Assembly: GCA_031261085.1 (NCBI GenBank)
Contig: JAISKB010000004.1
Location: 124,001-188,000 of the forward strand
Source of the DNA: Christensenellaceae bacterium
Lineage (GTDB): Bacteria > Bacillota > Clostridia > Christensenellales > CAG-138
Direction of reading: 5' to 3'
DNA: 64,000 bases
Below, piece after piece: positions 1-64,000 of this stretch (position 1 is the stretch's first letter; every line of letters starts with the position of its first letter). The position numbers and the translations under genes are program-made. Below the pieces are notes generated by a model. The model made no database searches and was not told the DNA's origin. It worked only from the letters and a program-made list of their open reading frames with translations.

Positions 1-1
1 C

Positions 2-607
2 GCAAATTATGATATGGTTTTGATGAACCAGGAAGAGACGGTTGCGAGCCAAGCAAAGTGGTTTACCTACATGAAGGCGGGGATGGATAGGATGTCCGGC
101 CTAATACGGGACCTGCTCGATTTGGCGCGGGTAGAAAGCGAAGCGCGCCCGCCGCGCCGCGCCGCATTCGATATCAGCGAAAAGCTGCGCGGCATTATGC
201 GCGCCATGGAGGCGGCTGCAAACGAAAAGGGGATATCGGTTTTGGAAGCCATGGAGCCCGGCATACTGCTGCATAGCGATGCGGAGCTTGTGCAGCGGGT
301 GTTTGCGGTGCTCTATGAAAACGCGATACAATACACCGATGCAAACGGTCAAATCGAGGTAACGGTTAAAAGGGTGAAAAAACGCGTTGCCTGCACGGTA
401 AAAAATACCGGCAAAGGCATTGCGCCGCAGGACCTGCCCAAGGTTTTTGACCGATTTTACCGCGCGGACGCCGCGCGCTCCGGCCAAGGCGGCGGCTATG
501 GGCTGGGGCTGGCGATTGCCAGGCAAACCATAGAGACGCTGGGCGGCAAGCTAACCGCGCAGAGCGCGGAGGGAACCACCTCGTTTACGTTTACGTTGGA
601 GGAGTAA
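2..607 (+). CDS. Sensor histidine kinase, 3' part (5' end outside window)
   Basis: The reading frame is open to the left edge, so only the C-terminal part of the gene is present. The first visible residues resemble the second helix of a HisKA dimerisation domain (RMSGLIRDLLDLARVE). The phospho-accepting histidine would lie just before the window. The HATPase domain is complete: N box LYENAIQYTD, G1 box NTGKGIAPQDL, F box FDRFYRAD and G2 box GYGLGLAIARQ. It ends TFTLEE* at 607. The protein would autophosphorylate and pass phosphate to a response regulator, which is presumably encoded to the left. The signal it senses cannot be inferred. The downstream T-box gene has its own promoter, so there is no sign of co-transcription. 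The ORF-track start at 14 is an internal methionine. Confidence 0.9.
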   Translation, partial: ANYDMVLMNQEETVASQAKWFTYMKAGMDRMSGLIRDLLDLARVESEARPPRRAAFDISEKLRGIMRAMEAAANEKGISVLEAMEPGILLHSDAELVQRVFAVLYENAIQYTDANGQIEVTVKRVKKRVACTVKNTGKGIAPQDLPKVFDRFYRADAARSGQGGGYGLGLAIARQTIETLGGKLTAQSAEGTTSFTFTLEE

Positions 608-695
608 TGCAAACTTCATTGCGGCATATGCGCAAACCCGGCGGGCTCGGCAGGCGGGTATGAAAGAAATATACAGCAATTTATCGTGAATCCGC

Positions 696-724
696 TTGAC
701 ATTTTCGCAAGCCGGTGATAATAT
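696..724 (+). promoter_or_regulatory. Sigma-A promoter of the T-box/lyase transcript
   Basis: TTGACA at 696-701 and TAATAT at 719-724 are separated by 17 bases. TG one base before the -10 adds an extended -10. Transcription would begin near 731, just ahead of T-box stem I. Confidence 0.8.
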
Positions 725-730
725 TTCCGA

Positions 731-1022
731 AAGGCTTTGATGAAGAGAAAGACACAGCGGATGCCGGAACCACGTTTTGTGGGGCAGAAAGTCTGCGGTT
801 GCTGCGAGCAGATCCCGTGTAGCTGTGTGCAAATACACTTCGGAGCCGGCGCGTTGAACAAGCAGTAGGCGCGCCCGGGTGTTACCGTTACATGACGCGG
901 AATTGCTGGATTCCAATAAGCGGCGGTTCGGTTCGAATCGCAATAAGGGTGGTACCGCGGAAGATTTTACGCTTTCGTCCCTTAGAACAGAGGAGTTTGT
1001 TCTAAGAGGCGAGGGCTTTTTT
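731..1022 (+). promoter_or_regulatory. T-box riboswitch, probable tyrosine specifier (UAC)
   Basis: The diagnostic T-box sequence AGGGTGGTACCGCGG lies at 946-960. Stem I can be drawn: GGCTTTG (733-739) pairs with CGGAGCC (841-847), a GATGA K-turn follows, and ACACAGC (752-758) pairs with GCTGTGT (822-828). The apical part AGAAAG...GGTTGCTGCGAG matches the conserved distal loop and AG bulge. The 3' side of the specifier loop reads GCAAATACACTT. With the usual purine after the codon, the specifier is TAC (834-836), for Tyr. T-boxes let transcription continue when the cognate tRNA is uncharged. The terminator/antiterminator region follows directly and the lyase gene starts 64 bases after it. AAT (Asn) is the only other register I considered, and it fits less well. 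Confidence 0.93.
971..1022 (+). terminator. T-box regulatory terminator
   Basis: CTTAGAAC pairs with GTTCTAAG, extended outward by GCTTTCGTC against GGCGAGGGC with G-U pairs and one mismatch. A T run follows at 1017-1022. The 5' strand can alternatively pair with the T-box sequence to form the antiterminator. Confidence 0.85.
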
Positions 1023-1085
1023 ATTTACAAATTCCTCAACCCTATCCATCCAACCAAATCACAATTTTAGGGGAGGAAACAGGCA

Positions 1086-2543
1086 ATGGAAAACACAAAC
1101 AGCGTACAGTTCTTTTCGGGCGAAAACATACCCTTGGAGATGCATAAGGTGCGTATGGTGCAGCGGCTGCACCTGCCCACGGTAGAGGATCGCCTGCGGG
1201 CCATGCAGGCAGCCGGCAACAACACGTTTTTGCTGCGCAACCGGGATGTATACCTCGATATGCTCACCGACAGCGGCGTAAACGCCATGAGCGAGGCGCA
1301 ATATGCCGCCATGATGATGGCGGATGACAGCTATGCCGGCAGCGAAACCTTCTTTAGGCTTTCGGATGCTCTGCACGAGTTTTTTGGCAAGGATTACTTT
1401 TTGCCCGCGCACCAAGGCCGCGCGGCCGAAAACATCATCGCCAGCGCGTTTGTAAAGCCCGGCGACATCACCCCCATGAACTACCACTTCACCACCACCA
1501 AGGCGCTCATCACCCGCATGGGCGGCACCGTGGTGGAGGTGTTTTCGGAGGACGCGCTGGATTCCAGCGTGATTAAGCCCTTTAAGGGCGACTTGAATAT
1601 GGAAAAGCTGGAGGCCTGCGTGCAGGCGGCCGGCGCGAGCAAAATCAGCTTTGTACGCATCGAGGCGGGCACCAACCTCATCGGCGGGCAGCCGGTTTCG
1701 CTGCAGAACATGCGCGCGGTATCCAAGTTTTGCCGGGCAAAGGGCATACCCCTGGTGTTTGACGCGAGCTTGCTGGCCGATAACCTATTCTTCATCAAAA
1801 CGCGGGATGCGGAGTGCGCCGACAAAACGCTGGGGGCTATCGTGCATGAGCTATCCGAGCTGATGGATATCATCTACTTCTCCGCCCGCAAGCTGGGCTG
1901 CGCCCGGGGCGGCGGCATCGTCACCTCCGACAAGGCGCTCTATGAAGCCATGCGGGAATTTGTGCCGCTGTTTGAAGGCTTTTTGACCTATGGCGGCATG
2001 AGCGTGCGCGAGATGGAAGCCATGGCCGTGGGCCTGCGCGAAACGCTGGATTTGGAGGTAATCAACCAAACGCCCATGTTCATCGCCGCCCTGGGCGAGG
2101 CGCTGCAGCAAAAGGGCGTGCCGGTCGTCACCCCGTTTGGCGGGCTGGGCTGCCATGTGGATGCTTCCCGCTTTGTGGAGCATATCCCGCAGTCGCAATA
2201 CCCGGCGGGCGCGCTGGGGGCGGCCATCTACCTGGCCGGCGGCATACGCGGCATGGAGCGCGGCACGCTTTCGGAGCAGCGCAGGCCGGATGGCAGCGAA
2301 ACCTTCTCCGAAATGGAGCTGGTGCGCCTGGCCGTGCCCAAGCGGGTGTTCACGCTTTCGCAAATCAAGTTTGTCGCCGACCGCGTAGGCTGGCTGTATG
2401 AAAACCGCAATCTCATTGGCGGGCTTACCTTTGAGGAGGAGCCCTCCACGCTGCGCTTCTTCTTTGGCCGCCTTCGCCCCATCGGCGATTGGCAGGAAAA
2501 GCTGGCGGCAAAATTCCTTGCGGATATGCCGAACGGGCTCTAA
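1086..2543 (+). CDS. Tyrosine phenol-lyase-like beta-eliminating lyase (tryptophanase family)
   Basis: PLP enzyme of the tryptophanase/tyrosine phenol-lyase family, 485 aa. Family reaction: tyrosine or tryptophan to phenol or indole plus pyruvate and ammonia, reversible for the tyrosine enzyme. Compared from memory with Citrobacter freundii TPL, these positions align: Phe48 (F36), Tyr83 (Y71), Arg112 (R100), Thr136 (T124), Asn197 (N185), Asp226 (D214), PLP Lys269 in SARKLG (K257), Arg392 in MERG (R381), Arg414 (R404) and Phe458 (F448). Thr136 and Arg392 are the phenol-side residues; tryptophanase has Asp and Ile there. Oddities: Leu229 replaces R217, which contacts PLP, and there is a C-terminal extension of about 17 residues. 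The SD GGGGAGG at 1070-1076 supports the ATG. Expression is under the Tyr T-box. The true substrate could be another aromatic or beta-substituted amino acid. Confidence 0.85.
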   Translation: MENTNSVQFFSGENIPLEMHKVRMVQRLHLPTVEDRLRAMQAAGNNTFLLRNRDVYLDMLTDSGVNAMSEAQYAAMMMADDSYAGSETFFRLSDALHEFFGKDYFLPAHQGRAAENIIASAFVKPGDITPMNYHFTTTKALITRMGGTVVEVFSEDALDSSVIKPFKGDLNMEKLEACVQAAGASKISFVRIEAGTNLIGGQPVSLQNMRAVSKFCRAKGIPLVFDASLLADNLFFIKTRDAECADKTLGAIVHELSELMDIIYFSARKLGCARGGGIVTSDKALYEAMREFVPLFEGFLTYGGMSVREMEAMAVGLRETLDLEVINQTPMFIAALGEALQQKGVPVVTPFGGLGCHVDASRFVEHIPQSQYPAGALGAAIYLAGGIRGMERGTLSEQRRPDGSETFSEMELVRLAVPKRVFTLSQIKFVADRVGWLYENRNLIGGLTFEEEPSTLRFFFGRLRPIGDWQEKLAAKFLADMPNGL

Positions 2544-2720
2544 AATCCCCGCTCCCCGCACAACCCTGCGGAAGGGGGCGGCAAAGAGGCGCATGTGGAT
2601 AGGCTTTTGCCGCTCCCGTGCGCCTTTTGCGCAACAAAACAATTGGCGCACAATATGTATGGTTTTAAATTTTTTTGGGGGAATTAAGAAGCGCGGCGGC
2701 TGTGCAAAACGCCGTCCCTG

Positions 2721-2729
2721 TGCTATACT
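2721..2729 (+). promoter_or_regulatory. Possible extended -10 promoter for fhs-fchA-folD
   Basis: TGCTATACT is a good extended -10 about 100 bases before fhs, with no convincing -35. The rest of 2544-2826 holds a GC-rich inverted repeat just after the lyase stop (CCGCTCCCC...GGGGGCGG) without a T run, and nothing else I recognise. Confidence 0.45.
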
Positions 2730-2826
2730 GATTGAAACTAGACTATGAGAACGGCTATATTTTTATGGACGTTGCGGCGCGGCGCGCCAATAGATAGGAA
2801 TAATTGAAATAAGGGGACGAAGCAGG

Positions 2827-4497
2827 GTGAAAACGGATATAGAGATAGCACAAGGCACGCCGATGCTGCCTATTGGCGAGGTTGCGGCGGCATCGGGAAT
2901 AGACGCAAAGTATATCGAAGCGTATGGCAAGTATAAGGCCAAGATAGATTATAACCTGCTCACCGATATGGCTTCAGCGCCGGAGGGCAAGCTGGTGCTC
3001 GTTACCGCCATCACGCCCACGCCCGCGGGCGAGGGCAAAACCACCACCACGGTGGGCTTGGCCGATGGGCTGCGCAAGCTGGGCAAAAAAAGCTTTGTCG
3101 CCCTAAGGGAGCCCAGCCTGGGCCCGGTTTTTGGCATAAAGGGCGGCGCGGCGGGCGGCGGTTATGCGCAGGTGATGCCTATGGAGGATATAAACCTGCA
3201 CTTCACGGGCGATTTCCACGCGATAGGGGCGGCCAACAACCTGCTTGCCGCCATGCTGGATAACCATATTCACCAGGGCAACGCGCTGGGCATCGATGTG
3301 CGGCGCATCACCTGGAAGCGCGCGGTAGATATGAACGACCGCCAGCTGCGCAGCATCACGGATGGATTGGGCGGCAGGGCAAACGGCGTGCCGCGCGAGG
3401 ATGGGTTCGACATCACGGTGGCCTCCGAGGTGATGGCGGTGCTGTGCATCGCCTGCAATATTCAAGATTTAAAGCAGCGCCTTGCCCGCATCATCGTGGG
3501 CTATACGTTTGAGGATAAGCCGGTGACCGCAGGCGACCTGAAGGCGCAGGGGGCGATGGCCGCGTTGCTAAAGGATGCGCTAAAGCCCAACCTTGTGCAA
3601 ACCTTGGAGCACACCCCGGCATTTATACACGGCGGGCCTTTTGCCAACATCGCCCATGGCTGCAACAGCGTGATGGCTACCCGCATGGCGCTAAAGCTGG
3701 GGGAATATGCCGTGACCGAGGCCGGCTTTGGCGCGGATCTTGGCGCCGAAAAGTTTTTCGACATAAAATGCCGCATGGCGGGGCTTAGGCCCGACGCGGT
3801 GGTGGTGGTAGCCTCGGTGCGGGCGCTTAAGCACCATGGCGGGGTGGATAAAAAAGACCTGCCCTACGAAAATCTGGATGCGTTAACCAAGGGGCTGCCC
3901 AACCTGCTGCAGCATGTGGATACCATCAAGACGGTATTTGGCCTGCCCGCGGTGGTGGCCATCAACCGCTTCCCCGCCGATACCGAGGCGGAGCTGCAAT
4001 TGGTGGAGCAGGCGTGCAGGCAGCTGGGCGTGCCGGTCGCGCTGTCCGAGGTGTGGGCCAAGGGCGGCGAGGGCGGCATCGCGCTGGCCCAAGAGGTTGT
4101 GCGCCTGTGTGAGCAAGCAAACAAGTTCCGCTTCTGCTACGATTGCGATGCGCCTATACAAGAAAAGCTGCAGGCCATCGCCACCAAGGTATATCGCGCG
4201 CAGGGCATAAAGCTGACCGCTCCCGCGAACAAACAGCTTGCGCAGCTCGAGGCGCTGGGCTTTGGCGGCCTGCCCATCTGCATGGCAAAAACGCAGTACA
4301 GCTTTTCGGATGACGCGGCGCTGCGCGCCGCCCCGCGCGGCTTTACGCTGACCGTGCGCAATTTAAAGGTATCGGCCGGGGCAGGGTTTATCGTAGCGCT
4401 TACCGGCGACATTATGACGATGCCCGGCCTGCCCGCTTCCCCCGCGGCCGAGCGGATCGACATAGATGAAACCGGTAAGATTTTGGGGCTGTTTTAA
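2827..4497 (+). CDS. fhs: Formate-tetrahydrofolate ligase
   Basis: Formyl-THF synthetase makes 10-formyl-THF from formate, THF and ATP in the cytosol. It is the entry point of formate into the one-carbon pool and the methyl branch of acetogenesis or glycine/purine fermentation. At 556 aa the length is normal for the family. Diagnostic motifs: the P-loop-like [14 protein letters not shown] at residues 60-75, [18 protein letters not shown], and [15 protein letters not shown]. The start is GTG at 2827, with AAGGGG ten bases upstream. The fchA start codon follows the stop with no gap and folD follows that, so three consecutive THF-cycle steps are probably co-transcribed. Confidence 0.97.
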
Positions 4498-5139
4498 ATG
4501 GAACACGATAGGGACTTCATCGAGCAAAGCTGTGCGCAATTTGTGGCAGCGCTGGCCTCCAAGGCGCCGGTACCCGGCGGCGGCGGGGCCTGCGCGCTGG
4601 TGGGCGCCATAGGCATGGCACTGGGCAACATGGTGGGGAGCCTTACGCTGGGCAAGCCCAAATACGCCGCGGTGCAAGCGGATATCCTCCGCCTGCAAAC
4701 GGAGGCAACCGGCCTGCAAGGGGCGCTCCTGGCGCTGGTTGCGCGGGATGCCGCGGTGTTTGAGCCGCTCAGCCGCGCATATGGGCTGCCCACAGGCACC
4801 CAAGAAGAGAGCGCGCACAAGGCCCGCGTGATGGAAGCCGCGCTAAACGAGGCCGCCAGGGTGCCCCTCGAGCTGATGGAGCTGTGCTGCAAAGCCATAG
4901 GTCTGCACGAAGAATTTGCGGCCAAGGGCACGGCCATCGCCATCAGCGATGTGGGGGTGGGCGCGCTGTTGTGCGGCGCCGCGTTGCAGGGCGCCGCGCT
5001 CAACGTATTTATCAACACAAAATATATGGCAGACCGTGATCATGCGGCGGGCATCAACGCGCAGGCTAAGGATATGCTGCATGAGTATGCGGCGCGCGCG
5101 GGCCGCGTGTATGAAGACGTTGCCGCGCGGCTGCAATAA
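4498..5139 (+). CDS. fchA: Methenyl-THF cyclohydrolase, FTCD_C family
   Basis: A 213-aa protein of the formiminotransferase-cyclodeaminase C-terminal family. The glycine-rich N-terminal motif VPGGGGACALVGAIGMALG and the mostly helical remainder are typical. In clostridia such stand-alone proteins act as 5,10-methenyl-THF cyclohydrolase, converting methenyl-THF to 10-formyl-THF and back. ATG directly abuts the fhs stop, indicating translational coupling. The position between fhs and folD supports cyclohydrolase rather than formimino-THF cyclodeaminase, because no histidine-degradation gene is nearby. It becomes the likely sole cyclohydrolase if FolD is monofunctional, as its sequence suggests. 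Confidence 0.9.
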   Translation: MEHDRDFIEQSCAQFVAALASKAPVPGGGGACALVGAIGMALGNMVGSLTLGKPKYAAVQADILRLQTEATGLQGALLALVARDAAVFEPLSRAYGLPTGTQEESAHKARVMEAALNEAARVPLELMELCCKAIGLHEEFAAKGTAIAISDVGVGALLCGAALQGAALNVFINTKYMADRDHAAGINAQAKDMLHEYAARAGRVYEDVAARLQ

Positions 5140-5167
5140 GGCGGCATACGGTATGGGAGATGCTTTC

Positions 5168-6019
5168 GTGAAATTGCTTCGGGGCGCCCCCGTGGTGGGG
5201 ACGATTGACGCAAAGCTAACACAGGATGTGGCGGCGTGCAGGGCACAAAACATCGTGCCTACGCTGGCCATCGTACGCGTGGGCGATAAGGAAGACGATG
5301 TGGCCTACGAAACCGGCGCCATAAAGCACTGTGAAAAGATTGGCATAGCGGCCCGGCGCGTTACATTGCCCGCAAGCGCCGGCCAGGAAGAGCTGCTGCA
5401 GTGCCTGCGCGCGCGCAACGCGGAAGCAGGCGTGCACGGCGTATTGCTGCTGCGCCCGCTGCCCCCCGGCTTTGACGACGAGCTGGCACGCAACACGCTC
5501 GCGCCAAACAAGGATGTGGACGGCATTACCGACGCTTCGCTCACGGCGGTATTTACTGGCTCGGGAGCGGGCTTTGCGCCCTGCACGCCGGAAGCGTGTA
5601 TGGAGATGCTGGCGCACTATGATATACAGCTGGATGGAAAGAGCGCGGTCGTGGTGGGCCGAAGCCTGGTGGTGGGCAAGCCTGCCGCCATGCTGCTGCT
5701 GAGTAAAAACGCCACCGTTACCATCTGCCATACCCATACGCCCAACATGGCCGAGGTATGCCGGGCAGCGGATATACTCATCGTGGGCGTGGGCCGGCCC
5801 GGTATGATCGATAAAGCATACCTGTCACCGGGGCAAATCGTGCTGGACGTGGGCATAAACGTGATGGAGGACGGTTCCTTGCGCGGGGATGTGGACTTTG
5901 CCGCGGCGCAAGGCATCGTGGTGGGGGGCGTCACCCCCGTACCCGGCGGCGTAGGACCGGTAACCACCAGCATATTGCTGCGGCATGTGGTGGAGTCGGC
6001 AAAGAAGTGCTTAAAATAG
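5168..6019 (+). CDS. folD: Methylene-THF dehydrogenase FolD, probably lacking cyclohydrolase activity
   Basis: NAD(P)-dependent oxidation of 5,10-methylene-THF to methenyl-THF. Family motifs are present: PNKDVDGIT, VVVGRSLVVGKPAAMLLL and TPVPGGVGPVTTSIL. I prefer GTG at 5168 (283 aa, N-terminus KLLRGAPVV) because GGGAGA lies 7 bases upstream. ATG at 5153 is the alternative, and the ORF-track start at 4916 runs back into fchA. In the YxxxK catalytic motif of bifunctional FolD, the Tyr is kept (Tyr47) but the Lys is Ala51 (AYETGAIK). The usual VQLPLP loop reads LLRPLP, so its Gln is also lost. Both residues serve the cyclohydrolase step, so this protein is probably dehydrogenase only, working with FchA. 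Confidence 0.93.
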   Translation: MKLLRGAPVVGTIDAKLTQDVAACRAQNIVPTLAIVRVGDKEDDVAYETGAIKHCEKIGIAARRVTLPASAGQEELLQCLRARNAEAGVHGVLLLRPLPPGFDDELARNTLAPNKDVDGITDASLTAVFTGSGAGFAPCTPEACMEMLAHYDIQLDGKSAVVVGRSLVVGKPAAMLLLSKNATVTICHTHTPNMAEVCRAADILIVGVGRPGMIDKAYLSPGQIVLDVGINVMEDGSLRGDVDFAAAQGIVVGGVTPVPGGVGPVTTSILLRHVVESAKKCLK

Positions 6020-6030
6020 TTTTTGCTTTT

Positions 6031-6053
6031 GGCCCCCGTTTGGGGGGCTTTTT
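6031..6053 (+). terminator. Rho-independent terminator after folD
   Basis: GCCCCC, loop GTTTG, GGGGGC, then TTTTT at 6049-6053. It separates folD from the convergent kinase gene. The minus-strand side lacks a T run, so it mainly serves folD. Confidence 0.85.
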
Positions 6054-6062
6054 ATATGAACC

Positions 6063-7448
6063 CTACCCCTCCTTCGGCAGCCGCAGGGTAAACCTGCACC
6101 CGCCTTCCGCCCGGTTTTCGGCTAAGATTTGCCCGCCGTGCGCCAGCACGACGGATTTTACGATGGCGAGGCCAATGCCCGCGCCCCCCGTTTTGCGGTT
6201 GCGGGAGGTATCGGCGCGGTAAAACCGCTCAAATATAAAGGGCAGCTCCTCCTCGGGTATCCCCGGGCCGGTATCCTCCAATATGAGCACGCTCTCCTGC
6301 GGGAAGTCCTGTATGCGGGCAAATATCGCCCCGCCCTGCGGCGTGTATTTTACCGCGTTGGAAAGCAGGTTGGTCAGCACGCCGCTGAGCCTGTCCTTAT
6401 CGGCCGCCAGCACCGTGGGGCGGCCCTCAACCGCAAGCCTAAGCCCCTTCCCCAGCAGCTCGCCCGCAAAGGCGTCGCCCACGCCGCGCATCAGCGCAAG
6501 CAGGTCCACCGGCGCCTTACATAGCTTTAGGTTGTCGCTCTCGGCGCGCTCCAGGCGCTCCAAATCCTCCACGATTTTGCCCAGCCGCAATATTTCCTCA
6601 TGGCAGCTGCGCAGGCGCTCCGGCGTAGGCTCCCACACGCCCTCTATCATGGCCTCCAAATGCGAGCCCAGCGTGGTGAGCGGCGTGCGCAGCTCATGGG
6701 CGACATCCGCCGTCAGCCGCTTGCGCAGCTTTTCTTGGTTCCCCAAGGCGTTGGCCAAGTGATTGATGGCGGATACCAAATTGTGCAGCTCCCACGTTTT
6801 GGTTCGCCCCTCAAATTGGATATCATACTTGCCCGCCGCTATCTGCAGGGCAATATCCGCCGTTTTCGTGATGGGCCGGGCTATGCGCTTGGCCAAGGCC
6901 GCCCCGGTAATAAACGAGAGCAGCAGCGCCGCGACGCCTACAATAACCAGCAATATGTTGAGCGAATGTAAAAAGGCAAAGTCGCTCTCGTTTAAAAAGT
7001 AGGGCCCAAAATAGCGTATCGCCACCGAGCCGATGGCGCCTCCCTCGCTTGCAAGCGCATATTCGTGGGATACAAAATCCCCCGTGGAGCCATGCTGCTT
7101 CATGCGGGTGGATATTTCCTCCATAATGTCGTGGCACAGCGCCATGTCGTGGTTTTCGGCATCCCACACGCTGTTGCCAAGGCCATCGCTCACCTTTATG
7201 ATGTACCCGTCATAGAGCGCATACATGCCCAGCATGTGGACCGAATCGGGGTTCCACACGCCGGTTTGCGCATTGTAGCACAGGCTTAGGTTATCGCGGA
7301 TATTCTGGGTTTTGGCGCTCTGCTGGTTTAGAATATAGGTTTCGAACTGCCGGTTCACCAGCGCGTTGGAAAACAGGCTGATGACCGCCACCGTAATGAA
7401 CACCACCAGCACAAACGCCAGGGATAGCTGCGAACGCAGCTTGCGCAT
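6063..7448 (-). CDS. Sensor histidine kinase of the copper operon
   Basis: Membrane sensor kinase of about 461 aa with two transmembrane segments (SLAFVLVVFITVAVISLF near the N-terminus; ILLVIVGVAALLLSFITG near 170-190) around an extracellular domain. HAMP, HisKA (VAHELRTPLT) and HATPase (EDTGPGIPEEEL, FYRADTSR, GAGIGLAIVKS) follow. The start is ATG at 7448: SD GGAGGG lies just before it and overlaps the end of the regulator gene. The ORF-track start at 7463 is an in-frame TTG. The sensor domain holds NHDMALCHDIM, a cluster of Met, His and Cys that could bind a metal. It is the last gene of the copA operon, so I infer that it senses copper or envelope metal stress and phosphorylates the regulator just upstream. 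Confidence 0.92.
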   Translation of the reverse strand: MRKLRSQLSLAFVLVVFITVAVISLFSNALVNRQFETYILNQQSAKTQNIRDNLSLCYNAQTGVWNPDSVHMLGMYALYDGYIIKVSDGLGNSVWDAENHDMALCHDIMEEISTRMKQHGSTGDFVSHEYALASEGGAIGSVAIRYFGPYFLNESDFAFLHSLNILLVIVGVAALLLSFITGAALAKRIARPITKTADIALQIAAGKYDIQFEGRTKTWELHNLVSAINHLANALGNQEKLRKRLTADVAHELRTPLTTLGSHLEAMIEGVWEPTPERLRSCHEEILRLGKIVEDLERLERAESDNLKLCKAPVDLLALMRGVGDAFAGELLGKGLRLAVEGRPTVLAADKDRLSGVLTNLLSNAVKYTPQGGAIFARIQDFPQESVLILEDTGPGIPEEELPFIFERFYRADTSRNRKTGGAGIGLAIVKSVVLAHGGQILAENRAEGGCRFTLRLPKEG

Positions 7449-7452
7449 ACGC

Positions 7453-8151
7453 TTACCCTCCAAACTTATAGCCCAGCCCGTGTACCGTTACTATATAATC
7501 GGGTTTTTTTGAATCGCTCTCTATTTTTTGCCGCAGGTTTTTTATATGGGTATCCACCGCGCGGTCATAGCCGTCGAACGCGCTGCCCAGCGCGATTTCA
7601 ATGAGCTCGGCGCGTGTAAATACCTTGCCGGGATATTTTACGAGCGCGGCGAGCAGGTTCATCTCGCTGGGCGTGAGCAAAACCTCCTCGCCCCGCTTTT
7701 TTACGGTGTTTTTTTCGAAATCCACAATCAAATCGCCATCCCCAAAGGCATGCTTCGCCAGCAGCGGCCGCACATCCTCATTGGCCCGGCGCAGCGCGGC
7801 TTCTATCCTTGCGCCCAGCGCCTTTAGGCTAAAGGGCTTGGTGATATAATCATCCGCGCCCATGCCCAAGCCGTTTAGCAGGCTCTCCTCCTCCACCTTG
7901 GCGGTAAGCATCAATATGGGCACGCGCGAGCTTTGGCGCAGCCTTTGGCAAACCGCTTCGCCCGGCATATCCGGCAGCATCAGGTCGAGCAGCACCAGCG
8001 AAATATTTTCCCTTTCGAATATCGCAAGCGCCTGCGCGCCGGTTTCCGCCCCAAACACGGCATAGCCGCCGCTCTCCAAAAACGAGGTTATGACCTCCAG
8101 TATTTTGGGCTCATCCTCCACCGCCAAAATGGTTTTTTGCTTTACCGCCAT
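7453..8151 (-). CDS. OmpR/PhoB-family response regulator
   Basis: 232-aa two-domain regulator. The receiver has acidic residues EDE at 12-14, phospho-acceptor Asp56 in LLDLMLPD, Thr in MLTAK and Lys in ITKPF. The C-terminal winged helix includes LTPSEMNLLAAL, the recognition region RAVDTHIKNLRQKI and the final YIVTVHGLGYKFGG. It follows copA by 18 bases and precedes its partner kinase by 4 bases, so both are in one operon with the ATPase. It probably activates this operon in response to copper. No CsoR or CopY regulator is present in the cluster, which leaves the two-component pair as the only local candidate. Confidence 0.94.
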   Translation of the reverse strand: MAVKQKTILAVEDEPKILEVITSFLESGGYAVFGAETGAQALAIFERENISLVLLDLMLPDMPGEAVCQRLRQSSRVPILMLTAKVEEESLLNGLGMGADDYITKPFSLKALGARIEAALRRANEDVRPLLAKHAFGDGDLIVDFEKNTVKKRGEEVLLTPSEMNLLAALVKYPGKVFTRAELIEIALGSAFDGYDRAVDTHIKNLRQKIESDSKKPDYIVTVHGLGYKFGG

Positions 8152-8169
8152 GCCATACCCCCTGCTCGC

Positions 8170-10623
8170 TCAATGGAACCGTTTTAGCCGCAACGCGTTG
8201 GTCAGCACCGAAACCGAGCTTAGGCTCATGGCGGCGGCGGCTATCATGGGGCTTAGCAGCGGCCCGCCAAACAGGTGCAGCAAGCCAGCCGCTATGGGTA
8301 TGCCGATGGTATTATATCCAAACGCCCAAAACAGGTTCTGCTTGATGTTGCGTATGGTGCGCTTGGATAGGCGAATCGCGGTGGGCACATCCATCAAGTC
8401 GCTGTGCATCAGCACGATGTCGGCGGATTCTATGGCCACATCGGTGCCGGAGCCTATGGCGATGCCGATATCGGCCTGCGCAAGCGCGGGGGCGTCGTTT
8501 ATGCCATCCCCCACCATAGCGACCTTGCGGCCTTCCTGCTGCAGCTTTTTCACCTCGTTGGATTTATCCTGCGGCAGCACCTCGGCCAGCACCCTGCTGA
8601 TGCCCGCCTGCTTGGCTATGGCCGCGGCGGTCTTTTGGTTATCCCCGGTGATCATGGCCACCTCAATGCCCATTTCCTGCAGGCGCGCCACCGCGGCCCT
8701 GCTGCTGGGCTTCATCACATCGGCCACGGCCACAATGCCCGCCAGCCCGCCATCTATGGCCACATACATCGGCGTCTTTCCCTCCGCGGCCAAGTGGTCG
8801 GCCGCCTCTTCCATCTCACCCAAGGGGATGCCGCGCTCCTCCATCAGCTTGCGGTTGCCCGCCAGCACGGCCTGCCCCTCGATGGTGGCCTGTATGCCCC
8901 GGCCGGTTAGGGAGTTGAAATCCGCCGCCGCAAACAGCGCAAGGCCTTTGCTCTGCGCACCCGCGGCAATGGCCGCCCCCAAGGGGTGCTCCGAGCCCTT
9001 TTCGGCGGAAGCCGTAATCCGCAGCAGCGCATCTGCGCTGAGCCCCACCATCGGCAGCACATCGGTCACAGCGGGCTTGCCCTCGGTAATGGTGCCGGTT
9101 TTATCCAGCACGATGGTGTCTATTTTATGCGCGGTCTCCAGCGCCTCGCCGCCCTTGATGAGTATGCCGTTTTCGGCTCCCTTGCCGGTGCCCACCATAA
9201 TGGCGGTGGGCGTGGCCAACCCCAGCGCGCAGGGGCAGGCTATTACCAGCACCGATATAAATATCGTGAGCGAAAATTCCAAATCGCGGGTGGCGATATA
9301 CCAGCCCACGCCGGCCGCCAAAGCTATGGCACACACGATGGGCACAAAGTAGCCGGATACCACATCCGCCAGCTGCGCGATGGGGGCCTTGCTGCCCTGC
9401 GCATCCTCCACCAGCTTGATGATTTGCGCCAAGGCGGTGTCGCTGCCGATTTTATCGGCGCGGAACTGCACCGTGCCCGTGGTGTTGAGCGAAGCGGCGT
9501 ATACGCTGTCCCCGGCCTTTTTATCCACCGGCATGCTCTCCCCTGTCAGCATGGATTCATCTATTGCGGTATGGCCCGCCACCACCGTGCCATCCACCGG
9601 GATCTTCGCGCCCGGCTTCACGATGAGTATATCCCCTATTTCCACCTCGTCTATCGGGATTTCCTTCTCTTGGTCATCCTGCCACAGTATCGCGGTTTTG
9701 GGCGCCAGGCCCATCAATTTTTTAATGGCCTGGGAGGTTTTGCCCTTGGATACGGCCTCCAATGACTTGCCGAGCAAAATCAGGGTGATAATCACCCCGG
9801 CCGATTCGAAGTAGAGCGTGGGCATAGCCTCCATACCCATGCCCGCCATGCCGCTGGGCTTAAAGGTGAACATGCTGTATAGGCTATATAGCACCGCGGC
9901 GCTGGTGCCTATGGCAATCAGCGAATCCATATTGGGGCTTAGACTGAACAGCGCCTTAAAGCCCACGGTATAAAACCGGTAGCCCACCGCTATCACCGGC
10001 AGCACCAGCGCCAGCTGTACCCACGCGTGGGTCATGGGCGCCATATGCGGGAAGGGCAGCTTGGCGGATATCATGGGCGCCATCGCAAGGTATAACAACG
10101 GCAGGGCAAACACCGCCGCTATGATGAATTTTATCCACAGCGTTTTGACTTCTTTTTGCTTGCGCGCCGCGTCCTCGTCGGCGGCGTTGGCCTTGGGCGC
10201 ATCCAGCGCCTGATAGCCCGCCCGCACAATAGCCTCCTTTATGGCGGATAGCCGCACCTGCCCCGGGTCATAGGCGACCGTGGCCTTTTCGGTGGCGAGG
10301 TTTACGCCCGCGCTTATAACGCCGGGCAGCTTTTGAATCGCCTTTTCCACCCGCACCGCGCAGGCCGCGCAGCTCATGCCGCCAATCGTGATAGTCGCCT
10401 GGCTGTGGGCCGGCTTTTCAAAAGCCTCATAGCCAATCTTCGTCACCGCCGCCTTTATGGCGGCAAGCTCCAGCGCGCTCGCGTCATATTCCACAAACAG
10501 CTTTTCGCTGGCTAAGTTCACATTGGCCTGCGCAATGCCGGGCAGCTTGCGCACGGTTCGCTCTATGCGCCCCGCGCACGCCGCGCAGGTCATGCCCCGT
10601 ATGCTCAATATTTGATGTTCCAT
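8170..10623 (-). CDS. copA: Copper-exporting P1B-type ATPase, two HMA domains
   Basis: Cu(I) efflux ATPase, about 817 aa. Two N-terminal heavy-metal domains carry GMTCAACAGR and GMSCAACAVR. Eight membrane segments follow, with the transport motif CPC in VIACPCALGLATP, the actuator motif MLTGES, the phosphorylation site VLDKTGTITEG, the HP motif GSEHPLG and the hinge MVGDGINDAPALAQ. TM7 GYN and TM8 MSLSSVSVL are characteristic of the Cu(I)-specific P1B-1 subgroup. The start is ATG at 10623 with SD AGAGGAG; the 20 extra residues in the ORF track look non-coding. The protein would pump cytosolic Cu(I) out of the cell, and the upstream surface proteins may receive it. A palindrome and possible promoter lie in the gap upstream. 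Confidence 0.96.
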   Translation of the reverse strand: MEHQILSIRGMTCAACAGRIERTVRKLPGIAQANVNLASEKLFVEYDASALELAAIKAAVTKIGYEAFEKPAHSQATITIGGMSCAACAVRVEKAIQKLPGVISAGVNLATEKATVAYDPGQVRLSAIKEAIVRAGYQALDAPKANAADEDAARKQKEVKTLWIKFIIAAVFALPLLYLAMAPMISAKLPFPHMAPMTHAWVQLALVLPVIAVGYRFYTVGFKALFSLSPNMDSLIAIGTSAAVLYSLYSMFTFKPSGMAGMGMEAMPTLYFESAGVIITLILLGKSLEAVSKGKTSQAIKKLMGLAPKTAILWQDDQEKEIPIDEVEIGDILIVKPGAKIPVDGTVVAGHTAIDESMLTGESMPVDKKAGDSVYAASLNTTGTVQFRADKIGSDTALAQIIKLVEDAQGSKAPIAQLADVVSGYFVPIVCAIALAAGVGWYIATRDLEFSLTIFISVLVIACPCALGLATPTAIMVGTGKGAENGILIKGGEALETAHKIDTIVLDKTGTITEGKPAVTDVLPMVGLSADALLRITASAEKGSEHPLGAAIAAGAQSKGLALFAAADFNSLTGRGIQATIEGQAVLAGNRKLMEERGIPLGEMEEAADHLAAEGKTPMYVAIDGGLAGIVAVADVMKPSSRAAVARLQEMGIEVAMITGDNQKTAAAIAKQAGISRVLAEVLPQDKSNEVKKLQQEGRKVAMVGDGINDAPALAQADIGIAIGSGTDVAIESADIVLMHSDLMDVPTAIRLSKRTIRNIKQNLFWAFGYNTIGIPIAAGLLHLFGGPLLSPMIAAAAMSLSSVSVLTNALRLKRFH

Positions 10624-10688
10624 ATATGCAGATCTCCTCTTGGCTTTTTTAAATCGGTTCCTCGCCTGTGCCGCGGCGGCCATCGCCT

Positions 10689-10717
10689 TATTTTACCACA
10701 GCTATTGCCCGGGCAAT
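10689..10717 (-). promoter_or_regulatory. Palindrome and possible internal promoter before copA
   Basis: ATTGCCCGGGCAAT (10704-10717) is a perfect 14-bp palindrome in the 115-bp gap between the DUF2318 gene and copA. On the minus strand TTGCCC within it is followed, after 15 bases, by TAAAAT with a TGG extended -10. It may be an operator for extra copA transcription; the 15-bp spacer is short. Confidence 0.4.
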
Positions 10718-10738
10718 ATGGCGGATGTGCGCAGCGCC

Positions 10739-11290
10739 TCAATATTCGGTTTTCCAATTGGCAAATATCACCTTTGCCTCGGTCAAAAATTCTTTCGAAA
10801 TCGTGATGGTTTCGGCGTCCACCGTTTTGTTCCCCGCAAATATGGGCACCGGGTTGCATCCGCCGGATTGCACCTCTACCTGCCCCATCGCAAAGCGGTT
10901 GCCGCAGTTTTGGCACACCAGCACATCCCCCTGCTGCTTATAGTAGCCGCGCCCCGAATCGTAGCACACCTGGCAGGTGTTGAACGCCGTGCGGATGCTA
11001 CCATCCGGCGCTTGTACCGCCAGCACCTCCAGCCGGGTGCCCTCTATCTCCACCGGGTAAAACGCGGCGGTCGTGGTGATGGCGCTTATCGGGATGACAA
11101 GGTCCTGATCCACCGCCACGGAAGCTTCGGCGGGGGCCTCAGCGCCGCCGCCTTGCGCGGCATCCGTTTTGCCCTGCAGCACTTCCGCGCCCACCGCTAC
11201 CAATGCCACGGCCACCAGCGCGATTGCCACCAGCAGCGGCCAATTGCTTCGCTTCGCCGCGGAAGCCTGCTTCTTTGTATATTGTGCCAT
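10739..11290 (-). CDS. DUF2318-like membrane-anchored protein with two CxxC motifs
   Basis: About 183 aa. A short basic N-terminus is followed by one membrane segment (WPLLVAIALVAVALVAVG), then an Ala/Glu-rich linker and an extracellular domain. That domain has NTCQVCYDSGRG, LVCQNCGNRF and SGGCNPVPI: two CxxC pairs and a GGC motif, the pattern I know from DUF2318 proteins. These are often linked to metal uptake or redox proteins, but their biochemical role is not firmly known to me. The start is ATG at 11290 with SD GGGAGG; the longer ORF-track form overlaps the preceding gene. Its place between a cupredoxin fusion and CopA suggests extracellular copper or redox handling. Possible ligands are an iron-sulfur cluster, copper or zinc. 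Confidence 0.75.
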   Translation of the reverse strand: MAQYTKKQASAAKRSNWPLLVAIALVAVALVAVGAEVLQGKTDAAQGGGAEAPAEASVAVDQDLVIPISAITTTAAFYPVEIEGTRLEVLAVQAPDGSIRTAFNTCQVCYDSGRGYYKQQGDVLVCQNCGNRFAMGQVEVQSGGCNPVPIFAGNKTVDAETITISKEFLTEAKVIFANWKTEY

Positions 11291-11348
11291 GTTGTACACC
11301 TCCCAGTCAAAATATATAGAATTTGGAGCACAGCCTTTTAGGGCCGCT

Positions 11349-11468
11349 CTATTCATGTTGCTTTGGCGGTTTCGTCTTATCCTGCGGTTTATCCCGCAGC
11401 AGCAGCATCGCGGCCAACATAGCCAGCACGGGGAGTATGCAATGCCAGTGACTCAATAAAAATTCCAT
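11349..11468 (-). CDS. 39-aa single-span membrane protein
   Basis: A very short gene with a strong SD (AAGGAGGAAAACC before ATG at 11468). The product has one hydrophobic segment (CILPVLAMLAAMLLL) after the start MEFLLSHWHC and a charged tail rich in Lys and Pro ending KQHE. The His/Cys cluster HWHC at the membrane face is a possible metal contact. It lies 23 bases after the cupredoxin fusion and 58 bases before the DUF2318 gene, clearly inside the operon. It loosely resembles other tiny membrane proteins found beside copper genes, but I cannot assign a family. The ORF-track version starting at 11540 overlaps the preceding gene and lacks an SD. Confidence 0.65.
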   Translation of the reverse strand: MEFLLSHWHCILPVLAMLAAMLLLRDKPQDKTKPPKQHE

Positions 11469-11491
11469 GGTTTTCCTCCTTCGCATAGCCG

Positions 11492-13336
11492 TCAATGGCA
11501 GCTCGGTTCCTCCTCTTGGCTGAACGTTTCCGGCGGCCATATCAGCGTTTGATAACCCGCCACCTCTTTTTTTATGGCGGCCTGGTCTATGCGGTTCAAA
11601 TCCCGCACCACCTTCACAAACCCATAAAAGGCGTTATCCCCCGTTGAAAAGTCGAAGCTGCTCGTAGGGTACAAATACAGCGGAATATCGCCAAAGTCCA
11701 TGGGCACCTGCGCAAAATAGGTCGGCACCAGCAGGGTTTCGTTCCCTGCGCGCGCGGATGTATTGTGAATCGTCCAATCGACATCGATGCCCGCCTGCAC
11801 CACCACAACGGCGGGAGAAAATCCCTCATCCGTTAATTCAATGTCTACATACTGTATATCGCCATCTATAGTGGCGATCGCAAGGGAATCCGCCGGTATG
11901 CTTACGTTTGCCGCGACAGGCTCCGTTTGTGCCGCATCCTCAATAATCGTGGGCGGCGCCACCGGCGCGGTGCCCGCGGCAGTCGTGTTCCCCTGCGCGC
12001 CCTCCCCTGCCACCACCGTAATGGAGCTGCGTATCATGCCCATCCAGCAGCTATATGGATATTTGCCCGCTGCCGTTGGCGTGAAGGTGATGATGTTCTC
12101 CCCGGTTTTAAATTGATATTCCACATCGTATGCCGGTATAAAAAGCCTGTTGTTGCAGCCGTTGATGCTGCCCTTGGGCGCGTCTATCGTCCATTTCACC
12201 GGGATGCCGGCAGCCACCGTGATGGCTGGGTACCGGCCGGAGGCGAGCGTGCTGTTTACGATTTGGTAGCCATCCTCCATCACGATTTCCGCCCTTGCCG
12301 GCGCGTCGCCCTCCAAGCCGGGTATCGCGCCAACGCGCAGGCCCGATAGGCTCCAGCCGTTCGTAAACATAAAGGCGCCCATCAGCACGACCAACGCCGC
12401 GCCCACCGTCATCACTCCGCGCAAAAACCTTTTGCTCAGCACGGCGCTCAGCGCGCCCAAGCCAAACATAAGCGGCACCGTGCCCAAGCTGAACAGCAGC
12501 ATGGAGAGCGCGCCCTTAACCGGGCTGCCGGTAGACAGCGCATAGATCTGCATCGCCTGCAACGGGCCGCAGGGCATAAGCCCGTTTAGCAGGCCCACAT
12601 AAAGCGCGCTGTCGCTCCCCTGCTTTTCCCTTTCAATCTTGCTGGAAAAGGCCTTCGGCAGGCGCGGCATGAGCTTTTTGAGCCACGGGAACAGCCCCAG
12701 CATATTCAGCCCCATGATGACCATGAACACGCCCGCAACAAGCTGCACCAGCCCCCGCAGCGCGCCGGTAAACTGTATGACCGAGCCCAGCGCCCCCACC
12801 AATGCGCCTATCACCGTGTAGGAGAGCACCCGGCCCAGGTTATATAAAATGCCGGGGCGCAGCGCTTGGCTGGCCTGTGCGCCAGCCGCCGCGCCGGGTA
12901 TGCACTGCGAAAGATTGATGCCGCCGCACATGGCCACGCAGTGCACCGAGGTAAAAAGGCCCGTCACAAACAGCATGCCATACCCCATGCCCGCTTCCGC
13001 CGTGGGGAACAGCTGCAGCAGCGTGGTTAAGCCCAAGCCCCGTGCAAGCATATAGGCAGCTAACAAGCACAAAAGTATGCCGGCCGCCCGCTTCCAATCC
13101 GTTGCGCGTTGGCCGTCGTAGAGCACGCTGTACCCCAGCCGTTCCACTACGCCCTCTATATCCTTTAGCGTGAGTATATCCGCGTCATATTCGATGGACG
13201 CGAGCCCGGCGCTGTAGCTGACCTCCGCCTTTTTGATGCCGGCGGTATTGGCAAGCTTTTTTTCGATGCGGTTTTGGCAGCTGACGCAGGTCATGCCGCC
13301 GATGCGCAGCGTTTTCGCTTTTACCCTTGATTCCAT
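11492..13336 (-). CDS. HMA-SafE (DsbD-like)-cupredoxin fusion protein
   Basis: 614 aa. Residues 1-75 form a cytosolic heavy-metal domain with GMTCVSCQNR. Residues 82-325 form a polytopic membrane region of the SafE/COG2836 type, with HCVAMCGG and GLMPCGPLQAM supplying paired intramembrane cysteines as in DsbD/CcdA relatives. Residues 350-440 look like a cupredoxin domain ending YSCWMGMIRSSITV, with Cys and Met placed as copper ligands. Residues 480-600 form a second cupredoxin-like domain (YVDIELTDEGFSPAVVVVQAG) without obvious ligands. The C-terminus is SCH. I infer that it moves copper or electrons across the membrane to the outer cupredoxin domain. It is the first gene of the operon; SD AAAGGGGG precedes ATG at 13336. 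Confidence 0.85.
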   Translation of the reverse strand: MESRVKAKTLRIGGMTCVSCQNRIEKKLANTAGIKKAEVSYSAGLASIEYDADILTLKDIEGVVERLGYSVLYDGQRATDWKRAAGILLCLLAAYMLARGLGLTTLLQLFPTAEAGMGYGMLFVTGLFTSVHCVAMCGGINLSQCIPGAAAGAQASQALRPGILYNLGRVLSYTVIGALVGALGSVIQFTGALRGLVQLVAGVFMVIMGLNMLGLFPWLKKLMPRLPKAFSSKIEREKQGSDSALYVGLLNGLMPCGPLQAMQIYALSTGSPVKGALSMLLFSLGTVPLMFGLGALSAVLSKRFLRGVMTVGAALVVLMGAFMFTNGWSLSGLRVGAIPGLEGDAPARAEIVMEDGYQIVNSTLASGRYPAITVAAGIPVKWTIDAPKGSINGCNNRLFIPAYDVEYQFKTGENIITFTPTAAGKYPYSCWMGMIRSSITVVAGEGAQGNTTAAGTAPVAPPTIIEDAAQTEPVAANVSIPADSLAIATIDGDIQYVDIELTDEGFSPAVVVVQAGIDVDWTIHNTSARAGNETLLVPTYFAQVPMDFGDIPLYLYPTSSFDFSTGDNAFYGFVKVVRDLNRIDQAAIKKEVAGYQTLIWPPETFSQEEEPSCH

Positions 13337-13369
13337 AGCGGGTTAAACCCCCTTTGCTGGATTACATGC

Positions 13370-13375
13370 AGTATA
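13370..13375 (-). promoter_or_regulatory. -10 element of the copper operon promoter
   Basis: The minus strand reads TTGGTATACT, an extended -10 (TGG TATACT) about 34 bases before the first gene. No good -35 is present at 16-18 bases, as expected for an activator-dependent promoter served by the operon's own response regulator. Confidence 0.55.
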
Positions 13376-13421
13376 CCAAGCATATGTGTAGAAATTATGT
13401 GGGCGCATATATTTTTTTACA

Positions 13422-13450
13422 AAGCGAAGGAGCCGCCATTTGGCGGCCCC
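13422..13450 (-). terminator. Terminator-like hairpin after giant gene 1
   Basis: On the minus strand GGGGCCGCCA, loop AA, TGGCGGCTCC is followed by a weak T-rich tail. The paralogous gene ends with an almost identical stem at 34895-34918. Confidence 0.6.
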
Positions 13451-13476
13451 CTGCTTGTTTAGTCTATTTGTTTTAG

Positions 13477-16400
13477 CTATGCCTGGTTCTTTTTGCGGCG
13501 GCTTACGCTCACCCAGCCCGCAATCGCCATCGCGATTATCAGTGTCGCCCACGGCGCTGTCACAGCATCGCCGGTCTTGGGCGGCAGGCCCGGTATCGGG
13601 ATAATCGGGGTCGGGTCGTCGGTGTCGTCCCGTCTCCGTTCCCACTTGGCGTCAAGATAGACATCTCGTGCCGGCATCCTCTCGCTATCAAAGTTCCATG
13701 CATGATCCGTTGCGCTTGCGTCAAGCGTATTGCTGGCCTTGAGATAATACCACGCATTGAACCTGTAGCCGGACCGCTTCGGATACGGCAGGGGTATCGG
13801 CACATGCCGCCCTTCGCGAACTATGATCTCCCACTTGCCGCCGTTTAGTACCCAGCCTGTGCCGGGGCCGGTGACATTCCAGGACTGACCATCATTCCGT
13901 GGGTCAAATATCGCCGTATGCTCCGGCAGCTCGTAGAAGCCGCAATCCATACCATCGGTGTGGGATCCCGTAAGCTGGAACTGCTCCGTAGCGCCTTCAC
14001 TATACCATAGATCATTCGGGTGACCCGGCGCATCTATAAACTCGATTACGTCGGAATCATTAACCGCGGTGCTGCCCGCCGCCTTCGCCTCAGTATAGAT
14101 ATACTTTTCGGGTTCCGGGTTTTCAAACACCAGCCAGTAGTGCACATTGGCGCGGGAATCCAGCCGATACTTTGTTCCCGTTGGATTGGTCGGGTCGGAC
14201 GCATTCCCCGAGGCAAACCGGAAGTACCCTGTTCCATTCGTTTCGGTGGTAGCAATCAGGAAGCCTTCGGCAGGGTCAAATGCCAGCGGCGTTGCCTGGA
14301 TAGGCCCGCGCTTGCCGAGCAGCTTCACCGCCGGGCTGGCGCCTACGCTAGCCCTTAGGCCCGTGCCCCCACCGGCCGGAACGCGCAGATCCACATCGCT
14401 GTACAGCCGCACCGTTACGCCGGATATTCCGGTTTCGCCCGCGTCTTGAATACCATTATTGTCTACATCCAGCCACACATAGTTGCCTATGGAGTTGGCT
14501 ACCGGCTTGATGCCAGCATTCTTCGTGGTGGTGGTCGTATATGGGGCAGTAGTATAGGCAATGGTAGTCGTCTTGGCATCGTCAACCGTTTCATCCGGGG
14601 TGAAGATGGTTGCGTCGGAATCGCCCGCCGGGTCAGTCCATGAGTACGTTTCAAAATTGTCCCTTACATTCGTCTTATTGAAGCGCACCTCATATACCGG
14701 GTTGCCCGCAAACGGTACGTTGCGGAACTCATACAGGCCGTCCGCGCCGGTCGTAGCGGTATATGCCGCCGCGCCTGTATAATAATCGTTCACCCTGTCG
14801 CCCGCGCTGGTGTACAAAGTCACCACAACGCCGGCCTGGCCGTCTTCGCCAAGCATCTGGCCATCATCGCTGTTGCGATCCAGCCACACCTTGCCCTTGA
14901 TGGTCACAAACTTGTATAGCCCGGCGTTCACATGCGCGTCGCCCGGGGCCGTTACGGTAAATGTGCCGGTATCGCCCGCGGTCTGCGCTGCGCCAGTCAC
15001 AGTCCTGTTCGCCACATCGGTATAGGTATCGTTTGTGCCGGCAGGCAGCTTGCTGAAGTTATACTGGTTGCCATTCGGGTTGGTGAACTCCACCTTATAG
15101 GTAATCGTCCTGCCCGGCGAGCTAACTTCAATATCGGTATAACCTGATGCAAAAGTTGCACCGCTGCCGTTGGCAATTGTGTAAGTGCCATCCGTTGTAG
15201 AGGATATAATCGTTGCGATTGGGGCGCCGCCGTTTTCTATCGTGCCATTTACATACATATACAGCTTAACCGTTGCGGCAATGCCCGTTGTTTCGCTCAC
15301 ATCCTGTATGCCATCCGCATTCACATCTTCCCACACAACGCCCGCTATGTAGTTGGGCAGCGGATAAATACCGGCATCCAGCTTCGTAGTGGTCGAATAC
15401 GCGGGGGTAACGGAAGCGGTATGCGAATCTGTGGCCGTCGCAAGTGTGAACTCCGCATCGGAATCCTTGTCCGGATCTGGGACTGCGGGCAGCGGTTCGG
15501 TTGCATGCAGCAGCGTCCACTCATACGTTTCAATGTTGGAGGTTAACCCTGCCTTATTGAAGCGCACCTCATATGCCGTGCCAGCGGCAAACGGCACATC
15601 CCGGAACTCATACACGCCATTTACGGTCGTCGTGGTAAAGTTCGCATTCGTGGTATAGTTCTGTACCAACGTACCGCCCGTGCCGCCCGTGGCGGTATAT
15701 AAGCCTACCGTAACGCCGGTTATGCCGACTTCTCCGGTACCGCCCTGTATGCCATCATGGTTGACATCCCGCCATACATAGCCCTTAATGGTCACGAACT
15801 TGTATAGCCCGGCGTTCACATGCGCCTCGCCGCCCGTGGCCGGTACGGTAAATGTGTCGGTGCTGCCCGAAAGCTGCGTTACGTTATCCGCCGCCTTCGT
15901 TGTGCTCGTCACATCCGTGGTGGTATTGCTGGCTGCGACGGACAGCTTGCTGAAGTTATACAGAGTACCATCCGGGTTGGTGAACTCCACCTTATAGGTA
16001 ATCGTCCTGCCTGTCGAACTGACTTCAATATCGGTATAACCTGATGCAAAAGCTGCACCACTGCCCTTGGCAATTGTGTAGATGCCACCCGTCGAGGTAA
16101 CCGTCGCAATCGGGGCGCCGCCGTTTTCTATCGTGCCATTTACATACTTATACAGCTTAACGGTTGTGGCAATGCCCGTTGTTTCGCTCGACTGTATGCC
16201 GTCCGCATCCTCGTCTTCCCACACAGCGCCCGCTATGTAGTTGGCTACCGGCTTAATGCCAGCATTCTTCGTTGTGGTGTTCTCGTATGTAGGCCCAACG
16301 GGATACGCAGGGGTAAAGGTTGTCGTCTTGGCATTGTCACCCGCTGCATTCGTGGTGAAGCTGGTTGCGTCGGAATCACCCGTCAGTTCGGTCCACGAGT

Positions 16401-19400
16401 ATGTTTCAATGTTGGATCTTACATTCTCTTTATTGAAACGCACCTCATATACCGGGCTGCCCGCGAACGGTACGTTGCGGAACTCATACAGGCCGTCCGC
16501 GCTGGTCGTAGCGGTAAATGCCGCCGCGCCTGTATAATAATCGTTCACCCTGTTGCCCGCACTGGTGTACAAGGTCACCACAACGCCGGTCACGCCGTCT
16601 TCGCCAGCCATCAGGCCATTATCGCTGTTGCGATCCATCCACACCTTGCCATTGATGGTTACGAACCTATATAGCCCTGCGTTCACATGCGCGTCACCCG
16701 GGGCCGCTAAGGTAAATGTGCCGGTATCGCCCGCGGTCTGCGCTGCGCCAGTCACAGTCCTGTTCGTCACATCGGTCCAGGTACCGCCGTCTGTGCCAGT
16801 AGTAGGCCGCTTGCTGAAGTTATACCTATTACTATTGGGGTTGACGAACTCCACTTTGTAGGTGATACCCGAACCAACCTCAATGCCATCCGTATAGCCG
16901 CCCGCAAACGTAGACGCTTTGTCGGAATCGAAGCGGTAGGAACCATCCGTTTCGGAGGATATAGTCGCAATCGGGTTGCCGCTGTTCTGTATCGTGCCAT
17001 CTACATACTTATACAGCTTAACAGTTGTGGCAATGCCCGTTGTTTCGCTCGACTGTATGCCGTCCGCATTCACATCTTCCCACACGACGCCCGCTATGTA
17101 GTTGGGCAGCTTCTTAATGCCCGCGTCCCAGTTGGTTTTGTGCGCATCGGTTGCGCCATAACCCAGGGCAATCAGGCCCGTCCGCGCCTCGGCATCGGTG
17201 CTGTTTGTGTAAGAAGCATCCGAATTTGTAGCATCCGTGCCTTGCCCCGTCGTCGTCCACTCGTAGGTGTGGGTGGCGGAATCGGCGGATACATCGCCCT
17301 TGTCGAACTTCACGACGTAGCTGGCATTTGGCTCCAGCCTGCTGAAGGTATAGGCGCCAGTCACGTCAGCGGTGGTAGATGTGCCCACCTGTGTCGTGCC
17401 GTCAGCCTTATACAGCGTTACATCCACATCGGCTTGACGGGGTTCGCTGCTGGGGTTATCCCGTATGCCATCAGCGGGAGCGGCATCGAGCCACGCGAGG
17501 CCCTGGATGCTGCCCAGCTTGTAGAACCCGCAATCGATATTGGAGGTATTGACGCTGGTCGTTGCCCACGCCGTTTTACCCACAACACCAAAGCCATCCG
17601 TAGTGGACGGAACCGCGTCAGCGGGCTTAACCGCGTCGGAATCCGTTGCATCGGCGCCCGTATTCGCTGTGGTAAACGCATACTGCTGCGCTATGCTGGT
17701 AGCGTGGCTGGGGTTGGTGAACACTACGCGGTAACCGTATATGCCCGAGAAATCCAGCCCGGTAACCGTCGACAGCTCGTTCGTTTCAGTGAACCTGTAT
17801 ATGCCATCGGAACCTGTCGTCGTGCTCGTCGTCGTGCTCGCAACCAACGTGCCGATGTCGTTTGTTGTATCTGCAACATCCCGCCGGTATAGCTTGACCG
17901 TTACACCCGTTATGGCCGGTTCGGACGGTGTATCGCTGACAAGACCCTGCTGGCCGTTGAGGTTTGCATCCTCCCACACATAGCCTTCAATGAAGTTGGA
18001 GAGCGGGTAAATGCCTGGGTCCGCCTTGGCGTTGCCGCCATACGGTACCGTAACAGCCGCGCTTGTGGCGGTAGCCTGCACACGATCGGTGCCGGTGAAA
18101 ACGGCGTCGGAATCGTTAGCGGCGGCCGCGGGGTTGGTCGCGTTGAGTACCTTCGCCCACAGGTAGGTTTCTGTTGGCGAGGCGGCAATGGTGCTCTTAT
18201 CGAACACGACCGTATAGTCGATGCCCTTTGGCAAGCGGCCAAAGCTATAGTTGCCGCTGGCATCGGTATAGGTTTCGTATACATAAGGGTTGGGGATGTT
18301 GTTCGCATCCGCATAGTTGACCCCGCCCTTTTTCAACGTTACCTTTATGTTGGCCACGGTGCCGGTTTCTGTACCAGCCTTTGTGCCATCGTCGTTGGTA
18401 TCGCGCCAGGCCGTGCCGGTTAGCGTGCTTACCTCGTAGAGGCCCGCGTTTACATATGTTTGGTCTTCATCCGCGCTGAACCAAGCGGTGCTGCCATCGG
18501 CATAGCCGCTCGAGAACGTCTCGGCGTCGGAATCCGTTGCTTCGGCACCCTGATTGGCTTTGGTGAAGTTGTAGGTAGCCGCAGCCGGGTTGGTGAATTT
18601 TACCAAATACTGCACATCGCTGCCATAGGAGGATTCCAGATTGGTAAACTCATAGTAGCCGCCTGTGCCGGTGGTGGTAGCGTCCACATAGGCGCCCGGA
18701 TCCGTAGATACGGTGCGCTTATACAGCGTAGCAGTAACACCCACCACGCCCGGTTCGCTCGCAGGAAGAGAGTCATCCCACGTGCCATCTACCGTGTAGT
18801 TATCTTCCCACGCATAGCCGCTTATGGCCACCGGGGGCGCCACAAGCCTGGCGGCAACGCGCGTGCTTTCCGCGGACGTTGGTTGGCCTGCGTATGTGAA
18901 GCGCGCCCAGAATGTATTATTCGCTACCTTTAGCGCGTTGTCTGTCAGCAGCCCTGCCCACGCCGCGTTGGTTGCCGCGGGCAGCTCCCAAGCGTAGTCT
19001 ACGGTTAGTATCGTATGCCCGGGCAAGCTATAGGTCGAGCTGGTGCCGGCAGCTTTAAATTCCAGCGCCACAATGTTTGCGGTAGCGCTTATGCCTGCAG
19101 TGCTAAGTCCATTCTCCGCCGCGCTAAGCGCCGCGGCGGCGCCGGTCAGCGTTGAGGAATAAACCGTTACATCAGGCGGCGTGGATAGGCCGGACACCGA
19201 AACGTTGGCTTGGCCGATTGTGAGCGGGGTCATGGCGCTGCGCAGCGCCGCGTTCCACTCTGTGCTGCGTCCATCGCCGATATTCGGCAGCTGATCCACA
19301 AAGCGGAATACCGGGATTGCTGCCGTATCCAGCGCGTTCAGCAGCCTGAGCTGGTAGTGGATGATATCCCCGGGATGCACCTCCTGCGGCGTGGTGGAGT

Positions 19401-22400
19401 TGACCCACGCGCTGAAGGTATGCGGGCTCTCATGGGTATGCTCGATTTGGATGAGTTTTTGCACCCGCGGCGCGCCGGCCACCTTTACCGGTATCCCCGA
19501 ATCTTCCGACCGCACGAACAGCCCTCTTAGCCCCAGCGGTGCGGAAATGCCGATCAGCTTATCGTAGTCACCCTGTGCACCCACGTTGGTGGTGCCATTA
19601 AATATGATGTCGCGATCGAGCGCACCCGCCTTAAACGAAGCGCCGGTCGGGTAGGCGATGGTGGGAACAAGCGCCGCGCCGCTGGTGGCATACGCCTCGT
19701 TATACGTTGTTAAGCCATCAATAAACGTCGCCAGCTTAATATACACATTGATAATAAGCGTCTCCCCCGGCTCAAGCGTATCGTTGGGGAAGGACCACAT
19801 CCAAACGTTGTCGTCCAGCTGAGCTGCGCTCATATCCGTCATATTCGGCAAACGGGTATTCCCATCCTCCAGCTTGCCAGTCACCAAATAGCCGTCCGGG
19901 GCGCCCACATTCGTGGTATCCAGCGCCATAACGTTGGGTTCCATATAATCGATAAGGATGGGGTGCACCAGGTTTGGTCCGCCCGCAGCGGAGGTATTTT
20001 TAAGCGTGAGCTGGAATACAGCCGTGCCGCCGTTGGTTACCTCCCCATTGGCCGGGATGGTCATCGCCTTGGTAAGGGTGACCGTAGGCCGCTCGGGCAC
20101 AGGCACCGTCACGGTTTCGTCATCGCTGCCGGTTTTCACAATGCCGCCATACGAACCGCTCACCACGGCCCCATTCCAAATGGTATCTACCTCGGGCTGG
20201 GTCGCATCGAGGGCGGGGGTGAACGAATCGAAGGTCACATCCAGCTCGATGTCGCCCGGCACAAATTCTGCGCCCACCTGGAACTGCGGGTATTGCTCCG
20301 CCAGTTCCGCGGTCGTAGGCTTTGTAGTATTATAGTCCACCGTAATGGTTTGGTTGGCGGGGTTAAGCCCGGTGGTAGGCAGCGTCCACTCGGCGGTATC
20401 ATCGAGCTGCTTCCACTCGCCTTGCCAGGCAACAGCGTCAACGCCGGTGAGGCCATTTGTGCTGCTTACACGCGCCCACACAAAGCCTTTGATATTATCG
20501 GTTGCAAGCGCAAACGCTGCCGATGGGAGCACCCGCACCTTGGTGATTGCATAGGTAGGATCGGGCGTGGGCACGGTAATCGTAGCATTGAGGGCATTTT
20601 TGCCCTTAAACACAAACCCGCCATCCACCACCTGATAATTGCTCAGCGGCAATTTGTTGCCGGTGCCGAGCGGGAGGTCGTCCGTACCCTTCTCGTCAGG
20701 CGGAGCTACCGCAATGGTATAGGTAGCATCAAAGCCGGAGCTGCGCAATGCCGGTATCGTAGCGGGTAGGGTGGTTGCGGTCTTGGAGATGTTAAAATCC
20801 GCCAGGGGCGCAAGCTTTTTATCGCGGAATATCGCCAGCGGCGTGTCGCCGATGCCGTTGGTTTGGCCGCCTACCACAGGCTTTAGGCGCGTGTCGAAGT
20901 ATTCGTTGATGACATAGCCCGGCGCGCTGATTTCTTTAATATAGTAGGTATAAGCGCCAGGCGACGCGAACTTGATGGGCGTAAACACCGCGTTACCGGC
21001 CGTATTGGTGGTAGCGGTTTCTATAAACCCGGTGGTAACGCCTGGGGTTTCGTTGCCTGCCTGCGCATTCTCCAAGGCCGTCTTACCATCCGTGCTCTCA
21101 TACAGCGCAAACACCGCGTCCTTCACCGCAGTTGTGGCGGTATCAAAATCTTGCTTGTGCGCGGCAAAGCGCACGCCCGAGAACTCGTGGTTGATGGTGA
21201 GGGTTTTCAGGTTGTCGGCAGGCTTCCATGTGCCATCGCCACCCGGCATCGTTAAATCAATGGTGTGGTCGATCTCCCAGCCGGAATCCGTATCCGTACC
21301 CAGCGTATCTTGCCCAGCGGGGGTGAATACCAGGGCGCCATCAACATAGGCCGCCGTAATCACAACATTGGAGGGCTGCGAGCTAAGCGTAGTTGCCGGT
21401 AGGATCGGTTCGCCGCTCACGGCAGTAGCAAAATGCGTGTTAACATCAAGCCAGGCATGGGTGCTGGGCATGGGGTTCCCCTCTACCACAGCGTATGTGC
21501 CTTCGCCCAGGTTTATAAAGGTAGCAAGGCCCGTGCCAATTGCCGTCGAGACGGTCTGTTGAAGCGTCCAGGTGCTGGTCCCCGTCTTTTGATACAGGTA
21601 TAGGGGCAGGCCAAACACTTTGCCCTTTTCTGCGGGAACAATTGTATTTAGAGGATTGTCTGGATCCTGGATGGCGGGATACGTAGTTGTAGCCACCACC
21701 TTAAAGCTCGCCAACACGGCATCCTGCACAACCAGCGTATTAACGCCGTTGTTGCCGCCGGTGCCATTGGTAGGCACCGTCGCGGCCAAAACCGTGATGG
21801 GGAACCGCCCGGTGCGCAAAGCATAGTTTGTGGGCGGCACGGTTTCTTCTACCCAATAGGTGCCCGCGGACAGCGTGATAGCATGCTCCAGTTTGTCAGA
21901 AGCCGCGTTCCAATAGGAGCTATTTGCCTTTACAACAAAGTCTTCGGTTCCACCCGTTTCGGAGCTGTATATATCAAATTCCGCGCCCGATAAGCGGTTG
22001 GCCGGTACGTCCTCGCTGCCCAAGAGCTTGTGTATTTTGAGTACGCCGCGTACATCGTTGTTGTAGAACTTGCGGTCTACATTGGCGGCATCACTGCCAG
22101 AGAGAACATCGCCCACCTTCAGCGGGTTTGCCTCCGTGCCGCGAGCTGCTGTAGCGTTGGCAAGGTACACCACCCGGCTGTTGCCAATGGTGACATACAC
22201 CGGCGTGGTATCTTTGCTGTAGTTGGCGTTATTTGTTACGCTTGTTTCCGTCACACGGTATAATCCCGCGTCGAGCAGCTGGGTAATGCCGTTTGTCCAA
22301 TCCGCAGTGGCCCAGGTAAAGGGAGAGCCTGCTATCGGGGCCCAGGTATCGCCGATATCGTCATATTTTTCAATCGCAAACTTGGCTTCCGTGAGGTTGG

Positions 22401-25400
22401 GCGATGTCGCGTTGTTCGGCGCGGTAGCTGCCGCGCTATGCTTAACGCCCAGTTCATCGATAAAGCCCTTTTTGATGGTCAGCGCGCCGCGAACCGGGTG
22501 GTTTACGGTAATAGGCCAAGCCGGGGTGTTGCCATCGCGGAATACATCATGGTTTGCGATAAACACAGCATCATTCGTTGCGGCAGGGGCACTGGTATAA
22601 ATGCTAGCGCCATCCACCTTGATTTGCGGCGATAGCACCACTATGCCATTCGCCACCGTAAAGGTGATTACCGCCGTATTGGTACGGTAAGTAGCCGTCG
22701 CTGCTCCGCTGATGGTAGTTTCGGTCAGCTCATAGTCGCCATCCACCAGGTGATCGAATACTCCGCTGTTGGAAGCCGTTACGGTAATCGGCGAGCCCGA
22801 TGCCGGGTAGGCCACAAAAGTATCCAAAACAGGATCCTTAAGCTTAAGCTGATAGGTAGCCGTTAGCGTAGTATCTGCACTATACGCATTGCCCCACCAG
22901 CTGCGCACATACAGCTTCGCCATCGGCACATCATATACATCTACATCGATGATCGTCGCGCCATCGCTGGGCAGGATGATGGGCCCGATGAGGCCGTTGA
23001 TAAATGTTGTGCCGGTAGCAGGATTGGCGGGTGTCCCATCAAACACCTTGGCCGTGTAGGTACCAAAGTCGTTGTACTCATCGAGGTCCGATTGCCCGGG
23101 AATTTCTTTTAAGAAGTAATACCCCGGCAGCAGCTGCGTGTAGGTGTTTAAATCGCGGTAGGTGGAACCATCACCATTTGCTTCGGGGTCGTTATCATTA
23201 TCCCCCGCAACAACATAGTCGGTCTTGGCCTCGAGAGACCCTTCACTATTGTCATGGCGTATCCCCTTCACCAGCTCCCAGGTGGTTTCATCCGGGTCAT
23301 AATTCCCAGTAGTAGGCCCCGTCTTTTTCCAGGGCGCCTTGTACAGCTCGAATTGGATGCCGGTAAGCTGATTTAGCGTTGCGCTCGGGCCGCCGGTCGG
23401 GAATTTTTCCACGTTCAGCTTGCCCTCGCCGGTATAGTTGCGCAAGGGCCCCAGCAGGGAATTGACGCCGCGGTGATCGATATTCGTCGTTTGCACCTGC
23501 GCGATAAGACCCGTTACCGCATTCGCCTCAAAGTTCCCCAGCACGTTTATGCAATAGGAGGGGGGGTTCATCGCGGCTATCACGCTGTTGGTGGCCACAT
23601 AGCTAGGCGGCAGCGGCCCTTTTTCTATCAACACCAGGTGGAAGCTCATGGCCGCGCGCATGCAATCTTCATCGCTTGCGGCCGCCAAATCAGTCGGGAA
23701 CGCCGCTTTAACGCCGTCGATTACATCCTGCGCGTTAAAGTCGATAACGCGATCAATGCTCCCGCCGTCATAGGCCTCATTGATGTGCGCGATCATCCCC
23801 GCGCCGTCGTTATTTTCCAAATACTTCAGGCCGGTGAAGCCCGCGCCGTCTTCCCAGGCGGCCGCGCCCGTGCCGTCGTCACTCGCTATGTTCCACCATT
23901 CCCACGGCACTACGCCTGCCCCAGTGCCGCCGTTTACGCCATTGTATGCGGGGAACGAATAATACTCTGTCACGAAGTCGCCCAGGTGGTTGATGCGTCG
24001 GCCGCCCTCGACCTCCGCATAGGCTATCGAGCGGGAGGTAACGGTTTCTTGCTCGCCGCCCAGCGTTTGATACTTGCCCTCGCCATTCACATAGCCATAA
24101 TACACGCCAAACGCTACGCCCGTCAGCGGCCCCTTGGTTATGGTGTCGCCGTTAGGCTGGATTTCGTAGCCGTATTTGGAGGCGTGCACGCGCGCCGCCC
24201 AGCCTATTATGCCGCCCGACGCGCCGTTATCGTAGTTGCCCACATCCATGCGCAAAAACTTGGAGCCGGTTTCGTCATCCGGCCAAATGTCATCGTTTTC
24301 ATCGTTTAATTCGAAATAGAGTACCTGCTTGCTGGGCGCAACGCCCGTGGCATTCCAGCCGGTGCTCATTTCAGCTTTGAAGTCGTTTGGGTTGTAAAGA
24401 GGGTTCCCATCCGCGTATGCGTTTGTGGCCGGCGCATGCGTGGCAAAGCCCGCATCCATACTAGCCAAGCCCCAAACGGAGGATTCGACCAATATATACC
24501 GCCCCGCGGGCAGCTGGCGCGAGTAAGCGCCCGGGTCGCCGTCGGCGCCGCCGCCGGTCGTAAGGTCATCCATCTTTTTGGCGACCGTGCCCAACCAGTT
24601 TACATCCCAATGATCTACTAGTCTGCCTTGTTTATCTTTATGTTCATAACCGTTTAAGGCTGCCGCGGTGGATACCAGATGCGGCTGGTTCGCATAAAGA
24701 GCATGCGCATCAGACGCCGCAGTATGGTTGTCTAAAGAGCCAAAGGAGAACAAAGCGTTTTCTACAGCAGTGTTTATTTTATCTTGGTCAGTTAAACCTG
24801 CGCCAACGCCAGTATCTTTAAGTTTCCAAATCTCAAACTTGATTTGGAAGGGATCTTCCGCGTTTTTCGGGTCAATTACATAATTCGGGTCGTTATTAAC
24901 GGGTGAATAGCCAGCGCCACCGGGTTCTCTGCTGATTGTGTGGGGGGCCTCATTCACGTCGTTAATATACCCCGAAAGGATAAGCCCACTCGATGAATTA
25001 TGCACCAGCCACTTGTTCAGGTTTACGAAGTAGGGGTCTAATTCGTTTACCAGCTCATATGGATTAGCATTATCGTTAGGATTGGTTCCAACCTGGTAGC
25101 TGCCAATCCAAATGCTGTCTGCATAGCCGTTCGCGCCGATATCAAACATAATATCACGCGTTTTTATAAACGTGTATTCCTCATCTTCGCTCCCAATTAC
25201 ATGGGGCGCCCATACTTCACTAAGCTTATACTTACTCCCAATACCGCCTATAGCATCAGGCGGGATGATAGAGTTTAAAAGCAAATTGCCGTTGTTATTC
25301 GCTGTGATAAGGGTGCTCAGCGCCGCTGGGCTGCCCCCTGCCGTTGGCGCGCCATCCGTCAGTATGATGCCGTCTCCATCCTCCGCAAACGTAACCTCAT

Positions 25401-28400
25401 CGGTGGTGAAGGTGCCGAGCATTCTGCCATCCTCGTCCCACATTGCGTAGTGCCGCACGGACCCCACTTCGTAATACAGCTGGAACAACGCGCCGGGCAG
25501 CGGGTCCCGCTTGCGCCTTGTGCTTGTAGACTCAGGAGTCGGATAGGGCTCCATGGTGTTGGTTTCGCCCAGCTTTTGGAACGTCAGCGAAGGCTTCAGG
25601 TGGTTCGCCGCCGTAATTTGAAGCTCGTTTTTGTTACCTGCAGTATCTATCGTGTAGCCGTCTTGGCTATACCTTAGCTCCGCATCCTCCCAATTGAATA
25701 TATCTTTACCGGCTGTTGTTTCGCCCGTAAGACCAACTATCGCGCCCGCGGCATTAAGCTGAATCATCGCAAAGGGGGTTTCTCCCCGCTTCAAATACAG
25801 GGGGTTCGCGGAGGTCTGCGTAATGGTATAGGTATGCCCCGGCTGCAGCACAAGGTCGACAGCCGGATCCGTTTCATCTTTAAACGTTATATAGGTAGCG
25901 CCCGTGGGCGTTGCGTCTGTGGCGGTGGCGGTGCCTTTAAGCGTGGCGCCCTCATATATTTTATATACCCACGGCCCTATTACGGCGGCGCTGTCGGCCG
26001 ATTTCTGCGTGCGGATAGAAATCGTAAGCGGGCGCACGTTGAGCAGGCTGCCATCGCCAAATTGTACCGTAGGCGTAGGCGTACCGGTGGCCGCATAATC
26101 GTCAGCCGTTACCTCAGCGGTAGGTACGCCGGTTGCGCTGGCCACCGACACGGTTTCGTTGTAGAAAGGAACCGTGTTCGTGGCCAACGTGTCATTCGCT
26201 ATAAACGCGGCGCTGTAAGGGGGCAGCGTATACCCGCCGGCAGGCGTTACAACCTCTACAACGGCATATTCGCCGATGGGCATGTTGGCAAACTGAATCA
26301 CACCAGTAATGGCAGCGGCGGTTGTCGTTTTGGGCGTGGTGCCATCCACCACCAGCTCCCAGTTGCCGCCGTTCTTTTTATACAGCGCATAGGTACCGCC
26401 GCTGATGGTTTTTGTTGTGTCGGCCGCCGGTCTCTTGATGGTTGTAAGGGTTGGCATAACCGCCTGCATAAACGCCGCGGTTTGCACCGATGCGTTCAAC
26501 GCCACGGTATGGAGAGTCCCATCCGCCGTAGAAGCATCGGCAGAGGCCGTACCCTCCGCAACGGTGACATCGGTACCCGCGGAAGCTACCACGGTGTAGC
26601 CAGTCCCGGGCAGGGCTGTTACGCGGTACTTGCCCGCGGGCAGCAGCTTTTTAAGCACGCCTCCCGCCGGTACGGTAACCGTAGTTGCACCGTTTGTCCA
26701 GACATCCCCGAGCGCCGTAAACGCGGTATCTACCGCGGAACCGTCGCTGGTCAGCCGCTCTATTCTATAGCTGCCGCCTAAGTTGGCTCCAGCATAGTTA
26801 TAGCCATGTATCGCCAGCTCGCCATAAACCGAGCGGTTGATGATTTTGCTGCTCGTTTCGTCTATGTTACTCGCGCCGTTGATATTTATGGGGGCAGCGC
26901 CGTATAGGCTGGCCTGCACCGTTACCTGCACATTGGTAGCGGCGCCCAGCGGGGTATACCGCGCGGCATTTGTGCCATTCGTAATGTACAGGGCTGTTTC
27001 TTTTATGTAGTACTCGCCCGCCGGGAACGCATACTGCACCACCTCCGCAGTAGCCGAATCTGTGGCCGTGCCGGCATAGGGTACCCGTATCGTCTGTGGG
27101 GTAAAGAGCGGGTCGGTTTTGCCGGACACCTCAAACTCCACATAGAAGCTGCCTACGTTATCGGCCGTACCATCCGGTTTTAGGAATTGCTTGCCCAGCA
27201 AAAAGCTGCCGGTATTGCGGTTGTAGTTTTTCACATATCTGTTGTCCGCCGAGGTGGATACCCGAACCTGACCCAAGGCAATTTCGGCTATCTCCGCCGC
27301 GTCATTGGTAGGATCCAGCGCCGGTCCCAGTTTTTCGAGCGGGAGCGCTGTAAGCGTGTTGGGAACGGGATCTGCACCAACCAATATGGATACATTATAA
27401 AGACCTGACGGCAGGCTTTTGAAGTTAAACCAACCATCGCCCGTTGGGTTTATGTTCGTGATGGTATGGGTTTCAGCGGTGCCATCCTTTGTTAGCGTCA
27501 CCGTCAGCCCCACATCGTTATATGGACCGTAGGTTATCGCATCCGCAACCCACTGATGCTGCCTCATCAGTTGAATGCTTACATCGCCCAAACCAATGGA
27601 GGTGTTCACGGCCTCGATTACGGGGTCGCCAATCACCGGCGACAGGGCGTTTGCCGGTGCTGCGTTGGGGCCCCAATTGCCTACCTGTACCGTGCTGGAG
27701 CCGTTCACATCAGGGTCCGATACGACGATTTGCTTGGCCGGCATACCCGCATAGTTGCTGGTGATGTAGCCGGTTTCGGTCAGCTTATAGGTACCGGGAG
27801 CCAGGTTGGCAAACTCTACTTTGGAACCAGCAGGGGCCGGAACCGAATAGAAAGCCAGATCTTCAGTCTGAGGGGCGCCGGTTGAGACGCCGTTTGTGTC
27901 GGTCGGCTGCAATATAAACTGTATTGTACCACCGGCGCCATGCATCAAGTCGCCATAAATGATATCCAGCGCGGAGGTATATTTTTGTGGTGGGCCCGAA
28001 ATTTCAATAAGCTTATTAACCGTCAGCTTGGGCTGATGGGGGTTATCCTGATAATACCCAATGGCGGCGGGCGCGCTGCCTGTATTGGTATACGTTGACA
28101 CGAGGGGGGTTATTACCTTGATTACGGCAGCCTGCGCCGTGTTGGTGATGTGGGTGAGCATGGTTTCCAGAGGCACGATGCCCGGTGTCCACGGGGTGGT
28201 ATACGCCAATTTATCATAGGTGACCTCTACCGTAAACGTGAGGTCGTTGGTAGGGGTGTTTGGGTTGATTGTCACATCGAAATCGATGCCTGTAGAAGTC
28301 GCATTGATAGGTGCAATCACAAGGTTGTTATCATTGGGATTATCGGGATCATCGATGGGTAGTGCGACGCCACCCTGTTTTACCACAATGCTTGTAGGCA

Positions 28401-29757
28401 CGCCCGCGCCCGCTTTATAGCCGCTTAAAACATCGTGTATATGCATGCTTTGTACATACTCACGGCCTGTGTTCACGTTTTCGTTGTCGCCGCTCGTATT
28501 CACCTTGATGGTATAGGTTTGCGTAAGGGTTTCGTGAGCCCCACCGTCTATCTCACCGGCTACCACCGTATACTCCCGCGCGGCCGCCGTGGTGAATTCG
28601 CTGCCCGGTGCGGCAGTCTTTTCAACAGACCAAACTTCATCGGTCTGGCCAAAAAGGGTATAGCTGCTGGTGGCTGCCGCCGTATTGCCACCGTTCGCTT
28701 CCGGCTTTTGCTCCCAACCAATAATTGCATTCCCTTCATCGAGCACCGGCTGCGCATCCAAAATATAGCCGGTTATGGATATGGTAGAATCGTTGGGCGT
28801 AACGCCGTTATCAAAATAATAATTGAGCGCAAAGGTGCCAAACAGCGGGTCCTCATGCTCGGGGTTCGGCAGGGTATACACCATGCAGGGGCCCACTATT
28901 GCCTCCCCATTATAGGTAAAGGAGTACGCGGGAACATATTCGAGGGTCGCGCCCGCAATCTCGCTCCCATGAATTACTGGATCGCAATGCGCAAACGCAG
29001 CCGTCGGCACGGGTATCGCGACAATCACGCTCTCGCCGCCGTGGCCTACTACGACCATATCAAACTCGATACCGTTCGCGGCGCCTGTCTTCACTTCGAT
29101 GCTGACGCCATCATCCTCCGGCGTTGCGGTCGTTGGCGAAATGGCCAATGTGAGCGGGGCCGTTTGGGAGCTCCTCAGCTTCGCCCACTTAATGACCGCG
29201 CCCTCGTAGCTTACCTGCAGCAGGTCGGGGATAGCGCGAACGCCCGCAATATCTCCCGCCGGTACCGTAATTATATATTCTTGGGTGAAGCCATTCCCCG
29301 CCGCCATGGAGGCGGGCAGGGTAATTGTTGGGCTAACCAAGGACGGGTAGCCAGTGAACACCAGCTCTGCCGTGAGGCCATCGTAGGTATCCTCTTCTGT
29401 AACGGTGCCAACGGCCACGGCATTGATGGTAACCCTCACAGTCAGGTCTTCCCCAATGTAGCTTACCTCTTCCAATAATATCTCGAGATCCAACTGGCCT
29501 GGATCAAAGGGTGAAATAGCGGAAAGGGCCATAAAGCCTCCGCCTTCGCCTTCACCTTCACCCGCGCCTTCGCCCGCACCTTCGGACGGCGGCGGCGTGC
29601 CGGTATCTTCGCTGGTGTTGACGGGCGTGCCCTCATCGCCGGCTTCCGCAAACGCGATGCCCAGGTCGCTCAGCGTGCTGACCATCATCAGCACAACCAG
29701 CAACAACGATAGGAATGAACGCCAACCTCTTTTTTTGCTTCCCTGATGCTTATTCAC
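13477..29757 (-). CDS. Giant LPxTG surface protein 1 with 11 SdrD-B-like domains
   Basis: About 5,426 aa in one open frame. GTG at 29757 is preferred: GGAGG lies 8 bases upstream, and the ORF-track ATG overlaps that SD. Order: signal peptide (SFLSLLLVVLMMVSTL, cut near AFA/EA), Gly/Glu-rich linker, unique N-terminal beta region, about 15 SpaA/Cna-B-like beta domains (pattern FxLYK...GxYxLxE, residues ~580-2950), two DUF11-like domains (~3230-3640), 11 SdrD-B-like domains (first ISGYAWEDN at ~3645, last IGNYVWLDVDNNG at ~5100), an InlB/Listeria-Bacteroides-repeat-like domain (NAWYYL region), then LPPKTG, a hydrophobic segment and RRKKNQA. It is probably anchored to peptidoglycan by a sortase not present in this window. 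SpaA-type domains often form internal isopeptide bonds. Likely adhesin or stalk; the ligand is unknown. Confidence 0.93.
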   Translation of the reverse strand: MNKHQGSKKRGWRSFLSLLLVVLMMVSTLSDLGIAFAEAGDEGTPVNTSEDTGTPPPSEGAGEGAGEGEGEGGGFMALSAISPFDPGQLDLEILLEEVSYIGEDLTVRVTINAVAVGTVTEEDTYDGLTAELVFTGYPSLVSPTITLPASMAAGNGFTQEYIITVPAGDIAGVRAIPDLLQVSYEGAVIKWAKLRSSQTAPLTLAISPTTATPEDDGVSIEVKTGAANGIEFDMVVVGHGGESVIVAIPVPTAAFAHCDPVIHGSEIAGATLEYVPAYSFTYNGEAIVGPCMVYTLPNPEHEDPLFGTFALNYYFDNGVTPNDSTISITGYILDAQPVLDEGNAIIGWEQKPEANGGNTAAATSSYTLFGQTDEVWSVEKTAAPGSEFTTAAAREYTVVAGEIDGGAHETLTQTYTIKVNTSGDNENVNTGREYVQSMHIHDVLSGYKAGAGVPTSIVVKQGGVALPIDDPDNPNDNNLVIAPINATSTGIDFDVTINPNTPTNDLTFTVEVTYDKLAYTTPWTPGIVPLETMLTHITNTAQAAVIKVITPLVSTYTNTGSAPAAIGYYQDNPHQPKLTVNKLIEISGPPQKYTSALDIIYGDLMHGAGGTIQFILQPTDTNGVSTGAPQTEDLAFYSVPAPAGSKVEFANLAPGTYKLTETGYITSNYAGMPAKQIVVSDPDVNGSSTVQVGNWGPNAAPANALSPVIGDPVIEAVNTSIGLGDVSIQLMRQHQWVADAITYGPYNDVGLTVTLTKDGTAETHTITNINPTGDGWFNFKSLPSGLYNVSILVGADPVPNTLTALPLEKLGPALDPTNDAAEIAEIALGQVRVSTSADNRYVKNYNRNTGSFLLGKQFLKPDGTADNVGSFYVEFEVSGKTDPLFTPQTIRVPYAGTATDSATAEVVQYAFPAGEYYIKETALYITNGTNAARYTPLGAATNVQVTVQASLYGAAPININGASNIDETSSKIINRSVYGELAIHGYNYAGANLGGSYRIERLTSDGSAVDTAFTALGDVWTNGATTVTVPAGGVLKKLLPAGKYRVTALPGTGYTVVASAGTDVTVAEGTASADASTADGTLHTVALNASVQTAAFMQAVMPTLTTIKRPAADTTKTISGGTYALYKKNGGNWELVVDGTTPKTTTAAAITGVIQFANMPIGEYAVVEVVTPAGGYTLPPYSAAFIANDTLATNTVPFYNETVSVASATGVPTAEVTADDYAATGTPTPTVQFGDGSLLNVRPLTISIRTQKSADSAAVIGPWVYKIYEGATLKGTATATDATPTGATYITFKDETDPAVDLVLQPGHTYTITQTSANPLYLKRGETPFAMIQLNAAGAIVGLTGETTAGKDIFNWEDAELRYSQDGYTIDTAGNKNELQITAANHLKPSLTFQKLGETNTMEPYPTPESTSTRRKRDPLPGALFQLYYEVGSVRHYAMWDEDGRMLGTFTTDEVTFAEDGDGIILTDGAPTAGGSPAALSTLITANNNGNLLLNSIIPPDAIGGIGSKYKLSEVWAPHVIGSEDEEYTFIKTRDIMFDIGANGYADSIWIGSYQVGTNPNDNANPYELVNELDPYFVNLNKWLVHNSSSGLILSGYINDVNEAPHTISREPGGAGYSPVNNDPNYVIDPKNAEDPFQIKFEIWKLKDTGVGAGLTDQDKINTAVENALFSFGSLDNHTAASDAHALYANQPHLVSTAAALNGYEHKDKQGRLVDHWDVNWLGTVAKKMDDLTTGGGADGDPGAYSRQLPAGRYILVESSVWGLASMDAGFATHAPATNAYADGNPLYNPNDFKAEMSTGWNATGVAPSKQVLYFELNDENDDIWPDDETGSKFLRMDVGNYDNGASGGIIGWAARVHASKYGYEIQPNGDTITKGPLTGVAFGVYYGYVNGEGKYQTLGGEQETVTSRSIAYAEVEGGRRINHLGDFVTEYYSFPAYNGVNGGTGAGVVPWEWWNIASDDGTGAAAWEDGAGFTGLKYLENNDGAGMIAHINEAYDGGSIDRVIDFNAQDVIDGVKAAFPTDLAAASDEDCMRAAMSFHLVLIEKGPLPPSYVATNSVIAAMNPPSYCINVLGNFEANAVTGLIAQVQTTNIDHRGVNSLLGPLRNYTGEGKLNVEKFPTGGPSATLNQLTGIQFELYKAPWKKTGPTTGNYDPDETTWELVKGIRHDNSEGSLEAKTDYVVAGDNDNDPEANGDGSTYRDLNTYTQLLPGYYFLKEIPGQSDLDEYNDFGTYTAKVFDGTPANPATGTTFINGLIGPIILPSDGATIIDVDVYDVPMAKLYVRSWWGNAYSADTTLTATYQLKLKDPVLDTFVAYPASGSPITVTASNSGVFDHLVDGDYELTETTISGAATATYRTNTAVITFTVANGIVVLSPQIKVDGASIYTSAPAATNDAVFIANHDVFRDGNTPAWPITVNHPVRGALTIKKGFIDELGVKHSAAATAPNNATSPNLTEAKFAIEKYDDIGDTWAPIAGSPFTWATADWTNGITQLLDAGLYRVTETSVTNNANYSKDTTPVYVTIGNSRVVYLANATAARGTEANPLKVGDVLSGSDAANVDRKFYNNDVRGVLKIHKLLGSEDVPANRLSGAEFDIYSSETGGTEDFVVKANSSYWNAASDKLEHAITLSAGTYWVEETVPPTNYALRTGRFPITVLAATVPTNGTGGNNGVNTLVVQDAVLASFKVVATTTYPAIQDPDNPLNTIVPAEKGKVFGLPLYLYQKTGTSTWTLQQTVSTAIGTGLATFINLGEGTYAVVEGNPMPSTHAWLDVNTHFATAVSGEPILPATTLSSQPSNVVITAAYVDGALVFTPAGQDTLGTDTDSGWEIDHTIDLTMPGGDGTWKPADNLKTLTINHEFSGVRFAAHKQDFDTATTAVKDAVFALYESTDGKTALENAQAGNETPGVTTGFIETATTNTAGNAVFTPIKFASPGAYTYYIKEISAPGYVINEYFDTRLKPVVGGQTNGIGDTPLAIFRDKKLAPLADFNISKTATTLPATIPALRSSGFDATYTIAVAPPDEKGTDDLPLGTGNKLPLSNYQVVDGGFVFKGKNALNATITVPTPDPTYAITKVRVLPSAAFALATDNIKGFVWARVSSTNGLTGVDAVAWQGEWKQLDDTAEWTLPTTGLNPANQTITVDYNTTKPTTAELAEQYPQFQVGAEFVPGDIELDVTFDSFTPALDATQPEVDTIWNGAVVSGSYGGIVKTGSDDETVTVPVPERPTVTLTKAMTIPANGEVTNGGTAVFQLTLKNTSAAGGPNLVHPILIDYMEPNVMALDTTNVGAPDGYLVTGKLEDGNTRLPNMTDMSAAQLDDNVWMWSFPNDTLEPGETLIINVYIKLATFIDGLTTYNEAYATSGAALVPTIAYPTGASFKAGALDRDIIFNGTTNVGAQGDYDKLIGISAPLGLRGLFVRSEDSGIPVKVAGAPRVQKLIQIEHTHESPHTFSAWVNSTTPQEVHPGDIIHYQLRLLNALDTAAIPVFRFVDQLPNIGDGRSTEWNAALRSAMTPLTIGQANVSVSGLSTPPDVTVYSSTLTGAAAALSAAENGLSTAGISATANIVALEFKAAGTSSTYSLPGHTILTVDYAWELPAATNAAWAGLLTDNALKVANNTFWARFTYAGQPTSAESTRVAARLVAPPVAISGYAWEDNYTVDGTWDDSLPASEPGVVGVTATLYKRTVSTDPGAYVDATTTGTGGYYEFTNLESSYGSDVQYLVKFTNPAAATYNFTKANQGAEATDSDAETFSSGYADGSTAWFSADEDQTYVNAGLYEVSTLTGTAWRDTNDDGTKAGTETGTVANIKVTLKKGGVNYADANNIPNPYVYETYTDASGNYSFGRLPKGIDYTVVFDKSTIAASPTETYLWAKVLNATNPAAAANDSDAVFTGTDRVQATATSAAVTVPYGGNAKADPGIYPLSNFIEGYVWEDANLNGQQGLVSDTPSEPAITGVTVKLYRRDVADTTNDIGTLVASTTTSTTTGSDGIYRFTETNELSTVTGLDFSGIYGYRVVFTNPSHATSIAQQYAFTTANTGADATDSDAVKPADAVPSTTDGFGVVGKTAWATTSVNTSNIDCGFYKLGSIQGLAWLDAAPADGIRDNPSSEPRQADVDVTLYKADGTTQVGTSTTADVTGAYTFSRLEPNASYVVKFDKGDVSADSATHTYEWTTTGQGTDATNSDASYTNSTDAEARTGLIALGYGATDAHKTNWDAGIKKLPNYIAGVVWEDVNADGIQSSETTGIATTVKLYKYVDGTIQNSGNPIATISSETDGSYRFDSDKASTFAGGYTDGIEVGSGITYKVEFVNPNSNRYNFSKRPTTGTDGGTWTDVTNRTVTGAAQTAGDTGTFTLAAPGDAHVNAGLYRFVTINGKVWMDRNSDNGLMAGEDGVTGVVVTLYTSAGNRVNDYYTGAAAFTATTSADGLYEFRNVPFAGSPVYEVRFNKENVRSNIETYSWTELTGDSDATSFTTNAAGDNAKTTTFTPAYPVGPTYENTTTKNAGIKPVANYIAGAVWEDEDADGIQSSETTGIATTVKLYKYVNGTIENGGAPIATVTSTGGIYTIAKGSGAAFASGYTDIEVSSTGRTITYKVEFTNPDGTLYNFSKLSVAASNTTTDVTSTTKAADNVTQLSGSTDTFTVPATGGEAHVNAGLYKFVTIKGYVWRDVNHDGIQGGTGEVGITGVTVGLYTATGGTGGTLVQNYTTNANFTTTTVNGVYEFRDVPFAAGTAYEVRFNKAGLTSNIETYEWTLLHATEPLPAVPDPDKDSDAEFTLATATDSHTASVTPAYSTTTKLDAGIYPLPNYIAGVVWEDVNADGIQDVSETTGIAATVKLYMYVNGTIENGGAPIATIISSTTDGTYTIANGSGATFASGYTDIEVSSPGRTITYKVEFTNPNGNQYNFSKLPAGTNDTYTDVANRTVTGAAQTAGDTGTFTVTAPGDAHVNAGLYKFVTIKGKVWLDRNSDDGQMLGEDGQAGVVVTLYTSAGDRVNDYYTGAAAYTATTGADGLYEFRNVPFAGNPVYEVRFNKTNVRDNFETYSWTDPAGDSDATIFTPDETVDDAKTTTIAYTTAPYTTTTTKNAGIKPVANSIGNYVWLDVDNNGIQDAGETGISGVTVRLYSDVDLRVPAGGGTGLRASVGASPAVKLLGKRGPIQATPLAFDPAEGFLIATTETNGTGYFRFASGNASDPTNPTGTKYRLDSRANVHYWLVFENPEPEKYIYTEAKAAGSTAVNDSDVIEFIDAPGHPNDLWYSEGATEQFQLTGSHTDGMDCGFYELPEHTAIFDPRNDGQSWNVTGPGTGWVLNGGKWEIIVREGRHVPIPLPYPKRSGYRFNAWYYLKASNTLDASATDHAWNFDSERMPARDVYLDAKWERRRDDTDDPTPIIPIPGLPPKTGDAVTAPWATLIIAMAIAGWVSVSRRKKNQA
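13921..18835 (-). repeat. Array of 11 SdrD-B-like domains within giant gene 1
   Basis: Successive domains begin with a xGxxW(E/R/L/M)D motif and a calcium-loop-like D-x-N/D-x-D-G-x-Q stretch, and end (N/D)AGLYx or DCGFYx. Domain openings in order: ISGYAWED, LTGTAWRD, IEGYVWED, IQGLAWLD, IAGVVWED, INGKVWMD, IAGAVWED, IKGYVWRD, IAGVVWED, IKGKVWLD, IGNYVWLD. Giant protein 2 keeps only counterparts of the first two and the last. Confidence 0.85.
14490..17106 (-). repeat. Tandem triplication of a two-domain module (period about 861-888 bp)
   Basis: The DNA motif CCCGCTATGTAGTTGG recurs at 15341, 16229 and 17090, giving periods of 888 and 861 bases. Each unit encodes one IAGxVWED domain followed by one I(N/K)GxVWxD domain. 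Units at the two ends share long nearly identical stretches (for example GTCTGCGCTGCGCCAGTCAC near 14982 and 16735), pointing to recent duplication. Confidence 0.85.
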
Positions 29758-29816
29758 AATAATACCCTCCATACCGTAAAGTAAAATTAATATTTATCTT
29801 GTAAGTCCGTGTAACG

Positions 29817-29832
29817 CGGGCCGCGCGGCCCG
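29817..29832 (-). other. 16-bp GC palindrome in giant gene 1 leader
   Basis: CGGGCCGCGCGGCCCG is a perfect palindrome in an AT-rich leader about 60 bases before the start codon. It is not followed by a T run. Possible RNA stem or operator. Confidence 0.4.
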
Positions 29833-29894
29833 TTCTACCGGTTTATACCTTTGATTACGATGTCATTTTTTGGTAACCCCATTTTGCGCATTTA

Positions 29895-29929
29895 GTCCAA
29901 AGCATCGGAAACACTCCGTTGCTTCGGAC
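29895..29929 (-). other. Leader hairpin flanked by direct repeats
   Basis: GTCCAAAGCATCGGA pairs with TCCGTTGCTTCGGAC with two mismatches around a short loop. On both sides lies the same nonamer GCGCATTTA (29886-29894 region and 29941-29949 region). It falls in the untranslated leader of giant gene 1. Confidence 0.5.
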
Positions 29930-30182
29930 AACTTCCGTTGGCGCATTTACTACAAATCACAATACATTTATAACAAACATGCCCCACTCGAAGTAAAATT
30001 CAAGTATAATCTCAGATAATAAGTGAATATTTTGCTTATACCTTGTGCCGGCACCTCTTACCTTAAAGGGGTTTGCAGGGTTAATGGTAGCGCCTTTAAG
30101 ATGGAGATTGTGTCCTTTCTTATCGTATTAGTGACCAATTCCGTTTCAAAAGTGTAGTTTTGTTTTTTAAGGTATACTTCTG

Positions 30183-30207
30183 TTATAACAATTTATAACT
30201 TTATAAC
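30183..30207 (-). promoter_or_regulatory. Three GTTATAA heptamers at the transcript start
   Basis: Plus-strand TTATAAC occurs at 30183-30189, 30193-30199 and 30201-30207, directly downstream of the -10 and covering about +1 to +26. Tandem sites at the start of transcription suggest a repressor operator. Confidence 0.45.
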
Positions 30208-30214
30208 TGGTCGA

Positions 30215-30243
30215 ATTATACTACACTTACATTAAACTGTAAA
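30215..30243 (-). promoter_or_regulatory. Strong promoter of giant gene 1
   Basis: The minus strand reads TTTACA, 17 bases, TATAAT. Transcription would start near 30208, leaving an untranslated leader of about 450 bases before the GTG start. Confidence 0.75.
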
Positions 30244-30797
30244 CTGTTTTTTTATTTTATATTACATGTAATTCGCATTTACCATAAACGCAAAGTGTAG
30301 TGTTTTTTCAACGACATGGCAATTCGCTCCCTGGGCGGCAACAATTTTGCGGCACTTATTATTCAATTTTTTGTATTTCTATTGTTTTTGCTTCTATTTC
30401 CGCATGCCGTACCCGCGGTTTTCGCTTGCCGAAAAAACCAAGGAATAATTGAGTTTTTCTCTTTTCTCTCAACGGGTATATGATTCTTGGAATTTCCTCC
30501 TCCACCCTGCCGCATATTTATAGATTTTTTGGCCTTCCAAAAAAACACTTTCGGATAAAAAATCACCACCGCCATTTCCTCAATTCCAGGGCTCCGAATC
30601 GTAAAAATTTCAAAATTGCATTTTTTGTCTGATTTTGATTTTTGTTTTCTTTTTCGTATTGTATGTATTTTTTCCAACATATATTTGCTTTTTTGTCAAT
30701 GTATTGCGCTTTTATTGTAAATACGCAAAAGGCGATTTGAGCTATCCAGTCATACGGGTAAGCGCGGCCAATTGCGCGGGCAAACCGCCGCAAACGC

Positions 30798-30821
30798 AAA
30801 AAAGTGGCAAAGCCACTTTTT
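30798..30821. terminator. Bidirectional terminator hairpin
   Basis: AAAAAGTGGC, loop AAA, GCCACTTTTT. The stem is perfect with A/T runs on both sides. It ends the aldo/keto reductase transcript on the minus strand and could also insulate the giant gene. Confidence 0.8.
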
Positions 30822-30885
30822 ACCGCGCCGCGCTATGCAGTTAAACCCGGCGGCCATCCGCCGTTACATGAATATGGCTGCCGCT

Positions 30886-31806
30886 TTAGGGCAATACATT
30901 CCCCGCCGCCAAATAGATCGCGTACCATTCCTCCCGCGTCAGGCGAAGCTCCGTCGCCTTGGCGCAATCCCGAAGGCGGGCCGTGTTCATGGTGCCGGTA
31001 ACGGGCTGCAGGTTGGCGGGGTGCCGCAGCAGCCACGCCAGGGCGATGGTGGTGTTAGGTACCCCATAGTCCGCGGCAAGCGCATCTATCTTCGCGTTGA
31101 GCCGCGGGTACTTGGGGCTGCCCAAAAACACGCCTTCAAAGAAGCCATATTGAAAAGGCGACCAGGGCTGTATCGTAATATCCTGCAGGCGGCAAAAATC
31201 CAGCACGGAGCCATCGCGGTTTATGGCGGCGTCGTCCGCCATATTCACATGCAAGCCCTGCGATATCATATTGGCGTTGGTGATGCTAAGCTGCAGCTGG
31301 TTGGCCACGATGGGCTGCTTTACGAATTTTTGCAGCAGCTGCATCTGCATGGGGTTTTGGTTAGAAACCCCAAAGTGGCGCACCTTGCCGCTATGCTGCA
31401 GCGCGTCAAACGCCTCGGCCACTTCCTCCGGCTCCACCAGCAGGTCGGGCCGGTGCAGCAGCAGCACATCCAAATAATCGGTCTTAAGCCGCCGCAGGCT
31501 CCCCTCCACCGCGCGCAAAATGTGCTCCTTCGAAAAATCGAACGCGACCTCCCTGCGTATGCCGCATTTGGATTGCAGTATCACCCGCTCGCGCACGGCG
31601 GGCGTCATCCCAATGGCCTCGGCAAACAGCTCCTCACACGCGCCGTCGCCATACACGTCCGCATGGTCAAAAAAGTTGGTTCCCAGCTCCAGCGCGGTTT
31701 GCACAAAGCGCGCCGCCTCCGCTTTGCTCAGCCCGCCTATACGCATACAGCCCACCGCCATCGGCGGTACCTGCAGGCCGGATTTCCCTAAAGCAATTTT
31801 ACGCAT
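30886..31806 (-). CDS. Aldo/keto reductase (YdhF/COG4989-like)
   Basis: 306-aa NAD(P)H-dependent aldo/keto reductase. The catalytic tetrad is recognisable: Asp and Tyr in FFDHADVYGDG, Lys in LQSKCG and His in LLLHRPDLL. The HFGVSNQ motif and the C-terminal PVTGTMNTARL cofactor-binding region are typical. ATG at 31806 has SD GGGAGG. It is downstream of the iron alcohol dehydrogenase on the same strand with a 120-base gap, and both probably respond to the divergent MerR-family regulator. The likely role is reducing reactive aldehydes or ketones; the exact substrate cannot be read from sequence. A terminator follows at 30798-30821. Confidence 0.92.
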   Translation of the reverse strand: MRKIALGKSGLQVPPMAVGCMRIGGLSKAEAARFVQTALELGTNFFDHADVYGDGACEELFAEAIGMTPAVRERVILQSKCGIRREVAFDFSKEHILRAVEGSLRRLKTDYLDVLLLHRPDLLVEPEEVAEAFDALQHSGKVRHFGVSNQNPMQMQLLQKFVKQPIVANQLQLSITNANMISQGLHVNMADDAAINRDGSVLDFCRLQDITIQPWSPFQYGFFEGVFLGSPKYPRLNAKIDALAADYGVPNTTIALAWLLRHPANLQPVTGTMNTARLRDCAKATELRLTREEWYAIYLAAGNVLP

Positions 31807-31926
31807 ACGATTCGTCCCTCCCTATTGTTTTCGTGTTTTGCCCTCAAGCCTTACAGAGTTCTTTCTATAATATACAGCGTCTGCTGTTACATAGTCTTTC
31901 CTTAAACAATTGCTTTACAGGCGCCG

Positions 31927-33105
31927 TCACAGCGCCCGCTGGTAGATGGCCCATACATCCTGCCAATATAGCTTTTGCAAACCGCCCAGCGGCTGCTCCG
32001 CGCCAAACGCCGCGCAGGTCGCCCGTTTCGCCATCCATTCCAGCTTGCCATCATCTATACCCAGCCCGGTTAGCGTGCCGGGCAGGCCCAGCCCAGTGAA
32101 GAAGGCGCGCAGCCGCGCAATGCCCTCCCGCACCAGCGCCTCCGGTTCGCGATAGCTGCCGCGCACGCCCATCACGTTTACGGCGAACTGCACAAACATA
32201 TCGATATTGGTCTTATACACATATTCCATCCAGCTCGGGGTCAGCACGGCCAGGCCCGCGCCGTGCGCCACGTCATACAACGCGCTAAGCTCGTGCTCCA
32301 TGCCATGGCAGGCCCAATCCTGCTGCCGCCCCATGCCCACCAGACCGTTATGCGCCACGGTGCCGGCAAAGCCCACCTCGCACCAGGCATCATAATTGGA
32401 AGGGTCGGCATATACGATGGGCGCGCTTTTTATTATGGTGCGCAGCACCGTTTCGCATAGGCCATCCGTTAGGTCGGTATGCGCGGTGTTGGTAAAGTAG
32501 CGTTCAAACACATGGCTCATCATATCCGCCACGCCGTTGGCGATTTGCTCTTTGGGTAGCGTCATAAACAGCGCGGGGTTCACGATGCTCAGCAGCGGGC
32601 GCAGATGCGGGCTGCCATACCCCAGCTTGCGCCCCGTTTCCTCATTGGTCACCACGCTATCCCCGCTGCCCTCGCTGCCCGCCGCCGGTATGGTGAGTAT
32701 AACCGCCACCGGCAGCGCGCTTTCTATAGGCCGCTGCGTTTCGTACATATCCCAAACATCGCCGTCATAGCGGGCCCCCATGGCGATGGCCTTGCCCGAG
32801 TCGATAGCGCTGCCGCCGCCTACGGCGAGCACCAGATCCACGCCCTCTTTTTTGCACAGCGCGATGCCCTCGCGCACCAGCGCAAGGCGCGGGTTGGGCG
32901 CTACGCCGCCCAGCTCCACATATTCCAACCCGGCGCGCCGCAGCGAGGCCGTGACCGCATCGTATAAGCCGCTCTTTTTAATGCTGCCCCCGCCATAGTG
33001 CAAAAGCACCTTTTTAGCCCGCGGCTTAAGCAGCGCGCCCACCTTATCCTGCTCCCCTTTCCCAAACAGCACGCGGGTCGGCGCGTAAAAATCGAAATTG
33101 AGCAT
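31927..33105 (-). CDS. Iron-containing alcohol dehydrogenase (BdhA/YqhD-like)
   Basis: 392-aa group III alcohol dehydrogenase. The nucleotide-binding motif is AVGGGSAIDSGKAIA. The metal ligands are in VADMMSHVFERYF (Asp, His), GMEHELSALYD and DVAHGAGLAVL (two His). The N-terminus FYAPTRVLFGKG is typical of the BdhA/YqhD branch, which is usually NADPH-dependent and acts on butyraldehyde and other short or reactive aldehydes. Its promoter has a 19-base spacer with a dyad, the signature of MerR-controlled genes, and merR is transcribed divergently from the same 130-base interval. I infer an aldehyde-detoxification or solvent-forming unit together with the aldo/keto reductase. Confidence 0.94.
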   Translation of the reverse strand: MLNFDFYAPTRVLFGKGEQDKVGALLKPRAKKVLLHYGGGSIKKSGLYDAVTASLRRAGLEYVELGGVAPNPRLALVREGIALCKKEGVDLVLAVGGGSAIDSGKAIAMGARYDGDVWDMYETQRPIESALPVAVILTIPAAGSEGSGDSVVTNEETGRKLGYGSPHLRPLLSIVNPALFMTLPKEQIANGVADMMSHVFERYFTNTAHTDLTDGLCETVLRTIIKSAPIVYADPSNYDAWCEVGFAGTVAHNGLVGMGRQQDWACHGMEHELSALYDVAHGAGLAVLTPSWMEYVYKTNIDMFVQFAVNVMGVRGSYREPEALVREGIARLRAFFTGLGLPGTLTGLGIDDGKLEWMAKRATCAAFGAEQPLGGLQKLYWQDVWAIYQRAL

Positions 33106-33134
33106 ATCCCGTTCTCCTTTTTATGTGTTTTCGT

Positions 33135-33163
33135 TTGACAAAGCCCTGGCTTCCTTTTATACT
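33135..33163 (+). promoter_or_regulatory. Promoter of the merR gene
   Basis: TTGACA (33135-33140), 17 bases, TATACT (33158-33163): near consensus. Transcription starts near 33170, inside the divergent dehydrogenase promoter, so MerR bound there could also control its own gene. Confidence 0.8.
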
Positions 33164-33167
33164 TCTC

Positions 33168-33198
33168 ATCATAAAGCTTAACCTTAACTCTAAGTCAA
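33168..33198 (-). promoter_or_regulatory. MerR-type promoter of the dehydrogenase, 19-bp spacer
   Basis: The minus strand reads TTGACT (33198-33193), 19 bases, TATGAT (33173-33168). The spacer holds CTTAnnnTTAAnnnTAAG, a dyad like those bound by AdhR-type regulators. The overlong spacer is what MerR proteins untwist to activate. Confidence 0.8.
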
Positions 33199-33234
33199 GC
33201 GTTACTTTTGCAAAATAATGAGAGGGTTTTTGTG

Positions 33235-33666
33235 ATGGGCTACACGATCAAGCAGGTATCCGAGCGCAGCAATTTAACCGCGCATGTGCTGCGGTATTAC
33301 GAAAAGGAGGGGTTGTTGCCCCCTGTGCGCCGCAGCTCCAGCGGCATACGGCATTATACCGAGGAGGACCTGGAGTGCCTCGATTGGATCTGCTGCCTGA
33401 AGAACACCGGCATGTCCATCAAGCAAATTAAGGCGTTTATGGCGCTGCACGCCGCCGGGCCAAACACCCTGCCCCAGCGCTGCGATATGCTGCGGGCGCA
33501 CAAGCTGCAGGTGGAGGCGCAGATGCTCGAGCTGCAAAGGCATCTCGAAAAGGTCTCCCACAAAATCGAATATTTTACGGGCCAATACGCGGCCTATCTT
33601 GCTGGGGGTGGTTCTGCCCGCCCCGCTGCGGGCGATGCGCAGCTGGCGGAAAGCCCTATAATTTGA
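33235..33666 (+). CDS. MerR-family regulator, AdhR-like
   Basis: 143 aa from ATG at 33235, with SD GAGAGGG; the ORF-track start at 33208 is a TTG without SD. The N-terminal winged helix has YTIKQVSERSN, HVLRYYEKEGLLPP and RHYTEEDLECL. WICCLKNTGMSIKQIK carries a cysteine at the place used for aldehyde sensing in AdhR. A long helix (EAQMLELQRHLEKV) gives the dimer coiled coil, and the C-terminus is a short low-complexity tail without a large effector domain. Divergent from the iron alcohol dehydrogenase and probably activating it when the cysteine is modified by an electrophile. Confidence 0.92.
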   Translation: MGYTIKQVSERSNLTAHVLRYYEKEGLLPPVRRSSSGIRHYTEEDLECLDWICCLKNTGMSIKQIKAFMALHAAGPNTLPQRCDMLRAHKLQVEAQMLELQRHLEKVSHKIEYFTGQYAAYLAGGGSARPAAGDAQLAESPII

Positions 33667-33743
33667 TATGATAAGAGCATGATTTTAGCGCGTTACCGGC
33701 GCCGGGCAACCCCGCGCCAAAGCGCTGGTTTTAGGAGGCGTCT

Positions 33744-34793
33744 ATGCAGGTTCAGCAATATGGTTCACTGCCCGGCGGGGAGGATATCCTCCTCTACCGG
33801 CTGGAAAACGCAAATGGGATGTCGGTAGAAATACTCAACTGGGGCGGGGTCATCCGATCCCTTCGCGTGCCGGGCCGTGACGGTACGTTTGCCGATGTGG
33901 TGATGGGGTTTGACACGCTGGCGGAGCAGCTGCAGCGCGGCGGCTGGAACTGCGGCATCGTGGGCCGGTGCGCCAACCGCCTGGCCGGCGGCAGGTTTTA
34001 TGTGCGCGGCAAGGAATATCAAATCGACATAGAGCCCGGCGCGCCGCATGTGCTGCACGGCGGCAGCGGCAACTATGCGCGCAAGCGCTTTTGCGGTGAA
34101 GCCGATGCCGATGCCGAGGGCGAAAAGCTGACTCTCTCTTACCACGACCATGGCGAGGGCGGCTTCCCGGGGGAGGTACAGGTGTGGGTCACCTATGTGC
34201 TCACGCCCCATAACGAGCTGGTGCTGCGCTACCGCGCGCTGCCCAGCGCGGATACCGTATTCAACATCACCAGCCATTGCTATTTTAACCTGGCCGGGCA
34301 CGGCAGCGGGCGCATAGATGAGCAGGTTCTCCAGCTGGACGCCGATTATTACCTGCCCACCGCCGCGCATTCCCTGCCCAGCGGCGAGACGCTGAGCGTA
34401 GAGGGTACCCCGTTCGATTTCCGCACCCCGCGCCGCTTGGGGGAGGGGCTGGCCTCCGACCACCCGCAGATACTCAAGCAGAACGGATACGATCACAACC
34501 TATGCCTGAGCGGCGGCGGCTACCGCAGGGTGGGCTACGCCTGCGACCCCGCGAGCGGCCGCAAAATGGAGCTGCTTACCGACCTGCCCGGCGTGCAGCT
34601 GTATACCTCGGGCAACGAAAAGCCGGGGCAGGGCTGCTATAAAGACGGCGCAAGCTACGACAGGTTCCATGCTTTCTGCCTAGAGACGCAATATTTCCCC
34701 AACGCCACGGCATATTCCCACTTCCCCCAGCCGGTGTTATTGGCCAATGTGCCCTTCACCTCGCAGACGGCGTTTCGGTTCAGCGTGGAATAA
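33744..34793 (+). CDS. galM: Aldose 1-epimerase (galactose mutarotase)
   Basis: 349-aa mutarotase interconverting alpha and beta anomers of aldohexoses in the cytosol. The family motifs are clear: GGVIRSLRVPGRDG, GRCANRLAGG, catalytic His in HVLHGGSGN, TSHCYFNLAGHG (second His), NGYDHNLCL and the catalytic Glu in CLETQYFPNA. The length is normal. ATG at 33744 has SD AGGAGG. It is co-directional with merR, 77 bases downstream, and may be co-transcribed, although a functional link between an aldehyde regulator and a mutarotase is not obvious. It is closed by a strong terminator at 34828-34855. Confidence 0.95.
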   Translation: MQVQQYGSLPGGEDILLYRLENANGMSVEILNWGGVIRSLRVPGRDGTFADVVMGFDTLAEQLQRGGWNCGIVGRCANRLAGGRFYVRGKEYQIDIEPGAPHVLHGGSGNYARKRFCGEADADAEGEKLTLSYHDHGEGGFPGEVQVWVTYVLTPHNELVLRYRALPSADTVFNITSHCYFNLAGHGSGRIDEQVLQLDADYYLPTAAHSLPSGETLSVEGTPFDFRTPRRLGEGLASDHPQILKQNGYDHNLCLSGGGYRRVGYACDPASGRKMELLTDLPGVQLYTSGNEKPGQGCYKDGASYDRFHAFCLETQYFPNATAYSHFPQPVLLANVPFTSQTAFRFSVE

Positions 34794-34827
34794 GTGGGAT
34801 AAAAGGAACTCGACGGCCGTTCCCCCT

Positions 34828-34855
34828 CCTCCCTTTGCACAAAGGGAGGCTTTTT
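34828..34855 (+). terminator. Terminator after galM
   Basis: CCTCCCTTTG, loop CA, CAAAGGGAGG, then CTTTTT. The stem is perfect at 10 bp. Confidence 0.92.
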
Positions 34856-34894
34856 GTTTCGCGCGTTCTGCGCTCAACCCTCTCAAGCCATAGC

Positions 34895-34918
34895 AAAAGG
34901 GCCGCCCAATGGCGGCCC
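34895..34918 (-). terminator. Terminator after giant gene 2
   Basis: On the minus strand GGGCCGCC, loop ATTG, GGCGGCCC, then TTTT. It is near-identical to the stem after giant gene 1, so the duplicated unit included the terminator. Confidence 0.8.
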
Positions 34919-34944
34919 CTGCTCGTTTGGTCTATTTGGTTTTA

Positions 34945-37900
34945 CTATGCCCGGTTCTTTTTGCGGCGGCGCACGTCCATCCAGCCCATGATTGCTATTG
35001 CGAGTATCAGCACCGCCCACGGCGCCGCCGCGGCATCGCCGGTTTTGGGCGGCAGGCCCGGTATCGGGATGACCGGGGTCGGGTCGTCGGTGTCGTCCCG
35101 CTTCCTCTGCCACTTGGCATAAAGCTCGATATCCCTGCCCGGCATCCTCTCGGCTGTAAAGCTCCAGCTATGGTTATCATCCAGCAAGAACCATCCGCCG
35201 TTAAAGGTATAGCCGTCGCGCTTCGGGCTCGGGTTGGGCATAGGCACACGCCGCCCTTCGCGGACTGTGATTTCCCACTTGCCGCCATTCAGCGCCCAGC
35301 CCGTGCCGGGGCCGGTCACATTCCAGGCCTTGCCGTCATTGCGCGGGTCAAATATCGCCTTATACTGCGGTATTTCATATAAGCCGCAATCCATATCCTC
35401 GGTGTACCCCCCGGTGAGGGTAAACCGCTGCGTGCTGCCCTCGCTAAACCAGTTGTCGCCCGGGTGCGCCGGGTCCTCCACCAAGTTTGCGGGGATGGGC
35501 CCCACGTCCGAATCCGCAGCGGCAGCGCCGCTATGATACAGCGTATACCCATAGTTCTCACCGTCCGGGTTTTCAAACACCAGCCAATACCGCACATCCG
35601 CGCCGGAATCCAGCTGATACGCCGCGCAAGTGGCAAATTGGAAGTACCCGGGCAAACCGCTTGTGGGGTGATTCTCCGTAACGGCGGTGGCCAGTAAAAA
35701 GCCGTTTGCGGCATCCACCTCGCCATACGTTGGCCCCGTGCGCAAGTCCTTGGTGCTGTACAGCCGCACCGTTACAGCGTTTATGCCCGTTTCGTTCGCA
35801 TCCTGTATGCCATCGCGGTTCGCATCCAGCCACACATAGTCGCCTATGGAGTTGCCCAGCGGGTAAATGCCCGCGTCCGCTTTGGCGTTGCCGCCATAGG
35901 GCACCGCAATGGCCGCGGTCGCGGCCGTGGCCTGCGTGCGGGTCCCGGTCCCCTCTACATAGTCGGCGTCGGAATCCGTATCGCTTAAGGTAGGATAGCC
36001 CGGGTTGTTCACCCTCGCCCACAGGTAGGTTTCTACCAGCGAAGCGGCAACGGTGCCCTTATCGAACACGACCGTATAATCACCGGCGGCGGGCAGACGG
36101 CTGAAGCTGTAGGTGCCATCTGCACTGACGACTGCGTTCGCATACGCGCCGCCGTTTGCGCCGGTGGTATAATTGACGCCGCCCTTTTTAAGCGTTACCG
36201 TCACGCCGGGCACAAGCGTCGTTTCACCGGCATCCTTTGTGCCGTTATCGCTGTCGGCCGCTTCCAGCCAAGCCCAGCCGGTTAACGTGCTGAACCTATA
36301 CAGGCCCGCATTCACGCCCGTTTGGCTGGTTTCCGCCCTAAACCATGCGGTGGTACCCGCGCCATAATCGGCATCGATGGCTTCCGCGTCCGAATTTACC
36401 GCCTCGCCAACCCCGCTCGCCTTGGCTGGGGTAAAGTTGTAGGCATCCTTATCCGGGTTGGTAAACACCACCTGGTACGTTAGGCCGCTGCCATAAGACG
36501 AGGGCAGGTTGGTAAACTCGTAGTGACCATATGCATCGGTCGTTGTGGTGCCCACGGCCTGCGCGCCGGTTATGGTCGGCGTCCCAAGCACCACCTCTTC
36601 CACACCCTCATACAGCGTCACCGTAGCCGCGGGCAGCGGGCGCGCGCTATCCCCAAATTGGGGCTCGGCGGCCGACCACTCGCCATCGATATTGGTATCT
36701 TCCCACACATACCCGGCTATGGTCACGGGCGGCGCCACCAGCTTGGCGGCAACGCTGTTGCTCTTTATTTGGGTAAATGTGCTCATATACGCGGTAAAGT
36801 TATTGACGCCCACCTGCAGCGCGTTATTTGCGAGCAGGCCCGTATCCCAAGCCGGGTCATTCGCCGCGGGCAGCTCCCAATCATACGTTACCGTAAGCAG
36901 GTTGCCCTGCTCCAGCCTGTAGCCGCCCGCAATATCGACGGTAAGCGTCTTGGCCTTGGTGGTGGGGTTTTCTATAACGTTCGGCGCGATGGTTTGGGCT
37001 GTTGCGCTGCCGCCGCCGGCCCGCGCTATGGCGCTGACGCTGCCCATGTTCACCGTGGTCGCCTCAATCAGCTCCTTCGTCCACATGGAGGCGCGGCCAT
37101 CGCCTATAATGGGCAGCTGATCCGCAAACTGCGTTACGACAGGCACCTGCGCGTATGGCAGATCTATGCCGTTATCGACCTGCAGCCTATAGTGTATGGT
37201 ATCGCCGGGGTGCACATCCACCGGCGCCTTGCTGCTCACCCAGCCGCTGTCATAAGGCGTGCTGTCCGCGTTCACGCCCGTAACCCGTATGGATTTTTGC
37301 GCATGGGCCATAGCGCTGGGCACAACCAGCAGGCCCTCCTCGGCGGCGCGTACAAACAGGCCCTTATTCCCCAGCAGCGAATCGGCCGCGATGAGCTTTG
37401 CATAGTCGCTCGCGGCAAGCCCATTCGGCGCATTCTCAAAAATGGTGTTGCGCGCGCCCGTAAAGGGCTCCAGCCCCGCAAACGAAGCGCCGGTCGGGTA
37501 TTTGAGGGAGGGGCTTAACGGCGCATCGCTGGTGGCAAACGCCTCGTTATCCACCGTGGCGCTATCCGACATAACGGCCAGCCTGCCCAGCAGCAGTATC
37601 GTAATCGAATCCCCCGGGTGCAGCGTCGTGCGCGGGAAGCTCCACATCACGATGCTGCCCGCCGCATCCACCTGCCTAAACGGGTTTACGGTATCCTCCT
37701 CGTGGATAACACCCGGCGCCGCGGATAGCGTATACAGCGGCTTGCCGTCATCCCCATATTCCAGCGTGAGCAGCTCCGGCTGCATAAAGTCCACAATACG
37801 GGGCGCTTCCAAGTCCGCCTGGGACTCGGCGCAGTTGGTGAGCGTAAGTTCATATTCAACCAAAGAACCCAAAATCAGCGGCTGCCCGGCGGGCGGCGCT

Positions 37901-40900
37901 TTGCCGTCCCTGCCATCCTCACCCGGCTTTAAGGCCTTGGTGAGCTTAATGATGGGCCGCGCGGGCACCGGCACGGCAATGACTGCCTGCGCCGGGAGCT
38001 GCAGCGTTTGTATCGTGCCAATAGCGGTTTGGCGCGTAACGTGCAGCGTGGCGTTGTTTTTTATCGTATCCACTTCGGGCTGCAGCTTTGTGGGCTGGAA
38101 CGCATCAAACGCCACGCGCAACTCTATATTGCCGGGCCTAAAGTCATTGCCTATCCAAGGCTCATAGGTATAATCGCCCGGAGCCCTCATAATTCTGGTG
38201 GCATATTCGACTTCAACGCCGCTCCAAACGGCGGGCGCTGTCGGCGTCCATGCCTTGTAGGGCTCGCTCAATTCCTGCCAGGCGCCGCCGTTTACCCGCG
38301 CGTATACGGGGGCCAGGCTCGCCGTGCTCGAAGGCTTTGCCAGCGAAGGATATACGCGAACCTCCGTGATGGCATACCCGGGCGCGGGCGCGGCGGGGGT
38401 AGCTGTGGCATCCTCCACCGCTTCCACGGTTGCGTCATTGGCATCCTTGCCATAGAACCGCAGCCCGGCATCCGTTACCTTATAGGCATCCAGCGGGATG
38501 GTGTTGTTCAGGTTGGGCACCGCGATGGTAAATACCGCGTCAAACCCGCTCTCGCGCAGCGGCAGCGCCGCGGCGGCAGCATCTACGGTTTTCGTCACGC
38601 TCGGGTCGGGCTGACCCTCGTGCTTTTTATCCTTAAATATCTGTATAAGCGTATCGGGGCCCGGGGTTTTGCCGCCCACAACGGCCTTTGTAAGCGTATA
38701 GTCGCTGTCGAAGTATGCGCTTAGAATATAGCCGCTAGGCGCCGCTGCCTCCTGAATATAATAGGTATAACCGGCGGCGGTGCGCGACGCGGAGGGTATC
38801 GCAATGGGGTCGAATACGGCGAAGCCATACGCGTTGGAAACCTTCGTATCCACGAGCGTCATGTCCGCATCATACAGGTTGAACGTCGCGCCGGACAGCG
38901 GCGCGCCCGTATCATAATCCACCTTTTGCGCGGCAAACCGCATCCCGGCAAACGCGTGGTCGATGGTGAGCGTGTGGGTTGTATCCGCAATGCCCAAGTC
39001 CGCCGCATGGTCGAGCTGCCAGCCGGATAGGCGGGCGTCGCTCCCCTCCACAGGCTTATACTGCCACCTGTCGGCCGAGCCGCCCCCCACCTGGTCGCCG
39101 GGGGAGGCCGGGGCGCACGCGATTTGGAGCGCGTCGGCAGCATACGAAACCGTGAATATGGCCGGGAGCCTGCTATCGTTATAGATGGGGTCAAACCACT
39201 CGTTGGGCTTAAGCCACCCATGCGCGGTAAGGTTCTCTTCCACCACGCGGTAGGTGCCCACATCCAGCCCGCTAAACGCAGCGATGCCGGATACGCTGTT
39301 GGTGTTCACCGTTTTTATAAACACCCAGTCCGCGGCGACCGCGGCGGAACCGCCGGCCCGCAGCTTATATAGGCTGATCGGCAGGTTGGCTACCCGGCCC
39401 TTTTCGGCGGGCACGACGCCGCCGATCGAATCGTAATTGACGGTGGCCAGCACGTTGAGCCCGGTTAGCGGCGCGTTTTCTATGGCCTTTTTCAGCGTTG
39501 CGTTGCGCGCGACCTCAACCTTTACGGGCGCCGCAAGGGCCGCGTAATCATCCGGCGCCTTGGTCTCTTTAATCCAGTACTCGCCCTGCGGCAGCGGCAC
39601 GCTATAATAGTGGCCGGCCGCGTTCCAGTTGGTAGGCGTTGGCGCGGCCGCCTCATAATCCAGCGTCGCCGCCAAATTTTGGCACGCCGCATCGCTGTAT
39701 ACCTCAAACTTAACGCCCGTAAGGCGGTCGGCGACTACCGTGTAATCCTTACCCGCCGGGATTTTGTATACCTCGAGCACGCCGCATTGATCCGGATTGT
39801 AGAAGACGCGGCCGCTGTTGCCGGTATCCGCCGCCGCGATGGGGGCGTTTTCGGTATCGCCCACATGGGCGGCGGCATCCGCGTTTTGCAGGTATACGAT
39901 GCCCGTTTCGCCTATGGTGAAATACACCGGCGCGGCGTCTATGCCATAAACCGTGCTGCTTTGGCCATCGCTGCCCTTCACATCGGTTTCCTCTATGCTA
40001 TAGCTGCCCGCGGGCAGGTTTACGCGCAAGCCCTCCGGGGTGTCGCTCGCCTGCGTCCAGGTGACGGAGCGATAGGCCGCATAGTTCCCGGTTCCATCGT
40101 CCTTTTTAATATCGAATGTGGCCGAGGCCATGCTGCCGGCGGGGTCGGCGGCCGTTACCGCGTGCTTTATGCCCAAGTAATCGGTATAGCCCTTTTTGAT
40201 GAGCAGCGCGCCGCGGTAAGGGTGGTTTACCGTAATAACCTCCACATCGGCAACCTTGTTCGACAATACGTTATCGGCGCCCAGCGTGGCAGGCGGTATC
40301 GCAGCGGGGGTATTTACCCCGGTCTTCGACTTGATGTCGCTTATAACGCCGCCCTCTACCGTGAAGGTGACCACGACCGCGTTGTGAACATACTTATACG
40401 CCGCCGCGGTGGTGTCGGTATCCGGGCCGCTTATCGCGGTTTCGGTGAGCGTATAGGCGCCGTCCACCAGGTTGATGAAGGTATTGGCGGTGGTATTGGC
40501 GGTGTTGTTGTTGCCGGCGGCCACCGTGCCGCTCACCACCGTGATGGATGCATCGTATGCCGCGGCCGTACCCGCCCCCTGTAAGCGGTAGGTAGCCGTG
40601 AGGTTGTTGTCGGCGCTGGCGGCGCCGTTCCACCAGTTGCGCGTGCTCAGCTTTGCCAGCGGCTTATCATATACCTCCACCTCTACCACGGCCTTGCGGC
40701 TTTCGGCGTTGGAGCTATCCACCGTGGCGGGGCCGCTGCCCAGAGTAATGGGCCCGATGATGCCGTCTTTCGCTTTAGTCCATGCCGTTTTAACGCCGCC
40801 CGCCTGCGTGCTTATGGATTGCTGGCCAAACTTGTTATAACCGGCCGGCGCTGTTTCTTCCACCAAAAAGTAGTAGCCCGGCAGCAGCTTCGATGTTGTA

Positions 40901-43900
40901 TTGGCCGCATAGTTTGCGGGCACCGGCGTGCCATTCGTGGCGGGGCTGGCATCGTTATCCCCCGCCGTGATGGTCGCCACCTCTACCCAGGTAGCCATCT
41001 GCGCCGCACGCGCGGTGGGGTCGGCCTCCAAAGCGGCATCCGTTGGCGCCCTGTAAAGCTTAAACTGCGCCCCCGTAAGCTGCGTTATGCCGGTTATATC
41101 CGCAAATTTTTCTACGTTGATGCGGCCCTCGCCATTGTAGTTGCGTATGGCTTTCACATCCTCACCATGCACCAGTTCGCTGGGGTCTATGGTTACATAG
41201 GTGGTGTTGCGCGCCCAATATGTTTCCTGCGCCGTGCCAAAGTGGAAATCGGGCAGAAGGTTTACGCCATAGGCGGGGTACCGGCCCGCCGCGATTTCGG
41301 CATTGGTGGCCACATAGCTTGTGGGCAGGGGGCCCTTTTCCTCCAACAGCAGGCAGAAGCTGCGCGCAGCCTCGATTTTATCCAGTGTGCTCCGCCCGCT
41401 CATCTCGGCAGGGTAGGCATCCGCAATAGCCTGCAGATACAAGGTAAGCGCGCCCGGCTCCGCCTGCGCCGCGATTTGGTCAGGCGTCAGCGCCATGTAT
41501 GCCGCCCATTTTTCTCCATTGCTCATGGGCCGCAGGGTGCCTGTGCCGTCATCCACTTCCAAATCCGTTACGCCCGGTATCTCCAGCATATAGGGTACCT
41601 GGGGGAAGCTGTAGAACGGGCTGATGAATTCACCAAACCGCATCGTCTCACCCTCCTGCACGATGCGGGTGGAGATCGTATCCAGCACGCTCCCCAGCTT
41701 ATGGTACTTGCCATCGGCCCCTACATAGGCATAGTAGATGTCGAAATTGACGTTCATCAGCGGCCCAAGCAGCGTGGCGGTGCCATCCGCGCGCATATTG
41801 TAGCCCTTTTTGGCCACCTGTATGGTGGAGCGGTTTAAGAGCGGTACGCCCGGCTCGGCATTGTCATAGTTGCCCAAATTCAGGTTGAGGTATACGATGC
41901 CCGTCACCGGGTCCCTTTGTGAAAACCGGTTGGCCAGGCGGTCGGGGTTATTCGGATCCTCATTGAGCTCGAAGTAATAGAACATGGCTTGGGAGGCGTT
42001 CGCCCAGCCCTGGTTCATATTCGCGGCGGTTTGCGGGTGGCTGGTGCCGCTATGGATTGCCAGGCCCGCGCTCGGATCCGCCAAGCTCCACAGTTTGGAT
42101 TCCACCAGCACATAGCTGCCCGCGGACAGCTGGGTGGAGTAGGCCGAGCGCAAGGAGCCCCCGCCCTCTCCATCGTTGCCGCCGGTACCCGTGGTCATCT
42201 CATCCTTCTTTATACCGTTGGGTATGGGGTTCCCGTTTGAATCGACCTGCCCGGAAGGCGTGTTGAACCAGGCGTGCAAATTGGCCAGCCATGCATCGTA
42301 AGCATTATAAGCATCCTGATGCAGCGGGCCAGCATCCGTAGGCGAGCCATACCCATAGGGCGAGGCCGGCGTGAGGTGGGGTTCGCGCAGAGAGAGCGGT
42401 ATATCATCCCGCGTTAAGCCGGGGGCCAGCTTCCAAATTTCAAATTCAAGATCCGGCGCCGGTTCGGCGTCGCCTATCTTCGTCAGCTCCTCGGCATCAT
42501 CCACAGAGGCGGACGGTTTATATGGGTTCGCCGGGCGGTCATATTTTTGGGAATCACTGTTAAAGCCCGAAAGTATAAGGCTGCCGTTGCCGCCCTTGGC
42601 GTGTATGAGCCACTTTTTGAGGTTCACATAGTATGGGTCTACTGTGTTGATCAAGCTATACGGCTCCGGGTCGGTAAGCGTATAGGAACCAAGCTTAACC
42701 CTCGCCTCATACGACATGCCGTCGTCGGAGCGCACGAACTCGAGGGTGTGCTTCTTTGCAAACGCATACTGCTCGCCCGGCATATCTATGATATCCGGCG
42801 CCCAAAGCTCGTTTAAGTCATATTTATCTACGGTCGGATCCACCTTGTTCAGCCGTATGAGGCCCGCTTGGGGCGCTTCGCTCGCCGTGAGCAGGGTGGC
42901 GGTTACCGCCGCGTCGGTGCCGGGGGCGGGCTCACCCGCCGGCGTAAATTGCAGCGATGCGCCGCCCGCGGCATTGTACGCGCCCTCTGCCATGCTGCCG
43001 GTCATATTGCCGGTTGCGGCATCGAACTGCGCATAATAGGTAACGCCGCTTTTTTCGTATGTGAGCTGGAACACCGCGCCGGGCAGCGGCTCTAGGTACC
43101 GGCTGCCGTCGATGTTATAGGTGTTGGTTTCGCCATACTTCACAAACGTCACATCCGGCTTGATGATATTCGTTATGGTAAGCTGGTGCGCGTTGTTGGC
43201 GGCAATCGGGGTATCCCATTCAAAGTCAGTAGGCGCTCCGTTCCCGATTGGCCCACCAAAGCTGTTGGTAATCGCAGCCACGCCCTTCGCGTTTACGCTG
43301 ATGGCCACGATGGGCGCCTCCGTGCGCTTTACATAGTCGGCATGCGCCGCGCTCTGCGTGATGCTGTAGCTGCCGCCCGGCGCCAGCGTAATTTCTTGCG
43401 CGGTATCGATGGGGTCATAAAAGGCGATATATCCTGCCCCCATCGGCTTGGCAATGCCTATTACCGTGCCGCCCGCATCGCGCAGCTCATATTCTGCCCC
43501 GGCCGGGAAAACAGCCCTGCTATCCGCCTGCGCCGTGCGGATGGCCAGCTTGACGGGCCGTATGTTGACGAGCTTGGTTTCATCGGCGTTGACGGGCACC
43601 GTTTGCGCGGTTACCCCATACTGCGCCGTGGTTATGGTATAGGTAGGCAGCCCCGCCGGCGTGGTGCTCACGCTGGCGGCAAAGTCGGCCAGCGCAACGC
43701 CCGTGCCGGTATGGAAATCAGCGGCATAGCCGGGCAGCGCATAGGGCAGCCCCGTGCTGGCCGGCACGGCAAACTCCACCAGCGCGTATTCGCCCGCCGG
43801 CAGGTTATTAAAGGTGATGGCCCCGGTCGCTGCGGCCGCGGTTTGCGTCAGCGGCGCCGTACCGGCGGCGTTTGTAACCAAATCCCAATTTGCGCCGTTC

Positions 43901-46743
43901 TTTTTATACAAAACGAAGCTGCCGCCCGAAAGCTTGGCGCCGGTATCGCCATTCTCCTTCGTCCACCGCAAATGGGGCATGGTCGCCTGCACAAACCCGG
44001 CTACCTGCCTGGCGGAAGGATCCAGCGAAAGCGAGGCGGGGTCGTTGCCCACAACCGTGGGCGCGCCTATGCTGGGCGCACCGGCCACGATCGTGACGGG
44101 CGTGCCCACCGAGGACAATACCGCGTTGGAGGCCGCGGCGGGCGCAACGGTATAGGTGCCCGCGGGCAAATACCACCTGCCGCTGCCAGCTGCCGGTACC
44201 GTATAGTTTTTGCTGAAGGCATCACCTGCCGCCGTGGTGCCCGACACGATAAACTCCGCGCCCGCGGGCGTGCCGGTGTAGCCATAATTATATAGGGCCA
44301 GCTCGCCATAGCTCGAATTGTTTATAAACAGGCCTTCGGCGTTTATGCTGCCGCCCGTGGGCCGCGTATCGTACCTGCCCGCGGTTATGGTGACCGAAGC
44401 GGTGCTGCTGCTCACCCCATATTGCAGGTTATAATCGTTGGCAGCGGCAAGGCCGGTCAGCCCCACTTCTTTTATAACATAGGTGCCCGGCGTGAGCGCA
44501 AGCTGCACCACCGCGGTATCGAGCGCAACGTTTGTGCTTTGGTTTACCGTTATGGGCGCGGGGTTAAGCGGCGTTGTAAAGCCGGTGTCGCCCGCCGCAT
44601 ACACGTTAAACGCTGCGCTAAAGTTACCCACGTTAACGGGCAGGCCGCTGGGGGATAAGAACACCTTGCCCAGCACAAAGCTGCCGGTATTGCTTGCGTA
44701 TTGTATGGAATACACGCTCGGCCCCGCATCGCTGGCCGTGATTGTGCCCCCGTCGACCGTAGCCTGGTTGCCCGCAACGCCGGGCTGCACAAACACCTCG
44801 CCCGGCGTATAGTCCGCCAGCGTGGCCGAAATGCCATCCAGGTCTACCGTATAGGTTTTGGTCGTATCTACGTTATGGAAGGTATACCAGCCGCCGCCGT
44901 TATTCGTAAAGGTGACGCCTGTGGGCGCGGTGCCCGTAGCGCTATCCTTAAGCACAGGCTCGCCGGCGCCGGTATACGCCCCAAACACGGGCGAACCCAC
45001 CAGGTTTTGCCTCTGCTTGCCCACATACAGCTTGATGCTGCCCAGCGTTTGCTCTTGGTTTACCACCTTCACCTCGGCGGGGTTCATGGTGGTCGGGCCG
45101 TCAAACTCGCCCAAGGCGTCGGCTCCGTCCGCCCAGTCCCCAATCGTGAGCGTGGAATATCCATCGGCATTGGGTTCGGATACGACAACCCGTTTGGCCG
45201 TTGCCATGCCATAAAAATATGGTATGCCCGTGGATTCGGTAAGCTTATAGGTACCGGGCGCCACATGCGCAAAGGCGGCGATACCGGCCGCATCCACCTC
45301 CACCGTGCTCGTTGCGCCACCGGTGGCGGAAACCCGTTCGAGCTTAAATGCCGTGGGCGGGTTTGGCGCGGGGTTATAGATGGCCGCGACCGTGCCGGTG
45401 TATAGCGACTCCACGCCGGTGGCCGTGTTGATATGCTTTTTAACCGCCAGGCTGGGGAGCTCGGGGGCCTTTTGCTTATACCCGATATGGAGCACGACCG
45501 GCGCGTCCGTCGTCACCGTGCCGCCTGTGCCCGCGATGGGGACGTTGGTTGCCTGCGCCGTGTTTTGCGTGGCCTTCGGCAGGCCCGAGGGCGCGGCGGC
45601 GTTCCACGCTTCGGTATAGTCATCCTTATTATAAGTGGCCACGACCGTGAAGGTGCGGTTCTCCATCGGCACGGCAGGGTCCACGTTTGGCACGTCGAAT
45701 TCGATGGTGGTCGCACCCGCGCCACTGGGGGTGATATTCGCCGACGCGGTAAGCTCCACCGCCGGTAATATGGTGGTTTCAAATACTCCAATCGCAGGCT
45801 GACCGGCGGCCAGGTAGCCGCTGAGAACATCCTTAATATGTATGGCGCTCTGGTTCACGCGGCCCTGATCCTTGCCGTTGCCGCTCGTGTTGAGGTGGAT
45901 CGTATAGGTGACCGCATAGCTGTCGTTGGCGCTTTCGGGCACATCGATATAGTCCCGCTCCACCAATGCGGGGGTATCGGTTTTATCCACCGACTTTGTG
46001 ATTTCCCAAATTTCATCGGCGGACGCCCTAAATATATAATCCTCTTCGGAGGATGCGGATGCGCCGCCCGCCTTAATCTGCCAGCCGCCCGCGCCGTTGG
46101 GCTCGGCTTCCATAATAAAGGCCGTGACGGGCAACGCATCGCCGTTGGGCGTGGTGCCGCCGTCGAAGTAATAGTCCATCGTAAAGTAGCCTATCGTGCT
46201 TACGGCAGGGTCATCAATGGGCACGGTAAGCATCCAGTAGCGGCCGGGCGCCAGCCCCGCAGGATTATCCACGGCGGCATAACTGGCCCCGGATATGGAC
46301 ATGTTATTCCTCAATACATGCTTATTCCCAGTCCCCGCCGCAGGTACCGGGATAGCCACAATCACGCCCTGTACCTCACGCGCTTGCAGCAAAAAGCCCA
46401 CCGTTATCTTATTTGCCAAGCCGGAGGGGCGCTCTATAACACCGCCCGCATCCACGGCATCTATAGGCGTCACGGTGATGGACAGGTTTTCGTTCGCGGA
46501 TGGCGCGTCCAGCAGCGCAAACGGCCCTTCTAAACCCTCTTCCCCTGTATTTTCACCGTCTGCAACGGTTTCTTCAACCTCGTTGCCGCCGGGGCTTTCG
46601 CTCACGATTTCTTCGCCCGCATCGCCGGTTTCCGCAAACGCGATGCCTAAATCGCTCAGCGTGCTGACCATCATCAGCACCACCAGCAGTAGCGATAAAA
46701 ATGAACGCAATCCTCTTCCTTTGCTCTTCTGATGCTTATTCAC
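34945..46743 (-). CDS. Giant LPxTG surface protein 2 with 3 SdrD-B-like domains
   Basis: About 3,932 aa, a paralogue of giant protein 1. GTG at 46743 (MNKHQKSKGRG) is preferred because GGAGG sits 8 bases upstream, as in the paralogue. Order: signal peptide (SFLSLLLVVLMMVSTL, cut near AFA/ET), acidic linker, N-terminal beta region, about 14-15 SpaA/Cna-B-like domains in the same order as protein 1, two DUF11-like domains, three SdrD-B-like domains (IAGYVWEDTNIDG, LTGWAWLEAADSD, IGDYVWLDANRDG; ~3340-3800), an InlB-repeat-like domain, LPPKTG near residue 3900, a hydrophobic segment and RRKKNRA. Probably sortase-anchored at the cell wall. Sequence identity with protein 1 varies along its length, and the C-terminal end is closest. 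Likely adhesin or stalk; no sortase gene is in this window. Confidence 0.93.
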   Translation of the reverse strand: MNKHQKSKGRGLRSFLSLLLVVLMMVSTLSDLGIAFAETGDAGEEIVSESPGGNEVEETVADGENTGEEGLEGPFALLDAPSANENLSITVTPIDAVDAGGVIERPSGLANKITVGFLLQAREVQGVIVAIPVPAAGTGNKHVLRNNMSISGASYAAVDNPAGLAPGRYWMLTVPIDDPAVSTIGYFTMDYYFDGGTTPNGDALPVTAFIMEAEPNGAGGWQIKAGGASASSEEDYIFRASADEIWEITKSVDKTDTPALVERDYIDVPESANDSYAVTYTIHLNTSGNGKDQGRVNQSAIHIKDVLSGYLAAGQPAIGVFETTILPAVELTASANITPSGAGATTIEFDVPNVDPAVPMENRTFTVVATYNKDDYTEAWNAAAPSGLPKATQNTAQATNVPIAGTGGTVTTDAPVVLHIGYKQKAPELPSLAVKKHINTATGVESLYTGTVAAIYNPAPNPPTAFKLERVSATGGATSTVEVDAAGIAAFAHVAPGTYKLTESTGIPYFYGMATAKRVVVSEPNADGYSTLTIGDWADGADALGEFDGPTTMNPAEVKVVNQEQTLGSIKLYVGKQRQNLVGSPVFGAYTGAGEPVLKDSATGTAPTGVTFTNNGGGWYTFHNVDTTKTYTVDLDGISATLADYTPGEVFVQPGVAGNQATVDGGTITASDAGPSVYSIQYASNTGSFVLGKVFLSPSGLPVNVGNFSAAFNVYAAGDTGFTTPLNPAPITVNQSTNVALDTAVVQLALTPGTYVIKEVGLTGLAAANDYNLQYGVSSSTASVTITAGRYDTRPTGGSINAEGLFINNSSYGELALYNYGYTGTPAGAEFIVSGTTAAGDAFSKNYTVPAAGSGRWYLPAGTYTVAPAAASNAVLSSVGTPVTIVAGAPSIGAPTVVGNDPASLSLDPSARQVAGFVQATMPHLRWTKENGDTGAKLSGGSFVLYKKNGANWDLVTNAAGTAPLTQTAAAATGAITFNNLPAGEYALVEFAVPASTGLPYALPGYAADFHTGTGVALADFAASVSTTPAGLPTYTITTAQYGVTAQTVPVNADETKLVNIRPVKLAIRTAQADSRAVFPAGAEYELRDAGGTVIGIAKPMGAGYIAFYDPIDTAQEITLAPGGSYSITQSAAHADYVKRTEAPIVAISVNAKGVAAITNSFGGPIGNGAPTDFEWDTPIAANNAHQLTITNIIKPDVTFVKYGETNTYNIDGSRYLEPLPGAVFQLTYEKSGVTYYAQFDAATGNMTGSMAEGAYNAAGGASLQFTPAGEPAPGTDAAVTATLLTASEAPQAGLIRLNKVDPTVDKYDLNELWAPDIIDMPGEQYAFAKKHTLEFVRSDDGMSYEARVKLGSYTLTDPEPYSLINTVDPYYVNLKKWLIHAKGGNGSLILSGFNSDSQKYDRPANPYKPSASVDDAEELTKIGDAEPAPDLEFEIWKLAPGLTRDDIPLSLREPHLTPASPYGYGSPTDAGPLHQDAYNAYDAWLANLHAWFNTPSGQVDSNGNPIPNGIKKDEMTTGTGGNDGEGGGSLRSAYSTQLSAGSYVLVESKLWSLADPSAGLAIHSGTSHPQTAANMNQGWANASQAMFYYFELNEDPNNPDRLANRFSQRDPVTGIVYLNLNLGNYDNAEPGVPLLNRSTIQVAKKGYNMRADGTATLLGPLMNVNFDIYYAYVGADGKYHKLGSVLDTISTRIVQEGETMRFGEFISPFYSFPQVPYMLEIPGVTDLEVDDGTGTLRPMSNGEKWAAYMALTPDQIAAQAEPGALTLYLQAIADAYPAEMSGRSTLDKIEAARSFCLLLEEKGPLPTSYVATNAEIAAGRYPAYGVNLLPDFHFGTAQETYWARNTTYVTIDPSELVHGEDVKAIRNYNGEGRINVEKFADITGITQLTGAQFKLYRAPTDAALEADPTARAAQMATWVEVATITAGDNDASPATNGTPVPANYAANTTSKLLPGYYFLVEETAPAGYNKFGQQSISTQAGGVKTAWTKAKDGIIGPITLGSGPATVDSSNAESRKAVVEVEVYDKPLAKLSTRNWWNGAASADNNLTATYRLQGAGTAAAYDASITVVSGTVAAGNNNTANTTANTFINLVDGAYTLTETAISGPDTDTTAAAYKYVHNAVVVTFTVEGGVISDIKSKTGVNTPAAIPPATLGADNVLSNKVADVEVITVNHPYRGALLIKKGYTDYLGIKHAVTAADPAGSMASATFDIKKDDGTGNYAAYRSVTWTQASDTPEGLRVNLPAGSYSIEETDVKGSDGQSSTVYGIDAAPVYFTIGETGIVYLQNADAAAHVGDTENAPIAAADTGNSGRVFYNPDQCGVLEVYKIPAGKDYTVVADRLTGVKFEVYSDAACQNLAATLDYEAAAPTPTNWNAAGHYYSVPLPQGEYWIKETKAPDDYAALAAPVKVEVARNATLKKAIENAPLTGLNVLATVNYDSIGGVVPAEKGRVANLPISLYKLRAGGSAAVAADWVFIKTVNTNSVSGIAAFSGLDVGTYRVVEENLTAHGWLKPNEWFDPIYNDSRLPAIFTVSYAADALQIACAPASPGDQVGGGSADRWQYKPVEGSDARLSGWQLDHAADLGIADTTHTLTIDHAFAGMRFAAQKVDYDTGAPLSGATFNLYDADMTLVDTKVSNAYGFAVFDPIAIPSASRTAAGYTYYIQEAAAPSGYILSAYFDSDYTLTKAVVGGKTPGPDTLIQIFKDKKHEGQPDPSVTKTVDAAAAALPLRESGFDAVFTIAVPNLNNTIPLDAYKVTDAGLRFYGKDANDATVEAVEDATATPAAPAPGYAITEVRVYPSLAKPSSTASLAPVYARVNGGAWQELSEPYKAWTPTAPAVWSGVEVEYATRIMRAPGDYTYEPWIGNDFRPGNIELRVAFDAFQPTKLQPEVDTIKNNATLHVTRQTAIGTIQTLQLPAQAVIAVPVPARPIIKLTKALKPGEDGRDGKAPPAGQPLILGSLVEYELTLTNCAESQADLEAPRIVDFMQPELLTLEYGDDGKPLYTLSAAPGVIHEEDTVNPFRQVDAAGSIVMWSFPRTTLHPGDSITILLLGRLAVMSDSATVDNEAFATSDAPLSPSLKYPTGASFAGLEPFTGARNTIFENAPNGLAASDYAKLIAADSLLGNKGLFVRAAEEGLLVVPSAMAHAQKSIRVTGVNADSTPYDSGWVSSKAPVDVHPGDTIHYRLQVDNGIDLPYAQVPVVTQFADQLPIIGDGRASMWTKELIEATTVNMGSVSAIARAGGGSATAQTIAPNVIENPTTKAKTLTVDIAGGYRLEQGNLLTVTYDWELPAANDPAWDTGLLANNALQVGVNNFTAYMSTFTQIKSNSVAAKLVAPPVTIAGYVWEDTNIDGEWSAAEPQFGDSARPLPAATVTLYEGVEEVVLGTPTITGAQAVGTTTTDAYGHYEFTNLPSSYGSGLTYQVVFTNPDKDAYNFTPAKASGVGEAVNSDAEAIDADYGAGTTAWFRAETSQTGVNAGLYRFSTLTGWAWLEAADSDNGTKDAGETTLVPGVTVTLKKGGVNYTTGANGGAYANAVVSADGTYSFSRLPAAGDYTVVFDKGTVAASLVETYLWARVNNPGYPTLSDTDSDADYVEGTGTRTQATAATAAIAVPYGGNAKADAGIYPLGNSIGDYVWLDANRDGIQDANETGINAVTVRLYSTKDLRTGPTYGEVDAANGFLLATAVTENHPTSGLPGYFQFATCAAYQLDSGADVRYWLVFENPDGENYGYTLYHSGAAAADSDVGPIPANLVEDPAHPGDNWFSEGSTQRFTLTGGYTEDMDCGLYEIPQYKAIFDPRNDGKAWNVTGPGTGWALNGGKWEITVREGRRVPMPNPSPKRDGYTFNGGWFLLDDNHSWSFTAERMPGRDIELYAKWQRKRDDTDDPTPVIPIPGLPPKTGDAAAAPWAVLILAIAIMGWMDVRRRKKNRA

Positions 46744-47182
46744 AATAAAATCCTCCATAGCGCCGCAGCGCAAAATTATATATAATTTTAAGCCGTATTC
46801 GCGGCCCCTGTGGCTTGTTCTGACTTGTTCCTTTTAATTACAAGAACAATTCTTATTATTCTTGTTGGGTAAAAGCAACCCGGCGCATCAGACTACTTCT
46901 GCTGCCCCGGGCAAATCATCCTCAAGCCCTACTTTGCTCTTTACCGGACAACTATATATTTGTTTTAATAATACTCTGAAATTTCCTCAAATAGACATCT
47001 TTGCTGTGAGCGCGGCAATATTTGTTGTAAACGCTCAAAGCGGTGTAAATTTTCTGATTGAAAAAAATATGGGGCATGAAAGGATAAAATAAAACACATA
47101 TCGGGTAAATATCCGTAAACAAAAAGTAATAGATTCTCATTTTTAAGCGTTCGCGGGGGCTTGCGGCGCGGCGCAACAAAAA
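46744..47182 (-). other. AT-rich leader region of giant gene 2
   Basis: About 440 bases between the giant gene and the dnaC terminator. It contains a foldable element at 46868-46945 and an inverted repeat CAAGAACAATTCTTATTATTCTTG near 46841-46864. TTTCAG-17-TATATA on the minus strand (around 46950-46980) is only a weak promoter candidate. I see no gene here. Confidence 0.6.
46868..46945 (-). other. Candidate structured leader RNA (three-way junction)
   Basis: On the minus strand GGTAAAGAGCAA pairs with TTGCTTTTACC (one bulge) and encloses two hairpins: GGGC/GCCC (46909-46929) and GGGGCAGCAGA/TCTGATGCGCC (46882-46908, two mismatches). It lies about 125-200 bases before the start codon. I could not match it to a known riboswitch consensus. 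Confidence 0.45.
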
Positions 47183-47216
47183 TACCCTCTCCTTGGGCAA
47201 GGAGGGGGAGAGGGTA
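47178..47216 (-). terminator. Terminator after dnaC
   Basis: On the minus strand TACCCTCTCC pairs with GGAGAGGGTA around a 14-base loop, followed by TTTTT. Confidence 0.85.
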
Positions 47217-47231
47217 AGCGAACCCGATGCC

Positions 47232-48164
47232 TTATGCTCGCAAATTCTTACCAAACAGCCGAATCGTCAGCGTATTCCGCGGCGAAAGCAGGCGGAAGGC
47301 GAACCGCTCGCCATATTCCTCCACGATGGTTTCGGGCGAAAGGTTGCTGGCCATGGCGGTGGGTTTGTTGGCGCGCTGGCGGCCATCCAGCAGGGCGCAA
47401 AGCTGCTCGCGGGTGATGTTGTTGAGCATGGGCTCGGTGCCCAGGTCGTCTATCACCAGCAGATCCGGCGCGATCATATCCGGCAGCGGCGCGCGCGTTT
47501 GGATGCGCTCGAGTATGGTGGCAATGAGGTCATACGCCGTTAAAAACACCACACCATAGCCCCGCTCCAGCACGCGCCGGGCCACGGCATGCAGCAAAAA
47601 GGTTTTGCCCAGGCCGGATTGCCCCAGCAGCAGCAGCCCCGCCGGGCTGTTGTTGGGGAAGCCGCCCGCATAGGCTTCGCAGGCTTGCTTGGCCTTGCAG
47701 GTGGCCTTTTTTTGCTTTTCATCCGCAAATATATCCGTGCGGAAGGTATCAAACCTATCGGCATCGCCGATGCCCGATTTTGCGAATTCCTCCTCGAGCA
47801 TGCGCTGGCGCAGGCACCCGCAGAGCGTGCGCGGCTGAAGGCCCACATAGCCGGTATCCTCGCACAGCGGGCAGCGGAAAACCGGCTGCAGCAGCGCTTT
47901 GTCGATGCCGGCCTCCGCGAGCAGCGCCTGCTCTTCCTTCATCAGCGCGGCCATATTCATAGCATACTGGTGGCGGGCGGCCTGCCCGTTTTCGGCGTGC
48001 AGCAAAGCCTGCCCCAGCGCATAGGTGGCCTGCTTGCGCGCGGCGGCAAGCTCTTGCAGGCGGGGCAGCGCGGCATAGGCGGCGCGCTTGCGCGCCTCGC
48101 ACGCGCGCAGGGCCTGTGCGCGCGCGGTATGATATTCTTCCAGCAGCAGGGGAGAAGGTTTCAT
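47232..48164 (-). CDS. DnaC/DnaI-like helicase loader ATPase
   Basis: 310-aa AAA+ ATPase of the DnaC/DnaI type, which loads the replicative helicase onto DNA. The N-terminal helical region is followed by a zinc-binding cluster (CPLCEDTGYV...CGC, about residues 98-117). The ATPase core has Walker A LGQSGLGKT, Walker B LLVIDDLGTEP, sensor 1 MASNLSP and the arginine-containing ERFAFRLLSPRN. Its ATG overlaps the dnaD stop (ATGA), indicating translational coupling. A terminator follows immediately. An IstB-type transposition helper is the usual alternative, but no transposase is nearby and the DnaD partner argues for replication. Confidence 0.92.
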   Translation of the reverse strand: MKPSPLLLEEYHTARAQALRACEARKRAAYAALPRLQELAAARKQATYALGQALLHAENGQAARHQYAMNMAALMKEEQALLAEAGIDKALLQPVFRCPLCEDTGYVGLQPRTLCGCLRQRMLEEEFAKSGIGDADRFDTFRTDIFADEKQKKATCKAKQACEAYAGGFPNNSPAGLLLLGQSGLGKTFLLHAVARRVLERGYGVVFLTAYDLIATILERIQTRAPLPDMIAPDLLVIDDLGTEPMLNNITREQLCALLDGRQRANKPTAMASNLSPETIVEEYGERFAFRLLSPRNTLTIRLFGKNLRA

Positions 48165-49345
48165 TCTATATCCTCATCGTCTAGCAGCTTGATGCCAATG
48201 CTCTTGAAGTCATCGGCGGAGTAGGCGCGCTGCGAATAGTTTAGCGCGCGGGGCTTGGTTGCGGGCGGCCCCGAAGGCTTGGGCTGCCGCTCAAACGCGC
48301 GCGCCGCGCTTACCACGGTAACGCCGTTATCGTGCCAAAGCGTGATGCGCCTATCCATATCGTGGAACTGCTTGCTGGAGGCGGCGGCATATTCGGCGGC
48401 CAGCAGTATAAGCTCGGGAGGCATGTGCCAGGTGTATACCCAGGTTTCCAGCTGCATACGCTGTGTGGCGGTGGCCTTGCGGGGGATGCCCGCCCGCTCA
48501 AAAGCCTGGGTGGCCAGGTCGCCTATGGCGGATTGCCGACGGGCATATTCCTGCGTGCCGCCCGAGAGCTTCGCGTTTTGCAGCACCGCGTCCAAATAGG
48601 CGAAGGTAGGCTTTTCGGCGGCGGTGAGCGCGGCGCAGGCGGCCAGTATATCCTCTAGGCTCAGGCGCCATTCCCGCGTCCATTTTTGATAAAGCTCCAG
48701 CTCATCCTCGGTGGCCAGCCTGCTTTTGCGCCAGCGGCGCAATATGGCCTGCGCGCCGGACTGCAGCTCGCGCTCAAATTCGATGCGCCGCGTGGCGTCA
48801 TCCGCCGAGAGTACACCCTCGTTGGCCCAGGAGCGGGCGATTTTATCGATATATTGTATCTTTACGCGCGGCCCTTTTTGCGATATGGCATATTGCACCA
48901 GCAATACCGCCGCCGCTTCGTCGAAGCCATATACCTCTACCCAGTCGTATATTTTGCTCAGCTCGGCGGGTGTAAGCACCCGCGCGCCGATGACGTTTTG
49001 CAGTGCGGACACCAGCGCGCCATAGCGCCGTGCGCCGCCCACCGCCACCGTAGCGCCGCTCGAGAGGCCGGAATACTCCACGCACAGCGGTTCATCCTGC
49101 GCAATGCGCACCAAGCCCTGCGTTTGCCAGTATAGGAAAGCTTCCACCACCTGCTGCTCGCTCAGGCCCAGCGCAAACGCCATATCCACCCCGCCCAGGG
49201 CAGGGCAATAGCACTGCATCAGCCCGTAGAGGTATACCTTGGCATAATTCTCCGGCGCTTTGGGCAGGTATTCGATAAGGAATATGTTTTGAACCGGCGT
49301 CACGTTCATCATGGCCGATTCGGAGGAAAAACTGCATTGCGGCAT
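48161..49345 (-). CDS. DnaD/DnaB-type primosomal protein
   Basis: 394-aa replication initiation protein of the DnaD/DnaB family. The N-terminal winged-helix part (KVYLYGLMQCY, FALGLSEQQVVEAFLYW) is followed by two DnaD-like helical domains. The first carries LTPAELSKIYDWVEVYGFDEAAAVLLVQ and YIDKIARSWANEGV; the second carries ELELYQKWTREWRLSLEDIL and FAYLDAVLQNA. The tail is basic and then acidic. In Firmicutes these proteins remodel DNA at the origin and recruit the DnaC/DnaI loader encoded just downstream. ATG at 49345 has GGAG 12 bases upstream, a rather long spacing. A near-consensus promoter lies at 49376-49404. Confidence 0.88.
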   Translation of the reverse strand: MPQCSFSSESAMMNVTPVQNIFLIEYLPKAPENYAKVYLYGLMQCYCPALGGVDMAFALGLSEQQVVEAFLYWQTQGLVRIAQDEPLCVEYSGLSSGATVAVGGARRYGALVSALQNVIGARVLTPAELSKIYDWVEVYGFDEAAAVLLVQYAISQKGPRVKIQYIDKIARSWANEGVLSADDATRRIEFERELQSGAQAILRRWRKSRLATEDELELYQKWTREWRLSLEDILAACAALTAAEKPTFAYLDAVLQNAKLSGGTQEYARRQSAIGDLATQAFERAGIPRKATATQRMQLETWVYTWHMPPELILLAAEYAAASSKQFHDMDRRITLWHDNGVTVVSAARAFERQPKPSGPPATKPRALNYSQRAYSADDFKSIGIKLLDDEDIE

Positions 49346-49375
49346 AAGGCTGTTCAGCTCCGTTCCGTTTGCAAA

Positions 49376-49404
49376 AGTATATCATACCCGGCACAAAAGC
49401 TCAA
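49376..49404 (-). promoter_or_regulatory. Promoter of dnaD-dnaC
   Basis: The minus strand reads TTGAGC, 17 bases, TATACT, with TGA as extended -10. Start near 49369, giving a leader of about 25 bases. Confidence 0.78.
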
Positions 49405-49451
49405 TTGCCCCGCGCGCCCAGCCAGGGGCGTGCAGGCCCGTTGCCCGGCCC

Positions 49452-50327
49452 TTACTTCCCTATTTCCAGCGCAAATTCCGCCACCGCATCGGCGGTAAAA
49501 TAATAGCGCCCGTCCGCCAGTTGTTGCATGCTGCCGCTGCCGGCCGGCACGCCCGCGGCTTCCACCAGCACGCGGTAATCGGCAATCGGCGCATACTCCA
49601 GCTCACCCATTTGCGCATCCTTAATCCAAACCAAATCGTAGGCCGCCGCCGTGGGCAATATGCCGTTTAGGCCAACGCCCCTGGCGTTTTGCGGGGCGCT
49701 GAGCCCCTCCTTGGGCAGGGCCGCCTCAAATGCGATATAAACCCGCGCCGCTTCCCCGCTGCGCAGCTCATTCAGCAAGGGTATACGCAGCAGTTCGCCG
49801 TCTATGCCCTCCAGGGTATAATACGCGCGCACGCCATCCAGCGATACCCGCAGTATGGTAAGGCTGCCCGGCAGCGCTTTATTGGGGTATAGATGCAGCC
49901 AAAGCGCGTACAGCGTGCCCTCGTCATGGTTCACATAGGTAAGCGACAGCGCGCCCTGAACCGTATTTTGCTTCGCATCCACCCTGAGCGCCGCCTGATA
50001 CAAGCTGCGTGAGAGCTGGCTGGGCCGCAACGGCAGCGTGGGCTGCGGCGTGCGCAAGGGTTCGGGCGCGGGCGTTGCCTGCGGCGCGGGCAAAGCCGTG
50101 TCTTCAACCTCAAGCGCGGGCGGCTCCGCAGCCTCCTGCGGGGGCGGCTCCACCTCCGCTGGCGCGGACGTTGCCATAGCCGAGGGTGTAGGCTTTGGCG
50201 CTGCGGCATTTGCCGTTTTGCGGCGCTGCCCCCAGGCCAGCGCGCCGCCCAGCAGCGCCAAAGCCGCCAGCACGCAGGCTATCACAATGCGTCTATGCTT
50301 TTTTCTTCTTCGCGGCGATATCGTCAT
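49452..50327 (-). CDS. Membrane-anchored protein resembling M1 peptidase N-terminal domain
   Basis: About 291 aa from ATG at 50327, with SD GGAGG; the ORF track adds five residues. A basic start (PRRRKKHRR) and one membrane segment (IVIACVLAALALLGGALAW) are followed by a Pro/Ala/Glu-rich linker of about 80 residues. The C-terminal domain of about 190 residues opens YQAALRVDAKQNTVQGALSLTYVNHDEGTLYALWLHLYPN. That is the hallmark opening of the N-terminal beta-sandwich of M1 aminopeptidases. No HExxH zinc motif or catalytic domain follows, so it should not be a peptidase. It may bind peptides or cell-wall components; function unknown. It appears monocistronic. Confidence 0.7.
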   Translation of the reverse strand: MTISPRRRKKHRRIVIACVLAALALLGGALAWGQRRKTANAAAPKPTPSAMATSAPAEVEPPPQEAAEPPALEVEDTALPAPQATPAPEPLRTPQPTLPLRPSQLSRSLYQAALRVDAKQNTVQGALSLTYVNHDEGTLYALWLHLYPNKALPGSLTILRVSLDGVRAYYTLEGIDGELLRIPLLNELRSGEAARVYIAFEAALPKEGLSAPQNARGVGLNGILPTAAAYDLVWIKDAQMGELEYAPIADYRVLVEAAGVPAGSGSMQQLADGRYYFTADAVAEFALEIGK

Positions 50328-50344
50328 ATCAAGCCTCCGCATTT

Positions 50345-50350
50345 ATTATA
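50345..50350 (-). promoter_or_regulatory. -10 element before the M1-like gene
   Basis: The minus strand reads TGCTATAAT, a consensus extended -10 without a good -35. The leader would be only about ten bases. Confidence 0.5.
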
Positions 50351-50394
50351 GCATATCGCGCGCCGGTACCCCCGCGCTCAAATGATAATAAACG

Positions 50395-50422
50395 CAAAAA
50401 AAGCCCTCTTTTTAAGAAGGCT
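50395..50422 (-). terminator. Terminator of the V-ATPase operon
   Basis: On the minus strand AGCCTTCTT, loop AAA, AAGAGGGCT (one G-U pair) is followed by seven T residues. Confidence 0.88.
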
Positions 50423-50458
50423 CTTTTGTATGCTTGCGGGCGCCAGCTTATTAAAGAA

Positions 50459-51088
50459 CTATTCCCGGCCGGCGATCATCTGTTTGGTTTTCATAAGCCG
50501 TATGAGGTTGCCGCGCTCGTTTTCATCGAGCTTCATGGTGATTTGGCGTATCGCCTCATCGTATTGCGGTATCATCACATACTCCAGCGCGTTTACGCGG
50601 CGGCGGGTCTTTTCGATTTCGTCGGCCAGCCGGTTGCAAACCTTTTCTACCTCGGCCAGTTCCATGAGCATCGGCAGCGCTTCGGAAAATATCTGCACCG
50701 CGCCATCGAGCTCGGCGCTGGTGGTCATAAAGCCATAGGGGTAGCTGAAGCCTTCGGCGGCGGCCAAGCGCAGCTGCGGCACCTCGATGGAAAGCACATG
50801 CTGCACGCCCGCTTCCACCGTTGCGGGCCGCGCGGGGTAGCACAGCGCTTCCTCCACCGCCTCGGCGCTCATGGTGGCGCGGGCCAGCACAAAGCGCTGC
50901 ATGGCCGCGGCCAGCTTCTCTTCGACCTGCTCGCGCAGCACGCGGTTGCGCCGCACATAAATGATGAACCGGCGCACCAATTCATCGCGCTTATCCTTCA
51001 TGAGCTTATGCCCGCGCACGGCCACCTTCTTTTTCCTCTTCAGGTTGGAAAGCTCCATGCGGGTGGGCTTTACTTGCAGCGTGACCAT
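50459..51088 (-). CDS. ntpD: V-type ATPase subunit D (central stalk)
   Basis: 209 aa. The subunit D family forms the long coiled-coil rotor shaft inside the A3B3 head. The N-terminus VKPTRMELSNLKRKKKVAVRGHKLMKDKRDEL and the C-terminal helix NALEYVMIPQYDEAIRQITMKLDENER are diagnostic. It is the last gene of the operon, 3 bases after ntpB, and is followed by a terminator. Confidence 0.96.
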   Translation of the reverse strand: MVTLQVKPTRMELSNLKRKKKVAVRGHKLMKDKRDELVRRFIIYVRRNRVLREQVEEKLAAAMQRFVLARATMSAEAVEEALCYPARPATVEAGVQHVLSIEVPQLRLAAAEGFSYPYGFMTTSAELDGAVQIFSEALPMLMELAEVEKVCNRLADEIEKTRRRVNALEYVMIPQYDEAIRQITMKLDENERGNLIRLMKTKQMIAGRE

Positions 51089-51091
51089 GGA

Positions 51092-52474
51092 CTAAGCCTC
51101 CTCTTTTTTAGGGAGATAGGTATCCAAATAGGCATCCTTAATGCGCTTGAGCTCGCTGCGCGGCAGTATGGATAGCAGCTTCCAGCCAATATCCAGCGTC
51201 TCTTCGATGGAGCGGTTGGTATAGTAGCCCTGGGATATATACCGGCTCTCAAACGCGTCGGAAAACCGCGCGTATAGTTTATCCACATCGCTCAGCGCGG
51301 CGTCGCCCAATATCACCGCCAGCTCCTTTGCGTCCTTCCCGCGGGAATAGGCGGCGAACAGCTGGTTCATGGTGTCGGCGTGATCCTCGCGGGTTTTGCC
51401 CTTGCCGATGCCCTTATCCTTTAAGCGGGAAAGCGAGGGCAGCACGTTGATGGGCGGCGTGATGCCGCGGCGGTGCAGGTCCCTCGAAAGTATAATCTGC
51501 CCCTCGGTGATATAGCCGGTCAGGTCGGGGATGGGGTGGGTAATGTCGTCCTCCGGCATGGAGAGTATGGGGATCATCGTGATGGAGCCGGGGTTGCCCT
51601 TTATGCGCCCGGCCCGCTCATACATGGTGGCCAGGTCGGTATATAGGTAGCCCGGGTACCCGCGGCGGCCCGGCACCTCTTTGCGCGCGGCGGATACCTC
51701 GCGCAGCGCCTCCGCGTAGTTGGTGATATCGGTGATGATGACCAGCACATGCATGCCCAGATCATATGCCAAATACTCCGCGGCGGTAAGCGCCATGCGC
51801 GGCGTGGCAATGCGCTCTATGGCCGGGTCGTTTGCCAGATTGATGAACGTGACGGTGCGGTCTATCGCGCCGGTGGCGCGAAAATCGCTGATGAAAAAAT
51901 CCGCCTCCTCAAAGGTGATGCCCACGGCGGCAAATACCACCGCAAAGCTTTCATCGGTGCCCCGCACGCGGGCCTGCCGGGCTATTTGCGCGGCCAGGTT
52001 GGCATGCGGCAGCCCGCTGCCCGAAAACACCGGCAGCTTTTGCCCGCGCACCAGCGTATTGAGCCCATCGATGGCGGAGATGCCGGTTTGTATAAACTCG
52101 TTGGGATAATCCCGCGCGGTGGGGTTTATGGGCGCGCCGTTTATATTCAGCATCTTTTCGGGCAGCAGCGCGGCGCCGCCATCCTTGGGGCGGCCCATGC
52201 CGTCAAACACGCGGCCCAGCATATCCGGCGCTACGCCCAGCTCGATGGAGCGGCCCAAAAACCGCGCCTTGGAATCGGATATCCTAAGCCCCTGCGAGCC
52301 CTCAAACAGCTGGAGCAGCGCCTTATCGCCCTGTACCTCCAGCACGCGGCCGCGGCGGATTTCGCCGCTCGCCTGCTCTATTTCGACCAGCTCATCGTAC
52401 TTAACGCCCTCCACCTTTTCGACCATCATCAAGGGGCCGGCTACTTCGTTGATTGTGCGGTATTCTTTACGCAT
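51092..52474 (-). CDS. ntpB: V-type ATPase subunit B (non-catalytic)
   Basis: 460 aa, the regulatory head subunit. Motifs: [29 protein letters not shown] at the N-terminus, [39 protein letters not shown]-type core (the P-loop is degenerate, as usual for B) and [19 protein letters not shown]. The start overlaps the end of ntpA by 8 bases. B alternates with catalytic A subunits in the hexamer. Confidence 0.97.
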
Positions 52475-54242
52475 CCTCGTTACCTCCCTCGGTCAAGGCG
52501 CTTATATCTTTGCCAAGCCGCGCCAGCAGCGCTTTATACTGCGCTTCGCACTCCGCTTCGGGCACATATTTATAGCGGCCTATATCCTCGCGCACCGGCA
52601 GGGACGAAAGCTTTGCAAAGGACGCATCCTTGCCCAGCGCATCCAGGCCCATTTCGTAATAAGAAATGATGAGCTTTAGCAGCATATACTGCTTGTGGGG
52701 CGACGAATAGGTATCCACCTCGTGGAAGGCGTTTTGATGCAGGTAATCCTCGCGGATGGAGCGGGTGGCCTCCAGCGTAAGCCTATCCTTAAAGCTGAGC
52801 GCGTCTATGCCTACCAGGCGCACGATCTCCTCGAGCTCGCTCTCCTCCTGCAGCATAACCATCGTCCTTTGCACCAAATCGCTCCAGCCCGCGTTCACCT
52901 CTTTGTTGAACCAGTCGTTGAGCCTATCCTGGTAGAGCGAGTAGCTCTGCAGCCAGTCGATAGCCGGGAAGTGGCGGGCATACGCCAGCTTGGCGCTCAG
53001 CCCCCAAAATACCTTTACCGTGCGGAGCGTCGCCTGCGAAACCGGCTCACTGATATCGCCGCCCGGCGGTGAGACCGCGCCTATGGCGGTGACCGCCCCG
53101 GTTCTACCCTCGCTGCCCAGCGTAACCACCATGCCCGCGCGCTCGTAGAACTCCGCCAAGCGGCTGCCCAAATAAGCGGGGTAGCCCTCCTCGCCCGGCA
53201 TCTCCTCGAGGCGGCCGCTCATCTCGCGCAGCGCCTCGGCCCAGCGGGAGGTGGAATCCGCCATGATGGCCACCTTATAGCCCATATCGCGGAAGTATTC
53301 GGCGATGGTGATGCCGGTGTAAATGGAGGCTTCCCGCGCCGCCACCGGCATGTCGGAGGTGTTGGCTATGAGCACGGTGCGCTTCATGAGCGAAAGCCCG
53401 GTGCGGGGGTCCTTAAGCTCGGGGAACTCCATGAGCACATCCGTCATTTCGTTGCCGCGCTCGCCGCAGCCCACATATACGATAATATCGGCATCCGCCC
53501 ACTTGGCCAGCTGATGCTGCACCACGGTTTTGCCGCTGCCGAAGGGGCCGGGCACCGCCGCCACACCGCCCTTTGCCACCGGGAACAGCGTATCGATAAC
53601 GCGCTGGCCGGTGATCATAGGCTCGCTGGGCGCCAATTTTTGGGCATAGGGGCGGCCGCGGCGTACAGGCCACTTTTGCAGCATGGGCAGCGCCACCTCC
53701 CCCTCCTTTGTTTTGAGCTTGGCAATGGGGGTAACGATGTTATAATCGCCCTCGGCAATGTGGGTAAGCTCGCCCAAAGCACCGGGCGGCACCAGCACCT
53801 TGTGCAGCACCGCCTCGGTTTCCTGCACGGTGCCCAATATATCCCCGGCCTGCAGCTGGTCGCCCACCTTGGCCACCGGCACAAAGTGCCACAGCTTTTG
53901 GTGGTCGAGCGAATCCACCACGATGCCGCGGGTAATGCGATCGCCCAGCTGTTCTTTTATTTTAGCCAGCGGGCGCTGTATGCCATCGTAAATCGCTTCT
54001 ATAAGCCCCGGCGCCAGCTCGACCGAAAGCGGCGCGCCGGTGCTCTCCACAGGTTCGCCGGGGCCTATGCCGCCGGTTTCTTCGTATACCTGTATAGAAG
54101 CCTTATCGCCGTGCAGCTCGATGACCTCGCCTATCAGCTTTTTGTCGGATACGCGCACAACGTCATACATCTGCACATCCGCCATGCCGCTCGCCACGAT
54201 TAAGGGCCCGGAAACCTTGACTATAGTGCCTTGTGTTGCCAT
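52467..54242 (-). CDS. ntpA: V-type ATPase subunit A (catalytic)
   Basis: 591 aa, the catalytic head subunit. It has the P-loop [17 protein letters not shown], the non-homologous insertion typical of V/A-type A subunits after residue 120, [19 protein letters not shown], and [21 protein letters not shown]-like sequence (here [11 protein letters not shown]). The ATG directly follows the ntpF stop. Coupled to Na+ or H+ transport through the stalk; direction (ATP synthesis or hydrolysis) cannot be read from sequence. Confidence 0.98.
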
Positions 54243-54578
54243 CTATTTCTCCTCCGCAAAAAGAATATCCGTACCAATCGCCTTTTCGACATTGGCTTTG
54301 ATGTTGGCCATCGATACCCCGGATGCGCCGTGCGAATCCGGTATGGGGATAATGGCCGGGTAGGTTTCGGTTTTATATTTTTCGACCGCTTCGCCGCAGG
54401 CCGCAAACAACGGCTCCGTGATGAAGATGACTTTATATTCCTGCCGCGCCAGGCGATGTATGAGGTGCGAAACCTTATCGGCATCCGTCTCGTCAAACAC
54501 CCTTAGGCCCACAGCCTTGGCCAGCAATACGGAGTCGCGGTCGCCTATGATTGCAATATCCGCCCGTTTATCAGCCAT
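54243..54578 (-). CDS. V-type ATPase subunit F (central stalk; NtpG position)
   Basis: 111 aa from ATG at 54578, which overlaps the ntpC stop; the ORF track begins three residues earlier. DIAIIGDRDSVLLAKAVGLRV at the N-terminus and IPIPDSHGASG near the C-terminus are typical of the F family (called NtpG in Enterococcus hirae). It binds subunit D in the rotor. Between C and A, as in E. hirae. Confidence 0.93.
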   Translation of the reverse strand: MADKRADIAIIGDRDSVLLAKAVGLRVFDETDADKVSHLIHRLARQEYKVIFITEPLFAACGEAVEKYKTETYPAIIPIPDSHGASGVSMANIKANVEKAIGTDILFAEEK

Positions 54579-55551
54579 ACAACTCACGCAGCCTTTCTGT
54601 AATCACGCTCTCAAGCAGCCCGTTGCGCTTGGCCGTGAGCACCAGCCGCACGCAAAGCGCCTCCTGCTCCCGGGCCAGCACATACCCTATGACGGGCGCG
54701 ATGCTCTCGTTATCGAACTTTGCGCCGGCGCACTTGCGTATGAGGTAATTATCCCTCTCGCGCTCCAGCACATGCAGTCCCTCGCCCTTGCCCAGCGCCT
54801 CGAACGCGCGCAAGATGCCCTCCCGCGCGCTGCCGGTGGCAATCAACCGCCCCACGCCCTCGATGGGCGCTTCCAACGCCGCCGCCAAGCGGGAATGCGG
54901 TATTTCCCCCGCGGGCAGCAGCGCGGCGCGCAGCCCTTGCGCATCGCCGTGCATGGCCCGCATCCGCAGCAATATGAGCACGTTGTCAAAATCGGCCCGC
55001 GCTTTAAAATAGCCCACCACAAACGGGTCTTTCGTATCGTAGGCATATTGTACATACGCCCCGTCCAAGGCCGTGGATATCCGCGCCGGGTCCACCCCGC
55101 CCGCAAAGCTCTGCTCCAAAGCGTCCAGCGCCCCGCGGAAGATATCCGGCAGGCCGCGATAATCCGTCGTTTCTACCATGTGCTTAAGCACGCCCGGGTC
55201 ATAAACGCCACCCTGCATCAGCGCGGGCGCCTCCTTGCCCTGCGTAAGCCGCAGCTTTAACAGCAGCTTTAGGTTATGCACATCGGCCTTCATCAAAAAA
55301 ACATCCGTGAGCGTTGGCGCAAACGAAACCTCCCGCGCCAGCGTATAGGCGGCGTCCACCTCGTTGGCCACCATCCGCTCGGCATCCAGCAGCGTAGCAT
55401 CCGGCATGCCGCCATAGCCCACATCCAAAAGCTGGCGCAGGGCGTCTGGGCCGCTGCCCTCTATCATGCGCTGCAGCCTGTCGCGGCCGAGCAAGTCCTT
55501 TTCGTGGCAGCGTATGCGCGATATGCCGTAAATGGCGCTGCTCTGTGGCAT
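54571..55551 (-). CDS. ntpC: V-type ATPase subunit C (stalk-to-rotor-ring connector)
   Basis: 326 aa, almost entirely helical. It belongs to the C/d family, which caps the membrane rotor ring and takes the D-F shaft. ISRIRCHEKDLLGRDRLQRMIEG at the N-terminus and the ending REQEALCVRLVLTAKRNGL match the family. Overlaps the F-subunit gene. Confidence 0.93.
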   Translation of the reverse strand: MPQSSAIYGISRIRCHEKDLLGRDRLQRMIEGSGPDALRQLLDVGYGGMPDATLLDAERMVANEVDAAYTLAREVSFAPTLTDVFLMKADVHNLKLLLKLRLTQGKEAPALMQGGVYDPGVLKHMVETTDYRGLPDIFRGALDALEQSFAGGVDPARISTALDGAYVQYAYDTKDPFVVGYFKARADFDNVLILLRMRAMHGDAQGLRAALLPAGEIPHSRLAAALEAPIEGVGRLIATGSAREGILRAFEALGKGEGLHVLERERDNYLIRKCAGAKFDNESIAPVIGYVLAREQEALCVRLVLTAKRNGLLESVITERLRELYG

Positions 55552-55566
55552 ATGGCTACCTCTCTT

Positions 55567-56169
55567 TTATTGAAATAATATTTGGGCCACACCGGCCGTT
55601 TCGGCCCCGCGCAGGTCGCGCAATATCGCCTCAAACGAGCAGTTGATCTCGTACCCTTCCGCTATCAAAAAGAACCCGCCGCAAATACCCGGCCGGGGCT
55701 GGCCCAGCGTGAGCGCGGCCTTGCCCTTTTGCAGCAACGCGGCGTTTACGGCCGCGAGCAGCGGCTCTATGCGCGCCGCATCCGCCTGCGCGGGCTCCAC
55801 CCGTTCGCCGCCCTCGCTGTTTTCTTGCAGCAAGCGATTGAGCAACGCATCCCGCGCCGGCCCGCTTTCGCCGCCCAGCTGTTTTAGCGCCTCGTCGAAG
55901 GCCGCGTCCACCACAACGTGCTTTTGCGCAAGCGCGTACTTGCGGCTGTCCAGCTCGGCATTGGTGCGGCTGCGCTCGAGGATATCCGCATGGGCGCGCT
56001 TGGCGCGCTTGGCGGCGTCATCCTCTATGCGGCGCACTTCGGTTTCGGCGCGCTCCGCAACCACGGCGGCCTGCGCCTTCGCATCGGCTATCATGGAGTC
56101 GGCCTCCACGCGGGCGGAATCCAATATGCAGGACAGGAGCTTTTCGCCGTTGTTCAAATCGTTTGCCAT
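55567..56169 (-). CDS. ntpE: V-type ATPase subunit E (peripheral stalk)
   Basis: 200 aa. The N-terminal half is a charged coiled coil (ARVEADSMIADAKAQAAVV, RRIEDDAAKRAKR). The C-terminal half is a compact domain ending YEINCSFEAILRDLRGA, as in other E subunits (GGF...ID/N). It pairs with the H/G-type subunit at 58699-59007 to form the outer stalk. Confidence 0.93.
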   Translation of the reverse strand: MANDLNNGEKLLSCILDSARVEADSMIADAKAQAAVVAERAETEVRRIEDDAAKRAKRAHADILERSRTNAELDSRKYALAQKHVVVDAAFDEALKQLGGESGPARDALLNRLLQENSEGGERVEPAQADAARIEPLLAAVNAALLQKGKAALTLGQPRPGICGGFFLIAEGYEINCSFEAILRDLRGAETAGVAQILFQ

Positions 56170-56199
56170 ATCAAATCTCCCACAGTTCTTTCAAAAAGC

Positions 56200-56694
56200 T
56201 CAAACCTGCACGCCATTGACCATCAGGAAGGAGAACAGCAGCGCAAGCACCGCGTAGGTTTCTACCATGACGGTGAATATGAGCGCCTTGCCGGATTCTT
56301 CGGGGCGCTTGCCCACCAGCATGATGCCCGCCGCCGCGGTTTTGCCCTGCGCGATAGCCGAAAGGAACCCGCCAAACGCGGCAGGCAGCGCGGCGAAAAA
56401 CAGCTGCAGGCCCGCCGCTGTGGAAATAGCGGCGCCGCCGCCCCCCAGCAGGTGCGCCTTGGATGCGATGACGAAGCCTATCAGCAGGCCATAGATGCCC
56501 TGCGTACCCGGCAGCAGCTGCAGCACCAGCACCGAGCCGAACTTATCGGGATCCTCAGCGATAATCGCCGCACCGGCTTCACCGGCATGCCCCACGCCTA
56601 TAGCCGAGCCTATGCCCGCAAACATGGCGGAAAACACCGCCCCGGCCGCCGCCAAAAGCTGCCCGTTGCTGCCGATAAAATTGAAAAATGTCAT
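56200..56694 (-). CDS. ntpK: V-type ATPase rotor subunit K, Na+-site residues present
   Basis: 164-aa proteolipid with two fused hairpins (four membrane helices). Compared from memory with E. hirae NtpK, the Na+ ligands are in place: LPGTQ in helix 2 (L61, T64, Q65), Gln in SAIAQGKTAAAG (Q110) and Glu in VMVETYAVLA (E139). This suggests a Na+-translocating enzyme. The 85-base gap to ntpI is the largest in the operon. Confidence 0.95.
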   Translation of the reverse strand: MTFFNFIGSNGQLLAAAGAVFSAMFAGIGSAIGVGHAGEAGAAIIAEDPDKFGSVLVLQLLPGTQGIYGLLIGFVIASKAHLLGGGGAAISTAAGLQLFFAALPAAFGGFLSAIAQGKTAAAGIMLVGKRPEESGKALIFTVMVETYAVLALLFSFLMVNGVQV

Positions 56695-56779
56695 TGCCCT
56701 AACCCTCCAAATAGTATTAATTTCGATTGTATAGCGGTTAAATCGTATGTATCTTCAGCGAAGCCTCGCTGTATAAATG

Positions 56780-58702
56780 TTATTCCTTCGCTATTTCTAC
56801 ATGCCGGGGCGCATACTTAAGCGGGGTAAACACATTGCTGCCAACCTCGTAGAACTTGCCAAAAAACTCGACATATTGCAGCCGCGCCGTGTGTATGAAG
56901 CAGCCCAGCGTGCTGATTGCCATCATGAACAGATGCAGCCCTATCGAGAGCACCGCCGTAATGGCAAAGCCTATCGCGGTAAGCACGATGTTGCCCTTAA
57001 ACGCCGCAAACAGCATATCCCAGCACAGCGTGTTGAGCACCAGCCCAATCACCCCGGTAGAAAGCCCCAGCGCGAAAATACGCGCATATGACAGCACATC
57101 GCCCAGCCACGCGGTCACATCATAGAGCTTGCCCGCGCCGGATACAAACCGCCCCGGGGTAAAGCCCTTGGCCCGCCCGGAAAACAAAAATACCGCCGCC
57201 GCCGCGCCAATCGCCATCCATTGCCCCACCGTGGCCACCGCCTTGGGGAAGCCTACCGCGGGCGACGCCAGCATCAGCAGGCCGGATATGATGATCAGCC
57301 AGCAGAAGTTATCGATGATGGCCCCCCACCAATCCTTTTGCTGTATGCAGCGCCAGGTGGCGATGCACACCGCGAAGAACATATGCACGATGCCCAGCCC
57401 CGCGCACACGGCCAGCATGGGTATGGGCTGCGCCGCGGAGTCGATGAGCGGGAACCAGCTCGCAAACGGCAGGCCCTTAAATATATCGGGCCACGACATA
57501 CCGGCAAACGTGCCAAACAGCAGCCCCATAAATATGGTGGAAATGCCGCCCTGCAGCAGCACCCTGGCCAGCGATTCCATCATGCCCTTGGGCCTGATGA
57601 AGCGCAAAAACAAGTAGGCGCCCACCGCCAGCACGATGCCGTAGGCGGTATCCGAAAGCATCATGCCAAAAAAGATAAAATAGAACGGCGCAAACAGCGG
57701 CGTGCCATCGATGCCGCTTGCCGCCGGCATGGAATATAGGCCGGTGACCGCCTCGTAAGGGGCAATCAGCCTGGAATTTTTAAGCACCGTGGGCACATCG
57801 TCCTCCGGCCCCGGGTCGGCAAAGGCAATGTAATACTTGGAGGTCAGCCGCTCCAGCGTCTCGTGTATCAGCTCCGTCTGGTCGCTGCGCGCCCAGCCCT
57901 CCAGCAAAAACGTGGTGTGGGTGCCGCCCAGGCTGGCACACCCCACCGCCAGGTCGCGCTCTATAATGGCGGCGTCCTGCGCACAGCACAAGGCCGCGCG
58001 CTGTGCGCCCAGCGCGCCCAGCTCCGCAAGCAGCGCCTCTTCCTTTTGCGCCAGCGCCTCGATTTCGGCCGTTAAGGCCGTTATGTTTTGCTGCGGCGTA
58101 CCGCTAAGCTGCGGGAAGTTATATTCTTTAAACGCCATGTTTTTAAGCCTTGCCGTCACCTCGGCATAGGCCGGCGCCAAGCAGGCAATAAGCACGGCTC
58201 TGTCCTTTTCGCCGCCATATACCTCGGCCGCTGCGCCAAGCTCCTGTAACGCCTGCAGCCCCTCTTCGGGCAAAAAGCCCGTGATGTAACGTATGGATTC
58301 GGTAGCGTGGATACTTTCGATGCCGCTCGTGAGAGAGCGCCAAGGCTCCAGCGCCGCAATCAGCGCCCGCCGCTTATCGATATCGCCGCGCAGGCCGCCG
58401 CGCGCCCTGTCCAGCTCTTCCACCTGCTCGCACAGCTGCATCGCCGCGGGCAGCCCCTCCTTTAGCGCCTTGGCGCCATATATGGGCTTGGGCCCCAGGC
58501 CCGCTTTGGGCGCAAACGGCTTTAGCTGCTGCTGCGCGCTCTGCAGCCTTTGCACGCGGCTTTCGAGCAGCGGCAAATCGCCGCCCTCCGCCGTTTGGGA
58601 GGATAGTATTTCTACCGCGCCCAGCGCCTGCAATGCCCCGAGTATTGATTTTTCTTCGGATTTGAGCCCAAGCAGCGTGAGCCGTTTCATGGGTACAATC
58701 AT
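56780..58702 (-). CDS. ntpI: V-type ATPase subunit I (membrane stator, a-subunit)
   Basis: 640 aa. The N-terminal cytosolic half is a hairpin of long helices and a globular part (MIVPMKRLTLLGLKSEEKSILGALQALG). The C-terminal half has about seven to eight membrane segments, including PFYFIFFGMMLSDTAYGI and SYARIFALGLSTGVIGLVLN, where Arg lies opposite the rotor Glu. The ATG overlaps the stop of the H-subunit gene. Confidence 0.96.
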   Translation of the reverse strand: MIVPMKRLTLLGLKSEEKSILGALQALGAVEILSSQTAEGGDLPLLESRVQRLQSAQQQLKPFAPKAGLGPKPIYGAKALKEGLPAAMQLCEQVEELDRARGGLRGDIDKRRALIAALEPWRSLTSGIESIHATESIRYITGFLPEEGLQALQELGAAAEVYGGEKDRAVLIACLAPAYAEVTARLKNMAFKEYNFPQLSGTPQQNITALTAEIEALAQKEEALLAELGALGAQRAALCCAQDAAIIERDLAVGCASLGGTHTTFLLEGWARSDQTELIHETLERLTSKYYIAFADPGPEDDVPTVLKNSRLIAPYEAVTGLYSMPAASGIDGTPLFAPFYFIFFGMMLSDTAYGIVLAVGAYLFLRFIRPKGMMESLARVLLQGGISTIFMGLLFGTFAGMSWPDIFKGLPFASWFPLIDSAAQPIPMLAVCAGLGIVHMFFAVCIATWRCIQQKDWWGAIIDNFCWLIIISGLLMLASPAVGFPKAVATVGQWMAIGAAAAVFLFSGRAKGFTPGRFVSGAGKLYDVTAWLGDVLSYARIFALGLSTGVIGLVLNTLCWDMLFAAFKGNIVLTAIGFAITAVLSIGLHLFMMAISTLGCFIHTARLQYVEFFGKFYEVGSNVFTPLKYAPRHVEIAKE

Positions 58703-59007
58703 GCCTTTGCCCTCTCCAATATATAGGCGGCCGCGCCCGGAAGGCGCGCCATGGCCGCTTCCTTGGCGGCATCCGCCTCCCGCGCGTTCTTTTCGCGTAT
58801 CCCTTCGGCTATGCGCTTGCCCTCTTCCTCGGCGTTGCTCGCGGCGGCCTGCACCGCGGCCCGCCCCTGTGCGGCGGCCTGTTCTACTCGCTGCGCCGCG
58901 CGCGCGCCGGCCGCGGCGAGCAGCTCCCGCCCTTGCCGCTGCGCATCCTTTTTAAGCGCCGCCGCCTGCGCCTCGGCGTTGGTTACCTGTTCGATGATGG
59001 ATGGCAA
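58699..59007 (-). CDS. V-type ATPase subunit H/G-like (peripheral stalk; NtpF position)
   Basis: 102 aa, one Ala/Glu/Lys-rich helix that would form a coiled coil (AQAAALKKDAQRQGRELLAAAG...). It has the length and composition of the AhaH/NtpF peripheral stalk partner of subunit E. First gene of the operon; SD GGGAGG precedes ATG at 59007. Family assignment rests on position and composition because such helices diverge quickly. Confidence 0.85.
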   Translation of the reverse strand: MPSIIEQVTNAEAQAAALKKDAQRQGRELLAAAGARAAQRVEQAAAQGRAAVQAAASNAEEEGKRIAEGIREKNAREADAAKEAAMARLPGAAAYILERAKA

Positions 59008-59121
59008 AACCCTTTACCTCCCTAATAAAATATATGGTGATTAGGCATGGTGCCGTAACGGTTTAAAAACGCATTACGCGCAAAAAACGGCTTAACTGAT
59101 TTTTAACATAGATGTATATGT

Positions 59122-59150
59122 ATTGTACCTTGAATTTGGACTTGGGGCAA
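59122..59150 (-). promoter_or_regulatory. Promoter of the V-ATPase operon
   Basis: The minus strand reads TTGCCC, 17 bases, TACAAT. Start near 59115, leaving a leader of about 107 bases. Nothing else is evident between it and the upp terminator. Confidence 0.68.
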
Positions 59151-59221
59151 GCCAATTTGACAACTTTCTGCCAAAATTCCAATTAGATCAAAGAATTCTT
59201 GTCAAGGTTAATAAACGGAGC

Positions 59222-59262
59222 AAAAAAGCGCGGCTTCAAGAACCCCTCTTTAAAAGCCGCGC
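59222..59262 (-). terminator. Terminator after upp
   Basis: On the minus strand GCGCGGCTT pairs with AAGCCGCGC around a 17-base loop, followed by TTTTTT. It separates the upp cluster from the V-ATPase operon. Confidence 0.9.
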
Positions 59263-59288
59263 AAGCCATCCTTTGGTTGCCAACGGTT

Positions 59289-59918
59289 TTATTTCGTCCC
59301 AAACAGGCGGTCGCCCGCATCGCCAAGGCCGGGCACAATGTATCCATGGTCGTTGAGGTGGTCGTCTACCGCGGCGATAAACACATCCACATCCGGGTGC
59401 GCCGCCCGCACCGCTTTGATGCCCTCCGGCGCGGCGATGAGGCAAACCAGCTTCACGCTTTTGCTGCCGGCGCGCTTTACCACGTTGATGCCCGCCACCG
59501 CGGAACCGCCCGTGGCCAGCATAGGGTCTACGATGAAGATATCCCGCTCGCTGATATCCGGCGGCAGCTTGCAGTAATAATCCACAGGGGTGAGTGTTTC
59601 CGGGTCGCGGTAGAGGCCGATATGCCCCACCTTGGCCGCAGGGATTAACGAGAGCATACCATCCACCATGCCCAGCCCCGCGCGCAGTATGGGCACGATG
59701 CCCAGCTTTTTGCCCGAAAGCACCTGGGTTCTTGCCTCCGCCACCGGCGTTTTAACGGTGGTTTCGCTAAGGGTCAAGTCCCGCGTGGCTTCGTAGGTAA
59801 GCAGCATGGCCAGCTCGCTGACCAGTTCACGGAATTCCTTTGAGCCGGTTTTTTCATCGCGCAGCAGGGTAAGCTTGTGCTGCACCAACGGGTGGTTGAT
59901 AACCGTAACGTTTCCCAT
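59289..59918 (-). CDS. upp: Uracil phosphoribosyltransferase
   Basis: 209 aa, normal length. Pyrimidine salvage: uracil plus PRPP gives UMP. Motifs: [15 protein letters not shown] at the N-terminus, [13 protein letters not shown], the PRPP-binding loop [12 protein letters not shown], and the C-terminal [17 protein letters not shown] with the uracil-binding segment. Last gene of the minus-strand cluster; terminator downstream. The V-ATPase operon follows where many Firmicutes carry the F-type ATPase genes. Confidence 0.98.
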
Positions 59919-59965
59919 AATTTTTCAATCCTTTCGATTTTAACACGCGCCCGTCCGTGATTGGG

Positions 59966-60409
59966 TTACCTCTCACTTTCGTAGCGCGTGATTTTATCTA
60001 TGCGGTTTTGATGCCGTCCGCCGGTGAAATCGGTGGCCAGCCATACGGCCACAATTTCTTTGGCAAGCTCTATGCCTATTATGCGCCCGCCCAGGGCGAG
60101 CATATTGCTGTCGTTGTGTTCGCGGGTAAGCCGCGCCATCAGCGGGTCGGTACACAGCGCGCAGCGTATGCCCTTCACCTTGTTGGCGGCGATGCTCACG
60201 CCTATGCCGGTGCCGCATATCACAATGCCCCTATCGGCTTCGCTCCGCGCCACCGCTTCCCCGCAGGGGAGGGCAAAGTCGGCATAGTCCACACTGCCGC
60301 TATCGTGGCAGCCCAAATCGACCACGCTGTGCCCCAGCCCTTGCAAAAACGGGATGAGAATTTGTTTATACTCATACCCGCCGTGATCGTTTGCTATCGC
60401 TATGTTCAT
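59966..60409 (-). CDS. rpiB: Ribose-5-phosphate isomerase B
   Basis: 147 aa. Interconverts ribose 5-phosphate and ribulose 5-phosphate. IAIANDHGGYEYK holds the phosphate-site Asp-His, GIVICGTGIGVSIAANK holds the catalytic Cys and anion hole, and REHNDSNMLALGGR is the family hallmark. LacA/LacB-type isomerases share the fold, but the setting between ywlE and upp matches rpiB (ywlF). Confidence 0.96.
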   Translation of the reverse strand: MNIAIANDHGGYEYKQILIPFLQGLGHSVVDLGCHDSGSVDYADFALPCGEAVARSEADRGIVICGTGIGVSIAANKVKGIRCALCTDPLMARLTREHNDSNMLALGGRIIGIELAKEIVAVWLATDFTGGRHQNRIDKITRYESER

Positions 60410-60438
60410 AGTATGCTCCTACGCTTCTATTCTATTTA

Positions 60439-60858
60439 TTATACAAGCTGCCCCAGCAGCTGTTCAATGGCGGATTGGATTTGTTCCATTGTGCTTTTAT
60501 ACGAATCGAGCGCTTTGCCATAAGGATCCTGTATATCCTGCGCGCGCAGCGTGCCGATTTTTTGCCCGGACAGCGCCTGCCCAAGCGCGCTTTGCTGTGC
60601 GCGCGTCATGCACAGCACCAAGTCCGCTTCCCGCAGCATGCGCGGCGTAATTTGGCGGGACAGCCTATCGGGGATTGGCACCCCCGCCGCCCGCAGCGCG
60701 GCTTGCGCTTCATCCGAAACCGGCTCGCCACCCGCAGCAAGCCCGGCGGATGCCGCCCGCCAGCCCATACCCAACGCCTGCGCCCTATGGTTAAACAGCG
60801 CTTCGGCCATGGGGCTGCGGCAGGTATTGCCGGTGCATACAAACAGCACGGTCTTCAT
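60439..60858 (-). CDS. ywlE: Low-molecular-weight phosphatase, probably arginine phosphatase YwlE
   Basis: 139 aa. The active-site loop CTGNTCRSPMAEALF is the CX5R phosphatase signature, and the general acid lies in IQDPYGKALDSY. The loop has Thr (GNTCR) where tyrosine phosphatases usually have Ile/Leu (GNICR); in YwlE this Thr selects phosphoarginine. Gene order next to tsaC and rpiB matches ywlE. The partner kinase McsB is not in this window. The ATG overlaps the tsaC stop. Confidence 0.9.
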   Translation of the reverse strand: MKTVLFVCTGNTCRSPMAEALFNHRAQALGMGWRAASAGLAAGGEPVSDEAQAALRAAGVPIPDRLSRQITPRMLREADLVLCMTRAQQSALGQALSGQKIGTLRAQDIQDPYGKALDSYKSTMEQIQSAIEQLLGQLV

Positions 60859-61913
60859 AGCGGCACCCCCGGCTGCAGCACCGCAAACCCCGCCGCCCGC
60901 AGCAGGCGGTTCATGTAGGCCAGGCCCATATCGCTTTCATCCAGGGGTTCACACAAAATCAGGTCGGCCGCGCCATCGTCATAGCTGCGCAGGGCGGCAA
61001 ATAGATTGGCGCAGAGCGTTGACGGGTTTTTTCTGTCGCCTATTATAGCATATTCGCGGTTGCAATAGAAGCCCCGCGTTTGCTCCGTGGCAAAAATGAC
61101 GCAGCGCTTGCCCGCCCTGCCCGCAACATCGTACGCGGCGCAAATGCTGGAGGCTATGGCGCGGGGCGAGCCGGGCGGCGCGATGCGCACCTCGGCCTGC
61201 GGGGCATAGTGCTTATACTTCATGCCGGGCGACGCGGCGGCTTCCCCTTCTTTTAAGGGCGACAAAATAGCGGGGGAGAGCGCCACGGCGCCTATAACGG
61301 CTTCTATCATCTCGCGCGTGATGCCGCCGGGCCGCAGTATGGTGGGCTGGCCAAGTAGGGATAGCACGGTGGATTCCACCCCCACCTCGCAGGGCCCGCC
61401 ATCGAGTATCACGTCGATTTTACCATCCAAATCCCGCTTTACATGCGCGGCCGTGGTGGGGCTGGGCTTGCCCGAAAGGTTGGCGCTGGGCGCGGCCACC
61501 GGCACCCCCGCCGCGCGCAGGAGCGCGAGCGCGGTTTTATGGCTGGGCATGCGCACGGCCACGGTGCCCAGGCCCGCCGTTACCGCATCGGGCACACAGG
61601 CCGCGCGGTCATACACCAGCGTGAGCGGGCCGGGCCAAAACGCGTCCATCAGCTGCCGGGCCTTTTCGGGCACGCGCGTCCACAAATCCTTGGCGTCGCT
61701 CTTGCGCGCAACGTGCAAAATAAGCGGGTTATCGCCGGGGCGGCCCTTGGCCTCGAATATGCGCAGCACGGCTTCCTCGTTTAGCCCATCCGCGCCCAGG
61801 CCATACACCGTTTCGGTCGGGAACGCCACCAGCCCGCCGGCGCGCAGCACCTGCCCGGCCAGCTTGGTCCCGTTTTCTTTTTGGGTGACGGCGTTATAAT
61901 ACTGCGTTTTCAT
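60855..61913 (-). CDS. L-threonylcarbamoyladenylate synthase (Sua5/YwlC type)
   Basis: 352 aa. Makes threonylcarbamoyl-AMP from threonine, bicarbonate and ATP for the t6A modification at position 37 of ANN-decoding tRNAs. The YrdC domain has GGLVAFPTETVYGLGAD, KGRPGDNPLILHV, FWPGPLTLV and PSANLSGKPSPT. A linker and the Sua5 C-terminal domain follow (KYKHYAPQAEV, CNREYAIIGDRKN), so it is the long form. Starts 3 bases after prfA. Confidence 0.96.
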   Translation of the reverse strand: MKTQYYNAVTQKENGTKLAGQVLRAGGLVAFPTETVYGLGADGLNEEAVLRIFEAKGRPGDNPLILHVARKSDAKDLWTRVPEKARQLMDAFWPGPLTLVYDRAACVPDAVTAGLGTVAVRMPSHKTALALLRAAGVPVAAPSANLSGKPSPTTAAHVKRDLDGKIDVILDGGPCEVGVESTVLSLLGQPTILRPGGITREMIEAVIGAVALSPAILSPLKEGEAAASPGMKYKHYAPQAEVRIAPPGSPRAIASSICAAYDVAGRAGKRCVIFATEQTRGFYCNREYAIIGDRKNPSTLCANLFAALRSYDDGAADLILCEPLDESDMGLAYMNRLLRAAGFAVLQPGVPL

Positions 61914-61916
61914 AGC

Positions 61917-62993
61917 TTACGCCTGCGCGTCTTCGCCCGAAAGCTGTGCGGCGCGCTCCGCGATATTGAGCGCGTCTATCACCTCGTCCATATCCCCATC
62001 CAAAAAGCTCTCCAGCCTATATAGCGTGAGGTTAATGCGGTGATCCGTCACCCGCCCTTGGGGGAAGTTGTAGGTGCGTATGCGCTCGCTGCGGTCGCCG
62101 CTGCCCACCATGGATTTGCGGGCCCCGGCCTCCTTGGCGTTCTTCTCGCTTTGATACAGCTCCAGCAGGCGGCTCTTGAGCACCCGCATGGCCTTATCTC
62201 TATTTTTAAACTGGCTGCGTTCATCCTGGCATTGCACCACCAGCCCGGTGGGCAGGTGCGTGATGCGGATGGCGCTCTCGGTTTTATTCACATGCTGGCC
62301 CCCCGCGCCCCCCGCGCGGTAGGTATCTATTTGTAACTCCTTCGGGTCGATATCCACCTCCACATCCTCGGCCTCGGGCAGCACGGCCACGGTAGCCGCG
62401 CTGGTGTGTATGCGCCCCTGCGACTCGGTTTCGGGCACCCGCTGCACGCGGTGTACGCCGCTCTCGTATTTCATGCGGGAATATGCGCCCCGGCCCGAGA
62501 GCGAAAGCGTCACTTCCTTTACGCCGCCCATCTCGGTCATGTTGTCGTTTAAAAATTCCGCCTTGTAGCCGTGCCGCTCGGCATAGCGCTGGTACATGCG
62601 CAGCAGGTTGCCGCCAAACAGCGCGGCTTCATCGCCGCCCGTTCCCGCGCGTATCTCGATGATGACGTTCTTCTCATCGTTTGGGTCCTTGGGCAGCAGC
62701 ATGACCTTGAGCTGCTCGGTGAGCTGCTCGGCCTTTTGGCTCAGCTCGTTGAGCTCGGCATGCACCAGCTCGCGCATCTCGGCATCCAAGTGCTCGTTTA
62801 GCATAGCCTTGCAATCCTGCGCGGCGCAAACCGCCCCGTTATAGGCGTCGTAGGCCGTCACAAGCTCCTCCAGCCCCGCGCGCTCCCGGCCCATATCCCG
62901 CCACAGCGCCGCATCCTGCATGGCGTCGGGCTGGCTCAGCAAGCGCGTCAGCTCCTCGTATCTGTCTTTTATTCCCTGTAATTTGCCCAGCAT
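61917..62993 (-). CDS. prfA: Peptide chain release factor 1
   Basis: 358 aa from ATG at 62993, with GGGAGAAG upstream; the ORF-track start at 63221 runs back through prmC in another frame. Recognises UAA and UAG stop codons. GGQ is in [18 protein letters not shown] and the stop-codon tripeptide region is ERHGYKAEF...; the codon-reading PxT-type loop is [13 protein letters not shown]. The glutamine of GGQ is the substrate of PrmC, encoded immediately upstream. Confidence 0.98.
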
Positions 62994-63016
62994 AGCTTCT
63001 TCTCCCGGTTTCGCAT

Positions 63017-63835
63017 TTATAGGCCTTCGCCCTTTACATAGAGCACCACGCGCTCCACGCCGCAAACATCCTTTTTTGTTTCGCCGCCGCCCAGCAGCCG
63101 CAGCACGGCTCCAGCCTGGCCTTGGCCCACCTCCAGCGCCAGCAGCCCGCCCGGCTTTAGGTGCGCCGCGTAGCCCGCCGCAATGCGGCGGTAGTACGTT
63201 AGGCCATCCTCGCCGCCGCAAAGCGCTAGCTTAGGCTCCCTTTGTACCTCGGGCTGCAGCGCGGCCAGCTCCCCGGCGGGTATATAGGGTGGGTTGCAGC
63301 AGATTACGTCATACCCCTCGCCCACCGCCTGGAACATATCGCTGCGCAGCACCTTGGCCCGCACCCCGTGGCGCGCGGCATTTTGCGCGGCCAGCTTTAG
63401 GCAGGCGGGGCTGATATCCGCCAGCGTCACCTCGAAGCCGCCCAGCACCGCCAGGCTTATGCCTATGCACCCGGTGCCGCAGCACAAATCCAGCAGCCTG
63501 CCCCCGTCGACCTTGGCGAGCACGGCCTCGCACAGCGTTTCGGTATCCTGCCTGGGTATCAGCGCGCCCTCGCGCACCGCAAACGGCAGGCCCATAAATT
63601 CCCACTCGCCCACTATATATTGCAGCGGCTCGCGCGCAAGCCTTCGCCTTATACAAGCCTGCAGCGCCGCCTGATATTGCGCGGGAAATACCGTGTGCAG
63701 TTGGGCGGCCAATGCGCTTGGGTGTAATCCCAGCACATGGCACACCAGCAGCCGCGCTTGCTGCGCGGCCTCCTCACCGGCGGCAGGCAGCAGTTCGCTT
63801 GCCGTTTTGTGCAGCGCCTCGGCCACGCTGCTCAC
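63017..63835 (-). CDS. prmC: Release factor glutamine methyltransferase
   Basis: 272 aa. SAM-dependent N5-methylation of the GGQ glutamine in release factors. The N-terminal helical domain is followed by [17 protein letters not shown], the SAM loop [16 protein letters not shown] and the catalytic [13 protein letters not shown] at 63835 overlaps the stop of the preceding gene. 23 bases separate it from prfA, its substrate protein. Confidence 0.96.
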
Positions 63836-64000
63836 GCCGGGCTTTGCTCCGGCTCCGCCGCTTGCTCCCCGGCCTGCCCGGCCGCCTCGCGCTCCGCCTT
63901 GTTTTTCGCCACGCAGGCGCGGGCTTCCTCATCCGGCAGCATCGCCAGGTTAAAGGCGGCTATCGCCACCTCTATCATATCCTCGGTGGGTTCCTTGGTG
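63832..64000 (-). CDS. DUF1385/YqhQ-like protein, C-terminal end only
   Basis: A minus-strand frame enters from the right edge and ends at TGA (63834-63832). About 55 residues are visible: TKEPTEDMIEVAIAAFNLA, then a charged Ala/Glu-rich tail. The (T/R)xEPxxxMxEVAIAA ending is what I know from YqhQ (DUF1385) membrane proteins, which often precede prmC-prfA in clostridia. The assignment rests on this short motif and synteny. The tail is unusually long. Confidence 0.65.
   Translation of the reverse strand, partial: TKEPTEDMIEVAIAAFNLAMLPDEEARACVAKNKAEREAAGQAGEQAAEPEQSPA

Follow-up and report, generated by a model that had tools for sequence, protein, structure and literature searches.

A tyrosine T-box leader upstream of a lyase gene

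The window, by which we mean the whole 64-kb stretch of DNA analysed here, contains a complete transcription-attenuating T-box unit that is followed by a single gene for a PLP lyase resembling tyrosine phenol-lyase (TPL) (Table 1). The leader is the sole Rfam match in the window, and a T-box arising by chance was rejected. It is preceded by a promoter-like site, of which four were found against a mean of 1.2 in shuffled sequence. The antiterminator and terminator have positions 971–984 in common and are mutually exclusive, and none of 200 shuffled sequences gave a fold as good as that of the terminator. The next gene, for formate–tetrahydrofolate ligase, lies at 2827, has its own promoter-like site (2732–2761) and is not adjacent to the TPL-like gene in relatives.

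Table 1 Features of the T-box–lyase locus and of the ligase loci in the same genome (positions without a prefix are those of the window; G000 is the window's genome)
Feature	Position	Strand	Basis or remark
Sigma-70-type promoter, TTGACA-17 nt-TAATAT, TG before the -10	696-724	+	Just 5' of the leader
T-box leader RNA, Stem I to antiterminator	728-985	+	RF00230, 109.1 bits (GA cut-off 93), E 3.4e-23
Specifier codon UAC (Tyr), then A837	834-836	+	RF00230 model positions 91-93
Antiterminator helix	944-984	+	Fold -17.5 kcal/mol for 925-985, plus T-box consensus
T-box bulge UGGU	950-953	+	Complementary to tRNA-Tyr 3' end A73-CCA
Intrinsic terminator (helix 971-1016, U-run of six U 1017-1022)	971-1022	+	Fold -27.9 kcal/mol, z -6.0
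Ribosome-binding site GGGAGG	1071-1076	+	Sequence; 9 bases 5' of ATG 1086
TPL-like PLP lyase, 485 aa, fold type I	1086-2543	+	PF01212
Ligase/T-box locus	G000:C9:51640-53601		L152, L072
Locus within the VOR-IlvE region	G000:C9:57.7-61.2 kb		L215
Ligase/T-box locus	G000:C9:62745-65322		L153, L075

The covariance fit to RF00230 gives a tyrosine specifier, in agreement with the sequence-only reading, which had proposed a tyrosine-specific T-box. The only tRNA-Tyr found in the genome has the anticodon GUA, which pairs with the UAC specifier, and a 3' end (...CCCATCC-A-CCA, discriminator A) whose A73-CCA pairs with the UGGU bulge. We calibrated the reading of the specifier on the genome's nine other T-boxes, using the gene downstream of each. 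The same model positions give the correct amino acid for asparagine synthase (AAC), valS (GUC), leuS (CUC), trpB (UGG), pheS (UUC) and TrpX (UGG), and the thrS T-box fits with the frame shifted by one base, so that seven of the nine fit in total; the remaining two precede acyl-CoA ligases (Val and Ile, discussed below). The other frames of the window's specifier (AAU, AUA and ACA) are excluded by the model position and by the genes behind the other T-boxes, and they conflict with the UACR that is invariant in related leaders (R is A in 36 of 37).

Apart from the window's leader the genome has no Tyr T-box, and none was found there before tyrS or before the shikimate-route tyrA (contig 10). The window's leader has the Stem I, UAC specifier loop, UGGU bulge and antiterminator–terminator competition of the tyrS-type T-box (RF00230), but it controls a lyase rather than tyrS, an NhaC transporter or the prephenate route.

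Active-site residues of the enzyme

We gathered relatives of the enzyme from named genomes, from 100 related genomes and from 398 genomes of the phylum. Its orthologues, here termed clade A, are about 57–74% identical to it and are separated by a sharp gap from ordinary TPLs and tryptophanases (44% at most). The nearest solved structures are TPLs (1c7g, E 1.1e-113), followed by tryptophanases (E about 1e-90), and the 38–43% full-length identity to solved enzymes makes the fold type I assignment certain.

In TPL (EC 4.1.99.2) the phenol hydroxyl is bound by Thr124 and Arg381, and the ring is pressed by Phe448/449 (PMC11301627). The sequence-only reading had picked out Thr136 and Arg392 as phenol-side residues, and these do align with TPL Thr124 and Arg381. 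Together with Tyr83, Phe135, Phe458, Met390, Lys269 and Arg414 (TPL Tyr71, Phe123, Phe448, Met379, Lys257 and Arg404) they are identical in all 83 clade A proteins; Phe449 is also kept in the enzyme. Five positions (Thr124, Met288, Met379, Arg381 and Phe448) separate TPL from tryptophanase (PMC5805759). Clade A has the TPL state at four of them and the tryptophanase state, Phe, at position 288, where Phe also occurs in some canonical-looking TPLs of the phylum.

What the earlier reading missed is that other conserved TPL residues are replaced. The window protein has Leu229 for Arg217, Leu354 for His343, Arg268 for Lys256, Asp81 for Glu69, Arg274 for Asn262 and Phe299 for Met288. The first four substitutions recur in 83 of 83 clade A proteins, as does the replacement of Asn262 by Arg or Lys, and clade A likewise has Phe for Met288, whereas the canonical TPLs examined from the phylum all keep Arg217, His343, Glu69 and Asn262. 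We take Arg217 of TPL to contact the PLP 3'-oxygen and Glu69 and Asn262 to help hold the activating K+, and in the window protein Arg274, opposite Asp81, may replace this ion.

The protein also falls short of the TPL equivalog model TIGR02618 (440 bits; cut-off 720.7). Given this score and the loss of Arg217, His343 and the potassium-site residues, the enzyme is, on the alignments, TPL-like rather than a TPL as defined, and its clade stands apart from TPL within the superfamily; with those residues lost, even phenol-lyase chemistry is less than certain.

Although it shares a superfamily with tryptophanase, the enzyme fails the tryptophanase model TIGR02617 (330 bits; cut-off 825.8) and lacks the indole-side residues Asp137, Val394, Ile396 and His463 of E. 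coli TnaA, having Thr, Arg and Phe in place of Asp137, Ile396 and His463. We therefore rejected an assignment as tryptophanase on the pocket residues. It does pass NF009709, a 'tryptophanase' subfamily model (573 bits; cut-off 285), and having missed TIGR02618 it takes its database name from NF009709 although the pocket differs. The public annotation of the clade is accordingly 'tryptophanase', as for the orthologue at NZ_CP023549.1:232895-234334, despite the absent indole-side residues.

Taken jointly, the T-box, its tyrosine specificity and the TPL-like pocket are confirmed with very little room for doubt.

Conservation of the T-box–enzyme pairing

All 37 T-box leaders found 5' of clade A genes in Bacillota, including that of the window, have the UAC specifier and the UGGU bulge, and they are spread over many families of the phylum. 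This link between T-box and enzyme goes beyond the sequence-only reading. The leaders are otherwise divergent: the columns of a 20-leader alignment average 52% identity, with the U-A-C-A and UGGU cores invariant. Clustering the neighbours of 68 loci revealed no conserved neighbour gene, and hence no pathway partner. The constancy of the leaders alongside unconserved neighbours shows that the T-box goes with the gene and not with an operon. Clade A genes from Bacteroidales and Deltaproteobacteria have no T-box, nor do a minority of those from Bacillota, and on a tree the presence of the T-box takes 10 changes, compared with 31 when the labels are shuffled. Within the open literature searched, we found no paper linking a T-box to this enzyme.

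Many Tyr leaders (L041-L056, L097, L104, L110-L120) have UGGUAAC-ACG or UGGUACC-ACG at the bulge as a variant of the usual UGGUACC-GCG. In many orthologue leaders UGGUAAC replaces the UGGUACC of the tyrS type.

Clade A genes without a T-box often have a GGTAGGATGGTAGG-like leader (L100, L102, L105, L107, L119). In L100 and L119 this is followed by a terminator-like hairpin with a T-run, and a short ORF with a single Tyr codon precedes the hairpin; these two leaders are possibly another attenuator.

Clade B (L058-L068), a sister group from the same family as the window with about 50% identity, keeps Arg381 but has Gly or Cys for Thr124 and Asn, Gln, Met or His for Phe448, and probably acts on a different substrate. 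No T-box was found on the clade B genes. With its altered pocket and missing T-box, clade B indicates that the phenol pocket and the Tyr T-box occur together. In four further sequences (L168-L171), which come from other families, the pocket is retained and the stretches read contain no T-box. At least one genome, G191, encodes a canonical TPL (L167, 63% identical to E. herbicola TPL) as well as a clade A enzyme (L121), and this coexistence implies that their roles differ.

Relation to the standard tyrosine route

The window's genome has tyrA, prephenate dehydratase (PDT) and chorismate synthase. We searched 101 relatives and 398 phylum genomes with profiles for prephenate dehydrogenase and PDT, and only 1 of the 22 clade A genomes having PDT is without tyrA. 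The idea that the enzyme fills in for a missing tyrA is thus unsupported: with tyrA present in its own genome it is not a simple filler of a missing step, and we conclude from both observations that it is a supplementary or conditional route rather than a substitute for one lost step.

Clade A genes occur more often where tyrA is missing (16/39 genomes compared with 74/358, p 0.008, ignoring shared descent), and the T-box on clade A genes is more frequent there too (20/22 compared with 13/25, Fisher p 0.004, likewise ignoring shared descent). The tree offers two to six independent pairs for this association, too few for a correction for descent. Chorismate synthase is absent from several T-box-bearing members of the family (G016, G019, G020, G021, G035 and others), some of these assemblies being incomplete.

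Val and Ile T-boxes over a putative branched-chain salvage locus

The two T-boxes of the window's genome that precede acyl-CoA ligases read Val (GUC) and Ile (AUC). The ligases are MbcS-like acyl-CoA synthetases, closest to the branched-chain carboxylic acid ligase MbcS (439 and 413 bits, neither reaching the equivalog cut-off of 850). Between them lie VorB, the beta and gamma subunits of a 2-oxoacid:ferredoxin oxidoreductase (VOR) and the branched-chain aminotransferase IlvE. T-boxes beside such ligases also occur in six relatives (G002, G004, G007, G069, G071 and G082). From its gene content the locus looks like T-box-controlled synthesis of valine and isoleucine by reductive carboxylation of isobutyrate and 2-methylbutyrate, and the VOR-IlvE/MbcS arrangement looks like one in which amino acids are reassembled from their own breakdown products. 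For tyrosine, the corresponding product is phenol.

A proposed role in tyrosine supply

As uncharged tRNA is what opens a T-box, it would make little sense to place a Tyr T-box in control of an enzyme that only degrades. The gene behaves like a T-box-controlled biosynthetic gene, and the most likely reading, which we favour modestly over its negation, is that it encodes a tyrosine-making, phenol-salvaging enzyme. Uncharged tRNA-Tyr would pair with the UAC and UGGU of the leader and hold the antiterminator, allowing transcription to proceed into the TPL-like gene. The enzyme would then make L-tyrosine from phenol, pyruvate and ammonia by reversal of the TPL reaction or, in an alternative chemistry, by β-replacement on serine or cysteine with phenol. 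The phenol is assumed to be available as a breakdown product released by gut neighbours. Valine and isoleucine would be rebuilt from branched acids in the same genome in a like manner, through T-boxes, MbcS-like ligases, VOR and IlvE. The T-box, its tyrosine specificity, the promoter, the terminator, their conservation and the phenol pocket are read from the sequences; from there we infer the direction of the reaction, phenol as its substrate and the physiological role.

A direction towards tyrosine is strengthened by the 37 Tyr T-boxes, by the coexistence with canonical TPL, by the higher frequency of clade A and its T-box where tyrA is missing (ignoring shared descent) and by the Val and Ile T-boxes over the MbcS-VOR-IlvE genes; it is limited by the genome's own tyrA and by the loss of conserved TPL residues. 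It also has a counterpart in the B. cereus group, where phenylalanine-4-hydroxylase, a non-standard tyrosine-forming enzyme, is T-box-controlled (PMC2494555). Both cases combine T-box control with tyrosine formation outside the shikimate route, as proposed here, but the enzymes are unrelated and the precursor of the hydroxylase is phenylalanine.

Because conserved TPL residues have been lost, the enzyme might act on another phenolic amino acid, or with another leaving group, and still serve the supply of tyrosine or of a tyrosine-derived product, for example by using a substituted phenol or a modified compound from which tyrosine or some required precursor is freed. The substitutions common to clade A, the failed TPL equivalog cut-off and the proof from clade B that the pocket changes within the lineage all speak for this. 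However, every residue in contact with the ring or hydroxyl of phenol is TPL-like (PMC11301627, PMC5805759) and the T-box senses tRNA-Tyr itself, and we consider a different substrate rather unlikely, though deserving of serious weight.

TPL is best known for degradation, which counts against the synthesis reading. An ordinary degradative TPL, its T-box a historical acquisition or a means of balancing the tyrosine pool, would agree with the clear homology to TPL and with the reversibility of the reaction. We nevertheless judge this improbable, since the T-box would induce such an enzyme under tyrosine shortage, the retention of UAC in every one of the 37 leaders, divergent as they are, points to selection for the sensing of Tyr, and canonical TPL coexists with clade A in G191. 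Detoxification would account for induction of a lyase by uncharged tRNA-Tyr in another way, the enzyme destroying a tyrosine analogue that blocks tyrosyl-tRNA synthetase so that failed charging opens the T-box; TPL-type enzymes do accept DOPA and halogenated tyrosines (PMC5805759). Yet the gene stands alone in random neighbourhoods with no linked transporter or analogue-making genes, and the enzyme occurs in many taxa, in some of them without the T-box, making this explanation very improbable.

The tyrosine-making, phenol-salvaging reading can be extended, more tentatively and at somewhat short of an even chance, to a natural 'tyrosine synthase' that would use scavenged phenol, be wired to a Tyr T-box and belong to a T-box programme by which gut bacteria would rebuild amino acids from fermentation products (phenol, isobutyrate and 2-methylbutyrate). 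If true, this would constitute a chorismate-independent natural route to tyrosine, account for a widespread gene that at present carries the label 'tryptophanase' or TPL, and turn phenol, usually a gut waste, into a recycled nutrient. The T-box also points to a function for an enzyme clade misnamed by routine annotation.
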